This document shows positions 1-64,000 of a DNA stretch of 64,000 nt, one piece after another. The notes beneath the pieces are model-generated. The model did not search any database. It worked only from the letters and a program-made list of their open reading frames with translations, and was not told where the DNA came from. The DNA comes from Streptomyces sp. NBC_01591 (GTDB lineage: Bacteria; Actinomycetota; Actinomycetes; Streptomycetales; Streptomycetaceae), in assembly GCF_035918155.1 (NCBI RefSeq), contig NZ_CP109327.1, positions 1,612,001 to 1,676,000 of the forward strand. The letters run 5' to 3'. Position numbers and translations under genes: made by a program. The stretch's first letter is position 1; the number at the start of each line of letters is the position of its first letter.

Positions 1-24
1 CCCGCACTATTGGATTATGTGCTC

Positions 25-831
25 ATGACAGGTTTCGCTTCCGCTTTCCGTGTCCTGGTGGCCGCTGCCGCCACCCTGCTCGCCGTCACCGCCGCCGCCC
101 CCACGGCTCTGGCGAGGCCCGAGCCGAAGGCGCCCGAGGAGTTCGTCGCGCTGAGCTCGGTGGATCCGACGATCATCCAGGAGATGCGCTACCCCACCGC
201 CCACAACTTCATGGGCGTCCCGGTGGACGGCTACCGCAAGCCGCTCTGCATCCTGACCCGGCCCGCGGCCCGGGCGCTGCACGACGCGCAGACCCGGCTG
301 CTGCGTCGGGGCTACTCGCTGAAGGTGTACGACTGCTACCGGCCGCAGCGGGCGGTCGACCACTTCGTACGGTGGGCGAAGGATCTCGACGACGAGACCA
401 TGAAGGGCGAGTTCTACCCCCGGGTCGACAAGACACGGCTGTTCGCGGACGGTTACATCGCGGAGAAGTCCGGGCACAGCCGCGGCAGCACGGTGGATCT
501 GACCCTGGTGAAGCTGCCCGCCGCGCCGACCCCGCCGTACCGGCCCGGCGACCCGCACGTGCCCTGCCACGCGCCCGCGGCCGAGCGATTCCCGGACAAC
601 TCCGTGGACATGGGCACCGGATTCGACTGCTTCGACACGCTCTCCCACACCGATGACCCGCGCATCCAGGGGGCGCAGCGCGCCAATCGGCAATTCCTGA
701 AGAAGACGCTCACGGACGTCGGCTTCGTGAATCTGGCCGAGGAATGGTGGCACTACACCTTCAAGCCCGAGCTGTTCCCGGACACCTATTTCGACTTCCC
801 GGTGGCCCGGCGGTCCGTCGCGGGGCACTGA
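25..831 (+). CDS. D-alanyl-D-alanine dipeptidase (VanX/M15D type), secreted
   Basis: Predicted zinc dipeptidase acting on D-Ala-D-Ala outside the membrane. The N-terminus (about residues 1-31) is a signal peptide, with a hydrophobic Ala/Leu core ending near ALA. The metal-binding signature SGHSRGSTVDLTL matches the family's SxHxxGxxxD pattern, and EEWWHYTF near the C-terminus supplies the catalytic Glu and last zinc His. About 268 residues is normal for secreted actinobacterial members. The frame is also open from a TTG at 10, but the ATG at 25 puts the signal peptide at the very N-terminus. Neither start has a strong ribosome-binding site. No vancomycin-resistance partners are nearby, so a role in wall turnover is more likely than resistance (inference). 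Confidence 0.88.
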   Translation: MTGFASAFRVLVAAAATLLAVTAAAPTALARPEPKAPEEFVALSSVDPTIIQEMRYPTAHNFMGVPVDGYRKPLCILTRPAARALHDAQTRLLRRGYSLKVYDCYRPQRAVDHFVRWAKDLDDETMKGEFYPRVDKTRLFADGYIAEKSGHSRGSTVDLTLVKLPAAPTPPYRPGDPHVPCHAPAAERFPDNSVDMGTGFDCFDTLSHTDDPRIQGAQRANRQFLKKTLTDVGFVNLAEEWWHYTFKPELFPDTYFDFPVARRSVAGH

Positions 832-949
832 CGCCGATGCGCTGAAGCGGGCGGCCGGGACCACCCCCGTGGGTCTCGGCCGCCCGCTTCTTCTTCTCCG
901 ACGCGCATCGGCCGTTTCCGGTTGCGGTCCCAGCCATTACGGTGCCCGT

Positions 950-1312
950 ATGTCACAGCAGACGTTCGATTCGTACGAGGAGTTCTGGCCCTACTACGTG
1001 GCGATGCACTCGAGGGCCGCAACCCGCTGGGTCCATCTGACCGGCACACTGACCGGGCTCGCGGTCACCGCCTACGGCCTGGCACGGGGGCGCAAGAGGT
1101 ACGCGGCCGCGCTGCCGCTGATCGGGTACGGGACCGCCTGGCCCGCGCATTTCCTGATCGAGAAGAACAATCCGGCCACCTTCGGGCATCCCGCCTGGTC
1201 GCTCCGTGGCGACGTGCAGATGATCCGGATGATGCTGGCGGGCCGCGACCGCGAGCTGGCGGAGACCGCCGCCAAGTGGCTCGCCGACAACGGCCGCCGT
1301 CAACAGTCTTGA
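950..1312 (+). CDS. DUF962 / Mpo1-like small membrane protein
   Basis: A 120-residue protein of the DUF962 (Mpo1/YGL010w-like) family. The start MSQQTFDSYEEFWPYYVAMH and the following RWVHLTGT and HFLIEKNNPATFGHP segments are typical of the family. Two hydrophobic stretches lie around residues 30-70. The frame is open upstream to 869, but the ATG at 950 is where family similarity begins. Yeast Mpo1 is an ER dioxygenase of 2-hydroxy fatty acids; whether bacterial members share that activity is unproven. The gene stands alone between the dipeptidase and the convergent conservon. Confidence 0.75.
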   Translation: MSQQTFDSYEEFWPYYVAMHSRAATRWVHLTGTLTGLAVTAYGLARGRKRYAAALPLIGYGTAWPAHFLIEKNNPATFGHPAWSLRGDVQMIRMMLAGRDRELAETAAKWLADNGRRQQS

Positions 1313-1404
1313 CGGCCCGTCACAGCAGGGAGAAAACTCCTTGCTCAGTCACCCGACAACGTATGGCCCCTAGCCCGGTCGGCGGGGGTACGGGCCGCGC
1401 GGCC

Positions 1405-2010
1405 CTATGTCGCGGCAGGCTCGCGAACGCGATCCGCGCGGGCCACGGCATGCTCGACGACGGCCACCAGTACGTCCCGTACGGAGCCGCGGTCGCGCGC
1501 GTCGCACATGAGCACGGGCACCTCCGGGTCGAGGTCCAGTGCCGCCTGCACCGTCGCGGTGGGGAACTCGTCGGCTCCCTCGAAACAGTTGACGGCGACC
1601 GTGAACGGGATGGCGCGGCGCTCGAAGTAGTCGACCGCCGCGAAGCAGTCCTCCAGCCGCCGGGTGTCCGCGAGCACGACGGCCCCCAGCGCGCCCTGGG
1701 CCAGTTCGTCCCACAGGAACCAGAAACGGTCCTGCCCCGGGGTACCGAAGAGGTACAGCACCAGGTCCTCGCGCAGCGTGATCCGGCCGAAGTCCATGGC
1801 CACCGTGGTGGTGGTCTTCGCCTCCACGCCCGCCAGGTCGTCCACCGGACGGCCCGCCTCGCTGAGTCTCTCCTCCGTACGCAGCGGCCTGATCTCGCTG
1901 ACCGCGCCGACCAGAGTCGTCTTACCCACTCCGAAGCCGCCCGCCACCAGGATTTTCAGGGTAACGGGCTCAACGGGCCGCTTCTTGCGGCTAGAGCGCC
2001 CGAAGGCCAT
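1405..2010 (-). CDS. cvnD: Conservon GTPase (CvnD-type)
   Basis: Small Ras-like GTPase, last gene of a four-gene conservon. The P-loop GGFGVGKT lies at residues 24-31 with K30 as the phosphate-binding lysine. The ERLSEAGRPVDDL switch region and the GTPGQDRF motif of the G3 box follow. The protein has 201 residues, the normal size. It overlaps the end of the DUF742 gene by 20 bases, so translation is probably coupled. In characterised conservons the four products form a membrane-associated complex likened to eukaryotic G-protein-coupled receptors. No cytochrome P450 (CvnE) follows, so this is the short conservon type. Confidence 0.93.
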   Translation of the reverse strand: MAFGRSSRKKRPVEPVTLKILVAGGFGVGKTTLVGAVSEIRPLRTEERLSEAGRPVDDLAGVEAKTTTTVAMDFGRITLREDLVLYLFGTPGQDRFWFLWDELAQGALGAVVLADTRRLEDCFAAVDYFERRAIPFTVAVNCFEGADEFPTATVQAALDLDPEVPVLMCDARDRGSVRDVLVAVVEHAVARADRVREPAAT

Positions 2011-2413
2011 TGATCACCTCGCGAAGAATGTTCACGTCCGGCAGCTCGGCCGGCGGAACGGGACGGGTTACGTGCACCAGCTCGTCCTCGACGAGGTCGC
2101 CGACCAGCACCCGGACCACCCCGACGGGGAGATCCAGGCCGGCCGCGAGCTCCGCGATCGACTGGGGCATGCCACTGCAGAGTTCGATGATCTCCACGTG
2201 TTCCGGGGAGAGCGTCTGGTCCCGGCCGGGGTCGTCGGCCTCGGGTTCGGGGACGACGACCGCGATCAGGTCGAGCCGATGGCGGGAGGCGCTGCTGGTT
2301 CGGCCCCGGGTCATCGCGTACGGACGGACCACCGGTCCCGCATCGGCGTCGTACCAGCGCGAGGCCTGCGGGTCGGTGGGCGTTGTCGGAGATCTGGAGG
2401 AGTCAGCGCTCAC
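1991..2413 (-). CDS. cvnC: Conservon DUF742 protein (CvnC-type)
   Basis: A 140-residue DUF742 protein. Its core contains VVRPYAMTRGRT, a stretch giving LSPEHVEIIELC, and the winged-helix-like PQSIAELAAGLDLPVGVVRVLVGDL, ending in LREVINGLRAL. The start is the GTG at 2413, seven bases after the stop of the roadblock gene, and the end overlaps the GTPase gene by 20 bases. In studied conservons the DUF742 protein binds both the GTPase and the roadblock protein; that role is inferred here from family and gene order. Confidence 0.92.
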   Translation of the reverse strand: MSADSSRSPTTPTDPQASRWYDADAGPVVRPYAMTRGRTSSASRHRLDLIAVVVPEPEADDPGRDQTLSPEHVEIIELCSGMPQSIAELAAGLDLPVGVVRVLVGDLVEDELVHVTRPVPPAELPDVNILREVINGLRAL

Positions 2414-2420
2414 CGTCCAC

Positions 2421-2864
2421 TCACCCCCCGGCGGACAGACCGGTCGTCCGGGGAGCGTTGGCCAGGTGGGCGCCGACGCGCTTGACCATCAGCGTCATCT
2501 CGTACGCGACCTGGCCGACGTCCGAGTCGGCGTCGGCCAGCACCGCGAGACAACTGCCGTCACCGGCCGCCGTGACGAACAGGAACGCCTCGTCGAGTTC
2601 CACGACGGTCTGGCGGACGCGGCCCGCGTCGAAGTGCCGCCCGACGCCCTTGGCAAGGCTGTGGAATCCGGAGGCGACGGCCGCCAGATGCTCACTGTCC
2701 TCCCGGGTCAGGTCCTTCGACGTACCGGTGGCGAGGCCGTCGCTGGAGAGCACCAGCGCCTTGTGGATGCTGGCGACGCGCTCGACGAGTTCATCGAGGA
2801 GCCAGTTGAGCTGGCCGGAGCCCTGGCGTGCGGCGTTGGTTGCTGCGACGTTCGGTGCGGTCAT
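2421..2864 (-). CDS. cvnB: Conservon roadblock/LC7 protein (CvnB-type)
   Basis: A 147-residue roadblock/LC7 domain protein. LNWLLDELVERVASIHKALVLSSDG at the start is typical of the fold, followed by ELDEAFLFVTAAGDGSCLAVLAD and the C-terminal helix with MTLMVKRVGAHL. Members of this family act as GTPase-activating or adaptor partners of small GTPases, here the CvnD-type protein two genes downstream. The ATG overlaps the last codon of the sensor kinase gene by four bases. A GGAGGGG ribosome-binding site lies inside the end of that gene, which indicates coupled translation. Confidence 0.93.
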   Translation of the reverse strand: MTAPNVAATNAARQGSGQLNWLLDELVERVASIHKALVLSSDGLATGTSKDLTREDSEHLAAVASGFHSLAKGVGRHFDAGRVRQTVVELDEAFLFVTAAGDGSCLAVLADADSDVGQVAYEMTLMVKRVGAHLANAPRTTGLSAGG

Positions 2865-5671
2865 CGACCGTCCCCTCCCGGAGTGGTTCCTTGTGCTGTG
2901 TCACCGGGGCCGGTCACGTCCTCGGCGTTCTGCCGACGGCCGCGCTGCCAGCCGCGTTGGAGCGAAGCCATGCGGCTGCGCACCTCTTCCGCATCACGCT
3001 CGAAGTCCTGGTCCGGTTCCGTCCGGGCCGGCTCGGCATCGCGGACGCTCGATTCCTCACGCAGTTGCGGGGCGAGGCTGGCCTGCCGGATGCGGCGGGG
3101 CAGACCGCCCACGGTCTCCCGGGTGTTCGGGGCTCCGGGGGACGCGGACTCATCGGGTGTGGCGGGCTCGGTGGGTCTCCGGAAGCCGGTGGGCTGCCGG
3201 GGTTCGGTGGACGGGCTGTCGGCGTCGGACCTGCCCGCGTCGTCGTGCTCTGCGGTCGGGGGATGGGCGCGGCCCGCCTCGTCGACCCGGCGGCCGTTGT
3301 CGGCGACCAGGGTCGGCGGTTTGCGGCGGGGCAGCGGCACCGGAGCGCCGGGGCGCAGCGGCCGTACGCCGGACGCCGGCTCCGCCCCCTGGTCGGTGGC
3401 CTGTGTGTGCTGTTCGCGGTCGGCGTCGCGCCGGAGGTCGCGGGAGCGGAAGATGCCGCCGCGTTCGCTCTCGGTGTCGTCGATGTCGGAGGCGCCGCCC
3501 AGCAGGGGGTCGAGCAGCGGATCGAGCACGGGGTCGCTCTCGAAGCCCAGCGGTCCGACGGGTCCTTCGAGTTCGACGGGCCCGTCCAGGAGGGCCGGGT
3601 CCACCAGACCGGTCGGCACGGGGGCGAGGCCCGGGGACCTGCTTCCGGCCCGGCGGTCCGGTGCGCCGTCCCTGCGGTCCCGGTCGCTGCCGGACGCTTC
3701 ACCGGCTGCTCTGCCGCCGCTGCCGATCGCCCGCTCGGCCCGGCGGTCGAGGCGGAATCCGGTGCCATGCGTGTCCGGGGCGTCGGTGAGCAGCGCCGCC
3801 GGGATGAAGACGACGGCGGTCGTGCCACCGTACGGGGAGGTCTGCAGCGAGACGCGGACGTTCTGGCGCTGGGCGAGACGGCTGACCACGAACAGGCCGA
3901 GGCGGTCGGTGTCGGAGAGTTCGAACTCGGGGGTCTCGGCGAGCCTGAGATTGGCGTCCAGGAGGATGTCGGGCGCCATGCCGAGGCCGCGGTCGTGGAT
4001 TTCGAGCGTGAAGCCGTTGGCGACGCGTTCGCCGAGCACCTGGACCGCGGTGTGCGGGGGCGAGAACACGGTCGCGTTCTCCAGGAGTTCGGCAATCAGA
4101 TGGGTGAGGTCGGCGACGGCGGGGCCGCCCACACCGATGCGGGCCAGCCGGCGGACCTCGATCCGCTCGTAGTCCTCGACCTCGGCGACCGCCGCCCGCA
4201 CCACGTCCATCAGCTGGATCGGCTTGCGCCACTGGCGGGAGGGGGCCGCGCCGGAGAGGATCACCAGGCCTTCGGCATGGCGTCGCATGCGGGTGGTCAG
4301 GTGGTCGAGGCGGAAGAGGTCGGCGAGTTCGTCGGTGTTCTCGGTACGGCGCTCCATCGTGTCCAGGAGCGTCAGCTGCCGGTGCAGCAGGACCTGGTTG
4401 CGGCGGGCGAGATTGACGAAGACCTCGGAGACGCCGCGTCGCATGTCCGCCTGCTTGACGGCGGCTTCGACGGCCGCCCGTTGCAGGGTGTTGAGGGCCT
4501 GGCCGACCTGGCCGATCTCGTCCCGCTCGTATTGGAGATGCGGGGCTTCCGTCTCGACGTCGACCTGCTCCCCGGCGGCGAGCCGGCGCATCACGCTCGG
4601 CAGTCGTACACCGGAGACCTCATGGGCGTCCTTGCGGAGCCGGGAGAGGTCCCGGATCAGTTCACGGCCGATGCGTACGGAGACGAACACCGAGGCGGTC
4701 AGGGCCAGGAATCCGAGGACGCCCGCGATCCCGGCCTTGATCAGGACGCTGTAACCGGCGGGCTTGCCGCGGTCCTGGAAGCGGTTGTTCATCTCCCTGG
4801 AGTCGTTGGCCAGCCGGTCCAGGACCGGTGGGGCCGCCTCCTGCCAGCGTTCGGCGTCGACGGCGCGCGGGTCCTGGGTGGGACCGCCCTCGATGAGGGT
4901 CTTCTCCGCGGTCCGCAGCGGTTCGCTGTCCGGACTCGCCCAGTACTGCTCCACGCGTTGGCGCTCCGACGCGGGAAGCGCGTCGACGTTGATCTCGTAG
5001 AGCAGCTTGCGGTTGGCGACGAGGTCGGAGATCTGCCGCAGTTCGGAGGCGGTGAGCCGTCCGGCGATGAGCGACGAGGCGACCAGGGCGTCTTCACGGG
5101 AGAGCATTTCGCGGGCTCGTGAAATGCCGACCAGGCCACGGACCTGCTTGTCCATCGACACGTTCTCCATCGTGCGGAGGCCGGTCAGGAAGCGGTAGCA
5201 GGGGTCTATGAGCCGGCCGTAGAACTCCATGGCCCTGGGGCGGTCGATGGTGCGTCTGTCGACCGAGTCGCGGAGTGCGCCCAGGCCCTCGACGGTGCCG
5301 AGGATCGAGTTCAGCTGTGTGTCGTCCTCGGAGCTCAGCGCGTCCCGGATGTCCTTCTGCCGGGCGCTGTCCTTGACGTCGGTCAGGACCCGGTCGGTGG
5401 CCGCTCGCTGGCGTTGCAGGAGCGGGAGGGCGTTGGAGGCCCTGGGGTCGGCGAGGAAGACAAGGGTCTGGCGGCGCTCGTCCTGAATGGCGCGGACGGT
5501 GTCCTCCAGAGGATGACCGACCTTCTCCACGAGCGTGCTCGCGTCCATCAGCTGACGGGCTTCGCGCCCCGTCAGGTAGGTGGCGAATCCCCAGAGTCCG
5601 GTGAGGGAGACGAGTGGCACCAGCAGCAGCGCCACGATCTTCCTGCGGATGGACTTTCCGCGAAAGCGCAT
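2861..5671 (-). CDS. cvnA: Conservon NIT-domain sensor histidine kinase (CvnA-type)
   Basis: A 936-residue membrane sensor and first gene of the conservon. After a basic start (MRFRGKSIRRK) there is a transmembrane helix at about residues 12-30. An extracellular helical NIT (nitrate/nitrite-sensing type) domain extends to about 300, with a second transmembrane segment around 310-330 (IAGVLGFLALTASVFVSV). A HAMP-like linker, a helical region with LDHLTTRMRRHAEGL, and a HATPase domain with ELLENATVFSPP (N box) and DRGLGMAP follow. From about residue 650 the protein is low-complexity Pro/Arg/Asp-rich and probably disordered. The ligand is unknown. The upstream 475 bases carry no gene and should hold the promoter. 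Confidence 0.92.
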   Translation of the reverse strand: MRFRGKSIRRKIVALLLVPLVSLTGLWGFATYLTGREARQLMDASTLVEKVGHPLEDTVRAIQDERRQTLVFLADPRASNALPLLQRQRAATDRVLTDVKDSARQKDIRDALSSEDDTQLNSILGTVEGLGALRDSVDRRTIDRPRAMEFYGRLIDPCYRFLTGLRTMENVSMDKQVRGLVGISRAREMLSREDALVASSLIAGRLTASELRQISDLVANRKLLYEINVDALPASERQRVEQYWASPDSEPLRTAEKTLIEGGPTQDPRAVDAERWQEAAPPVLDRLANDSREMNNRFQDRGKPAGYSVLIKAGIAGVLGFLALTASVFVSVRIGRELIRDLSRLRKDAHEVSGVRLPSVMRRLAAGEQVDVETEAPHLQYERDEIGQVGQALNTLQRAAVEAAVKQADMRRGVSEVFVNLARRNQVLLHRQLTLLDTMERRTENTDELADLFRLDHLTTRMRRHAEGLVILSGAAPSRQWRKPIQLMDVVRAAVAEVEDYERIEVRRLARIGVGGPAVADLTHLIAELLENATVFSPPHTAVQVLGERVANGFTLEIHDRGLGMAPDILLDANLRLAETPEFELSDTDRLGLFVVSRLAQRQNVRVSLQTSPYGGTTAVVFIPAALLTDAPDTHGTGFRLDRRAERAIGSGGRAAGEASGSDRDRRDGAPDRRAGSRSPGLAPVPTGLVDPALLDGPVELEGPVGPLGFESDPVLDPLLDPLLGGASDIDDTESERGGIFRSRDLRRDADREQHTQATDQGAEPASGVRPLRPGAPVPLPRRKPPTLVADNGRRVDEAGRAHPPTAEHDDAGRSDADSPSTEPRQPTGFRRPTEPATPDESASPGAPNTRETVGGLPRRIRQASLAPQLREESSVRDAEPARTEPDQDFERDAEEVRSRMASLQRGWQRGRRQNAEDVTGPGDTAQGTTPGGDGR

Positions 5672-6146
5672 GGACTCCCCCAGCTCGACCCCGCGGGGCC
5701 GGGGTCGTGTTTCGTCAACAAACGGCGCGAGCCTACTACTGACGGAGTAGCAACTCGAAGGGATGTCCTGACAATTTTCGGCCGCGCTTTCCGGTGTTGG
5801 TCACGGGTTGTCCCGGTATTCCGGGCAATGAAATTCGCGAAAGCGGCAGAAGAGACCCGCCAGGGCTTCATCCTGTTCGGCAGGGCAGTTGGCTGGAACT
5901 ATTCGCTTCGCGACGGCTCGGGGGAATCTTCACGGCCGTTCACTCGTCTCTCTGTACGGGGCAGGGGTAACACGGGGAGAACCAGGGTCTGTTCGGCGGG
6001 ATCATGGTCGGGGGCGGAATGCCTGATCCGCCGGGGGCGCCGCGGGACAGACACCGCGAGGCGGCACGGTCCGATCCGCCCGCGTAGAAACGGCGCATGC
6101 CGGGCAGCAAATCTGAAGTCGGACAGTGGTGGGGAGTTGAGAGTCC
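5672..6146. other. Gene-free divergent intergenic region between cvnA and the 6147 gene
   Basis: No supportable coding sequence was seen. The stretch just upstream of cvnA (about 5715-5830) is less GC-rich than its surroundings and contains a short inverted repeat, CTACT-GACGG-AGTAG, at about 5733-5750. It is the likely site of the conservon promoter. Good -35/-10 pairs with normal spacing could not be assigned. Confidence 0.5.
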
Positions 6147-6620
6147 TTGAAGACGGAACAGCGTCGGGGCGCGGTGTCGTCGGCACCGGCCGCGACGGCA
6201 AGCTCGGCTGCGGTGGGCGGGGCGAAGATCCCGCGCCAGCAGCTGTGGGTGCAAGAACCCGCGACCCGGCGACGGATGCCGGACCCGGTCCGCCGCTCCG
6301 CCGTGCGTGCCGTTCTCATCATGTCGCTGACGATCATCCAGGCCATGGTGGCGTTCCTGTGCACGTTGACCGAGTCCTGGCTGGCCTTTCCGATGGTGCT
6401 GAGCAGTGTGGGCAGCACCGTGGTCGCGACCTGGTCGGTACTGGACGTCTGGATCACCCGGCAGGTCTGGAATCAGCGCAACGGCGTGGTTTCGATGCCG
6501 AGCAGTTCGGCGCGGCAGTTGCGCCGTGAGCGTCGCCGGGCACGGCGGGCGGCGCGGGCCGCGCAGCGGGACGACGCGCGGATACGCCGACGGAGCGCGG
6601 AAAGCCTCTCACGGGCCTGA
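6147..6620 (+). CDS. Small two-helix membrane protein with basic cytoplasmic tail
   Basis: Function not recognised. The 157-residue reading starts at a TTG with GGGGAG about ten bases upstream; an internal ATG (MPDPVRRS) is possible. The N-terminal 45 residues are low-complexity. Two hydrophobic segments follow: VRAVLIMSLTIIQAMVAFLC and the stretch from FPMVLSSVGSTVVATWSV. The C-terminal 45 residues are extremely Arg/Ala-rich and probably face the cytoplasm. It is divergent from the conservon and convergent with the SMC-like operon. Coding is supported by two clean transmembrane segments and positively charged flanks; I know of no function. Confidence 0.6.
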   Translation: MKTEQRRGAVSSAPAATASSAAVGGAKIPRQQLWVQEPATRRRMPDPVRRSAVRAVLIMSLTIIQAMVAFLCTLTESWLAFPMVLSSVGSTVVATWSVLDVWITRQVWNQRNGVVSMPSSSARQLRRERRRARRAARAAQRDDARIRRRSAESLSRA

Positions 6621-6752
6621 ACGCCCAAGGGGCCGCGCCCCTGCTCTCCTCCTGGCCCGTCCTGCGCGTTCCCGCGCGCCCTCTTCTCGTCGGTTCCCGT
6701 CCGTTCCGGTCCCTGCGTGTCCCTGCCCGTGCCTGCTCGCCCCTGCCCGTCC

Positions 6753-9700
6753 TTACTCGTCGGCGGGAACCTGAGCGGTGCCGGGGGGTGTCGTGGCGCG
6801 CTTGAACATGCGGGTGGCGGTGATCTCGCCGTGCACCGTCTCGCCGTTCGGATCCTGCTGCGGCAGCCCGGGACGCAGGTGCTCCTCCACGCTGATGTAT
6901 TTCAGCCCGGCACGCAGATCCGCGTCGTTGCGCAACCGGATGACCAACGGAAATTCGGCGAGCGCCGTGGTGTCGAACAATCCGGTCGTGTAGAGCAGTT
7001 GCACGCCCAGGGCGTCCGACACCGCGCGCTGGAGCTCCAGCAGATAGGTGGCGTTGGCGCGGCCGATGGGGTTGTCCAGGAAGAGTGTGCCCGCGTGCCG
7101 GTGCTGGTGCCGGTCACGGCCCCGGTCGTTGCTGCGCAGCGCGGCCATCGTGCAGTACAGGGCGATGGCCGCGGTGAGCAGCTGACCGCCGGAGAAGACG
7201 TCGCCCATCTGTCCGACCGGGACGCGCTCGGCGCGGAGCACCGCGTCCGGTTTGAGGATCTCCACGGCGATGCCCCTGGGCTCCAGCGCCGCCTGCACAC
7301 CGCGCAGCAGCAGGGACATTCCGTCCCTGCGCATATCGGAGTTCTTCTTCAGTGCGGCACGGGTCGCCTCGTCGACGACCTCGCCGAGACGCTCCGTGAG
7401 GGTCGCCTGGTCGGGTTCCTCGAAGCGGATCCGGAGGAACTCCTGGCCGGACCACTCCCCCAGCCCTTCGGGGAGCCGGGAGAGCCGCTGGGCGGACCTG
7501 AGGGTGGTGAGCGCGGACTCCACGAGGCCGCGGAGCCGGTCGACGATGGAGTCACGGTTGCGCTCCAGCTGGGCCAGCTCGTCGGTGAGTACACGGAGCC
7601 GGGGCGCGAAGGCGGCGGCCCATTTCTCGGCGTGCTCGGGCAGCGCCGCGGCCGGCAGCTCGCGGATCTGCTGACGGGCCGGGGTTCGGACCTGTTCGTA
7701 ACGCGTGGAGTTGGCGTGCCGTACGAGGACGTCGCTCGCTTCCCGTACGGCGCTCTCGGCGGCGGACAGGTCGGCGGCGCAGCCGCGCAGTGAGCGGCGG
7801 GCCTCGGCGGCGGACTGCCGGGCCTCTTCGAGACTGCCCGGGTACGGCTCGGGGGCCTCGGTGTCGTCGTCCGCGCCGTGGTCCCTGAGCAGGTCGCGCA
7901 GGAGTGCCGCCGTCTCGTCGAAGCCGCCTGCCGAGTCCTCGGCGGTGCGGTGGGCGTGCAGCAGCTCGGCGTGGGCGGCGCGGGTGGTGTCCAGGGTCGC
8001 GGTGGCGGCGGCCAGTTCGGCCGTGGCGGTGCGCAGGAGGGTCTGGGCCCGGTCGGCGTCGGCGGGGACCAGCTCGTCGGGGAGTTCGGTGTGGTGGGAC
8101 TCGCCGTCGGCCGGGGCCAGGCGCTCGGCCTCGCCGCGGAGCCGGCCCAGCTGCTCGCTCGCCGTGGAGGCCCTGGTCTCCAGGAGCTGGACCAGGGACT
8201 CGGCGCGGGCGGCGGCCGCCTGCCGGGAGGGGCCGTCCGCGCCGTCGGTGCCTTCGAGGAGCTGGGCGGCGCGGGTGCGGACCTTGTTGGTGAGCCGGTC
8301 CAGTTCGGCGAGGGCGGCGCTCTCGTCGCTCTCCGCGCGGGCCTGTTCGGCGCGCAGATCGGCGCCGACGCCGACCTTCTCGTACAGCTGGGACGCGGCC
8401 CGGTACGCCTCGCGCAGCGAGGGGAGTGCGGGGCGCGGGTTGTCGTCCGCCGGCTCCGGGAGGTGCTCGGGGGCGCCTGCGATCTCCGCTCGTTCGGCGC
8501 GCAGGGCGCGGGCGGTACGGCGGGCGTCGTCGGCGGCGCGCTGGGCGGCCCTGCGGTCCTCGTCGGCGGCGCGGGCCCGCTCCAGGCAGACGGTGGCACG
8601 GGCTTCGGACTCGGCTGCCTCGTCGACGAGTTCGCGGAGTTTCGCCTGCCAGCCCGCGCGTTCGCGGAGCCGGTACGCGAGGCCCGCCAGGGCGTCGGCG
8701 GCGCGGCGGGCACGCTGGGCGGCCTCCTGGCGCTCCTCGCGGACGCGGGCGGTGTCCGCGGCGGCCTCGTCCGCCTCGGCGCGCACCGTACGGGCCTCGG
8801 CGAGCTCGGCCTCGGCGGTCTGAGCGGCCGTGCGGGCGGTGCGGGCGGCCTCGGCGAGTTCGGCGAGCATTCCGGGCGGGCAGTCGGCCCGCCAGGAGCC
8901 GATGCGGGCGGCGAGGGAACGGTCGGCGGTGAGGCGGGCCGCGAGGGTACGGATGTCCTCGTCACGGGCCGCGGCCCTGGTCCTGAGGGCCTGCCGCTCC
9001 TCGTCGGCCGCGTGTTCGTCGTGCATCGCCGGGTTCGGCGGGACGAGGAACACCCCTTCCGCGCTCGCCGCGGAGCCCGTGCCGGCGGCCGGGACGGGGG
9101 CGAGCAGCGCGGCGGCGGTGCCGACTGCGACCGCGGAGCGCGGCAGCAGAGCGGCGCCGCTGAGGACGTCGCGGGCGCGGGCGTGCGAGTCGGGGTCGGT
9201 GATGACGACGCCGTCGACGAGTTCGGGACGGGCGGCGAGGACGGCCGCGTGGTCGGCGGGGTCGACGGCCTGGGCGAGGTATCGCCAGCCGGGCAGGGCG
9301 GGGATGCCGTGCTCGCCGAGGTACTCGACGGTGGCGAGGACATCCGGCCCGGGCGGCAGCAGTCCACCGTCGCCGAGCGCGCCGAGGATGCGGGAGTCGT
9401 CGGCGGCCGCGGTGCGCAGTTCGAAGAGGCGGCGCTCGGCGGAGGCGATGGACTGGTCGAGCAGCTCCCGCAGTTCGTCGGCGCTGCGGTCGAGTTCCTG
9501 GGCGGTGAGCGGCTGTTCGGGGGCGGTGGCCTGTTCGGCCGTGACGGTGTGCGTGCCGTGGGACGCCCGGGTGGGCTGCCCTGCCTCGTCCGCCCGGCCG
9601 GTCGCCTCCGCGGCGGCAGGCCGTCGGTCGGTGGTGGCCGGGCCGGTGTCGGTCCCGGTGCCGTCCGCATCGTGCGGGGCGTCCGGGTCCATGTCCGGGT

Positions 9701-11594
9701 CCGTTCCGGCCGCGCCCCGGCGGGGGCGGGGCACGCCGGGGCCGTGGGTGGCGGGCAGGCCCAGCAGGTCGGCCAGGCGGTGGTCGGCGGCGATCGACTC
9801 GGCGGCCCCGAGCTCGGCCTCGTACGACTGTTCCGCGGCCTGTGCGGCGTCGGCGGCGCGCGCCGCAGCGAGGTCGGCGCGGCTCTCGGCGGCCGCGGCT
9901 TCCCTGGCCACGTCGGCCGCGGAGCGGGCGGCCTCCCTGGCGGTGTCCCACGCGGCGACGGCGGACTGCTCGGCGTCGCTGGCGGCGAGGGCGGCACGCG
10001 CCGGGTCGGCGTCCGGCGCGGTGTCGTCGAGCCAGCCGGCCCGTACCGCCTGTGCGGTCTCCTGCTCGACCTCGGCGAGGCGCTGGCGCAGATGTCCGGC
10101 CTCGCTGCGGGCACGCTGGGCCTCGGTGGCGGCGGTGGTGGCGTCCCGGTGGGCGGTCTCGCCCGCGGTCTGGAGGGTGTCGGAGCGTTCCTCCTCCTCG
10201 TTGGCGAGGGTCTCGCCGGCCTCGGCGGCGGTGTGCAGTGCCTGCACGAGCTCGGCGGCTGCCTCGGCGCGGGCGGCGAGCGCGGGCGCGGCGTCCCGCT
10301 CGGCCTCGCGGATGGCGACGGCCACCCGTGCGGAGCGGTCGGCGGCGGCGCGGTGGCGCAGTACGGCCTCGGCGGCCTGCCAGGCGGAGTGCAGGGTGCG
10401 GGCGTCGCCCAGTTCGCGGCGTTGGGCGGCGGCGCCCTTCTCCGCTGCGGTCAGGGCCAAGGAGGCGTGCCGGTAGGCCAGTTCGGCGGCGATCAGGGCG
10501 CTGCGGCTGCGGGCCTGTTCGGCTGTGGTGACGGTGTGCGCGGCGCCCGTCACCTGCTGGGCCAGCTCGGCGGTCCGGCCTCGTTCCTGCCTGGCGCGGG
10601 CGGAGAGCCTGCGGGCGAGCGTACGGGTGCGGCGCTCTGCGCCCGCGTGGACGTCCCGGGTACGGGAACGGGTGTCGGCGGCCTCCACGATCCGGCCGAG
10701 CAGGTCGACCGAGCCTGCGGTGAAGTCGCGCTCGGCGGTCAGTTCGGCGCGGCGGCCGAGCTTGTTGCCGAAGCCGCTCACCAGGTCGGCGAGGCCGTCG
10801 GTGTCGCGGGTGTCGGTGACGGCGCGGAGGAGCAGGTCGGTGAAGTCGGAGTCCTTCTTGACCGCGAAGAGCCCTGCCGCCTCGCCCTCGTCGGCGTTCA
10901 TCTCGCGCTGGTAGCGGAAGAGTTCGGGGTCGAGTCCGAGGTCTCCGAGGTGCTCGTTCCAGCGGTCGTGGATCTCTTCCCAGTGCACATCGAGGTGCTG
11001 GTAGAACTTGCCCGCCTCGGTCAGGGCGTCACGGAAGCCCTTCATCGTGCGCCGTCTGCCCTGCGCGCCGGAAGCGCCTTCGACGGGGCGGCGCACGGAG
11101 GTGGCCTCGGCGACCGGCAGGGAGTCCAGGCTGAGGCCGGGTCCGGGCCGGAAGGAGTACCAGGCCTCGGCGAATTTCCGCGGGTCGTTGGAGACCTGTC
11201 GGCCACGCCATTCGCTGACCTTGCCGACGACCACGCATTCGCCGGTGAGGGTGTGCTGCCACTCCAGGGCGACATGCCCGCAGTCGTCGGCGAGCAGGAA
11301 CTTGCGCAGCACGCCGGAGCTGGCGCCGCCGAGGGTGTTGCGGTGGCCGGGCAGCATCACCGAGAAGATCAGCTTCAGCAGCACCGACTTACCGCCGCCG
11401 TTCTCCAGGAAGAGCACGCCGGCGGGGGCGGGGCGGCGGGGCGGGCCGACCGGCTCCTCCTCGAAGAACTCCGCCTGGGCCGGTGCGGGGTCGGGCACGG
11501 GCTCGCCCACTCCGCGCAGGTCGAGCACGGTGTCGGCGTAGCGTGCGCCGGCAGGCCCGATGGAGTAGAGGCGGACCCGGGACAGCTCGTACAT
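6753..11594 (-). CDS. Giant SMC/MukB-like coiled-coil ATPase
   Basis: A 1613-residue SMC-like ATPase, last gene of a MukFEB/MksBEF-style operon. The N-terminal head has a Walker A, LENGGGKSVLLKL, with K69. Long Ala/Arg/Glu-rich coiled coils fill about residues 280-610 and 860-1250. They are separated by a disordered insertion (about 618-678) and a globular hinge-like region (about 735-860, with DSRILGALGDGGLLPPG). The C-terminal head has the ABC signature FSGGQ (about 1466) and a Walker B, TLFLDNPIGRAN, with D1507. The residue after D1507 is N1508, where SMC and ABC ATPases normally have the catalytic Glu. The coding strand follows the KITE-like gene by 60 bases. A DNA-loop-extruding or DNA-topology-sensing role is inferred from architecture only. 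Confidence 0.85.
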   Translation of the reverse strand: MYELSRVRLYSIGPAGARYADTVLDLRGVGEPVPDPAPAQAEFFEEEPVGPPRRPAPAGVLFLENGGGKSVLLKLIFSVMLPGHRNTLGGASSGVLRKFLLADDCGHVALEWQHTLTGECVVVGKVSEWRGRQVSNDPRKFAEAWYSFRPGPGLSLDSLPVAEATSVRRPVEGASGAQGRRRTMKGFRDALTEAGKFYQHLDVHWEEIHDRWNEHLGDLGLDPELFRYQREMNADEGEAAGLFAVKKDSDFTDLLLRAVTDTRDTDGLADLVSGFGNKLGRRAELTAERDFTAGSVDLLGRIVEAADTRSRTRDVHAGAERRTRTLARRLSARARQERGRTAELAQQVTGAAHTVTTAEQARSRSALIAAELAYRHASLALTAAEKGAAAQRRELGDARTLHSAWQAAEAVLRHRAAADRSARVAVAIREAERDAAPALAARAEAAAELVQALHTAAEAGETLANEEEERSDTLQTAGETAHRDATTAATEAQRARSEAGHLRQRLAEVEQETAQAVRAGWLDDTAPDADPARAALAASDAEQSAVAAWDTAREAARSAADVAREAAAAESRADLAAARAADAAQAAEQSYEAELGAAESIAADHRLADLLGLPATHGPGVPRPRRGAAGTDPDMDPDAPHDADGTGTDTGPATTDRRPAAAEATGRADEAGQPTRASHGTHTVTAEQATAPEQPLTAQELDRSADELRELLDQSIASAERRLFELRTAAADDSRILGALGDGGLLPPGPDVLATVEYLGEHGIPALPGWRYLAQAVDPADHAAVLAARPELVDGVVITDPDSHARARDVLSGAALLPRSAVAVGTAAALLAPVPAAGTGSAASAEGVFLVPPNPAMHDEHAADEERQALRTRAAARDEDIRTLAARLTADRSLAARIGSWRADCPPGMLAELAEAARTARTAAQTAEAELAEARTVRAEADEAAADTARVREERQEAAQRARRAADALAGLAYRLRERAGWQAKLRELVDEAAESEARATVCLERARAADEDRRAAQRAADDARRTARALRAERAEIAGAPEHLPEPADDNPRPALPSLREAYRAASQLYEKVGVGADLRAEQARAESDESAALAELDRLTNKVRTRAAQLLEGTDGADGPSRQAAAARAESLVQLLETRASTASEQLGRLRGEAERLAPADGESHHTELPDELVPADADRAQTLLRTATAELAAATATLDTTRAAHAELLHAHRTAEDSAGGFDETAALLRDLLRDHGADDDTEAPEPYPGSLEEARQSAAEARRSLRGCAADLSAAESAVREASDVLVRHANSTRYEQVRTPARQQIRELPAAALPEHAEKWAAAFAPRLRVLTDELAQLERNRDSIVDRLRGLVESALTTLRSAQRLSRLPEGLGEWSGQEFLRIRFEEPDQATLTERLGEVVDEATRAALKKNSDMRRDGMSLLLRGVQAALEPRGIAVEILKPDAVLRAERVPVGQMGDVFSGGQLLTAAIALYCTMAALRSNDRGRDRHQHRHAGTLFLDNPIGRANATYLLELQRAVSDALGVQLLYTTGLFDTTALAEFPLVIRLRNDADLRAGLKYISVEEHLRPGLPQQDPNGETVHGEITATRMFKRATTPPGTAQVPADE

Positions 11595-11654
11595 GGCGGC
11601 GGACTCTCGTCGTTCAGGGAGCGGGAGGGAGACGGCGGTGGTGGGGCGGGCCGG

Positions 11655-12584
11655 TCAGGCGTGGAAGGGCAGACCTGCGTCGGCGGCCAGCTCCAGGTCG
11701 TCGGGGTCGGGCGGCGGCAGCAGCGTCGCCGTGCCGTCGGTGACCGGGACGACGCCGAGTTCCAGCAGTTCGGCCATGGCGGCGGTGCCGGCCATGTCGC
11801 GGACCTGGAGCTGGTAGCGGGCGGTGGTGCGGAAGGCGCCGCCGGCGTCGTCCCCGGTGCGCTGGAGGAAGCCGGAGTCGGTGAGGAAGGCGACGGCCTT
11901 GCCGACAATGCCGGTGGTGGAGCCGGCCAGGCGCCGGGCGTCCTTCGTGGCGCCGGTGGAGCTGCGCCGGGCGTAGATCCGCCAGGCCACTTCGAGTCCG
12001 GGGGCGTCGGTGGCCGGGTCGGTGTTGTCTCCGTGCTCCTCGGCGCGCTCCTCCAGGCGGTGGCACGCCTGGCGTACGAACGAGTCGACGCCGTTGACCG
12101 TGATCCGGCCGATGTACGCGTCGTCGGCGAGGTCCTCGGGGCGGGGGAAGGCCATCGCGGCGACGGCGAGGTGTGCGAGCCCGTGCAGGAAGCGGTCGGC
12201 GGAGTCGGACGAGGCGCGGCGGGCGTAGTCGCCCATGCGGACGGCGAAGACCGAGTCCTCACCGGCGGTCACGGCCATGCCCGCACGGGTGGACACCTCC
12301 AGGACGACCAGGCCGAGTCCGGTCGCCACGGCGTCGGCGAGCCGGGCGAAGGCGGGCTCCTCCCGGTAGCGGCGGAGCAGTTCGGCGTATTCGGCGTCGC
12401 GTGCGGGCAGCAGCTTGGGCTGCAGGCCGAAGGCGACGAGCCGGGCGGCGTCGGCCGCGTCGGCCGGGGTGACGGCCGGAGCGGCGGCGGGGCCCACCGG
12501 GTCGGCGGGCCCACTGCCCTCGGTCGGGTACGCGGCGGTCGGCTCGCCCCACGCGTCGGCGTGCTGTGCGCGGTGGTCGCTCAC
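11655..12584 (-). CDS. KITE/MukE-MksE-like accessory subunit of the SMC-like complex
   Basis: A 309-residue protein placed between the kleisin-like and SMC-like genes, the position MukE/MksE/JetB proteins occupy. The first 40 residues are low-complexity. The rest reads as globular alpha/beta with winged-helix-like segments, for example VGKAVAFLTDSGFLQRTG followed by FRTTARYQLQVRDM, and the end AAMAELLELGVVPVTDG. The start is the GTG at 12584, whose GTGA overlaps the stop of the 48-codon ORF upstream, with AAGGAG about ten bases before it. Assignment rests on gene order and predicted fold rather than recognised family motifs. Confidence 0.65.
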   Translation of the reverse strand: MSDHRAQHADAWGEPTAAYPTEGSGPADPVGPAAAPAVTPADAADAARLVAFGLQPKLLPARDAEYAELLRRYREEPAFARLADAVATGLGLVVLEVSTRAGMAVTAGEDSVFAVRMGDYARRASSDSADRFLHGLAHLAVAAMAFPRPEDLADDAYIGRITVNGVDSFVRQACHRLEERAEEHGDNTDPATDAPGLEVAWRIYARRSSTGATKDARRLAGSTTGIVGKAVAFLTDSGFLQRTGDDAGGAFRTTARYQLQVRDMAGTAAMAELLELGVVPVTDGTATLLPPPDPDDLELAADAGLPFHA

Positions 12585-12727
12585 GACTGTCGCTCCTTGC
12601 TGCGGAAACTCTTCGGTACGGGGGTGGACGGCGCCGGCTCTCGCGGGGTGCGTCCCGGGCGGCGCGGTCCGGTCCGGGCCCGTGGCGCGGGTGCCGGCCG
12701 CCGTGCCGGGCGCACCGCGCCGGTCAT
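12581..12727 (-). CDS. 48-residue Arg/Pro-rich micro-protein coupled inside the SMC-like operon
   Basis: A small ORF fills the gap between the kleisin-like and KITE-like genes exactly. Its ATG (12727-12725) overlaps the kleisin-like stop as ATGA, and its TGA (12583-12581) overlaps the next start as GTGA. GGAGG lies about five bases before the ATG. The product begins MTGAVRPARRPAPAPRARTG and ends PVPKSFRSKERQS. It is very basic, Pro-rich and probably disordered, with no recognised domain. Coupling at both ends argues that it is translated. It could be a DNA- or SMC-binding peptide, or only a ribosome relay between the two neighbours. Conservation in related operons would decide. Confidence 0.6.
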   Translation of the reverse strand: MTGAVRPARRPAPAPRARTGPRRPGRTPREPAPSTPVPKSFRSKERQS

Positions 12728-14250
12728 GACGCCTCCGTGCGGTCCGCGGCCATTCCGGCCGCGTCCAGCAGGGCGGTGCCCACGATCAGGTCGGCGCCGC
12801 CGAACTCCGGGTCGTCGAGCTGTGTGCCGTCGTCGACGGAGAACAGCAGTCGCTGCTCTCCCTGCCGGTAGGCGGTGCCGACCGGCGGGCTCGCGGCGTG
12901 CACCGCGAGCAGGGCGACCAGGTAGGGCAGTTCGGGATCGCGGCGCCGGGCGTCGGCGAGGAGTCCGGAGAGCCGCCTCGGGGCATCGTGTTCCAGGTCG
13001 AGGAGGTCCATGGCGCTCGCGAGCTGTTCCTCGCTGAACCTGCTGTCGTCGGGGGTGGCGATCAGATCGGGCTCGGGCATCTCGGCGCCCAGGTGTTCCC
13101 GCTCCAGGGGCGGGGTGAGCAGCATGTCGACGAGGTCGCCCACCCGTACCGAGGTGGGGGTGCGCAGTCCGGTGCCGTGGGCGAAGAAGGCGTCGGTGAC
13201 GCGGATCGCCTGCTCGACGGGGAGCGGCAGCAGCGGGGCGACCAGCTGGCCGTACAGGTCGAGGCCGGTGCGGGCCGTGGGGGTGGCGAACGCCTGCCGG
13301 TCCTGTTCGGCGCGGAACAGCGGTCCGGCTTCCAGCAGGCGGGACTGCAGCTGGGTGTGGCGGCGGATGCAGTCCTTGACGATGTCGACGAGCTCGGCGG
13401 CGCGGCGTTTGTGCTCGGGCTCCTCCGCCTCGTCGCGCGCCTTGCGGATGTTGGTGAGGATCGCGTTCTCGTGGCGGTAGCGGTCGGCGACGTGATCCAG
13501 CGCTTCGGCGATCATGTCGGGCACCGCGTTGAGCCAGTCGACGGCGCGGACGTTGCGCCGGGTGGCCTCCAGCGTCTTGCGGAGGGTTTCCGCGTACTGC
13601 ACGGTGCGGTAGCGGGCCTGCTCGGCGGCGAGCTGCGCGTCCGCGAGGCGGCCCCGGCTGATGAGGACCTCCAGCTTCACCTCGGCGGCGATCTGGGCGC
13701 TGGTGACGTCCGTGTCGAGGGCGCCCACCAGGACGTTGACCGCTTCGTCGGTGGCCCGGAGGTAGACGGTGCCGCCGTATCCCGGGACCTCTTCGATCAG
13801 CTTGAAGTCGTAGTCCCGGCGGACGTACACCCCGTCGGGGCCGAAAGTGCCGTACACCGCGCGGAATCCGCGGTCCACGCTGCCGACGTTGATGAGGTTC
13901 TCCAGCACCCAGCGCGCGACCCGTTCGTGCTCGGCCACGGGGCGGCGGGGGGCCTGAGCGGCGACGCGGGGAAGCAGCCTGGCCACTATCTGGTCGTGGT
14001 CGGCACCCGTGTCGAAGTCCATGTTGAGGGTGACGAGGTCGATCGCGGCGAGGGCGACCTCGGCCATCGCGTAGACCGTGTACTCACCGGCCAGATTCGC
14101 CTTGCGGACATCGAGGTCGTGCAGCGGCGCCGTGCAGGCGAGCGCGCGCAGCCGCCGCGAGAGCCCCTCGTCGGCGGCCGGGCCCGGGGCGGGCCGCGGT
14201 CCCGCGCTGAGCTGGGGCGCAGCGTTGTCCGTGTAGGCAGGCGAAGTCAC
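12724..14250 (-). CDS. Kleisin-like / MukF-MksB-like first subunit of the SMC-like complex
   Basis: A 508-residue protein heading the SMC-like operon, in the position of the kleisin in MukFEB/MksBEF/Wadjet loci. It is mostly helical. An N-terminal helical domain includes EHERVARWVLENLINVG. The middle (about 175-330) has long charged helices such as LADAQLAAEQARYRTVQYAETL and a His-rich segment, DHVADRYRHENAIL. A C-terminal domain contains the acidic DDSRFSEEQLASAMDLLD. Motifs of the classical DUF3375 JetA family were not recognised, so kleisin is a structural inference from position, size and helix pattern. The start GTG at 14250 gives VTSPAYTDNAAP. Expression probably begins in the region just upstream, and the 48-codon ORF is coupled to its stop. 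Confidence 0.65.
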   Translation of the reverse strand: MTSPAYTDNAAPQLSAGPRPAPGPAADEGLSRRLRALACTAPLHDLDVRKANLAGEYTVYAMAEVALAAIDLVTLNMDFDTGADHDQIVARLLPRVAAQAPRRPVAEHERVARWVLENLINVGSVDRGFRAVYGTFGPDGVYVRRDYDFKLIEEVPGYGGTVYLRATDEAVNVLVGALDTDVTSAQIAAEVKLEVLISRGRLADAQLAAEQARYRTVQYAETLRKTLEATRRNVRAVDWLNAVPDMIAEALDHVADRYRHENAILTNIRKARDEAEEPEHKRRAAELVDIVKDCIRRHTQLQSRLLEAGPLFRAEQDRQAFATPTARTGLDLYGQLVAPLLPLPVEQAIRVTDAFFAHGTGLRTPTSVRVGDLVDMLLTPPLEREHLGAEMPEPDLIATPDDSRFSEEQLASAMDLLDLEHDAPRRLSGLLADARRRDPELPYLVALLAVHAASPPVGTAYRQGEQRLLFSVDDGTQLDDPEFGGADLIVGTALLDAAGMAADRTEAS

Positions 14251-14354
14251 GCTGCACAGATTAGGTCCTCACACTGACAACGGTCGAAACGGCGCAGAAG
14301 CGACCCCTTGCCGGGGGCCGGTCGACGGCAGCCTCACAGCCGTTCGCCGGTAGG

Positions 14355-17300
14355 TCACGTACGGTCGTCGCGGTCCGGTTCCGGGGTTCCGTAGCCCCCG
14401 CCGCCCGGTGTGCGGAGCACGAATACGTCTCCCGGCTCCAGCTCGGCCGTGTCGCAGCCGCGCAGTGGTGTGGCCGCCCGGTCGTCCGGGTGCTCGATGA
14501 GCTGGTCGCCCGGTGCGCCGGGTCCGCCGCCCGCCATGCCGTACGGCCTGACCCGGCGGTGGCCGGAGAGCAGTGCCACGGTGACGGGTTCCAGGAAGCG
14601 GATCCGCCGCTCCACGCCGCAGCCGCCGTGCCAGCGCCCGCTGCCGCCGCTGCCCTCGCGTACCCGGAAGCTCTCCAGCAGGACTGGGTAGCGCCATTCG
14701 AGGACCTCGGGGTCGGTGAGGCGGGAGTTGGTCATATGGGTCTGCACGGCGTCGGCGCCGTCGAAGCCGTCGCCGGCGCCTGAGCCGCTCGCCACGGTCT
14801 CGTAGTACTGGACCCGTTCGTTGCCGAAGGTGAGGTTGTTCATGGTGCCCGAGCCCTCGGCCTGGATGCCGAGGGCCGCGTACAGGGCGCCGGTGACGGC
14901 CTGGGACGTCTCCACGTTTCCCGCGACGGTGGCCGCCGGGTGGACGGGGGCCAGCATGGAGCCTTCCGGGATCCGGACCTCCAGGGGCTTGAGGCAGCCG
15001 CTGTTGAGGGGGATGTCGTCGGTGACCAGGGTCCGGAAGACGTACAGCACAGCCGCCATGACCACGGACTTCGGCGCGTTGAAGTTGCCCGGTTGCTGGG
15101 GTGAGGTGCCGGTGAAGTCGACGACCGCGGTGCGGGCGGCCCGGTCCACGGTGAGGGCCACCTCGATGACCGCGCCGTTGTCGGTCTCGTAGCGGTAGGC
15201 ACCGTCGTGGAGTTCGGCGATGATCCGGCGGACGGACTCCTCGGCGTTGTCCTGCACGTGCCCCATGTACGCGGCGACGACGTCGGGCCCGAACTGCTCG
15301 ACCATGCGGCGCAGTTCGGCGATGCCCTTTTCGTTGGCGGCGATCTGGGCGCGCAGGTCGGCGAGGTTGGCCTCCGGGTCGCGGGAGGGGTACCGGGCGG
15401 TGGTGAGCAGCTCGCGCGTCTCGTCCTCGCGGAGCCTGCCGTCGCGTACCAGCAGCCAGTTGTCGAACAGCACCCCTTCCTCGTGGATGGTGCGGCTGAA
15501 GGCGGGCATGGAGCCGGGGGTGATGCCGCCGATCTCGGCGTGGTGTCCGCGTGAGGCCACGAGGAAGCGCAGCTCCGGCCGCTCGCCGTCGGTCTCGTCG
15601 AACACCGGCGTCACCACGGTGACGTCGGGCAGGTGGGTCCCCCCGTGGTACGGATCGTTGATGGCGTACGCATCGCCGGGACGCATCGCGCCGCCGTTGC
15701 GCCGCAGCACCTCCTTGATGGACTCCCCCATCGAGCCGAGGTGGACGGGAATGTGCGGGGCGTTGGCGATCAGATTGCCGTCGGCGTCGAAGAGCGCGCA
15801 GGAGAAGTCGAGCCGCTCCTTGATGTTGACGGAGTGGGCCGTGTTCTCCAGACGCACTCCCATCTGCTCGGCGATCGACATGAAGAGGTTGTTGAAGACC
15901 TCCAGCATGACGGGGTCGACCCGGGTGCCGACGGCCGTGCGGTCCGGGCGCGGGCGGACCCTGGTGAGCAGCAGATGGCCGGTGCCGTCGAGAGCGGCCT
16001 GCCAGCCCGGGTCGACGACGGTGGTGGCATCCGCCTCGGCGATCACGGCGGGGCCGGTCACGGTGTCCGCGGGACGGAGTTCCTCGCGGCGGTGGAGCGG
16101 GGTGTCCTGCCATCGGCCGTCGGCGAACATCCGCACGGTGTCGCGCGGTCGGGGCTTCGTGCCCGCGCGGGGCGTGGAGTCGGCTGGGGGTGGCTCGTGC
16201 CGACCGGCCGTTCCGGTCGCCTCGACCGAGACCGCCTCGACGACCAGGGGTTTGTCCATGGTGAACGCGTAGCGCGCCCGGTGCTCGGCGGTGAACGCCG
16301 CGGCCATGGCGGGTGCGGTGTCCAGGCCGACGGGCAGGCTCGAATCCGTACCGGCATAGCGGAGCAGCACGCGGGCACGGGTGCTGATCGCGCTGTCGGG
16401 GACGGCGTCGGCGCGCAGTTCGGCGCGGGTCCGGGCGGCCAGTTCGTCGCAGAGTTCGCCCACCGCGGTCCGGGTCGCCTCGTTCAGTTGCGCCTCCACC
16501 GACTGTTCGCGCATCGCGGTGGCGTCGGCGAGGCCGATGCCGTACGCGGACAGCACGCCCGCCAGCGGCGGTACGAGGACCGTGTCGATGCCCAGGGAGT
16601 CGGCGACGGCGCAGACGTGCTGACCACCGGCGCCGCCGAAGCCGGTCAGGGCGTAGCGGGTGATGTCGTGCCCGCGCTGCACGGAGATCTTCTTGACCGC
16701 GTTCGCCATGTTGAGCACGGCGATCTCCAGGAACCCGGCGGCGGTCTCAGCGGCCGTGCGCCGGGTTCCGGTGGCGCGCGCCACGTCCTCGGCGAGCGCG
16801 TCGAAGCGTTCGCGGACCAGGTCCGCGTCGAGCGGGAGGTCGCCGTCAGGTCCGAAGACGGCCGGGAAGTGCGCGGGCTGGATCCGGCCCAGCATCACGT
16901 TGGCGTCGGTGACGGTCAGTGGGCCGCCGCGGCGGTAGCAGGCCGGGCCGGGGATCGCGCCCGCCGAGTCGGGGCCGACCCGGTAGCGCCGGCCGTCGAA
17001 GTGCAGGACGGAGCCGCCGCCGGCCGCGACGGTGTGGATGCTCATCATCGGCGCGCGCATCCTCACACCGGCGACCTGGGTGCCGAGTTCGCGCTCGAAC
17101 TCGCCCGCGTAGTGGGACACATCGGTGGACGTTCCGCCCATGTCGAAGCCGATGACCCGGCCGAATCCGGCCTGTTCGGAGGTGCGGGCCATGCCGACCA
17201 CGCCCCCGGCGGGGCCGGAGAGCACCGCGTCCTTGCCCCGGAAGTGGGAGGCTTCACGCAGCCCGCCGTTGGACTGCATGAACATCAGCCGGATGCCGTC

Positions 17301-17990
17301 GAGTTCAGCGGCGACCTCCTCGACGTACCGGCGCAGGATCGGCGAGAGGTAGGCGTCGACGACGGTGGTGTCGCCGCGCGGTACGAGCTTGATCAGGGGG
17401 CTCACCTCGTGCGAGCAGCTGACCTGTGTGAAGCCCGCCTCGCGGGCCGCGTCGGCCACGGCGCTCTCGTGGCCGGGGTGGCGGTAGCCGTGCATCAGGA
17501 CGACGGCCGCGCTGCGCAGTCCGTCGGCGCGGGCGGCCCTCAGCCGCTCGGTGACCGCGTCCCGGTCCAGTGGTGTGACGACCCGGCCGCGGGCGTCGAT
17601 CCGCTCGGGGACCTCGATCACCCGCTCGTAGACGGCCTCGGGCAGCAGGATGCGGCGGTCGAAGAGCCGCGGCCGGTTCTGGTACGCGATGCGCAGGGCG
17701 TCCCGGAAGCCTTCCGTGATGACCAGGACGGTCGGCTCGCCGCGCCGCTCCAGCAGGGCGTTGGTGGCGACCGTCGTGCCGATCCGCACGGCGGCGACCC
17801 GGTCGGCGGGGACCGGGTCGGTGGGGCCGAGGCCGAGCAGCGCGCGGATTCCGGCCACGGCTGCGTCTCGGTAGCGGTCCGGGTCGTGGGAGAGCAGCTT
17901 GCGGGTGACCAGGTGGCCGCCGGGATCCCGGCCCACGACATCGGTGAACGTCCCGCCTCGGTCGATCCAGAACTCCCAGCGTCCGGTCAT
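14355..17990 (-). CDS. Fused hydantoinase/5-oxoprolinase (HyuA-HyuB)
   Basis: A 1211-residue single-chain ATP-dependent hydantoinase/5-oxoprolinase, the size of eukaryotic OPLAH-type fusions. The HyuA half (about 1-680) opens with [20 protein letters not shown], the nucleotide-binding motif, and carries [13 protein letters not shown] near 283 and [20 protein letters not shown]. The HyuB half starts near 693 with [21 protein letters not shown] and has [18 protein letters not shown] and [20 protein letters not shown]. 5-oxoproline cleavage to glutamate is the likeliest reaction; a related hydantoin cannot be excluded. The frame stays open upstream through a glycosyltransferase scar to 19145, but family similarity begins at the ATG at 17990. 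GGAGGG abuts that ATG, an unusually close Shine-Dalgarno. Confidence 0.88.
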
Positions 17991-18190
17991 CCCTCCATAC
18001 TGCCCCGTGGTGCGGACAACGACCCGGACGGCGCGACCCACTGCGCTTGTACGGTGGCCAGCGCGCTCCGCAGGGCCTCCTCGGTCCGTCGGTCGAGGCG
18101 TGCGCCGGTGCCGCACGCCTGGTGCCGCAGCTCCGCTCCGGCCAGGTACAGCAGTTGGGGCAGCAGATCGGTGCTTCGGCGGGCCGGCCA
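17987..18190 (-). pseudogene. C-terminal remnant of an unidentified gene at the deletion scar
   Basis: In a frame different from the flanking glycosyltransferase fragments, codons from about 18190 to the TGA at 17989-17987 read like real coding sequence. They contain [20 protein letters not shown], then [15 protein letters not shown], and the stop overlaps the oxoprolinase ATG as ATGA, normal operon spacing. No start and no N-terminal part exist. The family is not recognised. I read it as the surviving tail of a gene whose body was lost with the glycosyltransferase sequences. Confidence 0.55.
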
Positions 18191-18272
18191 GCGCGGTGCG
18201 CAGCCCTCCGGACGACGGGGTGATGAAGTTCGCCAGCCGGACGATGACCATCCGCTGTCCGCGGCCGTTCAT
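18191..18272 (-). pseudogene. N-terminal fragment of a second glycosyltransferase
   Basis: The ATG at 18272 begins [20 protein letters not shown], continuing SGGLRTAL. This is the opening beta-strand and glycine-rich loop typical of a GT-B glycosyltransferase N-terminus. About 27 codons survive before the sequence turns into unrelated Pro/Arg-rich translation at about 18190. It is fused in frame to the upstream glycosyltransferase half. No glycosyltransferase of normal length remains here, so both genes appear broken. Confidence 0.6.
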
Positions 18273-18281
18273 GCCGCCACC

Positions 18282-19145
18282 GCAGAACGTCTCGTACGGT
18301 CCTGTGTGCACGAACATGTCCAGCGAGGCGAAGACCCGGGCGAGGTCGTCGCCGGTCCTGCGGCCGAGGAAGACCGCGCCGGGCAGGGCGGTCCGCAGCG
18401 CCGGCTCACTGGGGCCGTCCCCGACGACCACGACCCGGACCCCGGGGATCGCGCAGGCCCCGGTGAGGAGTTCGACGTGCTTCTCCGGGGCGAGCCGCCC
18501 GACGTATCCGACGATCCGCTCCCCGCCGGGCGCGAGCCGGCGGCGCAGTGACTCGTCCCGCAGGGCGGGCCGGAACCGTGCGGTGTCGACGCCTCGTGGC
18601 CACAGCCGCACCCGGGGCACGCCGTGATCGGTGAGGTCGCGCAGGGCGGCGGTGGACGGGGCGAGGGTGCGGTCGGCGGCGCTGTGCACAGCGCACATCC
18701 GGCGCCAGGCGGTGTTCTCGCCGGTACCGAGGTACGTGCGCGCGTAGCCGGCCAGATCGGTCTGGTAGACGGCCACGGCCGGCAGCCCGAGTCTGGCGGC
18801 GGCTGCCATGCCCCGTGCGCCGAGCACGAACGGTCCGGCGAGATGGACGAGTTCGGCGCGGTGGGCGGTGAGGGCGGCGGTCAGCCGCCGGCTCGGAAGC
18901 GCGACCCGGACCTGGGGATAGCCGGGCAGCGGGAGGGAGGGGACGCGCACCACGGGGCAGGGGGCGTCGGCTTCGAAGGTGTCGGAGGGGTCCGGACGGG
19001 ACGTGGTCGTCGCGCCGGCCGTGGCCGGGGCGATGACGAGCGGTTCATGGCCGCGGTCGGCGAGATGCCGGGCCGTCTGCAGGGTGCAGTGGGCCACGCC
19101 GTTGACATCGGGCGGGAAGGATTCGGTGACGATGACGACACGCAT
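18282..19145 (-). pseudogene. Truncated GT4-type glycosyltransferase (N-terminal two thirds)
   Basis: The ATG at 19145 opens a standard GT-B glycosyltransferase: [20 protein letters not shown], a nucleotide-binding second half with [17 protein letters not shown], and [14 protein letters not shown]. About 288 residues are intact, up to [12 protein letters not shown]. Family members then continue with Gln-Thr and the EAMASGVPVV motif that binds the sugar nucleotide. Here the sequence jumps to GGGMNGRGQ, the start of another glycosyltransferase. The donor-binding E-x7-E region is therefore missing and the product should be inactive. The frame happens to stay open into the oxoprolinase. Confidence 0.75.
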
Positions 19146-19292
19146 ATCCGTGTTGTCGCCACGCCGGGCGTGACCGGGCCGACTTGGATCTTTCCGCCCG
19201 GGGAACGTCCCGTGAGCGTTTGGGCCGGGGCGCGTGGCGCCGCCCGCCCGTTCACGCCGCGCGCCCCCGACGCGCGTCGCTGTACCGCTCGG

Positions 19293-20711
19293 TCAGGCCG
19301 CCGGGGTGTCGGGCCCGATCCGGCTGCGTACCGCCGTCTGCACCTCGGCCTCCTCGGCCGGGTCGGCGGCGAGGCGGCGGAGTCGCTCGGCGACCCTGAT
19401 GTCTCCGGTCTCCGCGTGGAGTGCGGCGACCTCGCGGGTGGTCTCCTCGCAGTCCCACAGGCACTCGACGGCGAATCCGGTGGCGAAGGAGGGATCGGTG
19501 GCGGCCAGTGCACGGGCCGCCCGGCCGCGCAGATGGGATGAGGACGTCTCCCGGTAGACGTGCCGCAGTACGGGAGCGGCGCAGACGATGCCCAGCCGCC
19601 CCGCGCCGTCGACGAGGGTCCACAGGCGTGGCGCGTCCGGTCCCTCGCCCCGTACGGCCTCGCGGAGTGCGCCGAGGACCAGTGGGGCGTCCTGGGCGCC
19701 GCCCCGGCAGGCGAGCACACCGGCCGCGGAGGCGCCGAGCGCGTCGGGCCGTCTGGCCCAGCGCCGGGCGCGGTCCACCGCCGCGTCACCGCACATCCGC
19801 TCGAAGGCGGCGACGGACGCGTCGGCGACGGTGCGCGAGGCGCTGACCGCTGCGGTCTCGATCAGGTCGAGCACGGCCGGGTCCCTGGCCTCCGCCAGGT
19901 AGTGCAAAGCAGCACAGCGTGCGCCGTCGGGGCCGCTGCGGGCGGCCTCGACGATCGTGGGCCGGTCCTCGGGGCCCGCGACGGCGGTGAGGCAGCGGGC
20001 GGCCGGCACATGGAGGGTGCTGCCGCGTTCGAGTCCCTGCTCGGCCCAGTCGAAGACGGCCTGGACGCTCCAGCCCGGACGGGGGCCGCCGGGCCGCATC
20101 TGGCGCTGCCAGCGGTCGAACGAGCCCTGTTCCGAGGCGGCTCTGACCCTGGCGCCGACCACGTCGCGCGGGTCGTCCGCCCAGAGCCGCCAGGGGCGGG
20201 GTTCGTAGGCGTCCCGTACGGCGGCGGCCAGCTCGGCGGCGCCCTCCTCGGTGGCCGGGAACCGGCCGAGCACGGGTACGGCGAGGGCGCGGAGTCCCGC
20301 GTCGTCGTCGCGCAGGGCGAGCTCGTCGAGGGCCCAGGCCCAGTTGGCGCCGGTCGCGGCATACCGCCGCAGCAGGGCCAGGGCGTCGCCGCGTCCGTAC
20401 GAGGCGAGGTGACCGAGCACGGCGAGGGCCAGCCCGGTGCGTGAGTCGTCGGTGTCGAGGTGGTCGTCGGGATCGCACAGGTGCCGCTCGATCTCTTCGA
20501 TGCCGCCGTCGAGGTCGAGATACAGGCGTGCGTAGTAGAGGGAGCGGTTCTCCACCTGCCAGTCGTGACGCGGATCGCTCAGGACGCAGTGGTTGAGAGC
20601 CGCCAGGGCCTCTGGGCGTGGTGCGGCGAGCGCGTGGAGCGTGCCGTCGCCACGGCCCCTCTGCAGCAGGCCGAGCAGGGTGCCGCTCGGCGCTATGAAC
20701 GGATCAAACAT
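19293..20711 (-). CDS. HEAT-repeat protein
   Basis: A 472-residue all-helical repeat protein. Successive 30-40-residue HEAT-like units can be followed, for example TGLALAVLGHLASYGRGDALALLRRYA, DAGLRALAVPVLGRFP, ARCAALHYLAEARDPAVLDL and HLRGRAARALAATD. It lacks a signal peptide and membrane segments. Such proteins are scaffolds or, in the phycobilin lyase relatives, enzymes; no catalytic motif is evident. GAGG sits nine bases before the ATG. A cysteine-rich 18-codon ORF precedes it by 66 bases on the same strand and may control it. Confidence 0.75.
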   Translation of the reverse strand: MFDPFIAPSGTLLGLLQRGRGDGTLHALAAPRPEALAALNHCVLSDPRHDWQVENRSLYYARLYLDLDGGIEEIERHLCDPDDHLDTDDSRTGLALAVLGHLASYGRGDALALLRRYAATGANWAWALDELALRDDDAGLRALAVPVLGRFPATEEGAAELAAAVRDAYEPRPWRLWADDPRDVVGARVRAASEQGSFDRWQRQMRPGGPRPGWSVQAVFDWAEQGLERGSTLHVPAARCLTAVAGPEDRPTIVEAARSGPDGARCAALHYLAEARDPAVLDLIETAAVSASRTVADASVAAFERMCGDAAVDRARRWARRPDALGASAAGVLACRGGAQDAPLVLGALREAVRGEGPDAPRLWTLVDGAGRLGIVCAAPVLRHVYRETSSSHLRGRAARALAATDPSFATGFAVECLWDCEETTREVAALHAETGDIRVAERLRRLAADPAEEAEVQTAVRSRIGPDTPAA

Positions 20712-20777
20712 GGAAAAAGCCTCACATCAAGCTGTCGACGCAACCGGGACTGTGCAGTTCCAAGTGCCGGGTGGGCA

Positions 20778-20834
20778 CTACGCCGCGCAGCAACATGATC
20801 GGCCGACCGCCGTCTTCTGCTTGGTGTAGACCAT
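20778..20834 (-). CDS. 18-residue peptide with a Cys-Cys-Cys end (leader peptide or peptide precursor)
   Basis: ATG (20834-20832) to TAG (20780-20778) encodes MVYTKQKTAVGRSCCCAA. Purine-rich GAGAGG and AGAGGAAG lie just upstream. The stop is followed at once by a short hairpin, AGTGCC-CACCC-GGCACT, about 50 bases before the HEAT-repeat start. Three consecutive cysteine codons before the stop, then a hairpin, is the arrangement of a ribosome-mediated attenuator responding to charged tRNA-Cys. A short modified or metal-binding peptide is the alternative. Its size makes translation uncertain. Confidence 0.45.
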   Translation of the reverse strand: MVYTKQKTAVGRSCCCAA

Positions 20835-20930
20835 CTTCCTCTGCCTCTCGTCGGTGGCCCGGAACCGGGCCCGCGACGTCATGATGACCCAGCCATTTCG
20901 CCACCGCGACCACATTTACGGCGTACCCGG

Positions 20931-21323
20931 TCAGCGGGAGCCGAAGAGTTCCAGCAGGTCGGCCTTGCCGAACATGCGCGCCGTGTCCAGGGCGGAGGGC
21001 GTTCCGGCGGCCGGATCGGCCCCGGCGGAGAGCAGTGCCTCGATCACCGCGTCCTCGCCCTTGAAAACGGCCCCGGCGAGCGGCGTCTGCCCGCGGTCGT
21101 TGGCCCGGTCCGGGTCGGCGCCCCGGGCCACAAGGACCGTGACGGCGGCGGCGTGGCCATGGTAGGCGGCGAGCATCAGCAGCGAATCGCCCCGGTCGTT
21201 GGTGAGGTTCGCGGGGACACCCGCGTCGACGTACGCGGCGAGCGCGTCGGTCTCACCGCGGCGAGCGAGGTCGAAGACCTTCGTCGCCAGCTCGACCACC
21301 TCGGGATCGGGGGTTTCGCTCAT
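20931..21323 (-). CDS. Ankyrin-repeat protein
   Basis: A 130-residue protein made of ankyrin repeats. Clear units are DRGDSLLMLAAYHGHAAAVT, then VLVARGADPDRANDRGQTPL, then AVIEALLSAGADP and ALDTARMFGKADLLELFG. The frame is open upstream to 21461, but MSETPDPEVVELATKVFDLA at the ATG at 21323 is the natural start, with GGAAGG about eleven bases before it. It is probably a cytoplasmic protein-binding module; the partner is unknown. It lies upstream of the HEAT-repeat gene on the same strand, with the Cys-rich micro-ORF between them. Confidence 0.88.
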   Translation of the reverse strand: MSETPDPEVVELATKVFDLARRGETDALAAYVDAGVPANLTNDRGDSLLMLAAYHGHAAAVTVLVARGADPDRANDRGQTPLAGAVFKGEDAVIEALLSAGADPAAGTPSALDTARMFGKADLLELFGSR

Positions 21324-21638
21324 CGGACGGACCGCCTTCCATGCAACCGGTTTCACCACTGTCGACCTGCCGGGGCGTACGCCGTGGGGGCCGTACGAGT
21401 GAATCGACAGGGTACTGCTCGAGCGGGCACATGACCCGGCCCACCCGTGGCAAAGGATCACGAATGGTGCGGCGGAACAGTACGCGACACCGAATGTTCC
21501 GCCCCACCGGGATCATCCGGTCGGCCATTCAAGTGAAAATAATGACTTTTCACCCAAATGCAGCTTTTGTCGTATGGATACTTCCGGTGAACCTGGAAGG
21601 GCTCATGGTGACTGTCCCCCCAACCAGGAGAACCACTC
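21324..21638. other. Divergent intergenic region with an AT-rich segment
   Basis: No gene is supported here. The stretch around 21530-21595 is unusually AT-rich for this DNA (runs such as AAAATAATGACTTTT) and should hold the promoter for the small membrane protein and TraB-like gene to its right. A 35/10 pair with normal spacing was not found. Confidence 0.45.
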
Positions 21639-21833
21639 ATGATCCTGTCCATGTCAGGCGTCGTCATCCTCGGCATCATCGTCTTCCTGTTCTTCAGGAA
21701 GGACGGCCTCAAGGCCTCTCACGCCCTCGTCACTGCCCTGTTCGGCTTCTATCTGGCAGGCACCGCCATCGCACCGAGCATCACCGCGGGCGGCGCGAGT
21801 CTCGCCGGCCTCCTGGGCGGGATCAAGTTCTGA
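21639..21833 (+). CDS. 64-residue membrane protein paired with the TraB-like gene
   Basis: MILSMSGVVILGIIVFLFFR forms one transmembrane helix. A short basic loop (KDGLKASHA) and a second helix (LVTALFGFYLAGTAIAP) follow, then a Gly/Ala-rich tail. AGGAG sits eight bases before the ATG, and the next gene starts 37 bases after the stop with its own site. Its size and place before an FtsK/TraB-like protein resemble small Spd (plasmid-spread) proteins of Streptomyces conjugative plasmids. That comparison is by context only. Confidence 0.7.
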   Translation: MILSMSGVVILGIIVFLFFRKDGLKASHALVTALFGFYLAGTAIAPSITAGGASLAGLLGGIKF

Positions 21834-21870
21834 CCCTCCGCGACCGCTCCCACCCCTTCAGGAGACCGAC

Positions 21871-23475
21871 GTGGCCCGGCGACCACTCCCCCGCATTCTG
21901 AGCAGCGGCAGCGCCTCGATCACTCGCAGTCGCGAGTTCGCGCGCACGGCCGCCGACAACGCCACGGACGTCCTCCATCCGCTGATCACGATCACCCGTG
22001 GTCTGCGGCTGCTGGCCGGAGCCGGACGGCAGAAGTGGGCCGCGACGCCCAAGGACAAGCGTGGCCCCACGCTGTTCCTCGTCGCGGCCTGCGTACTCGC
22101 GTTCGCGCTCATGCCGTACGGGGGCCTTATCGCCCTCGTCACGATGATGGGCGCCGCCGCCTGGGCGGGGCGGGAGCGGACCCCGGTGAAGACCGGTCCC
22201 GACGAGGCGGAGACCGCGCGGCTGCGGTCCCTGTACGAGGCGCTCGTGCCGTACTTCTCCGTGGCCGACGACCCCGGTCCGCTGTTCTCCCACGGGGGCG
22301 ACTGGGAGAAGGCCTTCAGCGGTTACGAGTTCGACGCCGACGGGCGGCTGACACGTCTTCAGGTGACCTATCCCGCCTACTTCGCCGACAGCGAGGCCGC
22401 CTCCCGTGCCCGGATCGAGCGGCTGCTGCACGCCAAGTCCGGCCGCGGCCGCGAGTACCACTTCGCCTGGGACGAGGAGGGCAACCAGCTCGTCATGAGC
22501 GTCCTCGGCGCCCTGCCCACCTCGATCGGCGCCCAGCGTTTCGTCACCGCGCCCGGCGAGACCGTACTCGGCTTCACCGACGGCGACGCGGTGCAGCGCA
22601 CGGTCCCGGTGCACGACGGCGACGCCACCCGCGACGCCCCTCCGGTCGTCTGGCGGACCGGCGCCCGCTCCACCGAGCCGCATCTGCTGGTGATCGGGCA
22701 ACCCGGGAGCGGCACCACGACCCTGATGCGTTCCATCGCCCTGCAGGCGCTCCAGCACGGCGACATCCTGATCGTCGAGGGCAGCGGAACCGGTGAGTAC
22801 GCCTGCCTGACCGGGCGCGACGGCGTACTGGCCGTGGAGTGCGGACTGGCCGGCGCGCTGGCGACCCTGGAGTGGGCGGCCCACGAGACGGAGCGGCGGC
22901 TGATCGCCGCGAATCGCGCCCGGCAGTCCGGCCACCCCGCGCCCGAGGACACCAAGCGCCCGCTCTGGATCCTGCTGGACCGGCCCGGCGTCCTCGGGCA
23001 CCTGGCCGCCGCCGACGGCAGGCCCGATCCGCAGGAGCTGCTCCAGGTGCCGCTGCGGCACGGCAGGGCGGCCAACGTCACCGTGGTCCTGACCGATCAG
23101 TTCGACAGCCTGGACACCCTCGGCGAGGCCGTACGGACGCACTGCAGGGCCCGCGTCGTCCTCGGCCACTGCTCCCGCGAGCAGGTGGAGTCGGTACTCG
23201 GTACCGAGCCGCACACCACCCCGACACCCGATGTCCCGCCCGGCCGTGGATACGCGAGGCTCGGCACCGGCCCCGTGCTCCGGCTCCAGGTCCCGGCCAC
23301 GCCCGATCCGTACGACGAAGCGACCGGCGAGGCCCAGCGGCAGGCGGTCCTCGGGCTGCTCCCCGGGCGGCAGGCACCGGCCGAGGCGCCCGCGCCGGCC
23401 GAAACGGGCGTCCCGGAGCCGGTGGCGGCGCGCACCGTGGCCGTGGCCGCCGAGGGCATGGCGGTCACCGACTGA
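21871..23475 (+). CDS. FtsK/TraB-like membrane ATPase homologue lacking the Walker A lysine
   Basis: A 534-residue protein. Two hydrophobic segments near residues 70-105 (TLFLVAACVLAFALMPYGGL) follow a basic N-terminus. A middle domain precedes an FtsK/SpoIIIE-like nucleotide-binding domain. Its P-loop position reads GQPGSGTTT at residues 276-284, with T282 where the invariant lysine should be. The Walker B-like strand is PLWILLDRPG. The C-terminus is Pro/Ala-rich. Streptomyces TraB proteins pump DNA between mycelial compartments; without the lysine this one should not hydrolyse ATP normally. No integrase, replication or repressor genes lie beside it, so it may be a domesticated housekeeping gene. 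Start GTG 21871 has AGGAG upstream. Confidence 0.72.
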   Translation: MARRPLPRILSSGSASITRSREFARTAADNATDVLHPLITITRGLRLLAGAGRQKWAATPKDKRGPTLFLVAACVLAFALMPYGGLIALVTMMGAAAWAGRERTPVKTGPDEAETARLRSLYEALVPYFSVADDPGPLFSHGGDWEKAFSGYEFDADGRLTRLQVTYPAYFADSEAASRARIERLLHAKSGRGREYHFAWDEEGNQLVMSVLGALPTSIGAQRFVTAPGETVLGFTDGDAVQRTVPVHDGDATRDAPPVVWRTGARSTEPHLLVIGQPGSGTTTLMRSIALQALQHGDILIVEGSGTGEYACLTGRDGVLAVECGLAGALATLEWAAHETERRLIAANRARQSGHPAPEDTKRPLWILLDRPGVLGHLAAADGRPDPQELLQVPLRHGRAANVTVVLTDQFDSLDTLGEAVRTHCRARVVLGHCSREQVESVLGTEPHTTPTPDVPPGRGYARLGTGPVLRLQVPATPDPYDEATGEAQRQAVLGLLPGRQAPAEAPAPAETGVPEPVAARTVAVAAEGMAVTD

Positions 23476-23486
23476 ACGGAGCTGTT

Positions 23487-23530
23487 CACAGGGGTGCGGG
23501 GTGACCGGCCGGTCACCCCGCACCCCTGTG
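23487..23530. terminator. Perfect 44-base palindrome, bidirectional terminator
   Basis: The left arm (23487-23508) and right arm (23509-23530) are exact reverse complements, 22 bp each with no separate loop. It sits between two convergent genes, the TraB-like gene and the MocR regulator, and should terminate both. Confidence 0.85.
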
Positions 23531-23548
23531 GTCCGGCCGGGCGAGGAA

Positions 23549-25048
23549 TCAGGCGACGAACGTCCGCGGCGTCTCGACCCCCGCGCCCGCCCCCGAGCCG
23601 ACCAGCTGCGCCGCTGCCGCGAGCCGTACCGCCGCCTCGTCCGCGACCGGGCCCGCGACCGTGAACGGCAGCCGTACGTACCCCTCGAAGGCGCCGTCGA
23701 CCCCGAACCGGGGCCCGGACGGAACGCGTACACCGACCCGCTCCCCGGCCACCGCCAGCCGGGAGCCGGAGAGGCCGCCGGTCCGCACCCAGAGCGTCAG
23801 GCCGCCGAGTGGAACCGAGAACTCCCAGTCGGGCAGCTCCCGGCGGACCGCGGCGACGAGCGCGTCCCGGTTCTCCCGGGCCTGTTCGCGCCGGACCTGC
23901 ACGGCCTCCTCCCAGCCGCCGGTACGCATCAGCCAGTTCACGGCGAGCTGTTCGAGGACGGGCGTGCCCATGTCGGCGTAGGCACGGGCGGCCACCAGGC
24001 TGCGGATCACATCCGGCGCGGCGCGCACCCAGCCGATCCGCATGCCCGCCCAGAAGGCCTTGCTCGCCGATCCGACCGTGATCACGGTGGAGCCCGCCGG
24101 GTCGAAGGCGCAGACCCGGCGCGGCATCTGCACATCGGCGTCGAGGCAGAGTTCGTTCATGGTCTCGTCGACGACCAGGACCGTACCGGCGGAGCGGGCC
24201 GCGTCCACCAGGTCACGCCGCTGGTCCTCGCCGGCCAGCGCTCCGGTGGGATTGTGGAAGTCGGCGACGACATAGGCGAGCCGCGGCGCCGCGTCCCGCA
24301 GCACCTGCCGCCACCGGTTCATGTCCCAGCCGCCGAGCCCCTCCTCCATCGCCACCGGCACCAGCCGGGCGCCCGCCTCCCGCATCAGCTGCAGGATGTT
24401 GGCATAGCTCGGGGACTCCACCGCGATCCGTTCGCCGCGGCCCGCGAAGAGGTGGCAGATCGCGTCGATCGCACCCATCGCACCGGTGGTGACCATGATC
24501 TGTTCGGGCATGGTCGGGATGCCGCGCCCGGTGTAGCGGTCGGCAATCATCTGCCGCAGCGCGGGCAGCCCTGCCGGGTAGTCGCCGTGGGTATGGGCGT
24601 ACGGCGCGAGCTCCTCGATGGCGCCATGGACCGCCCGGGTCAGCCACGGCTCGGGGGCGGGCAGTGAGGCGCAGCCCAGATCGATCATCGAGCCGAGGGA
24701 CTCCGGGGGCAGCGGTTCCAGACCGCGTGCGGGCAGCGGGTTCCCGGCGGGCACGGCGGTCCAGCTGCCGGCTCCCCGGCGGGATTCCAGGAACCCCTCG
24801 GTCCGCAGCGCCTCGTACGCGGCGGCGACGGTGGTGCGGCTGACGGAGAAGGCGAGCGCCAGTTCGCGTTCGGCGGGGAGCCTGGCGGCGACGGGCACCC
24901 GGCCTTCGAGGACGAGCAGACGGATCCCGTCGGCCAGCGCGCGATAGGCGGGCGGCCTGCGGGCGCCCGGTCCGGCGGGCCGGGGCTGTTGGGCCCGGAG
25001 CTGCCGGGCAAGCTGCGCCGCACCCACTGCCGAAGTCCACTGAGCCAT
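23549..25048 (-). CDS. MocR-type regulator (GntR HTH fused to aminotransferase fold)
   Basis: A 499-residue MocR protein. The N-terminal GntR winged helix (about 30-100) contains LPAERELALAFSVSRTTVAAAYEAL. The rest is a class I aminotransferase domain with YVVADFHNPTGALAG and the PLP-binding SASKAFWAG, in which K330 is the Schiff-base lysine. MocR proteins use PLP or its adducts to control nearby genes. The divergent neighbour is a YczE-like membrane protein, a combination known from Bacillus YczR/YczE. The frame extends upstream to 25591, but the ATG at 25048 with GGAAGGTGG before it is the real start. An inverted repeat in the shared promoter region is the probable operator. Confidence 0.9.
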   Translation of the reverse strand: MAQWTSAVGAAQLARQLRAQQPRPAGPGARRPPAYRALADGIRLLVLEGRVPVAARLPAERELALAFSVSRTTVAAAYEALRTEGFLESRRGAGSWTAVPAGNPLPARGLEPLPPESLGSMIDLGCASLPAPEPWLTRAVHGAIEELAPYAHTHGDYPAGLPALRQMIADRYTGRGIPTMPEQIMVTTGAMGAIDAICHLFAGRGERIAVESPSYANILQLMREAGARLVPVAMEEGLGGWDMNRWRQVLRDAAPRLAYVVADFHNPTGALAGEDQRRDLVDAARSAGTVLVVDETMNELCLDADVQMPRRVCAFDPAGSTVITVGSASKAFWAGMRIGWVRAAPDVIRSLVAARAYADMGTPVLEQLAVNWLMRTGGWEEAVQVRREQARENRDALVAAVRRELPDWEFSVPLGGLTLWVRTGGLSGSRLAVAGERVGVRVPSGPRFGVDGAFEGYVRLPFTVAGPVADEAAVRLAAAAQLVGSGAGAGVETPRTFVA

Positions 25049-25054
25049 GGAAAT

Positions 25055-25126
25055 CAGTCCACCTTCCTCGGATTGGCCATAGTTGGCAGCCAATCCCCTG
25101 CCACAGAGTGACATGCGGCAGTCCAC
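25055..25126. promoter_or_regulatory. Probable MocR operator region between divergent genes
   Basis: The 102-base gap holds a perfect 7-bp inverted repeat, GATTGGC (25071-25077) and GCCAATC (25089-25095), spaced by 11 bases. It also holds two direct copies of CAGTCCAC (25055-25062 and 25119-25126). MocR regulators usually bind combined direct and inverted repeats in such divergent gaps. Binding is inferred, not shown. Confidence 0.55.
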
Positions 25127-25150
25127 TACCACCACACCAGGGGGCACCCC

Positions 25151-25900
25151 TTGTCCATCACAGCCGTCCCTCGCGGGGCGCACCTCACCCGACGGCTGAT
25201 CCAGCTGTACGTCGGTCTCGCGCTGTACGGGGCGAGTGCGGCGCTCCTGGTCCGCGCCGGTCTGGGGCTCGAACCCTGGGGCGTGCTGCATCAGGGACTC
25301 GCCGAGCGCACCGGCCTGTCCATCGGGGTCGTCTCGATCATCGTCGGCGCCGCCGTCCTGCTGCTGTGGATCCCGATCAGGCAGCGTCCGGGCCTGGGCA
25401 CCGTCTCCAATGTCTTCGCCGTCGGCATCGCGATGGACGGCACGCTGGCGCTCGTACCCGACGTGCACGGTCTCGCCGCGCAGATAGCCGTGCTGGTCGC
25501 GGGGGTCGTGGTCAACGGCATCGCCACCGGGCTGTACATCGCGGCGCGGTTCGGCCCGGGACCCCGCGACGGGCTCATGACCGGACTGCATCTGCGCACC
25601 GGGCGCTCCATCCGGCTGGTGCGGACGCTGATCGAGGTGGCGGTCGTGGCGACCGGCTTCCTGCTCGGCGGCACCCTTGGCGCGGGCACGGTCGTGTACG
25701 CCCTGGCCATCGGTCCGCTCGCCCAGTTCTTCCTGCGCTTCTTCGCGGTCGGCGGGAAGCCGGCCGAGGAGACCGGGGCCGGCGAGGAGACCGGGGCCGG
25801 CGGGGGCGCCATCGAGGAGGGCGCCGTCGCATCCGCGCCGGAGAACGGCGACGCCACCGTCACCGCCCGGACACCGGAGCAGGCCATACTTCCGCAGTGA
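25151..25900 (+). CDS. YczE/YitT-like integral membrane protein
   Basis: A 249-residue protein with about five to six transmembrane helices between residues 15 and 200. It carries the family's LGLEPWGVLHQGLAERTGLSIG segment and the GPGPRDGLMTGL motif. The last 45 residues are Glu/Gly/Ala-rich and soluble, including a repeated EETGAGEETGAGGG. It is transcribed divergently from the MocR gene; YczE-type proteins are frequent partners of MocR regulators and may move a vitamin B6-related or other metabolite. The start is TTG 25151. Its TGA overlaps the GTG of the phosphodiesterase gene by four bases. Confidence 0.82.
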   Translation: MSITAVPRGAHLTRRLIQLYVGLALYGASAALLVRAGLGLEPWGVLHQGLAERTGLSIGVVSIIVGAAVLLLWIPIRQRPGLGTVSNVFAVGIAMDGTLALVPDVHGLAAQIAVLVAGVVVNGIATGLYIAARFGPGPRDGLMTGLHLRTGRSIRLVRTLIEVAVVATGFLLGGTLGAGTVVYALAIGPLAQFFLRFFAVGGKPAEETGAGEETGAGGGAIEEGAVASAPENGDATVTARTPEQAILPQ

Positions 25901-26661
25901 CCTCAGTACGCCACCCCTATCTGGACCATCCCGCGACGATCCCCTTCGCCCATCGAGGCGGTGCGGCGGACGGGGTCGAGAACACCACGGCCGCGTTCCG
26001 CCGGGCCGCCGACGCCGGGTACCGGTACTTCGAGACCGATGTGCACACCACGTCGGACGGCCGTCTGGTGGCCTTCCACGACGCCACCCTGGACCGAGTG
26101 ACGGACGCCAACGGCCGGATTGCCGAGCTGCCGTGGAGTGAGGTGCGGCAGGCCAGGGTGGCCGGCCGGGAGCCGCTGCCGCTCTTCGAGGAGCTGCTGG
26201 AGACGTTCCCCGGGGCCCGCTGGAACGTCGACATCAAGGCCGGCTCCGCGCTGGTCCCGCTGGTCGAACTGATCCGCCGCACAGATGCCTGGGACCGGGT
26301 CTGCATCGGCTCGTTCTCGGAGGCCCGGGTGGCCAGGGCGCACCGGCTGGCGGGCCCCCGGCTCGCCACCTCCTACGGCGTCCGGGGCGTGCTGGGCCTG
26401 CGGCTGCGCTCGTACGGAATACCGGCGGCGCTGCGGGCGGGCGCGGTGTGCGCACAGGTGCCGGAGAGCCAGAACGGCGTCCGGGTGGTCGACCACCGCT
26501 TCGTGCGCGAGGCGCACGCGCGCGGACTCCAGGTGCACGTCTGGACCGTGAACGAACCCGAACGGATGGCAGCGCTCCTCGACCTCGGCGTGGATGGCAT
26601 CATGACCGATCACATCGAGACGCTGCGCACGGTGCTGAGCGAGCGGGGGGCCTGGGCCTGA
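25897..26661 (+). CDS. Glycerophosphodiester phosphodiesterase family protein
   Basis: A 254-residue GDPD-family enzyme expected to split glycerophosphodiesters into glycerol 3-phosphate and an alcohol. Metal and catalytic motifs are present: PFAHRGGAADGVENTTAAF (catalytic His and metal Glu), YFETDVHTTSDGRLVAFHD, and VHVWTVNEPERM near the end with DGIMTDHIE. There is no signal peptide, so it is cytoplasmic. The GTG start at 25897 overlaps the previous stop as GTGA; longer in-frame readings upstream run through the YczE-like gene and are spurious. Confidence 0.9.
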   Translation: MTSVRHPYLDHPATIPFAHRGGAADGVENTTAAFRRAADAGYRYFETDVHTTSDGRLVAFHDATLDRVTDANGRIAELPWSEVRQARVAGREPLPLFEELLETFPGARWNVDIKAGSALVPLVELIRRTDAWDRVCIGSFSEARVARAHRLAGPRLATSYGVRGVLGLRLRSYGIPAALRAGAVCAQVPESQNGVRVVDHRFVREAHARGLQVHVWTVNEPERMAALLDLGVDGIMTDHIETLRTVLSERGAWA

Positions 26662-26708
26662 CGCCCGGCCGTGCGACGTCTTCACGGGGAGAGACGAGGG
26701 GGTGCGGG

Positions 26709-28082
26709 TTGAGCGCCGAGACCGCGGAAACCGCTGAGCCGACGGAACCGACAGCGGATTCCGCCGGGGCCGCGAGCCGCAGACGTGAACAACGTGGCTG
26801 GTATTTCTACGACTTCGCCTGCTCCGTCTACTCGACGAGCGTCCTGACGGTCTTCATCGGCCCCTATCTCACCTCGATAGCCAAGGCGGCCGCCGACGCC
26901 GACGGCTTCGTGCACCCGCTCGGCATTCCGGTCCGCGCCGGGTCGCTGTTCGCCTACGCCGTCTCGGTGTCCGTCGTGGTCGCGGTGATCGTGATGCCGA
27001 TCGTGGGCGCCGCCGCGGACCGTACGGGGCGCAAGAAGCCGCTGCTCGCGGCCGCCGCCTACACGGGGGCCGCCGCGACCACCGGCATGTTCTTCCTGGA
27101 CGGTCACCGCTATCTGCTGGGCGCGCTCCTGCTGATCGTGGCGAACGCCTCGATCTCGGTGTCGATGGTGCTCTACAACGCGTATCTGCCGCAGATCGCC
27201 GGCCCGGAGGAGCGGGACGCGGTCTCCTCGCGCGGCTGGGCCTTCGGCTACACCTCGGGTGCGCTCGTCCTCGTCATCGACCTGGTCCTGTACACGGGCC
27301 ACGACTCCTTCGGCCTCTCCCAGTCCGACGCGGTACGGATCTGTCTCGCGTCGGCCGGTCTCTGGTGGGGTGCCTTCACGATCGTGCCGCTGCGCAGGCT
27401 GCGCGACCGGCACGTGGCGGCGAGCGGCGAGGGGGCGGTCGGTTCGGGGTGGCGGCAGCTGATGGCCACCCTGCGCGACATGCGCCGCCATCCGCTGACG
27501 CTCTCCTTCCTGCTGGCGTACCTCGTCTACAACGACGGGGTGCAGACGGTGATCTCCCAGGCCTCGGTGTACGGCTCGGAGGAGCTGGACCTCGACCAGA
27601 CGACCCTGATCACGGCGGTGCTGCTGGTGCAGGTGCTCGCGGTGGCCGGAGCCCTGGGGATGGGCCGGCTGGCACGGGTGTACGGCGCGAAGCGCACGAT
27701 CCTCGGCTCGCTCGTGGTCTGGACGCTGATTCTCGTCGCCGGATATTTCCTCCCCGCCGGAACGCCGGTCTTCTTCTATGCACTGGCGTCGGCGATCGGC
27801 CTGGTACTGGGCGGCAGCCAGGCACTGTCGCGCTCGCTGTTCTCCCATCTGGTGCCGCGCGGCAAGGAGGCCGAGTACTTCTCCGCGTACGAGATGAGCG
27901 ACCGCGGACTGAGCTGGCTGGGGCCACTGGTGTTCGGGCTCGCATACCAGCTGACCGGCAGCTACCGGGATGCCATCATCTCGTTGGTGATCTTCTTCGT
28001 GGTCGGTTCCGTACTGCTCGCGAGGGTGCCGATACGGCGGGCCGTGGCGGCCGCGGGCAATCCTGTTCCGGAACGGATTTAG
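26709..28082 (+). CDS. MFS transporter, UMF1/Atg22-like
   Basis: A 457-residue major facilitator superfamily protein with about 12 transmembrane helices. REQRGWYFYDFACSVYSTSV at the N-terminus and VGAAADRTGRKKPLL in the first cytoplasmic loop are signatures of the UMF1/Atg22-like subfamily, whose eukaryotic members export amino acids from vacuoles. Substrate unknown. The start chosen is TTG 26709, with GAGGGGG seven bases upstream, because the frame further upstream overlaps the phosphodiesterase gene. The first 35 residues are Thr/Glu/Ala-rich and soluble. Confidence 0.87.
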   Translation: MSAETAETAEPTEPTADSAGAASRRREQRGWYFYDFACSVYSTSVLTVFIGPYLTSIAKAAADADGFVHPLGIPVRAGSLFAYAVSVSVVVAVIVMPIVGAAADRTGRKKPLLAAAAYTGAAATTGMFFLDGHRYLLGALLLIVANASISVSMVLYNAYLPQIAGPEERDAVSSRGWAFGYTSGALVLVIDLVLYTGHDSFGLSQSDAVRICLASAGLWWGAFTIVPLRRLRDRHVAASGEGAVGSGWRQLMATLRDMRRHPLTLSFLLAYLVYNDGVQTVISQASVYGSEELDLDQTTLITAVLLVQVLAVAGALGMGRLARVYGAKRTILGSLVVWTLILVAGYFLPAGTPVFFYALASAIGLVLGGSQALSRSLFSHLVPRGKEAEYFSAYEMSDRGLSWLGPLVFGLAYQLTGSYRDAIISLVIFFVVGSVLLARVPIRRAVAAAGNPVPERI

Positions 28083-28270
28083 ACGTTGAAGTGAAAGGGC
28101 GGTAGTGTACGCCTTTGGCCTGCCCGGAGGACCGTTACTGCGAGCGGAAGAGGCCAAACCGTTGGGTGACAACTTCCGCCAGATGTGACAAACCGGGCAT
28201 CGCTGGGTACTTGAAACCCTGGGAAACCTGAAAAAGCAGCGGCACGACGGGCGACGCATGACCGGCAACG

Positions 28271-28296
28271 GGAATCTTTACCGCCGACCGGACGTT
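28271..28296 (+). promoter_or_regulatory. SigR-type promoter of rbpA
   Basis: GGAAT (28271-28275) and GTT (28294-28296) are separated by 18 bases, matching the SigR consensus GGAAT-N18-GTT. It lies about 60 bases before the rbpA ATG. rbpA is an established SigR-regulon gene in S. coelicolor, so thiol-oxidation control is expected here too. Confidence 0.8.
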
Positions 28297-28357
28297 GACC
28301 GGATGACGACGACAGCGACACCTGTCCTGTGGGCGACAAGCCCGGGAGGCACGATTC

Positions 28358-28732
28358 ATGAGTGAGCGAGCTCTCCGCGGCACGCGACTCGTGGTTACCA
28401 GCTACGAGACGGACCGCGGCATCGATCTGGCCCCGCGCCAGGCGGTGGAGTACGCATGCCAGAACGGACATCGATTTGAGATGCCGTTCTCGGTAGAGGC
28501 GGAAATTCCGCCGGAGTGGGAGTGCAAGGCGTGCGGCGCCATGGCACTCCTGGTGGACGGGGATGGCCCCGAGGAGAAGAAGGGCAAGCCTGCGCGTACG
28601 CACTGGGACATGCTCATGGAGCGACGCACACGCGAGGAGCTGGAGGAAGTGCTCGCCGAGAGGCTGGCGGTTCTGCGCTCCGGAGCCATGAACATCGCCG
28701 TACACCCGCGGGACAGCAGGAAGTCTGCCTGA
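28358..28732 (+). CDS. rbpA: RNA polymerase-binding protein RbpA
   Basis: A 124-residue RbpA. It has the typical opening MSERALRGTRLVVTSYETD, the zinc-ribbon-like core with YACQNGHRFEMPF and WECKACGAMA, a basic linker, and the sigma-interaction domain THWDMLMERRTREELEEVL. RbpA binds RNA polymerase holoenzyme and stabilises the open complex with the principal sigma factor. GGGAGG precedes the ATG. A SigR-type promoter lies upstream, and two strong hairpins follow the gene. Confidence 0.97.
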   Translation: MSERALRGTRLVVTSYETDRGIDLAPRQAVEYACQNGHRFEMPFSVEAEIPPEWECKACGAMALLVDGDGPEEKKGKPARTHWDMLMERRTREELEEVLAERLAVLRSGAMNIAVHPRDSRKSA

Positions 28733-28750
28733 CTGACCGCGTAACACCTC

Positions 28751-28813
28751 AGTACGACAGAGCCGCGGGCCGTGACACCGACTGTGTGTCACGGCCCGCG
28801 GCTCTGTCGTACT
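28751..28813. terminator. 28-bp perfect hairpin after rbpA
   Basis: The left arm 28751-28778 and right arm 28786-28813 are exact reverse complements, with a 7-base loop (CGACTGT). It lies 18 bases past the rbpA stop and faces a second terminator that serves fxsA from the other side. Confidence 0.9.
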
Positions 28814-28849
28814 GCGGAGCGGATGTGCCCGGCCGTCGGCCGTGCCGGC

Positions 28850-28898
28850 CGTTGCGGGGCGGCCGGGGCAGGTGTCCGGCCCCGGCCGCCCCGCAACG
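28850..28898. terminator. 20-bp perfect hairpin downstream of fxsA
   Basis: The arms 28850-28869 and 28879-28898 pair perfectly around a 9-base loop, a few bases past the fxsA stop on the minus strand. Confidence 0.85.
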
Positions 28899-28903
28899 AA
28901 CGC

Positions 28904-29494
28904 TCAGGGAGTCAGCGGCGGCCGGGGGCCCTCGTCGGGGCGTGTGCCCGGCTGTGTGCCGTCCTCGCGGATGACCTCACCCTGGACGACCTTTCCGTCC
29001 GGCCGGTGAATGCGGGCCTGCTGGAAGGCGTCGGAAAGGCTGCCGGGGCTCGCGGCACGCATCCGGCGCTCCAGCGACCGCTCCGTGTACCGACCGAGCC
29101 ACGAACGGACCGGCGGCACCAGCAGCAGGAGTCCCGCCGCGTCCGAGATGATCCCCGGGATCATCAGCAGCAGCCCGCCGAGCATCAGGAAGCCGTTGCC
29201 CTTGCCGCCCGAACCGGCGGCCGGTGGGGCAGCGGCGGCCCCGGGCTGCCCCGGCATCTGCTGGAGGGTCTCGGTGAGGTTGCGGAAGGCCCGGCGGCCG
29301 CCCCGCTTCATCACCGCGGCACCGAGCACGATCCCCGCCACCAGGAGCAGCAGCACGGTGAACCCGCCCGCCACGTCGGCCACGACGGTGAGCAGCCAGA
29401 TCTCCAGCACCGCCCAGGCGGCGATGGCGAGGGGGACGAAGGTACGGGCGCGAGAGCGTTTGGGGGCGGTCGGGGGCGGTGTGCCGGTCGTCAT
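28904..29494 (-). CDS. fxsA: FxsA-family membrane protein
   Basis: A 196-residue FxsA homologue. LAIAAWAVLEIWLLTVVADVAGG and FTVLLLLVAGIVLGAAVMKR form two transmembrane helices. FLMLGGLLLMIPGIISDAAG, the FxsA hallmark, starts a third, followed by LLLVPPVRSWLGRY. In E. coli, FxsA limits F-plasmid exclusion of phage T7; the actinobacterial role is unknown. Frames upstream to 29545 exist, but MTTGTPPP at 29494 is the sensible start. It is convergent with rbpA. Confidence 0.88.
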   Translation of the reverse strand: MTTGTPPPTAPKRSRARTFVPLAIAAWAVLEIWLLTVVADVAGGFTVLLLLVAGIVLGAAVMKRGGRRAFRNLTETLQQMPGQPGAAAAPPAAGSGGKGNGFLMLGGLLLMIPGIISDAAGLLLLVPPVRSWLGRYTERSLERRMRAASPGSLSDAFQQARIHRPDGKVVQGEVIREDGTQPGTRPDEGPRPPLTP

Positions 29495-29592
29495 GGTCCC
29501 CAGTGTGCCCGTACGGGCGGCCGAGCGGCACAAGGGGGTGATCATGGGCGGCGGCCCCGGTGCCCGCCGCCGGTGACGGCGGGCTCGACGGA

Positions 29593-30360
29593 TCAGATCG
29601 CCTTGCGGCCCAGAACCCGGTTCGTACGGGTGGTGACACCCCAGGAAGTGACCCGCCAGAGCGCCTCGACCAGGATGTCGCGGCTCATCTTCGAGTCGCC
29701 GATCTCCCGGTCGACGAAGGTGATCGGCACCTCGACGACGTGATAGCCCGCCTCGACGGCCCGGCGGGCCAGGTCGACCTGGAAGCAGTAGCCCTGCGAG
29801 GCGACCTGGTCGAGGCCGATGCCGTCCAGGGTCTCGGCGCGGAAGGCCCGGTAGCCGCCGGTGACGTCCCTGGTCCGCAGCCCGAGGAGGAGCCGGGAGT
29901 ACGTGCTGCCGCCGCGGGAGATCATTTCGCGGGACTTCGGCCAGTTGACCACGCGCCCGCCCGGCACCCAGCGGGAGCCGAGCACCAGGTCGGCGCCCTT
30001 GAGCGCGGTGAGCAGCCTGGGCAGTTCCTCGGGCTGGTGGGAGCCGTCGGCATCCATCTCCACGAGCACGCCGTAACCGTGCTCGGTGCCCCAGCGGAAG
30101 CCCGCGAGATAGGCCGCGCCCAGTCCTTCCTTGCCCTTGCGGTGCAGCACCTGGACCTGGCTGTCCCCGGCGGCGATCTCGTCGGCGACCTTGCCGGTGC
30201 CGTCCGGGCTGTTGTCGTCGGCGACCAGGATGTCGGCGTCCGGCACAGCGGCGCGCACCCGGCTGACGATCGGCTTGATGTTCTCGGCCTCGTTGTAGGT
30301 CGGAATGATCACCAGGATTCTGCCGAGCGGGCCGTACCGCCGCTGACCGCCGTCGTTCAC
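29593..30360 (-). CDS. ppm1: Polyprenol monophosphomannose synthase (GT2)
   Basis: A 255-residue GT2 enzyme that transfers mannose from GDP-mannose to polyprenyl phosphate, giving the donor for protein O-mannosylation. Typical motifs are present: ILVIIPTYNEAENI, ILVADDNSPDGTG, VLVEMDADGSHQPEELPRL (metal-binding DAD), and GSRWVPGG. No membrane domain is fused to it, as expected for the Streptomyces Ppm1, which works with a separate acyltransferase-like partner. S. coelicolor Ppm1 sits at the same place near rbpA and is needed for phage phiC31 infection (recalled knowledge). A long leader of about 400 bases may precede it. Confidence 0.93.
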   Translation of the reverse strand: MNDGGQRRYGPLGRILVIIPTYNEAENIKPIVSRVRAAVPDADILVADDNSPDGTGKVADEIAAGDSQVQVLHRKGKEGLGAAYLAGFRWGTEHGYGVLVEMDADGSHQPEELPRLLTALKGADLVLGSRWVPGGRVVNWPKSREMISRGGSTYSRLLLGLRTRDVTGGYRAFRAETLDGIGLDQVASQGYCFQVDLARRAVEAGYHVVEVPITFVDREIGDSKMSRDILVEALWRVTSWGVTTRTNRVLGRKAI

Positions 30361-30911
30361 TTACTGCCCCTTAAGTCCGTACGCAGGTGCACACCATATC
30401 CAGCGGGCGGGGACCGGTCTCCGACACGGTCGGACAGGGCCGGGCACCGCCGGGGACAGAAGGACGGAAGTGCGGACAGAAGTGCGGGTACGAGCACGGA
30501 CGGGAACTACGGATGGGGGCCCAGCGCCCTTCGGGCCGACCTGGGGCCCGCTGGCTGCGGGTCGACCTAGAGCCGTTGTCTACTGAACGTCCGGGCCCCA
30601 CCCGGGTCGCACCGCCGACCGGCTGAAACCTTCCCTCGCCCCCGAGGCGCGAGCGCTGAACCTGGCTGTCAGTGGTGGTGCGCCGGTGCGGCACACCACC
30701 CCATGACCCAGCGGCGTTCGACGACTGCGTGGAGGTTTAACCGGTCGGACGTCCTGTGGTGGACTCGGCCGAACCTACCGGCCGGTGGGCGCGTTCTGTC
30801 AATAGCCGTCTGACCTGCAATATTTACGAAACTTGCCTGGTCAGTAGCGAAGATCCGCAGGTCGCGGCGGAACGGAGACCACCACCGGTGACGATACGAA
30901 ATGTTCGGACG
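30361..30911. promoter_or_regulatory. 551-base intergenic region with a probable promoter for ppm1
   Basis: No gene is supported. On the minus strand TTGACA (complement of 30797-30802) and TAGGTT (complement of 30772-30777) are separated by 19 bases and resemble a vegetative promoter, slightly over-spaced. If used, ppm1 has a leader of about 400 bases. The AT-rich segment near 30810-30835 lies just upstream of it. No known riboswitch was recognised in the leader. Confidence 0.45.
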
Positions 30912-32555
30912 TCACTCGTTCGGCCGCTCGTAGACAGTTCGTCCGAAGACTACGGTCCGCAGGCAGACCGGCAGCTCGGCGCCGGGGGTGAGATCCGGCA
31001 GGCCGGGCGTGCCCGAGCGGGGGTCGGTCGACCAGCGGGCGACCCGGTCGTCCGGGGCCTGAACCACCAGGTCAGCGGTGCGCCAGACCGCGTAGTCGGC
31101 CGGGGCGCCGGGCACCAGGGCCCCCGCGTCGTCACGGCCGACAGCGCGCCAGCCGCCCCGGGTGTGGGCGGTGAAGCCCGCCCGAACGGAGATCCGGTGC
31201 TCGGGCGTGCGGTGGAAGGCGGCGGCCCGTACGGTGCCCCACGGGTCGAGCGGGGTCACCGGGCTGTCCGAGCCGAAGGCGAGGGGCACACCGGCCCGCA
31301 GGAGCGCCGCGTACGGGTTGAGGGTCCTGGCCCGCTCGACGCCGAGCCGCTGGGCGTACATGCCCTCCTCACCGCCCCAGGCGGCGTCGAAGGCGGGCTG
31401 GACGGAAGCGGTCAGGCCCAGCTCCGCGAACGCGGCCACGGTCATTGGGGTGAGCATCTCGGCGTGCTCGACACGGTGCCGGGCGCCCCGGATCCGGGGC
31501 AGGCCGAGCGTCTCGGCGGCGGCCTTCACCCCCTCCACCACGGCGGAGACCGCCGCGTCGCCGATGGCGTGGAAACCGGCCTGCAGCCCCGCCTCGGTGC
31601 ACGCGGTGACATGGGCGGCGATCTGCGCCGCGTCCAGATGGGCGGTGCCGTGTCCGGCCGGGGCGTCGACGTAGGGCTCGTGCAGGCAGGCGGTGTGCGA
31701 GCCGAGCGAGCCGTCCACGAAGAGGTCCCCGGCCGCTCCGACGGCGCCGAGCTCCCTGATCCGGCGGGCGTCCTTCTCGTCGGCGACCCGCTCGGCCCAG
31801 TAGCCGAAGACCCGCGGTCCGCTCTCCGCGGCGGCGAGCTTCAGCAGTGCGGCGAAGTCCTCCTCGTCGGAGATGTCGGGGCCCCCGCACTCGTGGACGG
31901 TGCCGATACCGAGCGACGCGGCGTGCCGCAGGGCGGCGCGCTGGGCGTCGGCCCGCTGCTGCGGCGAGACGGCGCCGTGGGCGGCGGAGCGGACCGCGTG
32001 GTGGGCGGCGCCGGTCAGCGGTGCGTCGGGGTGGTAGCCGGTCAGCCCGGTGACGCCCGGGACCAGGTCGAGCAGGGCGGTGGTGACGACCGCGGAGTGC
32101 ACGTCGACACGGGGCAGGTAGACCGGCCGGCCGCCGGCCGCCGCGTCGAGCTCGCCGCGCGACGGGGGGCGCTGCTCCGGCCAGCGCGTGGCGTCCCAGC
32201 CGTGGCCGAGGACCACCCGGTCCGCGGGGTGCGCAGCCACGTAGGCGCGCAGCAGGCCGAGCGCCTCGTCGAGGGTCCGGGCACCGGACAGGTCGAGGCC
32301 GGTGAGGGCCAGGCCGGTCGATGTGGTGTGGACGTGGGCGTCGGTGAACGCGGGGGTCACCAACGCACCGTCGAGGTCGATCACTTCGTCGACGCCGCTC
32401 GCGAAGGCGTCGGCGGCCCCTTCCGAGCCCACCCAGGCGACGTGGCCGCGTTCGACCACCATGGCGGTGGCGAAGGGGTCGGCGGGGCTGTGGACGTCTC
32501 CACCGCGCAGCAGCACGGTGCGGTGTTCGCTCTGGGGGGCGGTGCTCTCGGTCAT
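30912..32555 (-). CDS. YtcJ-like metal-dependent amidohydrolase
   Basis: A 547-residue amidohydrolase-3 family enzyme. The metal-binding HVH occurs in TPAFTDAHVHTTSTGLALTG, and further landmarks are VVLGHGWDATRWPEQRPPSR, GDLFVDGSLGSHTACLHEPY, AGLQAGFHAIGDAAV and LAFGSDSPVTPLDPW. Family members hydrolyse amide-like bonds such as N-substituted formamides; the substrate here is unknown. No signal peptide. It precedes the mannosyltransferase gene on the same strand but is separated from it by 551 bases, so the two are probably independent. Confidence 0.88.
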   Translation of the reverse strand: MTESTAPQSEHRTVLLRGGDVHSPADPFATAMVVERGHVAWVGSEGAADAFASGVDEVIDLDGALVTPAFTDAHVHTTSTGLALTGLDLSGARTLDEALGLLRAYVAAHPADRVVLGHGWDATRWPEQRPPSRGELDAAAGGRPVYLPRVDVHSAVVTTALLDLVPGVTGLTGYHPDAPLTGAAHHAVRSAAHGAVSPQQRADAQRAALRHAASLGIGTVHECGGPDISDEEDFAALLKLAAAESGPRVFGYWAERVADEKDARRIRELGAVGAAGDLFVDGSLGSHTACLHEPYVDAPAGHGTAHLDAAQIAAHVTACTEAGLQAGFHAIGDAAVSAVVEGVKAAAETLGLPRIRGARHRVEHAEMLTPMTVAAFAELGLTASVQPAFDAAWGGEEGMYAQRLGVERARTLNPYAALLRAGVPLAFGSDSPVTPLDPWGTVRAAAFHRTPEHRISVRAGFTAHTRGGWRAVGRDDAGALVPGAPADYAVWRTADLVVQAPDDRVARWSTDPRSGTPGLPDLTPGAELPVCLRTVVFGRTVYERPNE

Positions 32556-32638
32556 GGGACCAGTCTCGCGCCTGCCCGGAGCCGCGCGGCCCGCGCCCCC
32601 TTCGGAGGCCGTCGGGTGACCCCCGATCGGGCGGCCTC

Positions 32639-33079
32639 TCAGATCCGCGGGGGCCGTGCCTCGTACGGCGTGGACAGGACGACCGTGGTGCGGGTGGAGA
32701 CACCGGCCAGCGAGCGGATCCGGGTGAGCAGGTGCTCCAGCTCCAGCGGCGTCGCGACGCGCACCTTGAGGATGTAGTTCTCGTCACCCGCGACGCTGTG
32801 ACACGCCTCCAGCTCCGGGACGTCCGCGAGCCGCTCCGCGATGTCGTCCGGCGCGCTCGGGTCGAAGGGCTTCACCGAGATGAACGCGGTGAGTGGCAGG
32901 CCGACGGCCTCGGGGTCGACGACCGCGGCGTAACCCCGGATCACCCCGCGCTGCTCCAGCCTGCGGACACGCTGATGAACGGCCGATGTGGACAGGCCCG
33001 TGGCCTTGCCCAGGTCGGTGTAGCTCATCCGCCCGTCCTTGACGAGCAACTCCACGATCTGACGGTCCAGCTCCTCCAT
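32639..33079 (-). CDS. Lrp/AsnC-family transcriptional regulator
   Basis: A 146-residue Lrp-type regulator. The N-terminal HTH reads MEELDRQIVELLVKDGRMSY followed by TDLGKATGLSTSAVHQRVRRLE, and the C-terminal RAM domain contains AGDENYILKVRV and LEHLLTRIRSLAGVSTRTTV. Such proteins bind an amino acid and act as dimers to octamers. The ATG at 33079 is preferred over the longer frame to 33154, whose N-terminus is low-complexity. It lies 83 bases upstream of the amidohydrolase gene on the same strand and may regulate it. Confidence 0.92.
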   Translation of the reverse strand: MEELDRQIVELLVKDGRMSYTDLGKATGLSTSAVHQRVRRLEQRGVIRGYAAVVDPEAVGLPLTAFISVKPFDPSAPDDIAERLADVPELEACHSVAGDENYILKVRVATPLELEHLLTRIRSLAGVSTRTTVVLSTPYEARPPRI

Positions 33080-33283
33080 ACGGATCAACCTATTGCCCCA
33101 GGTCCCTCCAGGCACAGCGGCGGGAGCCCCGGAAGGGGCACCTGCGGCGGCCATGTGACGAATACCACAGGTTTACGGGTGGGTAGCCGACCCGCTCGCG
33201 GTTACGGCCGATGCGCGACGGGAAGTGCTTGCTGTGGTCGAGGCCGTGTCGCCTGGTCGGCCCACCTGAGGGGGGAATTTCCC

Positions 33284-33673
33284 ATGCAGAGCCTGAAGCT
33301 CACCGGACGTACCGAACCGGATCCCGTCGAGGACACCGCTCCCGACGCGTACGACACATTCGAGATGTACCGGGTGATCTGCCCGGACTGCGCGCAGCCG
33401 ATCGCGCTCCTGGCGGACGAGGACGTGCTGCCGGAGCACGCGTTGTGCCCGACGCCGTGGAATCCGTTCGTGCTGACCGTCTGCGCCGGTACCGGCCGTG
33501 CGGCGTCGCAGTCGCGGCCCGCCGACGAGTCGCTCGACGCCCAGGAGCAGGAGACGGGCCTGCTGTTGACGCTCCCTCAGGGGCTCGACTGGCGCATGCA
33601 GCCGTTCTCGCACGCCGGCGGCCCCGGCTCACGCCCGCTGCGGGTGCCGCAGATGCAGCGTCACGCCGCCTGA
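33284..33673 (+). CDS. Small Streptomyces protein with a CPDC motif
   Basis: Function not recognised. The 129-residue product begins MQSLKLTGRTEPDPVEDTAP and carries YRVICPDCAQPIALLADEDV and EHALCPTPW, a Cys pattern that could bind zinc. GAGGGGGGAA lies shortly before the ATG. It is transcribed divergently from the Lrp-type regulator. The conserved Cys arrangement and good initiation signal support coding. Confidence 0.65.
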   Translation: MQSLKLTGRTEPDPVEDTAPDAYDTFEMYRVICPDCAQPIALLADEDVLPEHALCPTPWNPFVLTVCAGTGRAASQSRPADESLDAQEQETGLLLTLPQGLDWRMQPFSHAGGPGSRPLRVPQMQRHAA

Positions 33674-33864
33674 CGGCAACCCCCGCGCCCGCGCGCGACC
33701 GGCCCGGACACGTCCCGGGCCCACCCGGCACATCTGCGCCGCACCACGAAGGCCCGGCCGACGTGGTGCCCGCGGTGAGACCGTCCGCCGCCCGGGGACG
33801 GGGCGAACGGGCTCTCGAATCGCCCGGACAGTGACCAGGGCCCGCCCCGCGCCGTTGGCCAGGC

Positions 33865-34176
33865 ATGACCCTGCTGCATTCAACGGCCGGTCCCGGCCGC
33901 CGCCGTCTCGCCGCTCCCACCGCCGAAGAATCGGTTCCGCAGCCCGGTTCACAGCCGGTGCCCCAGCCCGTGCATCCCCGGCCGGCGCCGCGATCCGTGC
34001 CGCACTCCACCGATCCGCCCATCTACCGGGCCCTGCTGCGTCATTGGGAGAGCGCGGACCGGACCCTGCCGGGCCGCCATGACCAGGAGTGGAACCGGAT
34101 CATGGCGACGCCCGTGTGGTCGGACCGGCCGCTGCGGGTCAGCGCGTCTCAGGACCCGCGAGGTGGCGCGCGATGA
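33865..34176 (+). CDS. Small Streptomyces protein with IYRALLRHWESADRTLPGRH
   Basis: Function not recognised. The 103-residue product has a Pro/Arg-rich first half and a defined second half, IYRALLRHWESADRTLPGRH followed by DQEWNRIM, which I believe recurs in Streptomyces proteins. Its 3' end overlaps the end of the convergent acyl-CoA dehydrogenase gene by 38 bases. Coding confidence comes mainly from the compact, non-random second half. Confidence 0.55.
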   Translation: MTLLHSTAGPGRRRLAAPTAEESVPQPGSQPVPQPVHPRPAPRSVPHSTDPPIYRALLRHWESADRTLPGRHDQEWNRIMATPVWSDRPLRVSASQDPRGGAR

Positions 34177-35311
34177 CCATCCGCTGGATCTGATTGGTGC
34201 CCTCGACGATCTGCAGCACCTTCGCCTCGCGCATCAGCCGCTCGACGGGGAAGTCGAGGGTGTAGCCGTATCCGCCGAGCACCTGGACGGCGTCGACGGT
34301 GACGCGCATGGCGATGTCCGTGCAGAACAGCTTGGCCATGGCCGCCTGGCGCGAGAAGGGCTTGCCCTCGTCACGGAGGCGGGCCGCCTCCAGGTAGAGC
34401 GCCCGGCCCGCCTCTATCTGGGTGGCCATGTCGGCGAGCATGAAGCGCAGCCCCTGGAAGTCCGCGATCGGGCGGCCGAACTGCTGCCTCCCGGTGGCAT
34501 AGCCGACGGCCTCGCTCAGGGCCGCCTGGGCGACGCCGATCGCGCAGGCGGCGATGCCCAGGCGCCCGGAGTCGAGTGCGGACAGGGCGATCGCGAAGCC
34601 CTGGCCCTCCTCGCCGATCCGGCGCGCGTCGGAGACCCGTACGCCGTCGAAGTTCAGCTGGGCGGTGGGCGAGCCCTTCATGCCCATCTTCTTCTCGGGG
34701 GCGGCCGCGTTGAGCCCCTCGGCGTCACCGGGGACCAGGAACGCGGTGATCCCTCGGGCGCCCTCGGCTCCGGTGCGAGCCAGGACCGTGTAGAAGTCGG
34801 CGATGCCGCCGTGGGTGATCCACGCCTTGGTGCCGGTGATGACCCAGTCGTCGCCGTCCCGTACGGCCTTCGTACGCAGCGAGGCGGCGTCGGATCCCGA
34901 GGCGGGCTCGGAGAGGCAGTAGGCGCCCAGCAGGCCCCCTCCCAGCATCGCCGGGAGGTGTTCGGTCCGCTGCTCCTTGGTGCCGTATCCGGCGACCGCG
35001 TGACAGGCGAGGGAATGGACGCTGACGCCGAGGCCGACGGTGAGCCGGGCGGCCGCGAGCTCTTCGAGGACCTGGAGGTAGACCTCGTACGGCTGGTCGC
35101 CGCCGCCGTGGGCGGAGTCGTAGGGCAGTCCCAGCAGTCCGGACTCGGAGAGCAGCGTGAAGACCTCGCGCGGGAACCGGCCCGCTTCCTCCTCCTCCGC
35201 CGCCCGGGGCGCGATCTCTCGCTGGGCGATGTCGCGGACGAGCGCGACGAGCTGCCTGGACTCCTCGGTGGGCAGACGGCGTTCCACCAAATGCGGGGCA
35301 CGGTCGGACAT
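34139..35311 (-). CDS. Acyl-CoA dehydrogenase
   Basis: A 390-residue FAD-dependent acyl-CoA dehydrogenase of normal length. It has GAYCLSEPASGSDAASLRT and DDWVITGTKAWITHGG in the FAD-binding middle domain, LDSGRLGIAACAIGVAQAAL, and the C-terminal GGYGYTLDFPVERLMREAKV with EGTNQIQRMVIARHL. The acyl chain specificity is unknown; fatty-acid or branched-chain amino-acid catabolism is likely. ATG 35311 has GGAGGAGAG nine bases upstream; the longer frame to 35407 lacks one. Confidence 0.94.
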   Translation of the reverse strand: MSDRAPHLVERRLPTEESRQLVALVRDIAQREIAPRAAEEEEAGRFPREVFTLLSESGLLGLPYDSAHGGGDQPYEVYLQVLEELAAARLTVGLGVSVHSLACHAVAGYGTKEQRTEHLPAMLGGGLLGAYCLSEPASGSDAASLRTKAVRDGDDWVITGTKAWITHGGIADFYTVLARTGAEGARGITAFLVPGDAEGLNAAAPEKKMGMKGSPTAQLNFDGVRVSDARRIGEEGQGFAIALSALDSGRLGIAACAIGVAQAALSEAVGYATGRQQFGRPIADFQGLRFMLADMATQIEAGRALYLEAARLRDEGKPFSRQAAMAKLFCTDIAMRVTVDAVQVLGGYGYTLDFPVERLMREAKVLQIVEGTNQIQRMVIARHLAGPETR

Positions 35312-35547
35312 GACGGCGCTCTCCTCCCTGTCGGGCGTTGCGACGGTCGCGCGCGAGGGGTGTGGGCGGCGCCGCCGGGGGTTTCCGGGCCGGGCCCGGA
35401 AAAGCACTGTTACCCAGCCGACGCAGGCCCCCTCGGATTACGAGAGCTGCTGGCCAGCGGCTGTGGCGGCTTGAGTATGCCCGATCGGACGATATCCGTC
35501 ACGGGGTGACCGGGCGACTCGGCCACGGACGGAACGATCACCGGAAA

Positions 35548-35589
35548 TGGTCCGAACCATTGACCCCACTGGTCTAGTCCATCTACGGT
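35548..35589 (+). promoter_or_regulatory. Chitinase promoter with two DasR-type (dre) elements
   Basis: The core promoter is TTGACC (35560-35565) and TACGGT (35584-35589), spaced 18 bases. TGGTCTAGTCCA (35570-35581) fills the spacer, and TGGTCCGAACCA (35548-35559) lies 22 bases upstream, two helical turns away. Both resemble the 12-bp direct repeats of Streptomyces chitinase promoters and the DasR consensus ACTGGTCTAGACCACT. N-acetylglucosamine-responsive control is expected. Confidence 0.82.
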
Positions 35590-35685
35590 TCCCTCTGGAA
35601 CGGCCTTTGCACGTTCATGCCAAGTCCACGCGATGGCCGACTGCCTGCCCCCACAAGGAAGTTCCCTCCCCCACGAGGAGACAAG

Positions 35686-36960
35686 ATGTTCGGACCGCAT
35701 CGTCCCCGCGCCCGTTTCCGGGCGTTCGCCGCAGCCGCCTGTACCGCCGCCCTCGGCGCCACCCTGCTGGGTGTCGCGGGCACCGCGTCGGCCGGCACGA
35801 CCCCCACCACCACGCGGGCAGCAGCCCCCGCGTCCGCCGACGCCGCCCCCACAGCGGCCGGTGACAAGGTGGTCGGATACTTCACCAACTGGGGTGTTTA
35901 CGGCCGCAATTACCACGTCAGGAACATCGAGACCTCGGGCTCGGCCGACAAGCTCACGCACATCAACTACGCCTTCGGTAACGTCCAGGGCGGCAAGTGC
36001 ACGATCGGCGACTCGTACGCCGACTACGAGAAGGCGTACACGGCCGACCAGTCCGTCGACGGTGTGGCGGACACCTGGGACCAGGACCTGCGCGGCAACT
36101 TCAACCAGCTGCGCAAGCTGAAGAAGCTGCACCCGGACCTGAAGGTCATCTGGTCGTTCGGCGGCTGGACCTGGTCCGGTGGCTTCGGTGAGGCCGCGAA
36201 GAACCCGGCCGCGTTCGCCGAGTCCTGCTACAACCTGGTGGAGGACCCGCGTTGGGCCGATGTCTTCGACGGCATCGACATCGACTGGGAGCACCCCAAC
36301 GCCTGCGGCCTGACCTGTGACACCAGCGGCCCGGCCGCGCTGAAGGGCCTCACCTCGGCGCTGCGCTCGAAGTTCGGCAGCAACAACCTGGTGACGGCCG
36401 CCATCACCGCCGACGGCTCCGAGGGCGGCAAGATCGACGCCGCCGACTACGCCGGCGCCGCCCAGTCCCTGGACTGGTACAACGTGATGACGTACGACTT
36501 CTTCGGCGCATGGGAAGCCAAGGGCCCAACAGCCCCGCACTCCCCGCTCACCTCCTACGACGGCATCCCGAAGGAGGGCTTCAGCAGCGAAGCCGCCATC
36601 ACCAAGCTGAAGGCCAAGGGCGTCCCCGCGTCCAAGCTGCTGCTCGGCATCGGCTTCTACGGCCGCGGCTGGACCGGCGTCACCCAGGACGCACCCGGCG
36701 GCACCGCCACCGGCGCAGCACCCGGCACGTACGAGGCGGGCATCGAGGACTACAAGGTCCTCAAGAACAGCTGCCCGGCCACCGGCACCGTCGCCGGCAC
36801 GGCGTACGCCCACTGCGGCACCAACTGGTGGAGCTACGACACCCCCGCCACCATCACGTCCAAGACCACCTGGGCGAAGAGCCAGGGCCTCGGCGGCACC
36901 TTCTTCTGGGAGCTCAGCGGCGACACCACCGACGGAGAGCTGATCAAGGCGATCAGCTGA
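35686..36960 (+). CDS. Secreted GH18 chitinase
   Basis: A 424-residue endochitinase. The signal peptide covers about residues 1-36 (ending GTASAGT) and a Thr/Ala/Pro linker leads into a GH18 barrel that begins with KVVGYFTNWGVYGRNYHV. The catalytic DxxDxDxE is DGIDIDWE at residues 195-202, with E202 as proton donor. YNVMTYDFFGAWE and GTFFWELSGDT complete the active-site strands. No chitin-binding domain is attached. ATG 35686 with GAGGAG upstream is the start. DasR-type elements in the promoter link expression to chitin breakdown products. Confidence 0.95.
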   Translation: MFGPHRPRARFRAFAAAACTAALGATLLGVAGTASAGTTPTTTRAAAPASADAAPTAAGDKVVGYFTNWGVYGRNYHVRNIETSGSADKLTHINYAFGNVQGGKCTIGDSYADYEKAYTADQSVDGVADTWDQDLRGNFNQLRKLKKLHPDLKVIWSFGGWTWSGGFGEAAKNPAAFAESCYNLVEDPRWADVFDGIDIDWEHPNACGLTCDTSGPAALKGLTSALRSKFGSNNLVTAAITADGSEGGKIDAADYAGAAQSLDWYNVMTYDFFGAWEAKGPTAPHSPLTSYDGIPKEGFSSEAAITKLKAKGVPASKLLLGIGFYGRGWTGVTQDAPGGTATGAAPGTYEAGIEDYKVLKNSCPATGTVAGTAYAHCGTNWWSYDTPATITSKTTWAKSQGLGGTFFWELSGDTTDGELIKAIS

Positions 36961-36992
36961 GGACCGTCCGCTCCGCGGAATACGCGCTGAGG

Positions 36993-37025
36993 CCGCGCGG
37001 CCGGGCGACCTGCCCGGCCGCGCGG
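36993..37025 (+). terminator. 14-bp GC-rich hairpin after the chitinase gene
   Basis: Arms 36993-37006 and 37012-37025 are perfectly complementary around a 5-base loop, 33 bases past the chitinase stop. Confidence 0.8.
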
Positions 37026-37106
37026 TGCGTCATGGGCCAGATGCTCACCGTACGGGCGGCGGGTGCAACGGAAGCCATTCCGTCGTCGCCATGTCTCATG
37101 CCCCAT

Positions 37107-38591
<1,485 letters not shown>

Positions 38592-38811
38592 CACCGGCCA
38601 CCGGTCGTACGCACCAGCCACCGGCCGTACGCACCGGGCAGCGGGCCCCGGCGGGATTTCCTTCCGCCGGGGCCCGCTGTCGTGCGTACGCCTGCGCCTG
38701 CGCCTGCGCCTGCGCCCGCGGCTGCGCGGCGACCGGGCACGGGTGGGCAAGCACCTGCCCGGAGCCGACGGGCACCTCATGCCATGTCCCGGCAGGACGG
38801 ACGCGGCTTCC
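38592..38811. repeat. Intergenic region with short tandem repeats
   Basis: Just after argG two near-identical 20-base units, CCACCGGTCGTACGCACCAG and a copy with three changes, lie at about 38599-38638. CTGCGC is repeated four to five times at about 38692-38720. A strong hairpin lies between them. No gene is supported in this stretch. Confidence 0.6.
38639..38679 (+). terminator. 16-bp hairpin after argG
   Basis: Perfect arms at 38639-38654 and 38664-38679 enclose a 9-base loop (GATTTCCTT), 47 bases after the argG stop. Confidence 0.8.
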
Positions 38812-38833
38812 ACGTCACCGATGGTTCACCCGC
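38812..38833 (+). promoter_or_regulatory. PHO box before the alkaline phosphatase
   Basis: Two adjacent 11-base direct units, ACGTCACCGAT and GGTTCACCCGC, match the Streptomyces PhoP-binding repeat (consensus near GGTTCACCCGC). They sit about 57 bases before the phosphatase start, so induction by phosphate starvation is expected. Confidence 0.75.
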
Positions 38834-38889
38834 CGCTGATGAGGTGATCGTCGTCGGTGCTCCCCGCCGACCGGATCAAGGAGATTTCC

Positions 38890-40263
38890 ATGCCCAGACA
38901 GCGCCTGTCCCGCAGTCACCTGATAGCCACCGGCGCGGTCCTCGTCGCCACCGCCACCGCCGCTGTCGCCCTCACGGCGACGGCCGGTGCGTACGGCACG
39001 AAGGAGCACGCGAAGGACGCCATCAAGGGCGGCAAGGCGAAGAACGTCATCCTGCTCATCGGTGACGGCATGGGCGACTCGGAGATCACCCTCGCGCGCG
39101 ACTACACCGTGGGCGCGGCCGGCCGCCTGAACATGGACAGGTTCCCGCTGAGCGGCGCCTACACGACCTACGCCGTGCACGCGGACGGCACGCCGGACTA
39201 CGTCACCGACTCCGCGGCCAGCGGCACCGGCTGGGCGACCGGCGTGAAGACCGTCAACGGGCGGATCTCCAAGACGCCGGGCACCGACAAGGCCGTGCCG
39301 ACCATTCTGGAACTGGCACAGAAGGGCGGGTACGCGACCGGCTCGGTGACCACCGCCGAGCTGACCGACGCCACCCCGGCCGTCCTCGCCTCGCACGCCA
39401 CCGACCGCTCCTGCCAGGGCCCCGCCGACATGGCCAAGTGCCCCACCGACACCATCGCCAAGGGCGGCCCCGGCTCCATCGCCGAGCAGAGCGTCAACCA
39501 CAAGGTCGATGTCCTCCTCGGCGGCGGCAAGCAGCGCTTCGACCAGAAGGTGACCGACGGCAGGTACAAGGGCCTGACCGTCACCGAGCAGGCCCGGAAG
39601 CTGGGCTACCAGGTCGTCACCGACAACGCCTCCCTGAAGGCCGTCAAGGGCGGCAAGCCGGTGCTCGGGCTCTTCGCGCCCGGCAACGTTCCGACCGAGT
39701 GGACCGGCAAGACCGCCGCGGTCGGCGGGACCGACCCGCAGCGCTGCGTCACCTCCAACCCGAACCGGCCCTCCGGCACCCCGAACCTCGCCGACCAGAC
39801 CGCCAAGGCCATCCAGCTCCTGGAGTCGAAGCAGAAGCGGAAGCACAGCAAGAAGGGCTTCTTCCTCCAGGTCGAGGGCGCGTCGATCGACAAGCAGGAC
39901 CACGCGGCCGACCCGTGCGGCCAGATCGGCGAGACCGCAGCGTTCGACCGCGCCGTGAAGACAGCCCGCGCGTACGCCGCCAAGCACCCCGACACACTCG
40001 TCGTCACCACCGCCGACCACGGCCACAGCAGCCAGATCGTGCCCCTGGAGGCCCAGCCGCCCGGCCTGTCCTCCACGCTGATCACCGACGAGGGCCAGCA
40101 GATCAAGGTCAACTACTCGACCAACCCGCCCGGCGAGTCGCAGGAGCACACCGGCACCCAGGTCCGGATCGCGGCCCAGGGCCCGCAGGCCTACCGGGTC
40201 CTGGGCCTCACCGACCAGACCGACCTGTTCACCACCATCCGCGAGGCGCTCCGGGTGCGCTGA
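38890..40263 (+). CDS. Secreted alkaline phosphatase (PhoA family)
   Basis: A 457-residue PhoA-type metallophosphatase that releases inorganic phosphate outside the cell. A signal peptide occupies about residues 1-33. The metal site begins VILLIGDGMGDSEITLARDY with D59, and the nucleophile is S108 in YVTDSAASGTGWATG. QVEGASIDKQDHAADPC and VVTTADHGHSSQI supply the remaining zinc and magnesium ligands. The start ATG 38890 has AAGGAG upstream. A PHO box precedes it, and a terminator follows, so it is a monocistronic phosphate-regulated gene. Confidence 0.95.
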   Translation: MPRQRLSRSHLIATGAVLVATATAAVALTATAGAYGTKEHAKDAIKGGKAKNVILLIGDGMGDSEITLARDYTVGAAGRLNMDRFPLSGAYTTYAVHADGTPDYVTDSAASGTGWATGVKTVNGRISKTPGTDKAVPTILELAQKGGYATGSVTTAELTDATPAVLASHATDRSCQGPADMAKCPTDTIAKGGPGSIAEQSVNHKVDVLLGGGKQRFDQKVTDGRYKGLTVTEQARKLGYQVVTDNASLKAVKGGKPVLGLFAPGNVPTEWTGKTAAVGGTDPQRCVTSNPNRPSGTPNLADQTAKAIQLLESKQKRKHSKKGFFLQVEGASIDKQDHAADPCGQIGETAAFDRAVKTARAYAAKHPDTLVVTTADHGHSSQIVPLEAQPPGLSSTLITDEGQQIKVNYSTNPPGESQEHTGTQVRIAAQGPQAYRVLGLTDQTDLFTTIREALRVR

Positions 40264-40276
40264 CCGCCCGGGGAAC

Positions 40277-40325
40277 CGTCCCGCGGCCCGTCGGCACGAG
40301 CAGCCTGCCGACGGGCCGCGGGACG
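40277..40325 (+). terminator. 20-bp hairpin after the phosphatase gene
   Basis: Arms 40277-40296 and 40306-40325 pair perfectly with a 9-base loop, 13 bases after the stop. It separates the phosphatase from the kinase operon. Confidence 0.88.
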
Positions 40326-40443
40326 ACGCCTGTTCGCACCGGGCCACCTCGACTGGAACCGGAAGCTCCCCCGGACGTGTCCTGTTGTCTTGAGCAGGGC
40401 ATGAACCACCCCGGCATCCGGCGACCTGGAGGTCTGCGCGCAT

Positions 40444-43400
40444 ATGGTCGACAGGGCCCCCACACCCTCTTCGTACTGGGCGAAGAACGAGACCGTCGAC
40501 GACCGGTACACCGTGCTGGACGACGAGCCCAGAGCAGGTGGCATGGGGCTGGTGTACCGGGTGCGCCACGAGGTGTGGGGGACCGACCTGGCGATGAAGT
40601 GCCCGAAGCCGGAGCACTTCCGGAACGCAGAGAGCCGGCAGAGGTTCGTCACCGAGGCGGAGACCTGGGTGAAGCTGGGGCTGCATCCGCATGTGTGCAG
40701 TTGTTATTACGTGCGCACGATCGACGGCATCCCCTGTGTGTTCGCCGAGTACGCCACGGGAGGCAGCCTCAAGGACTGGATCGACGATCGTCGGCTGTAC
40801 GCGGGCGGGCAGTCGAGAGCGCTGGCCCGGATCCTGGACATGGCGATCCAGATGGCGTGGGGCCTGGAACACGCGCACAGCCGCAAGCTCGTCCACCAGG
40901 ACGTCAAACCGGACAACGTCGTTCTCGACGAGCACGGTACGGTCAAGGTGACGGACTTCGGGCTGGCCCGTGCCCGTGCGGCCGCCGCCGGTGTGCCCCG
41001 GCCACCGGCGGATCCCGACGCCACTGCGCAGCCGGGCCCGCGGCCCGGCGTCACCGTTCTCGTCCCCCACGCCGGGGGGCACACCACGGAGTACGCCTCG
41101 CCGGAGCAGGCGGAGGGGCGGCCGCTCGACCGGCGCACCGACATCTACAGCTTCGCGGTGTCGGTCTTCGAGATGTTCAACGGCGGACTGAGCTGGTATG
41201 CCGGACCCGGCGTGGGGAGGTCGCTGGCCGGCTACCGCGCCAGGGGCGGCACGGGCGAGGACTGGCTGCCGCCCCTGCCCGATCCGCTCGCCGACCTCCT
41301 CGAACGCTGTCTGGCCACGGATCCGCGGCACAGGCCCAGGTCCATGGTCGATGTCGCGGCGGAGCTCGTCGCCATCCACCGCCAGGTGTGCGGCCGTACG
41401 TATCCGCGCCCGGAGCCGGCCGAGGCAGACCTGCTCGCCGACGAACTCAACAACCGCGCCCTGTCCCTGCTCGACCTGGGCAGCGGGGCCGAGGACAGCA
41501 CGGACAGGAGCGCCGAGGCCGAGAAGACGTTCAGGGAGGCGCTGGAGGCCGACCCTCGGCATCCGGGGGCCACGTACAACCTCGCGATGCTGCGCTGGCG
41601 GCGCGGTGCCGCCGGCGACGAAGAGGCGGTCGCCGCGTTGGAGACCGCTCGGGCCGACGACGACTCCTGGCAGGCCCGTCAACTGCTGGCCCAGGTGCAC
41701 CTGGAGCGGGGCGACCTCGTCGCGGCGGGCGGGCTTCTGGAGGGGGTGGCGCGCGAGCGGCCCGACGAGCCGGAGGTCCTGACGGCGCTCCGCACAGTCC
41801 GGTCCGGGAGCGTCCGTACGACGTACCGGACGCTCCGGTACGGGGCCAAGCCGAAAGGGGGCTCCTCGCGCCGGCCGGTCCGCGTCACTCCCGACGGACG
41901 GCTGGCCGTGACCGGGGAGTACGGCGCCGTCCGGCTGTGGGACCTGACGACCGGGCGGTGTCTTCGGACGCTCGAAGCACACGGCGAGGGCGGGCACGGC
42001 CGGAGCGTCCACTCCGTCGACATCGCCGCGGACAGCCGCTTCGCCGTCTCGGCCGGCGACGACAAGACCGTCCGGCTCTGGGATCTGAGCGACGGGCGGT
42101 GCCTGCGCACCCTCGACGAGAAGTGCCAAGGAGTCCGGCTGAGCCCCGACGGCCGTCTGGCGCTGTGGGGCTGGTCCGACGACGGTTCGCTCCGTTTCTG
42201 GAACAGACGCACGGGCGAGCTCACGACGACGCCCGACGGACACGCGGCGGGCGTGGAGCAGGTGGAGGTGAGCGCGGACGGCCGATGGTCCCTGTCGAGC
42301 GGCTGGGAGCGAAGCGGGCCGTCGATCAGGCTGTGGGAGCTGAGCAGCGGCCGCTGTGCGCGGGTTCTCCTCGGGCACTCGTCACCGGTGATCGGCCTGT
42401 GTTTCCGTCCGGACGGAAATTCAGCGGTCGTCGCCCACCAGGACAGGACCATCGCCCTGTGGGACCTTCGCCAGGGCCTGCGCGTGCGGACTCTGCGGGG
42501 CCGCGTACGGGGACGCCTCATGTCACTCGGTTCCGACGGGCGGTTCCTGCTCACCGGCGACGACACCATGGGCGACGCGCAATTCTGGGACCTGGACAGC
42601 GGCCGGTGTCTGCGCACCTATCGCGACACGGGTGTGAACGCCGTGCTGCTGGACGCCTCGGGCCGCTCCGGTCTCGCGGTCGTGGCCGGCACCCTCTCCT
42701 ACGGCGACAACGACCACAGGAGCGGCGTCTACGCCTGGGAGCTGGATCTGCCCGCGGGCCACACGGCCCCGCCGCACCTGAGCCGACCCCGCCCGCACCT
42801 GGAACTCCGGACACTGGACGATCGGGTGGCCGCCATGGTCACCGAGGCGGAGCAGGCCAGGACGGACGGGCGGCTCGCCGAGGCGCTGGACCTGCTCGCG
42901 CGGGCCCGGCGGATTCCCGGGTACGAACGGGCGCCGCGGGTCATGGACGCATGGCGGGAGCTGAGCCGGTGCACGGTGCGCGCCCGGCCGCGGACGGCCT
43001 GGTCGCCCCGGGCCATGCCGGCGGCGCAGGGCGCGGTGTACGCGGTCGAGCTGACCCACGACGGGCGGCACGCTCTGGTCGGCGGCTCCGACGGGAGCGT
43101 CGGTTGGTGGGACGTCCGCAAGGGCACCCGCACCCGCGCCTTCGAAGGCCACCAGCACGGTGTGCGGTCGGTCTGTCTGAGTGCCGATGCCCGCCGGGCC
43201 GTCTCCGCCGGCCAGGACGGCACCGTACGGCTGTGGGACGTCGCGTCCGGACAGTGCCGACGTGTCCTGCACATGTACGAGTACCTCCCGTCGCCCTCGG
43301 TGCCGGTGCGGTTCGGCGCGGACGGGCGGTCGGCGGTGATCGGGGGCGGTGACGGCGCGATCAGGGTCTGGGACCTGGACACCGGCGGTCCGGCACGGAC

Positions 43401-43941
43401 CCTGACTGGCCATGAGGGGGCGGTGCACGCCTTGTGGGTCGGGGCCGACGGGCGGCTCGCCGCGTCCGCCGGGTCGGACAGGACGGTGCGGCTGTGGGAT
43501 CTGGCGGAGGGCCGTTGCGTCTGTGTCCTGGAGGGCCACGCGAGCAGCGTCACCATGGTGTGCGCGAGTGCGGACGGAGCCTCCCTGCTCTCCTGCGACA
43601 CCGGTTATGGCAGGACGATCCGGCTGTGGGACACCGCCACCGGGCATCAGGTGCGGGAGTTCGAGAAGGAGTCGAGCCCGAACGCGCTGTGCGTCACCGC
43701 GGACGGACGCTTCGCGTTCTCGGCCGGCCACGGCTCCCGCATAAATCTGTGGGAGGTCGCCACCGGCCGCTGCCTGCGCACCCTGGACAGCCCCGAGCAG
43801 ACGGCGACAACCTGTCTCGCGGTGTCGCCCGACGGACTTACGGTGGTCTCCGGAGACGACGACGGGACCCTTCGGTCGTGGCTGCTCGACTGGGAGTTGG
43901 AGATTCCCGGACCGGCCGACGGACGGAGCCCGGAAAGGTGA
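40444..43941 (+). CDS. Ser/Thr protein kinase with TPR-like linker and WD40 repeats
   Basis: A 1165-residue protein, first of three coupled genes. The N-terminal kinase domain (about 20-310) has a degenerate glycine loop, RAGGMGLVYRVRHE, the ATP lysine K52, HQDVKPDN with catalytic D153, and DFG at D171. HQD replaces the usual HRD. Residues about 335-450 look TPR-like (AEKTFREALEADPRHPGATY). Two WD40 blocks follow, about 470-760 and 855-1160, with repeated units such as SVDIAADSRFAVSAGDDKTVRLWDL. Between the blocks is another helical hairpin region. It is cytosolic, with no transmembrane segment, unlike PknB-type receptors. WD40 propellers presumably recruit substrates. GGAGG lies about eleven bases before the ATG. 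Confidence 0.9.
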   Translation: MVDRAPTPSSYWAKNETVDDRYTVLDDEPRAGGMGLVYRVRHEVWGTDLAMKCPKPEHFRNAESRQRFVTEAETWVKLGLHPHVCSCYYVRTIDGIPCVFAEYATGGSLKDWIDDRRLYAGGQSRALARILDMAIQMAWGLEHAHSRKLVHQDVKPDNVVLDEHGTVKVTDFGLARARAAAAGVPRPPADPDATAQPGPRPGVTVLVPHAGGHTTEYASPEQAEGRPLDRRTDIYSFAVSVFEMFNGGLSWYAGPGVGRSLAGYRARGGTGEDWLPPLPDPLADLLERCLATDPRHRPRSMVDVAAELVAIHRQVCGRTYPRPEPAEADLLADELNNRALSLLDLGSGAEDSTDRSAEAEKTFREALEADPRHPGATYNLAMLRWRRGAAGDEEAVAALETARADDDSWQARQLLAQVHLERGDLVAAGGLLEGVARERPDEPEVLTALRTVRSGSVRTTYRTLRYGAKPKGGSSRRPVRVTPDGRLAVTGEYGAVRLWDLTTGRCLRTLEAHGEGGHGRSVHSVDIAADSRFAVSAGDDKTVRLWDLSDGRCLRTLDEKCQGVRLSPDGRLALWGWSDDGSLRFWNRRTGELTTTPDGHAAGVEQVEVSADGRWSLSSGWERSGPSIRLWELSSGRCARVLLGHSSPVIGLCFRPDGNSAVVAHQDRTIALWDLRQGLRVRTLRGRVRGRLMSLGSDGRFLLTGDDTMGDAQFWDLDSGRCLRTYRDTGVNAVLLDASGRSGLAVVAGTLSYGDNDHRSGVYAWELDLPAGHTAPPHLSRPRPHLELRTLDDRVAAMVTEAEQARTDGRLAEALDLLARARRIPGYERAPRVMDAWRELSRCTVRARPRTAWSPRAMPAAQGAVYAVELTHDGRHALVGGSDGSVGWWDVRKGTRTRAFEGHQHGVRSVCLSADARRAVSAGQDGTVRLWDVASGQCRRVLHMYEYLPSPSVPVRFGADGRSAVIGGGDGAIRVWDLDTGGPARTLTGHEGAVHALWVGADGRLAASAGSDRTVRLWDLAEGRCVCVLEGHASSVTMVCASADGASLLSCDTGYGRTIRLWDTATGHQVREFEKESSPNALCVTADGRFAFSAGHGSRINLWEVATGRCLRTLDSPEQTATTCLAVSPDGLTVVSGDDDGTLRSWLLDWELEIPGPADGRSPER

Positions 43942-43950
43942 GGAGCCTTG

Positions 43951-45444
43951 GTGGACGAATTCCTGCTGGACTTTCAGGAGAACATCGACGACGTCGAGGG
44001 CGGGGCATACGGCTTACCGGGACAGGCACGGCAGTTGGCCCGCCGTGCCGCCCGTGAACTCATGGACACGGCCCCGCCCGGTTGGCAGTCGCTGAGCTCG
44101 GTGTTCGCCCTGACGGCCACGGCCGAGCGGTCGACAGTCGTCGTTGTCAACGGCGGCCGGTCGACGCAGATCGAGCCCTCACCGTCCGTCCTCGCGCTGG
44201 TGCGCGAGCACCGCGAGGTGTCGGCCGGGCTCGGCGACGGTCCCTGGTGGCGGCTTCTGCTGGAGTTGTCCGACGACGGCGAGCTGGACGTCACGTGCGA
44301 CTTCGGCAAGGAGCCTTTTCCGGACGAGCAGTTGTTCCCGCCCGAGAAGTACCGCGAGGATCTGGCAGCGTATCCGCGGACCCGGCTGCCGGTGTGGCTC
44401 GCGGCGTATGTCCACCACAACGGCAGGCAGCGGCGCACCCCGCAGCAGGCCGCCGCCGCGGCTCGCGCCGACCGCCGGGCGAAGGTGTGGCCGGTCCTCA
44501 GCGTGAACGACTTCCCGGGCTTCCCCGGCATGTGGGCCCGGTGGGCGGTGATCTCGGCGGCCTTCGTCGCCGCCGGGTCGGACTGGGGCCCCAGGATGCT
44601 GCCGTCGATGGGCTGGTTCGAGAGCTCCCGTCGCGGTGGCTCGACGCTGTACCGACTCCCCGACGGACGGGCCGTGTTGTCGGGAGGCGTGTGGGACGCT
44701 CCCGCGCTGGACACCGCCTACAACGGCGGCGAGCAGCTGCCGGACCTGTACGCGGGCGCCCCGGACTGGGTGGCGAACCAGGTGCTGAACCCGCGCGCCG
44801 AGACGGGTCTGCTGTCGTTCTGCTACTGGTGGGATGCCGGGCAGTGGCACCGCGGCGAGTCCGCGTCGGCGGAGGAGTCGGCCACAGCGGTGCCGGGTGT
44901 GTGGACCGCCGGTACGGTCGCCGGCATCGTCGCCGGTCTCATCGGGAACACGGGTACGCCGGGCGAGGACCACCGGGCGAAGGCGTCGACGCTGGTGTCC
45001 GCCGTGGAGAACGGGGTCGTCACCCGCGAGACCCTGGTGGCCGCCTTCGGCGACGACGGCCGTTCCGACATCGACGGTGCCCTGTACCAGCTCTCTCTCG
45101 CCGGCCTGGTGACCAGGGTGCCGCAGCCGATGCACGAGGAGGACGCCCTCGCCCGGGTACGGCAGTACATGCTGAGCCTGTCTCTGAACAGCCCGGAGTA
45201 TTCGGTGTCGGAGCTGGTCGCCGATCGGTTCAGCGTCGGCTGGATGATCTACGTCCCGGTGCCGCGCGGTGAGATGGCCATCGGCCGCGCCATTTTCTAC
45301 GTCACCGACGACGGTGCCTTCAAACGCTCGTCGTCCTCCGTCGCCCCGTCCGTTGCCGTCGCCGAGCTCGAGGAGGAGTTCTACAAGCGGCAGCGGGGGA
45401 AGCGGCAAGGAGACGCAGGAGACCAGGGAGGCACACCCCGATGA
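43951..45444 (+). CDS. YezG/DUF600-like protein with C-terminal domain, kinase-operon member
   Basis: A 497-residue protein of unknown function between two kinase genes. After an N-terminal helical segment, residues about 85-135 (DGPWWRLLLELSDDGELDVT) resemble the YezG/DUF600 immunity-like fold, repeated less clearly near 300 (SFCYWWDAGQWHRGES). The C-terminal part (about 330-480) contains ENGVVTRETLVAAFGDDGRS and a charged tail. The start is GTG 43951, five bases after AGGAG; a TTG at 43948 is also in frame. Its stop overlaps the FHA-kinase ATG as ATGA. It may be the shared substrate or effector of the two kinases (inference). Confidence 0.65.
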   Translation: MDEFLLDFQENIDDVEGGAYGLPGQARQLARRAARELMDTAPPGWQSLSSVFALTATAERSTVVVVNGGRSTQIEPSPSVLALVREHREVSAGLGDGPWWRLLLELSDDGELDVTCDFGKEPFPDEQLFPPEKYREDLAAYPRTRLPVWLAAYVHHNGRQRRTPQQAAAAARADRRAKVWPVLSVNDFPGFPGMWARWAVISAAFVAAGSDWGPRMLPSMGWFESSRRGGSTLYRLPDGRAVLSGGVWDAPALDTAYNGGEQLPDLYAGAPDWVANQVLNPRAETGLLSFCYWWDAGQWHRGESASAEESATAVPGVWTAGTVAGIVAGLIGNTGTPGEDHRAKASTLVSAVENGVVTRETLVAAFGDDGRSDIDGALYQLSLAGLVTRVPQPMHEEDALARVRQYMLSLSLNSPEYSVSELVADRFSVGWMIYVPVPRGEMAIGRAIFYVTDDGAFKRSSSSVAPSVAVAELEEEFYKRQRGKRQGDAGDQGGTPR

Positions 45445-46808
45445 CGCGCCCGCCCACCGTCACGCTGACCCTCGTCGAAGGACGGCTCGATCGCACCGAG
45501 TACGTCTTCGACGAGCGCACCACCGCCGTACTCGGCCGCGCCCGCGACTGCACGCTGAAGCTGCCCAACGACGAGCACCACCGCACGGTCTCGCGCCACC
45601 ACTGCCTGCTCGACATCAACCCGCCCGACATCCGCATCCGTGACTTCGGCAGCCTGAACGGCACCTTCGTCAACGACCGGAAGATCGGCCAGCGCCGGAG
45701 CGACCAGACACCCGAAGAGGGCGCGGCCCAGATGTTCCCCGAGCGCGACCTCGACGAGGGCGACGAGATCAGGGTCGGCGCCACCGTCTTCCGGGTCGGC
45801 GTCGAGGTCCAGCACACCTCGGAACGGCTCCGGTGCAAGAAGTGTGGCCGGGACGTCAGCGGCGAGTCGCGCGTCCGAGTCGGCGAGTACCTCTGCGCGT
45901 CCTGCCAGGCCGAGCCCGCCGCGATGCTGCGGATGCTGCTGGGCCTGGCGCATCCCGGGCACGAGGAGCTGTCCTCCATCGCCGGGTTCACGCTCCTGAA
46001 GGAACTCGGCCGCGGCGGAATGGGCGCGGTGCACCTGGCCCGCCATGAGGCCACCGGGAAAGAGGTGGCGCTGAAGGTGATGCTCCCGAAGGTGGCGGTA
46101 CGTCCCGAGTCGCGGGCCCGCTTCCTTCGCGAAATGGTGCTCACCCAGGCGCTGGGCCATCCCAGCATCGCCCGTCTGCACAGTTCCGGGTTCTCCAACG
46201 GCACGTTCTTCTTCACCAGCAAGTACTGCACCGGTGGCAGCCTGGACCTTCTGGCGGGCCGCAACGGGGGACGGGTGCCGGTGGACGAGGCGCTCCGGAT
46301 CATGCTCCAGGCGCTGGAAGGGCTGGACCACGCGCACCGTCAAGGTGTGATCCACCGCGATCTGAGCCCCTCCAACATCCTGCTGCACAACGAGGCGGAC
46401 GGCTCGACGACCGCGAAGATCAGCGACTTCGGCCTCGGCAAGGCCTTCGACCGGGCCGGCCTCAGCGGCCTCACACGCACCGGGGAGACCGCCGGCAAGC
46501 CGTGGTTCATGCCCCGCCAACAGGTCAGCGACTTCAAGAACGCCACCCCGGCCGGTGACGTGTGGGCCCTCGCCGCGTGCCTGTACAACATCCTGACCGG
46601 GAAGTATCCCCGCGACTTCGCGCGGGACAAGGACGTGTGGCAGGTCGTGCTCGACATGCCGGCGGTGCCCGTCCGCGAGCGAAGGCCGAGCGTCCCCCGG
46701 GCACTGGCCGACGTGATCGACAAGGCGCTCCAGGAGGAACCGGTCATCGGATTCCAGACCGCCGCGGAGTTCCGCGACGCACTCCTCGCGGCGGCCGACA
46801 GCCGCTGA
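45441..46808 (+). CDS. FHA-domain, zinc-ribbon, Ser/Thr protein kinase
   Basis: A 455-residue kinase with an unusual order. An FHA phosphothreonine-binding domain comes first (about 10-120, with VLGRARDC, TVSRHHCLLD and DFGSLNGTFVNDRKIG). A zinc ribbon follows with C132, C135, C152 and C155. The kinase domain (about 180-450) has LGRGGMGAVHLARHE, ATP lysine K212, HRDLSPSN at 305-312 and DFG at D329. The catalytic-loop lysine is replaced by S309, a substitution also seen in some tyrosine-kinase-like and atypical kinases. The FHA domain could read phosphorylation placed by the WD40 kinase upstream. Translation is coupled to the preceding gene. An integrase relic begins two bases after the stop. 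Confidence 0.92.
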   Translation: MTRPPTVTLTLVEGRLDRTEYVFDERTTAVLGRARDCTLKLPNDEHHRTVSRHHCLLDINPPDIRIRDFGSLNGTFVNDRKIGQRRSDQTPEEGAAQMFPERDLDEGDEIRVGATVFRVGVEVQHTSERLRCKKCGRDVSGESRVRVGEYLCASCQAEPAAMLRMLLGLAHPGHEELSSIAGFTLLKELGRGGMGAVHLARHEATGKEVALKVMLPKVAVRPESRARFLREMVLTQALGHPSIARLHSSGFSNGTFFFTSKYCTGGSLDLLAGRNGGRVPVDEALRIMLQALEGLDHAHRQGVIHRDLSPSNILLHNEADGSTTAKISDFGLGKAFDRAGLSGLTRTGETAGKPWFMPRQQVSDFKNATPAGDVWALAACLYNILTGKYPRDFARDKDVWQVVLDMPAVPVRERRPSVPRALADVIDKALQEEPVIGFQTAAEFRDALLAAADSR

Positions 46809-46810
46809 CC

Positions 46811-47006
46811 GTGGTCCGCAGGCCGCACGACCTGCGGCACAAATGGACCACCGCGACCTTGACGAGCGGCGCGGCCGTCCACGAAGTGTCCCGCCGGCTC
46901 GCACTCGCTCGATCAAGGTCACGGCGGACAAGTACGGCCACCCGACCGCCCGACGGCCCGGAACTCTGCCGTCAGGCGGTCGAGGCGGCCATGGCGCCGC
47001 ACATGC
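46811..47006 (+). pseudogene. Decayed C-terminus of a tyrosine recombinase (integrase)
   Basis: Three pieces of a phage-type integrase C-terminus can be read in two frames. VVRRPHDLRHKWTTATLTSG followed by AAVHEVSRRL includes the catalytic Arg box HDLRH. RSIKVTADKYGHPTA is in the other frame, with the nucleophile Tyr in DKYGH. DGPELCRQAVEAAMAPHM is back in the first frame. The second-box Gly-His between the first two pieces is lost. Two opposing frameshifts and the absent N-terminus make it inactive. It abuts the kinase operon and ends at the stop of the convergent peptidase gene. Confidence 0.8.
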
Positions 47007-48377
47007 TCACAGCAGGCCGAACGACTTCAGGACCCGGTGCTGACCCGGTGCCGGGTCAGCGGGCCAGTAGAGGTAGCACACCCCGCCCGTACCGCTTCTG
47101 ACCTTGCCGTTCGCGTCGTAGCGCTTGGTGCGGAGCCAGATGTTCTCCCACTCCCTGCGCTTGTAGACCCGGCGCACGGCCTCGTTGTCCGGCGAGGCCG
47201 GGTCGTTCGCGATCACGTCGCCGTCCGCGGTGAACCCGATCACGGTCATCAGATGGCCGGAGGTCCCGTACCCGGCGCCGGTCAGCTCCTCCTTGAGGAA
47301 GGACTGCGACGTTATGGCCGGGATACCCGCACGGATCAGCGTCTCCAGGTCCGTGAGCGAGTCCAGCCGGGTCACCACCGCGTTCATCTCGTCGTACGTC
47401 GCGGCGTACGCGGCGTTGAACGGCCAGTTGCCGCAGCCCTCGTACTGGTAGTCGTAGGTGAACCGGGCGGCGTGGCAGACCTGCGGGTCGGCCAGACCGG
47501 GCTTGACCCAGGCGAGATCGTCGGCGGTCGGCCGGCGCCCCCAGTACTCGATGATCATCTGCGAGGAGGTGGGACTGCACCAGGCCTCGCCGCCGTTGTC
47601 GTACTCGGGGTATTGGCCCACGTGGACGTTCTGCGAGTAGCGCGGCACCCGCAACTCGCGGGCGAGGCCGGGGGTGCTGGCCGGCACGGTGAAGCGGTCC
47701 GGGACGTCGGACGCCATCGCGCCGAGCCGCCGGACGGTGGGCGTCAGGCGGCTGCCCGGGGTGCGGTGGAGGGTGAGCCGCAGCCGGTACGAGACCAGTC
47801 GCAGTCCACTCGCCGCGTCGTCCACCGAGAAGGTGTCGGTCCAGACGGAGCTCTTGCCGTCGGTCTGGTCGTCGACGGAGGTACGGCGGATGTCGCCGTC
47901 ACCGGCGGCCCAGCGGCCCATCACGTACCAGGGTGTCGAGGTGCCGTCCGAATAGCGGCCCTGGAGCTCGATCTGGATCCAGGTGCCCGCGGGGGTCTCC
48001 GCGTTCCAGGAGGCGATCACCTCGGTCGCCGGGACGGCGGACCGGTGGACCGGCGAGGTCCAGGTCGCGTACTCCCAGGTGGCGGTCGTGCCGGTGTGCG
48101 GATCGGTGTAGTCGGTGCGCCCCACGGCGTGGTCGATCACCAACCCCGGGCGACGGCCCGCGAGGGCCCGCGTCCCGGCACCGGAGCCCGCCCGCCAGTC
48201 GGTGCAGGTGTGCCAGAAACGGTTGTCCACGGCAGGGGCCTTCGCCGAGGGGGCGCGGGGCGGGGCGGCGGAAGGCACGGCGGCGGTCGCGGAGCCGGCG
48301 GACGACACCGCCCCGGCGGTGACCGCTGCCGCGAGCGCGGCGGTCAGCACGGTTCTGCGTGAGGTCGGTCTGTTCAT
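47007..48377 (-). CDS. Secreted C39-like peptidase (Tat substrate)
   Basis: A 456-residue secreted protein. The N-terminus MNRPTSRRTVLTAALAAAVT has a twin-arginine motif and hydrophobic core, so Tat export is likely. A beta-rich region (about 60-250) precedes a C39-like cysteine peptidase domain. That domain has EAWCSPTSSQMIIEYWG (catalytic Cys), GTSGHLMTVIGF (catalytic His) and DVIANDPASPDN. The C-terminus VCYLYWPADPAP is conserved in the family. It is not fused to an ABC exporter, so it is not a bacteriocin-processing transporter; the substrate is unknown. ATG 48377 is used because the longer frame to 49196 overlaps the divergent kinase-like gene. Confidence 0.87.
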   Translation of the reverse strand: MNRPTSRRTVLTAALAAAVTAGAVSSAGSATAAVPSAAPPRAPSAKAPAVDNRFWHTCTDWRAGSGAGTRALAGRRPGLVIDHAVGRTDYTDPHTGTTATWEYATWTSPVHRSAVPATEVIASWNAETPAGTWIQIELQGRYSDGTSTPWYVMGRWAAGDGDIRRTSVDDQTDGKSSVWTDTFSVDDAASGLRLVSYRLRLTLHRTPGSRLTPTVRRLGAMASDVPDRFTVPASTPGLARELRVPRYSQNVHVGQYPEYDNGGEAWCSPTSSQMIIEYWGRRPTADDLAWVKPGLADPQVCHAARFTYDYQYEGCGNWPFNAAYAATYDEMNAVVTRLDSLTDLETLIRAGIPAITSQSFLKEELTGAGYGTSGHLMTVIGFTADGDVIANDPASPDNEAVRRVYKRREWENIWLRTKRYDANGKVRSGTGGVCYLYWPADPAPGQHRVLKSFGLL

Positions 48378-48551
48378 GGGCGAGACCCCCGGTCGTAAGC
48401 GGAATGGGGTGCAGGTGCACGACAGTGCGCCAACTATTGCGGGTCGTGGCCTGATCCGGCCAGCGATTCGGCTCGCGTCGGTAAACCAATATTGGTCTGG
48501 TCCACTGGCGTGACCTGCGACTGCTCCGGACCGGCTCGTAGGCTGGTGGAC

Positions 48552-49181
48552 ATGAACGACCTCTCGCTCCTCGCCGCGCGGCTGCGTGCCCTGGCGCCGT
48601 CCTGCGGGCCGGTCCGGCTGATCGCCGTCGACGGCCACGCGGGATCGGGGAAGAGCACCTTCACCTCCCGTCTGGCCGCCGCACTCGGTGACGCCCCCGT
48701 CCTGCATCTGGACGACCTGGCCACACACGAGTCCTTCTTCACCTGGGTGGACCGGCTGCGGGAGCAGGTGCTCGAACCGCTGGAGCGCGGCGAGCGCGCG
48801 CGGTACGCGCCGTACGACTGGACCGCGCGGAGATTCGGAACGCCCCGCGGCCTGGAGCCCGCACCGGTGGTCCTGATCGAGGGAGTCGGGGCCGGCCGCC
48901 GGGCGCTGCGGCCGCGGCTGGCCCGGCTGTTGTGGATGGACCTCGCCGCCGCGGAGTCCTGGGAGCGCGGCCGCCGCAGGGACGGGCCGGCGCTCTCGGA
49001 CTTCTGGGACGGGTGGACGGCGGCCGAGGCTGAGCACTTCTCGGCCGACCCTTCCCGCTCCCACGCGGACGCTCTGGTACGGCAGTTGCCAGTGGGGTAC
49101 GAGTTGCTGGAGGGGCTCGGAACGGGAGCGGGAGCGACCCATTCCGTCACAGATCGTGAGCGCTTCGCGCCGTCGTGCTGA
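48552..49181 (+). CDS. P-loop nucleoside/uridine-kinase-like protein
   Basis: A 209-residue P-loop kinase-like protein. Walker A is VDGHAGSGKST with K34, followed by VLHLDDLATHESFFTWVDRL, the DDL motif typical of uridine/phosphoribulokinase-like enzymes, and APVVLIEGVGAGRRALRPRL. The substrate is unknown; the lid and base-specificity region differs from true uridine kinase. It starts at ATG 48552, divergent from the C39-like gene. Length and motif order are complete. Confidence 0.8.
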   Translation: MNDLSLLAARLRALAPSCGPVRLIAVDGHAGSGKSTFTSRLAAALGDAPVLHLDDLATHESFFTWVDRLREQVLEPLERGERARYAPYDWTARRFGTPRGLEPAPVVLIEGVGAGRRALRPRLARLLWMDLAAAESWERGRRRDGPALSDFWDGWTAAEAEHFSADPSRSHADALVRQLPVGYELLEGLGTGAGATHSVTDRERFAPSC

Positions 49182-49218
49182 ATGGTGAGAAATCACCCCG
49201 GAAGTACCTCAACTCTGC

Positions 49219-49326
49219 TTGACCCGGGGGCGGTACAGGTCTTACGTTCTCAATGTGCGGCTTTTCGGAGCCCCCACAGACGCGAAGCCCCCGATTGTTC
49301 CCCCGTGATCGGGGGCTTCGTTCTGC
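49219..49326 (+). ncRNA. Probable 6C-type small RNA with promoter and terminator
   Basis: A vegetative promoter, TTGACC (49219-49224) and TACGTT (49243-49248) with 18-base spacing, predicts a transcript from about 49255. The transcript carries three CCCCC runs and ends in a perfect 13-bp stem (49283-49295 with 49308-49320). That stem's loop, TGTTCCCCCGTG, contains a C-run, and TTCTGCC follows. C-runs exposed in hairpin loops are the hallmark of the actinobacterial 6C RNA family; the assignment is from memory of that motif. The first hairpin (around 49257-49275) pairs GGCT with AGCC. The promoter and terminator alone support a short RNA of about 70 bases. Positions 49182-49218 and 49327-49442 hold nothing recognised. 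Confidence 0.65.
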
Positions 49327-49542
49327 CCTCGCACCCCCTCCCCCACGCCGGTCCGACGGATTCCGCTCACCCTGGGTCACGGTCTCCCTTCTGCCTGCGG
49401 CGCTCTTAGTCGCACACTCCCTGCGCAGGTACGATGCCTCTCGGTGCGGTCAATTCCCGTCCGTGACAAAGTGATTCGGCGCGCCCCGGTGGGCAGAATC
49501 GTGCGGCGGGACATCCTGGGGGCACGGTTTGTGGGGGACCAG

Positions 49543-51456
49543 ATGGACATCGGCACGCAGGGCGCACAGGCCCCGGCCGACCTCGCCTGGCTGCGCGGCG
49601 TGGACGCCTACACCATGGGCGCCTACCCGCAGGCCGAAGAGGAGTTCAGGGCTGCGGTTCGCCTCGATCCCGGCATGGCGGACGGCTGGCTCGGCCTCCA
49701 CGCGCTGAGGGTCGACACGACGACAGCGCTGCTGCGCATGTATCGCCATCGCGAGCGCTTCGGCGAGCAGCGCACCCGCCATCGGCGCACGCTCAACTCC
49801 TGGTACTGGCTGGGCTGGTGGGTGCAGCCGGTGCTGGAGAGCGCGCGCGACCTGCTGCTGGCGCACGCCTCGCACTGGCTGGACGGCCGCCATGTCCCCG
49901 AGCTGGACCGCGCACTCGCGGGCCTGCCGCCGGTGGACGCGGACCCGCAGGTGCGTTTTCTGCACGCCTGCCGCTCGTATCTGGTCAAGGACTGGGACCA
50001 GCTCGTACGCAACACCGAGCAACTGGTGGACGATCCGCTGCTCGGCATCGAGGCGGGGCTGTTCGGCGGCATGGCGCGGGTACGGCTGGAGATGTACGGG
50101 CAGGCCGAGCCGCTGCTCTCCACCGCCCTGATGCGCTGCCGCAGCGAGCAGCCGCAGCGCAAGGAGCTGCGCTACTGGCTGGCCCGTGCGCACGAGGGCA
50201 CCGGTCGCAGCGCCGCCGCCCTGCCGCTCTACCGGGCGGTGCACCGGATCGACCCGGCGTTCATGGACACCTCGGCGCGGCTCGCCGCGATCGCGGACTA
50301 CGACGGCCTGGAGGGCTCCGACGAGGCAGCGGGCCTGGCCGCCGTGTCGCTGGCCGGGCTCGGCACGGACGGCACCGTGTCGGAGGCTCAGCCGGACGCG
50401 GATCCGCTGCTCGGCGCCGATCCGGTGGACGGCCGGGAGCTGCGGCCCGGCGGTGAGGTGCCCGGCCTTCCGGGCCTCGGGATGCCGCCGCCGTCCGGTG
50501 GGGCACGGCGCAGGGCGGCGGCGACCGGACAGCCGCCGTCCCCGTTCCCGGCGGGGCCCAGCGATCCGGTGCTGCTCGCCGAGGCGCTCGCCGAGCTGGA
50601 GCGGATGGTGGGTCTGGAGCCCGTCAAGCGCCAGGTCAAGGCGTTGTCCGCGCAGCTGAACATGGCGCGGCTACGGGCCGGCCAGGGGCTGCCCGTACAG
50701 CCGCCGAAGCGCCATTTCGTCTTCTCGGGCCCGTCCGGCACCGGCAAGACCACGGTGGCCCGCATCCTGGGCCGGGTCTTCTACGCGCTGGGGCTGCTCG
50801 GCGGCGACCATCTGATCGAGGCCCAACGGGCGGATCTGGTGGGCGAGTTCCTCGGCCAGACCGCGGTCAAGGCCAATGAGCTGATCGACTCCGCGCTCGG
50901 CGGGGTGCTCTTCGTCGACGAGGCGTACAGCCTCGCCAACAGCGGCTACAGCAAGGGTGACGCGTACGGAGACGAGGCCCTGCAGGTCCTCCTCAAGCGT
51001 GCGGAGGACAACCGGGACCATCTCGTCGTCATCCTCGCGGGCTACCCGGAGGGCATGGACCGGCTGCTGACCACCAATCCCGGGCTCTCCTCACGCTTCA
51101 CCACCCGGGTGGACTTCCCGAGCTACCGGCCGCTGGAGCTCACCTCGATCGGCGAGGTGCTGGCGGCGGAGAACGGCGACGCGTGGGACGAGGAGTCTCT
51201 GGACGAGCTGCGTTCCATCAGCGGCCATGTCGTCGAGCAGGGCTGGATCGACGAGCTGGGCAACGGCCGGTTCCTGCGCACCCTGTACGAGAAGAGCTGC
51301 GCCTACCGCGATCTGCGGCTCTCCGGCTACGCGGCCGTGCCGAGCCGGGACGATCTGGCCACGTTGCGGCTGCCGGACCTGATGCAGGCGTACGGCGAGG
51401 TGCTGTCCGGCCGGGGGCCGGTGGACCGGGGACCGCAGGAGCCACCGGCCCTGTGA
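49543..51456 (+). CDS. EccA-like AAA+ ATPase (CbxX/CfxQ family) with TPR-like N-terminus
   Basis: A 637-residue AAA+ protein. The N-terminal 300 residues are helical and TPR-like (DAYTMGAYPQAEEEFRAAVR), followed by a Gly/Pro-rich linker. The AAA+ domain starts near 350 with LERMVGLEPVKRQVKALSAQ. Walker A is GPSGTGKTT with K402, Walker B is GGVLFVDEAYSLANSGYSKG, and LDELRSISGHVV lies in the C-terminal lid. This is the architecture of EccA, the cytosolic ATPase of type VII secretion. No EccB-EccE, MycP or WXG100 genes are present. The start ATG 49543 has TGGGGG upstream; an in-frame GTG at 49531 is possible. Confidence 0.87.
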   Translation: MDIGTQGAQAPADLAWLRGVDAYTMGAYPQAEEEFRAAVRLDPGMADGWLGLHALRVDTTTALLRMYRHRERFGEQRTRHRRTLNSWYWLGWWVQPVLESARDLLLAHASHWLDGRHVPELDRALAGLPPVDADPQVRFLHACRSYLVKDWDQLVRNTEQLVDDPLLGIEAGLFGGMARVRLEMYGQAEPLLSTALMRCRSEQPQRKELRYWLARAHEGTGRSAAALPLYRAVHRIDPAFMDTSARLAAIADYDGLEGSDEAAGLAAVSLAGLGTDGTVSEAQPDADPLLGADPVDGRELRPGGEVPGLPGLGMPPPSGGARRRAAATGQPPSPFPAGPSDPVLLAEALAELERMVGLEPVKRQVKALSAQLNMARLRAGQGLPVQPPKRHFVFSGPSGTGKTTVARILGRVFYALGLLGGDHLIEAQRADLVGEFLGQTAVKANELIDSALGGVLFVDEAYSLANSGYSKGDAYGDEALQVLLKRAEDNRDHLVVILAGYPEGMDRLLTTNPGLSSRFTTRVDFPSYRPLELTSIGEVLAAENGDAWDEESLDELRSISGHVVEQGWIDELGNGRFLRTLYEKSCAYRDLRLSGYAAVPSRDDLATLRLPDLMQAYGEVLSGRGPVDRGPQEPPAL

Positions 51457-51507
51457 GCCCCGGTTGCCGGAGGAACCGGGCGACGGCCCCTCCGGCAATC
51501 AATACAC

Positions 51508-52614
51508 CTAGCGGACCGACGCGGTGAGTTCGCCGTAGCCGGTCGTCGTGCTCGCGGGTTCCGCCGCCCGGCGCGGGACCGCGACCCGGTGGGCCGGGTC
51601 GCGCACCTCGCCGACGAGCATCTCGAGGACGTCCTCCATGGCGACCAGGCCGAGGATCCGGCCGGACGCATCGGCGACCTGTGCCAGGTGCGTGGCCGCC
51701 CTGCGCATCACGGTCAGGGCGTCGTCCAGGGGCAGCTCGGCGCGTACCGTCGCCATCGGGCGCCATACGTGCTGGGGGACGGCCCGCTCGCCGTCCTCCA
51801 GGTCCAGGACGTCCTTGACGTGCAGATAGCCCATGAACGGACCGCCGCCCTCCGCGCAGACGGGGAAGCGCGAGTAGCCGGTGCGCACGGTCAGCTCCTC
51901 GATCCGGTGCGGGGTGACGGACGGGTCCACGGTCACCAGGGAGGCCCGGCGGAGCAGCACGTCGGTGACGGGCCGGCTGCCCAGCTCCAGTGCGTCCTCC
52001 AGCCGCTCCTGCGCCTCCGGCTCCAGCAGTCCGGCCTGGCCGGAGTCCTCGACGAGCCGGTTGAGCTGCTCGCTGGTGAAGACGGCCTCCACCTCGTCCT
52101 TCGGTTCGACGCCGAAGATCCGGAGCACCAGCCGGGCGCAGGCGCCCAGTGCGGCGGTGACCGGTCGGCAGAGGCGGGCGAAGCCGACGAGGCCGGGGCT
52201 GAGCCAGAGCGCGGTCTTCTCCGGCGCCGCCATCGCGAGGTTCTTCGGGACCATCTCGCCGATGACGAGGTGGAGGAAGACCACGAAGACGAGTGCCAGG
52301 ACGTAGCCGAGCGGGTGGATGAGGGCCTCGGGCAGGTGGATCGCCTGGAAGACCGGCTCCAGCAGATGGGCGACGGTCGGTTCGGCGACTGCGCCGAGGG
52401 TCAGTGAGCAGACGGTGATGCCGAACTGGGCGGCGGCCATCATCTGTGGCAGGTTCTCCAGCCCGTACAGCACCTGGCGGGCCCGGCCCGACCCGGCCGC
52501 CGCGAGGGGCTCGACCTGGCTGCGCCGTACGGAGACGAGCGCGAACTCGGCCCCGACGAAGAAGCCGTTCGCCAGCACGAGGAGCGCGGCGAAGAGCAGT
52601 TGGACCAGGCTCAT
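51508..52614 (-). CDS. CNNM/HlyC-family membrane protein with CBS pair (short form)
   Basis: A 368-residue CNNM/CorC-type protein. The DUF21 transmembrane domain (about 1-190) includes LANGFFVGAEFALVSVRRSQ and FLHLVIGEMVPKN, the latter holding the conserved E-x3-PKN. A CBS pair (about 215-340) follows. It ends without the CorC/HlyC C-terminal domain that its neighbour has. Members are linked to Mg2+ export or divalent-cation homeostasis. Its ATG overlaps the stop of the upstream paralogue by four bases, suggesting that the two are made together and may form heterodimers. Confidence 0.9.
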   Translation of the reverse strand: MSLVQLLFAALLVLANGFFVGAEFALVSVRRSQVEPLAAAGSGRARQVLYGLENLPQMMAAAQFGITVCSLTLGAVAEPTVAHLLEPVFQAIHLPEALIHPLGYVLALVFVVFLHLVIGEMVPKNLAMAAPEKTALWLSPGLVGFARLCRPVTAALGACARLVLRIFGVEPKDEVEAVFTSEQLNRLVEDSGQAGLLEPEAQERLEDALELGSRPVTDVLLRRASLVTVDPSVTPHRIEELTVRTGYSRFPVCAEGGGPFMGYLHVKDVLDLEDGERAVPQHVWRPMATVRAELPLDDALTVMRRAATHLAQVADASGRILGLVAMEDVLEMLVGEVRDPAHRVAVPRRAAEPASTTTGYGELTASVR

Positions 52615-53975
52615 CGCACGGCCTCCAGGACTGAATGGGCCACCGGGGCCCCGGTGCCGGGCGCCTCGGCCGTGCGCACGAAGCGGACCTTCTCGGCGCG
52701 GTAGTGGCCGACCTGGCGCACGGAGATCCGCCAGCCGGGCAGCTCGGCCCGGTCGCCGGGGGCGGGGATGCGCCCCAGCAGATCGGCGACGAGTCCGGCC
52801 ACGGTCTCGTACGGTCCGTCGGGGACGTCGAGTCCTATCCGGCGCAGGGTGAGAACCCGGCAGCTGCCTTCGGCGTCCCAGGCCGGGCGGCCGTCCTCCG
52901 CGGCGGCGGGGGCCAGTTCGGGCCGGTCGGCGCCTTCGGCGTCGTGCTCGTCCCTGACCTCGCCGACGAGCTCCTCGATGATGTCCTCGAGGGTGACAAC
53001 TCCGGCGGTGCCGCCGTACTCGTCGACCACGACGGCGATCGGCTGCTCGTTGCGCAGCCGCTGGAGCAGCTGTTCGACGGGCAGGGTCTCCGGGACCAGC
53101 AGTGGTGGTACGGCGATCCGTCCGGCCGGGGTGCGAAGCCGGTCCCGGGCGGGCACGGCGAGCGCGTCCTTGAGGTGGATCATGCCGACGACCTCGTCGA
53201 TCCGCTCCTGGTAGACGGGGAAGCGGGAGAGGCCGGTGGCGCGGGTGAGGTTGAGGACGTCCTGTGCGGTCGCGGAGGACTGCAGGGCGCTGACCTTCAC
53301 CCGGGGGGTCATGACGTGCTGGGCGGTGAGTCCGGCGAGCGAAAGGGTCCGTACGAAGAGATCCGCGGTGTCCTGTTCGAGGGTGCCGGCCTCGGCCGAA
53401 TGCCGGGCCAGGGAGACCAGCTCCCCGGGGGTGCGGGCGGAGGCCAGCTCGTCGGTGGGTTCGACGCCCAGCAGTCGTACCAGCCGGTTGGCCACGGTGT
53501 TCAGCAGACTGATCACCGGCCGGAACACGGCGGAGAAGCGGTGCTGGGGGCCGGCGACGAACCGGGCGACCTGGAGCGGCCGGGAGACCGCCCAGTTCTT
53601 GGGCACGAGTTCGCCGATCACCATCTGGACGGCGGAGGCCACCATCATCCCGATCACCACGCTGATACCGGGGATCGCGCCGTCGGGCAGCCCGGTCGCG
53701 GTGAGGGGGCCGTCCAGCAGCTGGGCGAGTGCCGGTTCGGCGAGCATGCCGACGACCAGTGAGGTGATGGTGATGCCCAGCTGGGTGCCGGAGAGCTGGA
53801 AGGAGAGTTCACGCAGGGCTTCGACGACGGTGCGGGCCCGCCGGTCGCCCTCGGCCGCGGCACGTTCGGCGTCCGGCCGCTCCACCGTGACGAGCCCGAA
53901 TTCGGCTGCCACGAAGAATCCGTTGGCGAGGATGAGAAGGAATGCCGCGCTCAGAAGCAGCAGGGGGGTGGTCAT
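52611..53975 (-). CDS. CNNM/HlyC-family membrane protein with CBS pair and CorC domain (long form)
   Basis: A 454-residue paralogue of the following gene. DUF21 domain (about 1-200) with LANGFFVAAEFGLVTVERPD and VIGELVPKNWAV; CBS pair (about 215-340) ending VVVDEYGGTAGVVTLEDIIE; then a CorC/HlyC domain (about 350-440). That last domain regulates or binds nucleotide in relatives. Divalent-cation export is the usual role. GGAGG precedes the ATG, and a 190-base leader with an AAGGAG-TGA-CTCCTT hairpin lies upstream. Confidence 0.9.
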   Translation of the reverse strand: MTTPLLLLSAAFLLILANGFFVAAEFGLVTVERPDAERAAAEGDRRARTVVEALRELSFQLSGTQLGITITSLVVGMLAEPALAQLLDGPLTATGLPDGAIPGISVVIGMMVASAVQMVIGELVPKNWAVSRPLQVARFVAGPQHRFSAVFRPVISLLNTVANRLVRLLGVEPTDELASARTPGELVSLARHSAEAGTLEQDTADLFVRTLSLAGLTAQHVMTPRVKVSALQSSATAQDVLNLTRATGLSRFPVYQERIDEVVGMIHLKDALAVPARDRLRTPAGRIAVPPLLVPETLPVEQLLQRLRNEQPIAVVVDEYGGTAGVVTLEDIIEELVGEVRDEHDAEGADRPELAPAAAEDGRPAWDAEGSCRVLTLRRIGLDVPDGPYETVAGLVADLLGRIPAPGDRAELPGWRISVRQVGHYRAEKVRFVRTAEAPGTGAPVAHSVLEAVR

Positions 53976-54167
53976 GCCGCCGCCTCCGGGGAAGGGGCGG
54001 CGCAGGTACTACCGGACGATCCGTCCATTGCTGGAAGGAGTCACTCCTTGGGTCGCAGGAAAGCCCCGCCGGTCTCGTTTCTCATGGACCTCTGGTGCGG
54101 GGCGGGGCGCACAGGGACACCGCCGCCCTCCAGAGTAATCAAGAAGCGGCCGTACGGGGCAGAGGGC
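53976..54167 (-). promoter_or_regulatory. Leader region upstream of the CNNM pair
   Basis: On the minus strand the 192-base leader contains a hairpin AAGGAG-TGA-CTCCTT (complement of about 54036-54050) and GC-rich pairing on either side. It does not match the M-box or the yybP-ykoY manganese riboswitch consensus as I know them. A metal-sensing leader would fit the genes, but it is unassigned. Confidence 0.35.
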
Positions 54168-54632
54168 TCAGCCGATGTCCGTTCCGGTGCCGTGGTTCTC
54201 GGCGAGGGCGCGGAGCGTACGGGCGTCGCGGATGGCCTGCTGCTTGGCGATTCCCGGCTGGATGCCGAGGGCGGGCATGCTGGTCCCGTCGCTCAGGTCG
54301 AGAAAGACCCAGGGGTCACCGACGCGCAGGTTGACCCGGAGGATCTCCGCCCAGGACAGCCGGCGCGTCCGGGTGAGATTGACCACGGTCACCCCCTCCT
54401 CGTCCGCGACGATCTTCGGGCGGCTGAGGAGTGCGAGCACTCCGAAGAACAGCAGCGCCGTGAAGACGAAGCTCGCCCGCTCCCCCGGACTCAGTTGCTC
54501 CAGGGTCAGCGCGACGGCGGTGATGACGAGGAACATCGCCGCCCCCACGGTCAGCAGGACCACCCGGGTTCGGGTCGGCCGGAACGTGACCGGGAGGGTG
54601 GGGAGTTCGGGCCGGGGTGCGGGGGCGGACAT
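54168..54632 (-). CDS. PH-domain membrane protein
   Basis: A 154-residue protein with two transmembrane helices (VVLLTVGAAMFLVITAVALTL and the segment ASFVFTALLFFGVLALLSR). A bacterial PH domain follows, containing VADEEGVTVVNLTRTRRLSW and WAEILRVNLRVGDPWVFLDL. Role unknown. It starts 36 bases after hisG on the same strand, so it probably belongs to the tail of the rib/his transcription unit. Confidence 0.85.
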   Translation of the reverse strand: MSAPAPRPELPTLPVTFRPTRTRVVLLTVGAAMFLVITAVALTLEQLSPGERASFVFTALLFFGVLALLSRPKIVADEEGVTVVNLTRTRRLSWAEILRVNLRVGDPWVFLDLSDGTSMPALGIQPGIAKQQAIRDARTLRALAENHGTGTDIG

Positions 54633-54667
54633 GATGTTCTTCTGTCTTCCGGGTGGTCGCCCGGCCG

Positions 54668-55516
54668 TCAGAGGCGGCAGGCGTGGATGGCGGTGGTGAG
54701 GATGGCGCGGGCGCCGAGGTCGTACAGATCGTCCATGATCCGCTGGGCCTCCCGGGCGGCGACCATGGAGCGGACGGCGACCCAGCCCTCGTGGTGCAGC
54801 GGCGAGATGGTCGGCGACTCCAGGCCCGGGGTGAGGGCGACCGCGCGCTCCAGGTGCTCGACGCGGCAGTCGTAGTCCATCATCACGTAGGAGCGGGCGA
54901 CCAGGACGCCCTGGAGGCGGCGGAGGAACTGCTGCACCTTGGGGTCGTCGTCGGGTGCGCCGGTGCGGCGGATGACGACGGCCTCCGACTTCATGATCGG
55001 CTCGCCGATGACTTCGAGTCCGGCGTTGCGCAGGCTGGTGCCGGTCTCCACGACGTCGGCGATGACCTGGGCGACACCGAGTTCGATGGCGGTCTCGACC
55101 GCGCCGTCAAGGTGGACGACGGAGGCGTTGACGCCGACGTCGGCGAGGTGCTTGGCGACGATGCCCTCGTAGGAGGTGGCGATCGTCATGCCGTCGAAGT
55201 CCTGCGGGCCCTGTGCCGTGCCGGGCTTGGTGGCGTAGCGGAAGGTGGAGCGGGCGAAGCCGAGCTGGAGGATCTCCTCGGAGTCGGCGCCGGAGTCCAG
55301 CAGCAGGTCGCGGCCGGTGATACCGATGTCGAGGCGGCCGGAGCTGACGTAGATCGCGATGTCGCGCGGCCGCAGGTAGAAGAACTCGACCTCGTTCTCG
55401 GGGTCGACGAGGACGAGTTCCTTGGACTCCTTGCGCTGCTGGTAGCCGGCCTCATGGAGCATCGCCATCGCAGGCCCGGAGAGTGAACCCTTGTTGGGGA
55501 CGGCGATGCGCAGCAT
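54668..55516 (-). CDS. hisG: ATP phosphoribosyltransferase
   Basis: A 282-residue long-form HisG, first enzyme of histidine biosynthesis, which condenses ATP with PRPP. It has the N-terminal MLRIAVPNKGSLSGPAMAML, the PRPP-binding region around GAVETAIELGVAQVIADVVE and TGTSLRNAGL, and a C-terminal regulatory domain ending GARAILTTAIHACRL that binds histidine. It does not need HisZ. It follows hisE by 71 bases. Confidence 0.96.
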   Translation of the reverse strand: MLRIAVPNKGSLSGPAMAMLHEAGYQQRKESKELVLVDPENEVEFFYLRPRDIAIYVSSGRLDIGITGRDLLLDSGADSEEILQLGFARSTFRYATKPGTAQGPQDFDGMTIATSYEGIVAKHLADVGVNASVVHLDGAVETAIELGVAQVIADVVETGTSLRNAGLEVIGEPIMKSEAVVIRRTGAPDDDPKVQQFLRRLQGVLVARSYVMMDYDCRVEHLERAVALTPGLESPTISPLHHEGWVAVRSMVAAREAQRIMDDLYDLGARAILTTAIHACRL

Positions 55517-55587
55517 GAGGTCAGGTTTCCTTTGCGAGGAGGGTGTCTTCTGCGGACGTGCGGATGTGCGTGGTGCGGAGGTGGTGC

Positions 55588-55860
55588 TCAGAGATGGGCG
55601 TAGACGTCGTCGAGCGAGATCCCGCGGGCGACCATCATCACCTGGACGTGGTACAGCAGCTGGGAGATCTCCTCGGCGGCGGCGTCCTTGCTCTCGTGCT
55701 CGGCGGCCATCCAGACCTCGGCTGCCTCCTCGACGACCTTCTTGCCGATGGCATGGACGCCCTTGTCCACGAGCTCGGCGGTACGGGAGGTGGAGGGGTC
55801 GCCGTTGGCGGCCTTGAGCTGCAGCTCGGCGAAGAGCTCTTCGAAGGTTTTGTTCGCCAT
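55588..55860 (-). CDS. hisE: Phosphoribosyl-ATP diphosphatase
   Basis: A 90-residue single-domain HisE catalysing the second step of histidine biosynthesis. [20 protein letters not shown] and the metal-binding [14 protein letters not shown] are typical. It is not fused to HisI, as usual in actinobacteria. ATG 55860 lies 34 bases after ribH, and hisG follows. Confidence 0.95.
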
Positions 55861-55894
55861 GATGGTCTTAGAGTACGGGGTCCGTGCCCTGCGC

Positions 55895-56380
55895 TCAGCG
55901 CCAGGGCTCGCTGACCGTGCGCAGCGTTGCGGCGGTGGCGACGGCCGCGGTGACCGCTTCGTGCCCCTTGTCCTCGTTGGACCCTTCCAGGCCGGCCCGG
56001 TCGAGCGCCTGCTCCTCGGTGTCGCAGGTGAGTACGCCGAAGCCGACCGGGACCCCGGTGTCGACGGCGACCTGGGTGAGGCCGCTGGTGACGCCGTGGG
56101 ACACGTACTCGAAGTGCGGGGTGCCGCCGCGGATGATCACGCCGAGGGCGACGACCGCGTCGTAGCCGCGGCCCGCGAGGACCTTGGCCACGACCGGGAG
56201 CTCGAAGCTTCCGGGCACCCGGAGCAGGGTCGGCTCGTCGATGCCGAGTTCGTGCAGGGCGCGCAGGGCGCCGTCGACGAGTCCGTCCATGACCTTCTCG
56301 TGCCACTGCGCGGCGACGACCGCCACGCGCAGGTCACCGCAGTTGCGTACGGACAGTTCGGGTGCGCCCTTGCCGCTCAT
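55895..56380 (-). CDS. ribH: 6,7-dimethyl-8-ribityllumazine synthase
   Basis: A 161-residue lumazine synthase forming the riboflavin precursor from the pyrimidinedione and dihydroxybutanone phosphate. [40 protein letters not shown], and [20 protein letters not shown] include the phosphate- and substrate-binding residues. The ATG at 56380 ([10 protein letters not shown]) is preferred over the longer frame to 56476. It follows ribBA by 28 bases. Confidence 0.96.
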
Positions 56381-56408
56381 GTCTCTCCTACCGCTCGTTT
56401 CCGTGATC

Positions 56409-57707
56409 TCACTGGTTGCCGCAGGTCGACGCCGTGGCGGTGTCGAGCCAGGGCAGGTCGTGCCCCATGCGGTCACGCTTGGTGCGCAGGTAGCGCAGAT
56501 TGTGTTCGCCGGCCTGGACGGGCATCGGCTCGCGGCCGGTGACGGCGAGCCCGTGCCGCAGGATCGCGGCCGTCTTGTCGGGGTTGTTGGTCATCAGCCT
56601 GAGGCTGTGGACGCCGAGGTCCGTGAGGATCTGGGCGCCGGCCGCGTAGTCCCGGGCGTCGGCGGGCAGGCCGAGCTCCAGGTTGGCGTCGAGGGTGTCG
56701 ATGCCGCGTTCCTGGAGTTCGTAGGCGCGCAGCTTGGACAGCAGGCCGATGCCGCGGCCCTCGTGGCCGCGCAGGTAGACGACGACGCCGCGGCCCTCCT
56801 CGGTGATCCGGCGCATGGACGCGTGCAGCTGCGGGCCGCAGTCGCAGCGCTGCGACTGGAAGATGTCACCGGTCAGGCACTCGGAGTGGACCCGGACCAG
56901 GACGTCGTCGCCGTCGCCGAGGTCGCCGTGGACGAGCGCGACATGCTCGACGCCGTCGGTCGTGGAGCGGTAGCCGTAGGCGGTGAACGCGCCGAAGCTC
57001 GTGGGCAGCCGTACCTCGGCCTCGCGGCGGACGGTCGGCTCCGAGCTGCGGCGGTAGGCGATCAGGTCCTCGATGGAGATGATCGTGAGGCCGTGCTTGC
57101 GGGCGAACGGGACCAGCTGGGGCAGCCGCAGCATCACGCCGTCCTCGCCGGCGATCTCCACGATGGCCCCGGCGGGCCGCAGTCCGGCGAGCCGGGCGAG
57201 GTCGACGGCTGCCTCGGTGTGGCCGTTGCGGACCAGTACGCCGCCGGAGCGGGCGCGGAGCGGGAAGATGTGGCCGGGCCGCACGAAGTCGCCGGGGCCT
57301 GCCTCGCCGCCCGCCAGCAGCCGGAGCGTGGTGGCCCGGTCGGCGGCGGAGATGCCGGTGGTGACGCCGTGGGCGGCGGACGCGTCGACGGAGACGGTGA
57401 ACGCGGTCCGCATCGACTCGGTGTTGTGGTCGACCATCTGCGGCAGTTCGAGCCGTTCCAGCTCGTCGTTCTCCATGGGCGCGCAGATCAGGCCGCGGCA
57501 CTCGCTCATCATGAACGCGACGATCTCGGGGGTGGCCTTCTCGGCGGCGATGACGAGGTCGCCCTCGTTCTCCCGGTCCTCGTCGTCGACGACCACGACG
57601 GGCCGTCCGGCGGCGATGTCCCGAATCGCCTGCTCGACGGGGTCCAGGCGGAGGTCCTCGGCGGCGCTTTCGTGTTCCCGGTGCAACCAGGTGGGCTGGG
57701 CAGTCAT
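56409..57707 (-). CDS. ribBA: Bifunctional DHBP synthase / GTP cyclohydrolase II
   Basis: A 432-residue fusion. The RibB half (about 20-225) makes dihydroxybutanone phosphate, with [20 protein letters not shown] and [20 protein letters not shown]. The RibA half opens GTP, with [20 protein letters not shown] holding the zinc cysteines, then [20 protein letters not shown]. Both active sites look intact. Frames extending to 58097 are read-through of the ribM region; ATG 57707 overlaps the ribM stop by four bases. Confidence 0.96.
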
Positions 57708-58348
57708 GCCGTGGCTCCTTCCAGAGCGGGTGTCCGCGAACGCAGCCACCAGTCGCGCATGCCCCACAGGACCAGGGCGCCGTACACGACGTAGATGAGA
57801 CCGGAGAAGGCGAGTCCGCTGTGGAAGTTCAGCGGTACGCCGACCAGGTCGACCAGCAGCCAGGCGAACCAGAACTCGACCATGCCGCGGGCCTGGGCGA
57901 GCATCGCGACGAGCGTGCCGGCGAATATGTACGCGTCCGCCCAAGGGCTCCAGGAGAGCGAGGGGAACGCGGTGAACAGGCCGCCGACCGCGAGGGTGCC
58001 GACCGCGGCGCCGCCCAGCAGGTAGCCGCGCTCGCGCCAGGTGGCGAACCGTACGGCGATGGAGCCGTCCTGGGCCTGCTGCCTGCCCCGGGTCCACTGC
58101 TGCCAGCCCCAGACGGCCACGGCGATGACGACGAGCTGCTTGCCGACGCTGCCCGCCTGGTGCACGGACGCGTTGGCCGCGACCAGGACGACGCCGGACA
58201 GCAGCTGGGCCGGCCAGGTCCAGATCGAGCGGAGCCAGCCCAGGGTCAGCGCGATCAGACCGACGGTGTTGCCGATCATGTCGGACCAGATGATGTGCTG
58301 CCCGAAGACGGTGAACGCCTCCGAGTTCAGCCAGTTCAGGGCGGTCAC
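57704..58348 (-). CDS. ribM: PnuC-family transporter, probable riboflavin importer
   Basis: A 214-residue PnuC-like membrane protein with six to seven helices. [20 protein letters not shown] and the C-terminal [20 protein letters not shown] are family features. PnuC proteins move NMN or nicotinamide riboside, but members inside actinobacterial riboflavin operons (RibM) import riboflavin. Placement between ribE and ribBA under an FMN riboswitch supports that use. ATGA-type overlaps exist on both sides. Confidence 0.87.
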
Positions 58349-58962
58349 CGGACCGGCTCCTCGGGCTCCTGCGCGGGGTTGCCGAGCAGTCGCTCGACGT
58401 ACTTCGCGATGACGTCCACCTCCAGGTTGACCGGGTCGCCGGGCTCCTTGATGCCGAGCGTGGTCAGGGCGAGGGTGGTGGGGATGAGGCTGATGGTGAA
58501 GTAGTCGGGTCCGGCGTCGACGACGGTGAGGCTGACGCCGTCGACGGTGATCGACCCCTTCTCCACCACGTAGCGGGTCAGCTCCGCGGGGAGGGAGACC
58601 TTCACGATCTCCCAGTTCTCGGAGATCCTGCGCTCGACGATGCGCCCTGTGCCGTCGACATGGCCCTGGACGATGTGGCCGCCGAGCCGGCCGCCGACCG
58701 CCATGGGGCGTTCCAGGTTGACCCGGGAACCGGTGTCCAGGGCGCCGAGGCTGGACCTGTTCAGGGTCTCGGCCATCACGTCCGCGGTGAACTCGCCGTC
58801 GCCGAGGTCGACGACGGTGAGGCAGACGCCGTTGACGGCGATGGAGTCGCCGTGCTTGGCGCCCTCGGTGACCACGGGGCCGCGCAGGCGGAATCGGGAG
58901 GCGTCGCCGAGCTTCTCGACGGCAGTGACTTCACCCAGTTCTTCGACAATTCCGGTGAACAC
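58345..58962 (-). CDS. ribE: Riboflavin synthase alpha chain
   Basis: A 205-residue riboflavin synthase built of two similar lumazine-binding halves: [20 protein letters not shown] with [20 protein letters not shown], then [20 protein letters not shown] with [20 protein letters not shown]. It disproportionates two lumazines to riboflavin. Its ATG directly follows the ribD stop, and its end overlaps ribM by four bases. Confidence 0.96.
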
Positions 58963-60063
58963 TCAGTTTCCCTTCCGGGCAGGGCCGGGGACGGCGGTGA
59001 TGCGCAGATCGGGGCCGATACGGACGGTCTCGGTCACATCGAGGCGCAACGCCTCGGCAATGGTGGAGATTCCGGCGTCGGCGAGGGCCGCGGGGCCTGC
59101 GCCGAGGAGTACGGGGGCGAGATAGCCGACGACCTTGTCGACTGTTCCCGCGGCGACGAAGGCCCCGGCCAGGGTCGGGCCGCCTTCGAGGAGTACGGAG
59201 CGGACGCCGCGCCCGTACAGGGCACGGAGCAGGGCGGGGATGTCCAGGCCGGGGCCGGTGGCGGCACGCGGCAGCCGCAGGACGGCCGCCTCGGGCAGGT
59301 GCCGGGCGTCGGCGTCCTCGGCGACGGCGATCAGGGTGGGCGCGGTGCCGTCGAGGACGCGGGCGCCGGGACGTACGGCGATGGCGCCGGTGTCGACGAC
59401 CACGCGCAGCGGCTGCACGGCGTCTTCGATGCCGCGTACACCGAGCTGCGGATCGTCGGTGCGGGCGGTGCCGGAGCCGACCACGACGGCGTCGGCCTCG
59501 GCGCGCAGCCGGTGGACGTCTGCGCGGGACTCGGCAGAGGTGATCCAGCGGCTGGTGGCGTCGGCGGCCGCGATCCGGCCGTCGAGGCTCGCCGCGTACT
59601 TCCACAGGACGTACGGGCGGCCGAGGCGCACCGAGGTCAGCCAGGCCGCGTTGCCCGCTTCGGCCTCGTCCGCGAGGAGCCCCTGCTCGGCCTTGATCCC
59701 GGCCGCGCGCAGGGTGTCTCCACCACCGGTGGCCTGCGGGTTCGGGTCGCCGACCGCATGGACGACCCGGGCGACCCCAGCCTCGATGAGCGCCTGGGCA
59801 CAAGGGCCGGTACGGCCGGTGTGGTTACAGGGTTCGAGGGTGACGTAGGCGGTGCCGCCCCGGGCCCGGTCGCCCGCGTCGCGCAGGGCGTGGACCTCGG
59901 CGTGCGGGCCGCCGGCCCGCTGGTGGAAGCCTTCCCCGGCGTGGCGGCCCGCGGCGTCGAGGATGACGCAGCCGACCACGGGGTTGGGGCTGGTGGAGCC
60001 GAGACCGCGGGCGGCGAGCGTGATCGCACGGCGCATGGCGGTGATGTCGGCTGCGGTGGCCAC
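58963..60063 (-). CDS. ribD: Bifunctional riboflavin deaminase-reductase
   Basis: A 366-residue RibD and first gene of the riboflavin operon. The deaminase half has the zinc motif GPHAEVHAL, with TAYVTLEPCNHTGRTGPCAQ. The reductase half has YVLWKYAASLDGRIAAADAT and SVLLEGGPTLAGAFVAAGTV. Translation starts at GTG 60063 with AGGAGGACCC upstream; extensions to 60240 run into the riboswitch leader. An FMN riboswitch controls the leader. Confidence 0.95.
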   Translation of the reverse strand: MATAADITAMRRAITLAARGLGSTSPNPVVGCVILDAAGRHAGEGFHQRAGGPHAEVHALRDAGDRARGGTAYVTLEPCNHTGRTGPCAQALIEAGVARVVHAVGDPNPQATGGGDTLRAAGIKAEQGLLADEAEAGNAAWLTSVRLGRPYVLWKYAASLDGRIAAADATSRWITSAESRADVHRLRAEADAVVVGSGTARTDDPQLGVRGIEDAVQPLRVVVDTGAIAVRPGARVLDGTAPTLIAVAEDADARHLPEAAVLRLPRAATGPGLDIPALLRALYGRGVRSVLLEGGPTLAGAFVAAGTVDKVVGYLAPVLLGAGPAALADAGISTIAEALRLDVTETVRIGPDLRITAVPGPARKGN

Positions 60064-60229
60064 CGGGTCCTCCTGCCTCTTCGGGCACGGACTCCGGGGC
60101 CTGTCGATGACGACAGATGAAGCGGGAACGCCACGGGGGAACGCCGAAAATGCCGGAAAACACGGATGGATCGGTCGCCCGAAAACCATCCGCCGACGGC
60201 GGCGTACCCGCGAAACGGCCCGCCGCGCA

Positions 60230-60350
60230 CTGCCTCCCATCCGGACTTTAACCGTCGGTCCAGGAATCCCACCTGGTCAACCGGCCGCTGGATGCGGACG
60301 GGTCGCGGACTATAACCGCCGGTTCGGAATTGCACCGACCCCGGAGTGCG
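60230..60350 (-). promoter_or_regulatory. FMN riboswitch (RFN element)
   Basis: On the minus strand the conserved RFN blocks are present in order: CCGGGGTCGGTGCAATTCCG, then ACCGGCGGTTATAGTCCGCG, then CCGGTTGACCAGGTGGGATT, and finally GACGGTTAAAGTCCGGATGG with GGAGG. The aptamer ends about 170 bases before the ribD start. FMN binding should reduce expression of the riboflavin operon. Confidence 0.93.
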
Positions 60351-60457
60351 CTGCTGCTGGTACACGATCAGTGTGCCACGCCCCGCGGTGGGCCATGCGG
60401 GTGAGTGTCTGTGGACTGGCTCACAGGACAACCCCGGCCGAAGAAGTTGACACTTAA

Positions 60458-60499
60458 AGGTCCAGACCTATTGACGCACTGGTCTAGTCCTTTTAATCT
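60458..60499 (+). promoter_or_regulatory. Chitinase promoter with two DasR-type elements
   Basis: AGGTCCAGACCT (60458-60469) and TGGTCTAGTCCT (60480-60491) are 12-bp elements spaced 22 bases apart, as at the other chitinase gene. The core is TTGACG (60471-60476) and TAATCT (60494-60499) with 17 bases between. A second TTGACA lies at 60447. It drives a chitinase gene that is now truncated. Confidence 0.8.
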
Positions 60500-60608
60500 C
60501 TGCGTCACCTCCGAGGAGCGGTCCCGCGGTGTGCGCACACCCGGGGCACCAACACGACCCACCCCTTTGCCGGTTGTGTTCTGCCGAACCTCCCGGGAGG
60601 AACCGAAC

Positions 60609-61043
60609 GTGCTGTCCCCCACCCGTGCGAGAGCCACCCTGCTCGCAGCCGGCGTAGCCGTCGCCGGACTGCTGATGGGCTCGCTCGCCACCACCCCGTC
60701 GGCCGCCGCCGACCAGGAGTCCTGTCGCCCCGACGGGCTCTACGGGACGCCCGGTGTCGCCGTCCCCTACTGCTCCGTCTACGACACCGAGGGCCGCGAG
60801 AAGATGGGCGCCGACCATCAGCGGCGGGTCATCGGATACTTCACCAACTGGCGGACCGGCAAGGACGGCAAGCCCGCTTATCCGGCCTCCGACATCCCCT
60901 GGGACAAAGTCACCCATTTGAATTACGCGTTCGCCCATGTCGACGGCGGCAACAAGCTCTCGGTCGGCGCCGACGGGCCGGACAACGCCTCGACCGGCAG
61001 GCCCTCGGGGCCTGCTGACCCTCCCCGTACCGCCCGGCGGTGA
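60609..61043 (+). pseudogene. Truncated GH18 chitinase
   Basis: A GTG start with GGGAGGAACC upstream opens a secreted GH18 protein. The signal peptide ends near TPSAAADQ; then come HQRRVIGYFTNWRTGKDG and WDKVTHLNYAFAHVDGGNKL, the first strands of the barrel. Coding similarity stops after LSVGADGPDNAST. The frame then runs through a hairpin (60997-61015) and ends at 61043 with about 144 residues. The catalytic DxxDxDxE strand and the remaining barrel are absent, so it cannot be active. Normal members have over 400 residues. The junction near 60990-61000 looks like a deletion or an assembly error. Confidence 0.8.
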
Positions 61044-61070
61044 CCGGATCGCCCCCGGTCACCGCCGGGC
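61032..61070. terminator. 16-bp hairpin between the truncated chitinase and the ROK gene
   Basis: Perfect arms at 61032-61047 and 61055-61070 enclose a 7-base loop. It lies between convergent genes and overlaps the end of the truncated chitinase frame, suggesting that it was the original terminator downstream of the full gene. Confidence 0.75.
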
Positions 61071-61160
61071 CCGGCCATGCTCCGCCGAACACCCGCGCGG
61101 CAACCGGCCACGCCCCCAACGGGCCGCGGGGAGCACGGCGTTCGGGGAGTGCCCCGCCCG

Positions 61161-61192
61161 GCGGTTCAGCCGGCCGGCGGTTCAGCCGGCCG
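61161..61192. repeat. 16-bp tandem duplication over the ROK stop codon
   Basis: GCGGTTCAGCCGGCCG occurs twice head to tail (61161-61176 and 61177-61192). The ROK stop codon lies in the right-hand copy, so the protein is not altered. Confidence 0.8.
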
Positions 61193-62372
61193 GCGTGAAC
61201 AACTCGTCCTGAGCCGCCTCCCGGGCGGCGAGCAGCGCGCCGCGGAGCACCGCCGCGCCGCCCAGCCGCCCGGCCCGGACCTCGGTGCGCAGCGGTGACA
61301 TCAGGGTCAGCCGCTCCTCGACCCGCGCCGCGAGCGCGTCTCCGCCCGCGTGGCCGACCTCGCCCGCCAGCACCACACAGCCCGGGTCGATGACCGAGGC
61401 GATGGCGGCGACACCGAGCGCGAGACGGCCGGCGAGGGCGTCCAGGAAGGCCTCGCTGTCCCCCTCCCCCGCCAGCGCGGCCCGCACGGCGGACGCCGCG
61501 CCCGGTTCCTTGTCCTCTTCGGCGGCGCCCGGAGGCACGGCGATGCCGTGGGCGGCGGCCAGTTCGCAGACCGGGGCGGAGCCCACCAGCGCGTGGAACC
61601 CGCCGTCGCAGTTGACGGCCGATGGTGCGCCGGCGATGCCGGGCACCGGCAGGAAGCCGATCTCGCCCGCTCCGCCGGAGGCTCCCCGGCGGAGCTTCCC
61701 GTCCAGCATGACCCCGGCGCCGACGCCGTGGCCGAGCCAGAAGAGCACGAAGGTGTCGCGGTCGGTGGCCGCGCCGCCGCGGTGTTCGGCGACGGCCGCG
61801 AGATTGGTCTCGTTCTCGACCAGCACGGTCGCGGGCAGCCGTTGCTGGAGCACCCGCACCAGTCGCCGGTGCCAGGCGGGCAGCCCGGTGGTGCTGCGCA
61901 GTTCGCCGGTGACCGGGTCGATCAGACCGGGCGCGCCGATGCCGACGCTGTGCAGCGGTCCGGCCCCGGCCTCGCGCGCGGTGCGTTCCAGGAGCGCGGC
62001 GGCCTGTTCGGCGGCGGCCTCGGTGTCGGTGTCGCTGCCGATGGGCAGGGTGGCCTCGGCGAGCGTGGCGCCGAGGAGGTCGGCGACGACCACGGCGACG
62101 CTGCCGGTGCGTACGTCGAGGGCGGCGAGATGGGCGCGGTCGGCGGCGATCCCGTAGAGCCGGGCGTTGGGACCGCGGCGCTCGGCGCCGGCCTCGCCGA
62201 CGACGCGGATCAGGCCGGCTCCCTGCAGCCGTTCGACGAGGTCGGCGACGGTGGGGCGGGAGAGGCCGGTCAGGGTCTTCAGCTGCGTGGCCGTCAGCGG
62301 GCCGTCCTGCTGGAGCAGTCGCAGGGCGAGCCGGTCGTTGATGGCCCGTGCGGTGCTCGGTGATGCGGGCAT
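61182..62372 (-). CDS. ROK-family transcriptional regulator
   Basis: A 396-residue ROK repressor. The N-terminal winged helix (about 10-75) has LTATQLKTLTGLSRPTVADL. The sugar-kinase-like domain has AALDVRTGSVAVVVADLLGA, VGIGAPGLIDPVTGELRSTT, LVENETNLAAVAEHRGGAA and FWLGHGVGAGVMLDGKLRRG. The usual CxCGxxGC zinc cluster is missing; only one Cys remains in SAVNCDGGFHALVG. It probably senses a sugar and controls the divergent MFS gene, with which it shares a 145-base promoter region containing an inverted repeat. Confidence 0.9.
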   Translation of the reverse strand: MPASPSTARAINDRLALRLLQQDGPLTATQLKTLTGLSRPTVADLVERLQGAGLIRVVGEAGAERRGPNARLYGIAADRAHLAALDVRTGSVAVVVADLLGATLAEATLPIGSDTDTEAAAEQAAALLERTAREAGAGPLHSVGIGAPGLIDPVTGELRSTTGLPAWHRRLVRVLQQRLPATVLVENETNLAAVAEHRGGAATDRDTFVLFWLGHGVGAGVMLDGKLRRGASGGAGEIGFLPVPGIAGAPSAVNCDGGFHALVGSAPVCELAAAHGIAVPPGAAEEDKEPGAASAVRAALAGEGDSEAFLDALAGRLALGVAAIASVIDPGCVVLAGEVGHAGGDALAARVEERLTLMSPLRTEVRAGRLGGAAVLRGALLAAREAAQDELFTPAG

Positions 62373-62422
62373 GCCGGGATCCTTCCAGATCGCTGGCGCA
62401 CTGGATGCACAGGCGCACTATT

Positions 62423-62443
62423 TATCAGGCAGGGTTCCTGATA
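62423..62443. promoter_or_regulatory. Inverted-repeat operator between ROK and MFS genes
   Basis: TATCAGG (62423-62429) and CCTGATA (62437-62443) form a perfect 7-bp inverted repeat with a 7-base spacer, in the only AT-rich part of the gap. It resembles NagC/ROK-type operators (AGGAA/TTCCT half sites). It is likely bound by the adjacent ROK protein. Confidence 0.6.
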
Positions 62444-62517
62444 CTTTACGCCCGCACCGTGGAGACGGGCGCCGGGAGCGCCGGCAACAGAGAATTCCCA
62501 AGGGAGGGCACGGCAGC

Positions 62518-63750
62518 ATGACAACGGATTCCACAGACACGGTCTTCGGCATGGAGCAGGTGAGGCGGGCCAGGTTCGCCGTCGCCGCGGTCTTCACCGT
62601 GCACGGCGCGGTGACCGGCAGCTTCGCCACCCGGGTGCCCTGGATCCAGGACCACGCCGGGGTCAGCGCCGGTCAGCTCGGCCTCGCCCTCGCCTTCCCG
62701 GCGATCGGCGCCTCGCTCGCCATGCCGCTGGCCGGCGCGATCAGCCATCGCTTCGGCGCCAGGACCGCGCTGCGCGGACTGCTCGCCCTGTGGACGCTGG
62801 CGCTGATCCTGCCCGCGATGGCACCCAACCTGCTGACGCTGTGCGCCGCGCTCTTCATGTACGGGGCGTCGGCCGGCATGTCGGACGTGGCGATGAACGC
62901 CCTCGGCGTCGAGGTGGAGAACCGCCTCGACAAGTCGATCATGTCCGGGTTGCACGGGATGTGGAGCGTGGGCGCCCTGATCGGTTCGGCGGCGGGCACG
63001 GTGGCCGCGCATCTGGGCGCCGACGCCCGGCTGCACCACACTCTGGCCGCCCTCGTGCTCACCGTGCTCGGCCTGATCGCCTGCCAGGGCGTGCTGGACC
63101 TGCACAGCCAGCCGGACGAGGAGCCGCCGCCGCGGTTCGCCCTGCCGCCGAAGTCGGCGCTGATCATCGGCGCGGTGGGCTTCTGCGCGGTGTTCGCCGA
63201 GGGGGCCAGCCTGGACTGGTCCGCGGTCTACCTCCGGGACATCATGGACACCTCCGCCGGGCTCGCCGCGGCCTCCACCACGGCGTTCGCGCTGACCATG
63301 GCGGTCGCCCGGATCGCCGGTGACAAGGTCGTCGACCGCTTCGGCGCGGTCAGGACCGTACGGGTCGGCGGTGTCCTCGCGACGGTCGGCGGGGTGCTCG
63401 TGGTCGCTTCGCCGAACGCGCCGCTCGCGATGTGCGGCTTCGGCCTCCTGGGCCTCGGTGTGGCGGTGGTCGTCCCGCTCGCCTTCGCGGCGGCCGGGCG
63501 CAGCGGACCGAACCCGAGCCAGGCGATCGCGGGCGTCGCCACGATCACGTACACCTCGGGGCTGATCGCCCCGTCCGCGATCGGCTCGCTGGCCGAGGCG
63601 ACGTCGCTGGTCGTGTCGTTCGGCCTGGTGACGGTGCTCGCGTTCGGTCTGGTGCTGGGGGCCGGGGTGCTGCGGGCGGGCGACCGCAAGGCGGTGTCGT
63701 CCTCGGACGCCGGTGCCCCGAGCACGGCGGCCGCCGAGCCGCGCCCCTGA
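62518..63750 (+). CDS. MFS transporter
   Basis: A 410-residue major facilitator protein with twelve predicted helices. HGAVTGSFATRVPWIQDHAG, MPLAGAISHRFGARTALRGL and MYGASAGMSDVAMNALGVEV are typical of the fucose-permease-like/YbjJ branch. Substrate unknown; the divergent ROK repressor suggests a carbohydrate. ATG 62518 follows AGGGAGGGCACGGCAGC. Frames extending to 62167 overlap the ROK gene. Confidence 0.9.
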   Translation: MTTDSTDTVFGMEQVRRARFAVAAVFTVHGAVTGSFATRVPWIQDHAGVSAGQLGLALAFPAIGASLAMPLAGAISHRFGARTALRGLLALWTLALILPAMAPNLLTLCAALFMYGASAGMSDVAMNALGVEVENRLDKSIMSGLHGMWSVGALIGSAAGTVAAHLGADARLHHTLAALVLTVLGLIACQGVLDLHSQPDEEPPPRFALPPKSALIIGAVGFCAVFAEGASLDWSAVYLRDIMDTSAGLAAASTTAFALTMAVARIAGDKVVDRFGAVRTVRVGGVLATVGGVLVVASPNAPLAMCGFGLLGLGVAVVVPLAFAAAGRSGPNPSQAIAGVATITYTSGLIAPSAIGSLAEATSLVVSFGLVTVLAFGLVLGAGVLRAGDRKAVSSSDAGAPSTAAAEPRP

Positions 63751-63932
63751 GCCCTCGGGACGGCGGGCGGCCGGTGCCGCTCCCCTCCGCCACCCGCATC
63801 GGCCGTGGTCAGGAGGGCCCGGCCCGGCCACGAACACACCACGGTCCGGCATTACCATGGCGCTGATCATTTCTGCGGCAGCGACGTGCCCGGCGAGGCG
63901 CTCGGCTCCGCACCTACACACAGGGAGCGACC

Positions 63933-64000
63933 ATGGGCCTCGGCGTGCGCTGGACCTTGCACGGCGACGGGAAGACCCCCGCGCCGGGGGCCGTGGTCCG
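63933..64000 (+). CDS. N-terminus of a probable NCS2 nucleobase permease (cut by window end)
   Basis: Only 22 codons are present: MGLGVRWTLHGDGKTPAPGA then VV. GGGAGCGACC precedes the ATG. The opening resembles Streptomyces uracil/xanthine permeases as I remember them; the membrane domain lies beyond the window, so the identity is tentative. Confidence 0.5.
   Translation, partial: MGLGVRWTLHGDGKTPAPGAVV

Follow-up and report, generated by a model that had tools for sequence, protein, structure and literature searches.

Three genes lie in a row on the minus strand of the window, the 64,000-nt stretch of Streptomyces sp. NBC_01591 that we analysed (NZ_CP109327.1, 1,612,001-1,676,000) and to which all coordinates below refer. 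The first, jetA (12724..14250, minus strand), encodes a putative kleisin of 508 amino acids; jetB (11655..12584, minus strand) encodes a KITE protein of 309 amino acids, and jetC (6753..11594, minus strand) an SMC ATPase of 1613 amino acids. An earlier note had described these three open reading frames, with the same sizes, as a MukBEF/Wadjet-like SMC operon. That reading holds, as the PADLOC profiles for type III Wadjet identify jetA as JetA3 (PDLC00567, 620.3 bits, E 7.7e-187) and jetC as JetC3 (PDLC00588, 1406.3 bits), and the predicted JetB model lies closest to KITE proteins. The three genes are JetA, JetB and JetC of type III Wadjet. No Pfam or NCBIfam family was significant for any of the three proteins, in agreement with the earlier remark that classical DUF3375 and DUF4194 motifs were not recognised. 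The operon had also been called coupled; order and strand are indeed shared, but the genes are separated by 139 nt (jetA-jetB) and 60 nt (jetB-jetC) instead of overlapping.

The best segments of the proteins from named Streptomyces loci, where the gene order is the same, are 89-99% (JetA), 75-97% (JetB) and 84-97% (JetC) identical. Seven comparisons within Streptomyces gave dN/dS ratios of 0.075-0.148 for JetA and 0.169-0.235 for JetC, both of which rise against other genera; the JetB ratios are inflated by untrimmed pre-start sequence in the compared rows. As judged from these ratios, jetABC is under purifying selection. Homologue identity, kept gene order and low JetA dN/dS together establish that the reading frames are genes and not chance frames of GC-rich DNA. 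The source names among the best 120 of 1110 JetA relatives and the best 120 of 1207 JetB relatives are mostly 'hypothetical protein'.

All of the expected ATPase motifs are found in JetC: Walker A (VLFLENGGGKSVLLKLIFS, 11361..11417, minus strand; motif FLENGGGKS) and FSGGQ, both of which had been noticed before, as well as Walker B (LFLDNPIG). Of 99 core loci, 87 have these motifs whole in a single frame; of the other 12, ten are cut at a contig end, one lies on a contig that stops before jetC and one has a split frame. Alignment revealed a low-complexity insert in the JetC arm (residues about 618-690; 9525..9743, minus strand), directly before a conserved domain (residues about 701-870; 8985..9494, minus strand) that is 162-182 amino acids long in all 19 aligned rows. 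The earlier note had described a hinge-like centre, and we presume this domain to be hinge-like. The aligned pre-hinge segment measures 90 amino acids here and 36 and 121 in two other core JetCs, compared with 6-31 in 13 JetD-bearing rows and 7-27 in three JetD-less rows outside Streptomycetaceae; counting the insert by pattern across the core loci (69 matched at distances of 61-362, 29 missed) gave no usable figure. When 998 Foldseek-ranked chains were re-aligned to the predicted JetB model, the nearest structural matches were JetB and MukE, and among the 50 matches listed every alignment of at least 165 residues was to a KITE or KITE-complex chain. The concern raised previously that the 309-residue protein might be unrelated to KITE folds was thus not borne out. 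Sequence searches of the PDB returned a single P450 row (E 1.2) for the JetA profile and mostly coiled-coil rows for the JetC profile, and the viral contigs searched contained no relative.

The type III Wadjet on a plasmid of Rhodococcus pseudokoreensis R79 provides an instructive comparison. Its JetA and JetB are 54% and 53.5% identical to the Streptomyces proteins, the gene order is the same, the Walker A stretches of the two JetCs closely resemble each other, with ENGGGKS in each, and both have FLDNPIG at Walker B. However, the Rhodococcus system is plasmid-borne and has JetD 29 nt after JetC, whereas the Streptomyces locus is chromosomal, core and JetD-less, and its JetC has a longer pre-hinge insert. 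Set against type III JetABCD as a whole, JetA3, the KITE protein JetB and JetC3 with its motifs are present and the Toprim nuclease JetD is not, an absence that covers the window, the genome itself and those core loci whose downstream side was visible. Pseudomonas aeruginosa MksBEF, described in passages of a review as a Wadjet-like SMC complex with a chromosomal role that is thought to have lost JetD (PMC10586767), resembles our locus, by description, in its three subunits, their order and the lack of a nuclease. Escherichia coli MukBEF also has the F-E-B order and no nuclease gene in the operon, and MukE is among the best structural matches of the predicted JetB model, but there is no significant sequence match between JetA and MukF or between JetB and MukE, and that of the JetC head to MukB is weak. 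In hhalign comparisons with two JetA/JetB pairs of type I, no match of the JetA or JetB profile was significant; the probabilities against MukF, MukE and the type I proteins, with single or two-row partners, were 0.06-0.21%. The C-terminal head of JetC matched type I JetC at E 7.8e-5 (probability 61%).

The absence of a nuclease gene had been noted from the sequence, and was confirmed by TBLASTN and by JetD profile scans of locus and genome. Three JetD proteins used as TBLASTN queries had no significant match anywhere in the window and none at all over the 1.08 kb that follow jetC, which rules out a JetD pseudogene there. We seeded a JetD profile with three plasmid JetDs and scanned the six-frame fragments of 135 loci. 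It matched 15 of them, none belonging to the 80 Streptomyces core loci (69 with JetC whole) or to the 18 core loci of other Streptomycetaceae genera. One match (L157) fell among the 20 loci of families f16 and f41, seven of which are cut by contig ends, and among the 12 second copies retrieved, which came from Streptomycetaceae and f16, ten had JetD and the other two are cut. The genome under study has no match to PF09983 and none to the type III JetD profile; the latter is the better genome-wide test because PF09983 overlooks some type III JetDs. Across 151 Streptomyces genomes, with 13 of about 100 first-look candidates scored per genome, this profile matched 17, of which 13 strongly, and gave no match at E 0.001 in 134. 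On the candidates scored, an unlinked type III JetD is disfavoured. All 13 genomes with a strong JetD have an extra JetA, two of them (G090 and G151) with three JetA and two JetD, while the matches in the other four are weak and partial, three lying at places that also match DUF2399. Thus the survey for an unlinked JetD-like gene, proposed in the earlier note, found that JetD tracks extra JetA copies, and we assign it to these and not to the core operon. At 4.09 Mb this genome also has a type II-like locus, which contains DUF2397 and DUF2399. We reject type II JetD as a constant partner, since DUF2399 was found in only 41 of 101 genomes.

JetA was detected in 386 of 392 Streptomyces genomes, or 378 of the 380 with a completeness of 90% or more and a contamination of 5% or less, with much weaker matches in four (G081, G121, G320 and G375). 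It was also found in 100 of 101 Streptomycetaceae genomes, covering 17/17 genera, and the sole match of one genome (G770) was a 25% JetD-bearing copy. A class-wide draw gave JetA in 63 of 393 genomes, all from families f1, f16 and f41, and 18 of 29 f16 genomes had it. The Streptomyces and class-wide surveys scored about three first-look candidates per genome, so that copy numbers are lower bounds. In the tree, all 26 core rows form one clade (100/99) with rows of the same genus together, and a tree of JetA, JetB and JetC heads places 13 of 13 core rows in one clade (100/100); by these trees core jetABC is inherited vertically. The operon is core to the family Streptomycetaceae, and the missing nuclease is no local loss. 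The earlier suggestion of a separate actinobacterial SMC family is right in that the operon has its own actinobacterial clade, but JetABC is part of a known Wadjet type. Since relatives do carry JetD, parsimony on the trees indicates that the core operon probably lost the nuclease, rather than others having gained it, and the loss would date to an ancestor of Streptomycetaceae. An AU test did not reject core and f16 as a single JetD-less clade (p 0.203), and the two big JetD-less clades may reflect one loss or two; the position of L160 among JetD-bearing rows suggests a further loss. The neighbours are partly conserved, many loci having a NIT-HAMP kinase gene on the downstream side and a HEAT-like gene on the upstream side, and f16 loci have neighbours common among themselves, many with a TerD gene upstream. 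Here the kinase gene lies on the same strand 1.08 kb past jetC, so the earlier statement that no second gene follows on that strand is correct for the operon itself but not further on.

Across 32 aligned upstream regions the DNA 5' of jetA is poorly conserved, apart from some 50 nt that precede the GTG (14251..14300, minus strand) and are highly conserved across Streptomyces. This footprint contains a candidate promoter, TTGTCAGTG-TGAGGACC-TAATCT (14258..14280, minus strand), with the layout TTGTCAGTG-N8-TAATCT followed by 7 nt and the jetA GTG. We take it to be of the RecA-NDp (PafBC) DNA-damage type, with a consensus anchored on recA of this genome; Gamulin and colleagues reportedly gave the motif in 2004 as tTGTCRGtg-N8-TAnnnT. 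Every one of the 80 Streptomyces loci has TGTCRG-N10-TAnnnT before the aligned start of jetA (7 nt away in 78, 6 nt in two), and just two further matches occur in these 3.15 Mb of strand sequence. Of the 80, 26 have the stricter TTGTCRG-(T)G form. The jetA promoter is also the sole strict match within the window. In other genera a relaxed motif was present in 12 of 18 loci, all of them with a GTG or ATG following at a distance of 7-8 nt; a further three loci have TGTCC variants. Four other copies (L162, L169, L172 and L173) have the motif with a GTG 7 nt after it, and two (L165 and L166) have the motif and no GTG at 7 nt. Its presence in some other jet copies suggests damage control already in the ancestor, which argues against a clean story of new role and new promoter and leaves some room for a defence role.

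Genome-wide, we counted 99 TGTCRG-N10-TAnnnT sites (four being copies of one sequence) versus 12 for the reversed control. Of the 90 sites that were read, 36 had an ATG or GTG open reading frame of at least 100 amino acids whose start lies at an offset of 6 or 7, whereas each of the other offsets had on average 1.5 such starts. These 36 include jetA, recA, uvrB, dnaX, xseA, recD2, rarA and an AlkZ-like gene, and the jetA promoter layout is common to recA. Twenty downstream genes were chosen by eye, mostly for their repair-gene look, and hence are not a random sample; 17 of them encode repair, replication, helicase or nucleotide-handling domains, namely RecA, UvrB, two UvrD helicases, DnaX, exonuclease VII, RecD2, RarA/MgsA, an exonuclease/endonuclease family protein, an AlkZ-like protein and ThyX among others, and the remaining three SWIM, DUF4253 and ankyrin. 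The offset was 7 in nine of the first ten chosen genes and 6 for uvrB; in the second ten it was 7 only for the three genes without repair domains, and 2 to 50 for the others. These site counts argue for the existence of a Streptomyces version of the RecA-NDp motif.

We favour, with somewhat better than even confidence, the view that the locus is a nuclease-less type III Wadjet JetABC which has become fixed on the chromosome and is now a DNA-damage-regulated SMC complex. A damage-type promoter shared with recA and repair genes points to a system probably turned into a DNA-damage tool, and core JetABC, standing behind it without a nuclease, most likely acts on the chromosome when DNA is damaged. 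Of the two roles offered earlier, chromosome folding or plasmid sensing, the promoter points away from the latter and towards the DNA-damage response. The published passages available to us report that PafBC activates RecA-NDp promoters in mycobacteria (PMC6789036, PMC8223512), that its trigger is single-stranded DNA (PMC11804915), and that a gene with such a promoter is induced by UV in S. coelicolor (PMC5087735). We envisage that, after JetD was lost from a type III Wadjet in an ancestor of Streptomycetaceae and JetABC became fixed on the chromosome, damage-derived single-stranded DNA would activate PafBC, and RNA polymerase would make a leaderless jetABC message from the jetA GTG. JetABC dimers would then load on chromosomal DNA and, by ATP-driven loop extrusion or bridging, may keep broken or stalled DNA together, or compact it, so that it can be repaired in hyphae with many genomes, presumably with no DNA cutting. 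More tentatively, and a shade below even confidence, the complex may be a dedicated bacterial counterpart of Smc5/6: a loop-extruding SMC, formerly an anti-plasmid weapon and domesticated through the loss of its nuclease, fixed in a family and under LexA-independent damage control.

Were JetABC a general chromosome-folding condensin of the MksBEF/MukBEF kind, damage induction would be one of several controls. P. aeruginosa MksBEF, with its nuclease loss and chromosomal role as described in passages of PMC10586767, is a precedent, and the core status of jetABC fits. We nevertheless consider this unlikely, as this genome also encodes ScpA of the canonical Smc-ScpAB, so that the housekeeping SMC place seems taken, and the conserved upstream element is a damage-type promoter. 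A distinctly lower probability attaches to an anti-plasmid or anti-phage sensor that either acts without cutting, through silencing or compaction, the mode proposed for Smc5/6, or has an unrelated effector. The closest kin are defence systems, and damage control fits invasion sensing because several JetD-bearing copies carry the motif; however, in contrast to mobile defence genes, the operon is family-wide, forms a single clade and keeps part of its neighbourhood, and no nuclease-like gene adjoins it.

That the locus belongs to a complete Wadjet with JetD encoded elsewhere is very improbable. The type II-like locus at 4.09 Mb and the restricted number of candidates scored per genome speak for it; the JetD profile results, the patchy occurrence of DUF2399 and the coincidence of strong JetD with extra JetA speak against. 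We give almost no weight to a RecN/SbcC-type ATPase with unrelated neighbours or to a decaying remnant: generic ATPase motifs alone would suit the former, which is ruled out by the JetC3 score of 1406 bits, the KITE-like JetB and the kept three-gene order, and the latter is ruled out by that order together with a JetA dN/dS of about 0.1 within Streptomyces. If the favoured reading of a damage-regulated JetABC is true, this would be a second Wadjet type showing passage from immune system to housekeeping SMC complex, would bear on the origin of MukBEF and MksBEF, and would give Streptomyces geneticists one more SMC complex, so far overlooked, whose trigger can be tested.

A survey of Actinobacteria reported, in the passages available, Wadjet in 42% of genomes, mostly near Streptomyces chromosome extremities (PMC10482375); its text does not contain the term JetD, and core JetABC was probably left uncounted. 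A 2026 paper on Streptomyces SMC proteins (PMC13121528) contains neither Wadjet nor JetC as a term. Titles and the openings of abstracts, from a literature search with preprints and most subscription journals outside its scope, mentioned no JetD-less Wadjet in Streptomyces and no PafBC-controlled Wadjet; PMC9122601 mentions both PafBC and Wadjet, unlinked in the passages available, and those of the PafBC papers do not name an SMC complex as a regulon member. Streptomyces encode PafBC homologues, and an initial search found the M. smegmatis motif apparently not conserved in S. venezuelae, according to passages of a 2022 paper (PMC9380542) that left open the RecA-NDp damage regulon our counts suggest in Streptomyces. 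Many further motif sites in the genome studied here stand before genes without an obvious repair role.

The damage-type promoter motif (TGTCRG-N10-TAnnnT) was also found 5' of jetA in six other Wadjet copies of Streptomycetaceae, of which five (L165, L166, L169, L172 and L173) carry JetD and the sixth (L162) is cut by a contig end. Across the source genome, sites of this RecA-NDp type (loci L203-L292) mark a set of genes, several of them DNA repair genes, and many of the genes behind these sites are apparently leaderless. We consider this gene set a candidate LexA-independent damage regulon with many uncharacterised members.

Outside Streptomycetaceae, the JetABC loci of actinobacterial family f16 (L142-L161 except L160) form a separate JetD-less clade, the exception being L157, where JetD is present. 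These loci have neighbours in common, including a TerD gene, and the damage-type motif was absent from this clade. A third JetABC lacking JetD (L160, genome G709, family f41) is followed after 213 nt by a glyceraldehyde-3-phosphate dehydrogenase gene.

The source genome also contains a second, type II Wadjet-like locus (L001, L195; G000:C1:4087185-4095623), with DUF2397 and DUF2399 domains separated by ∼7 kb. At 14355-19145 of the window (minus strand), a single 1596-amino acid frame joins a glycosyltransferase to hydantoinase A/B domains; in several relatives just one of these parts was matched near jetA. The JetC reading frame of the L184 genome is split, reflecting either an artefact or a real break.
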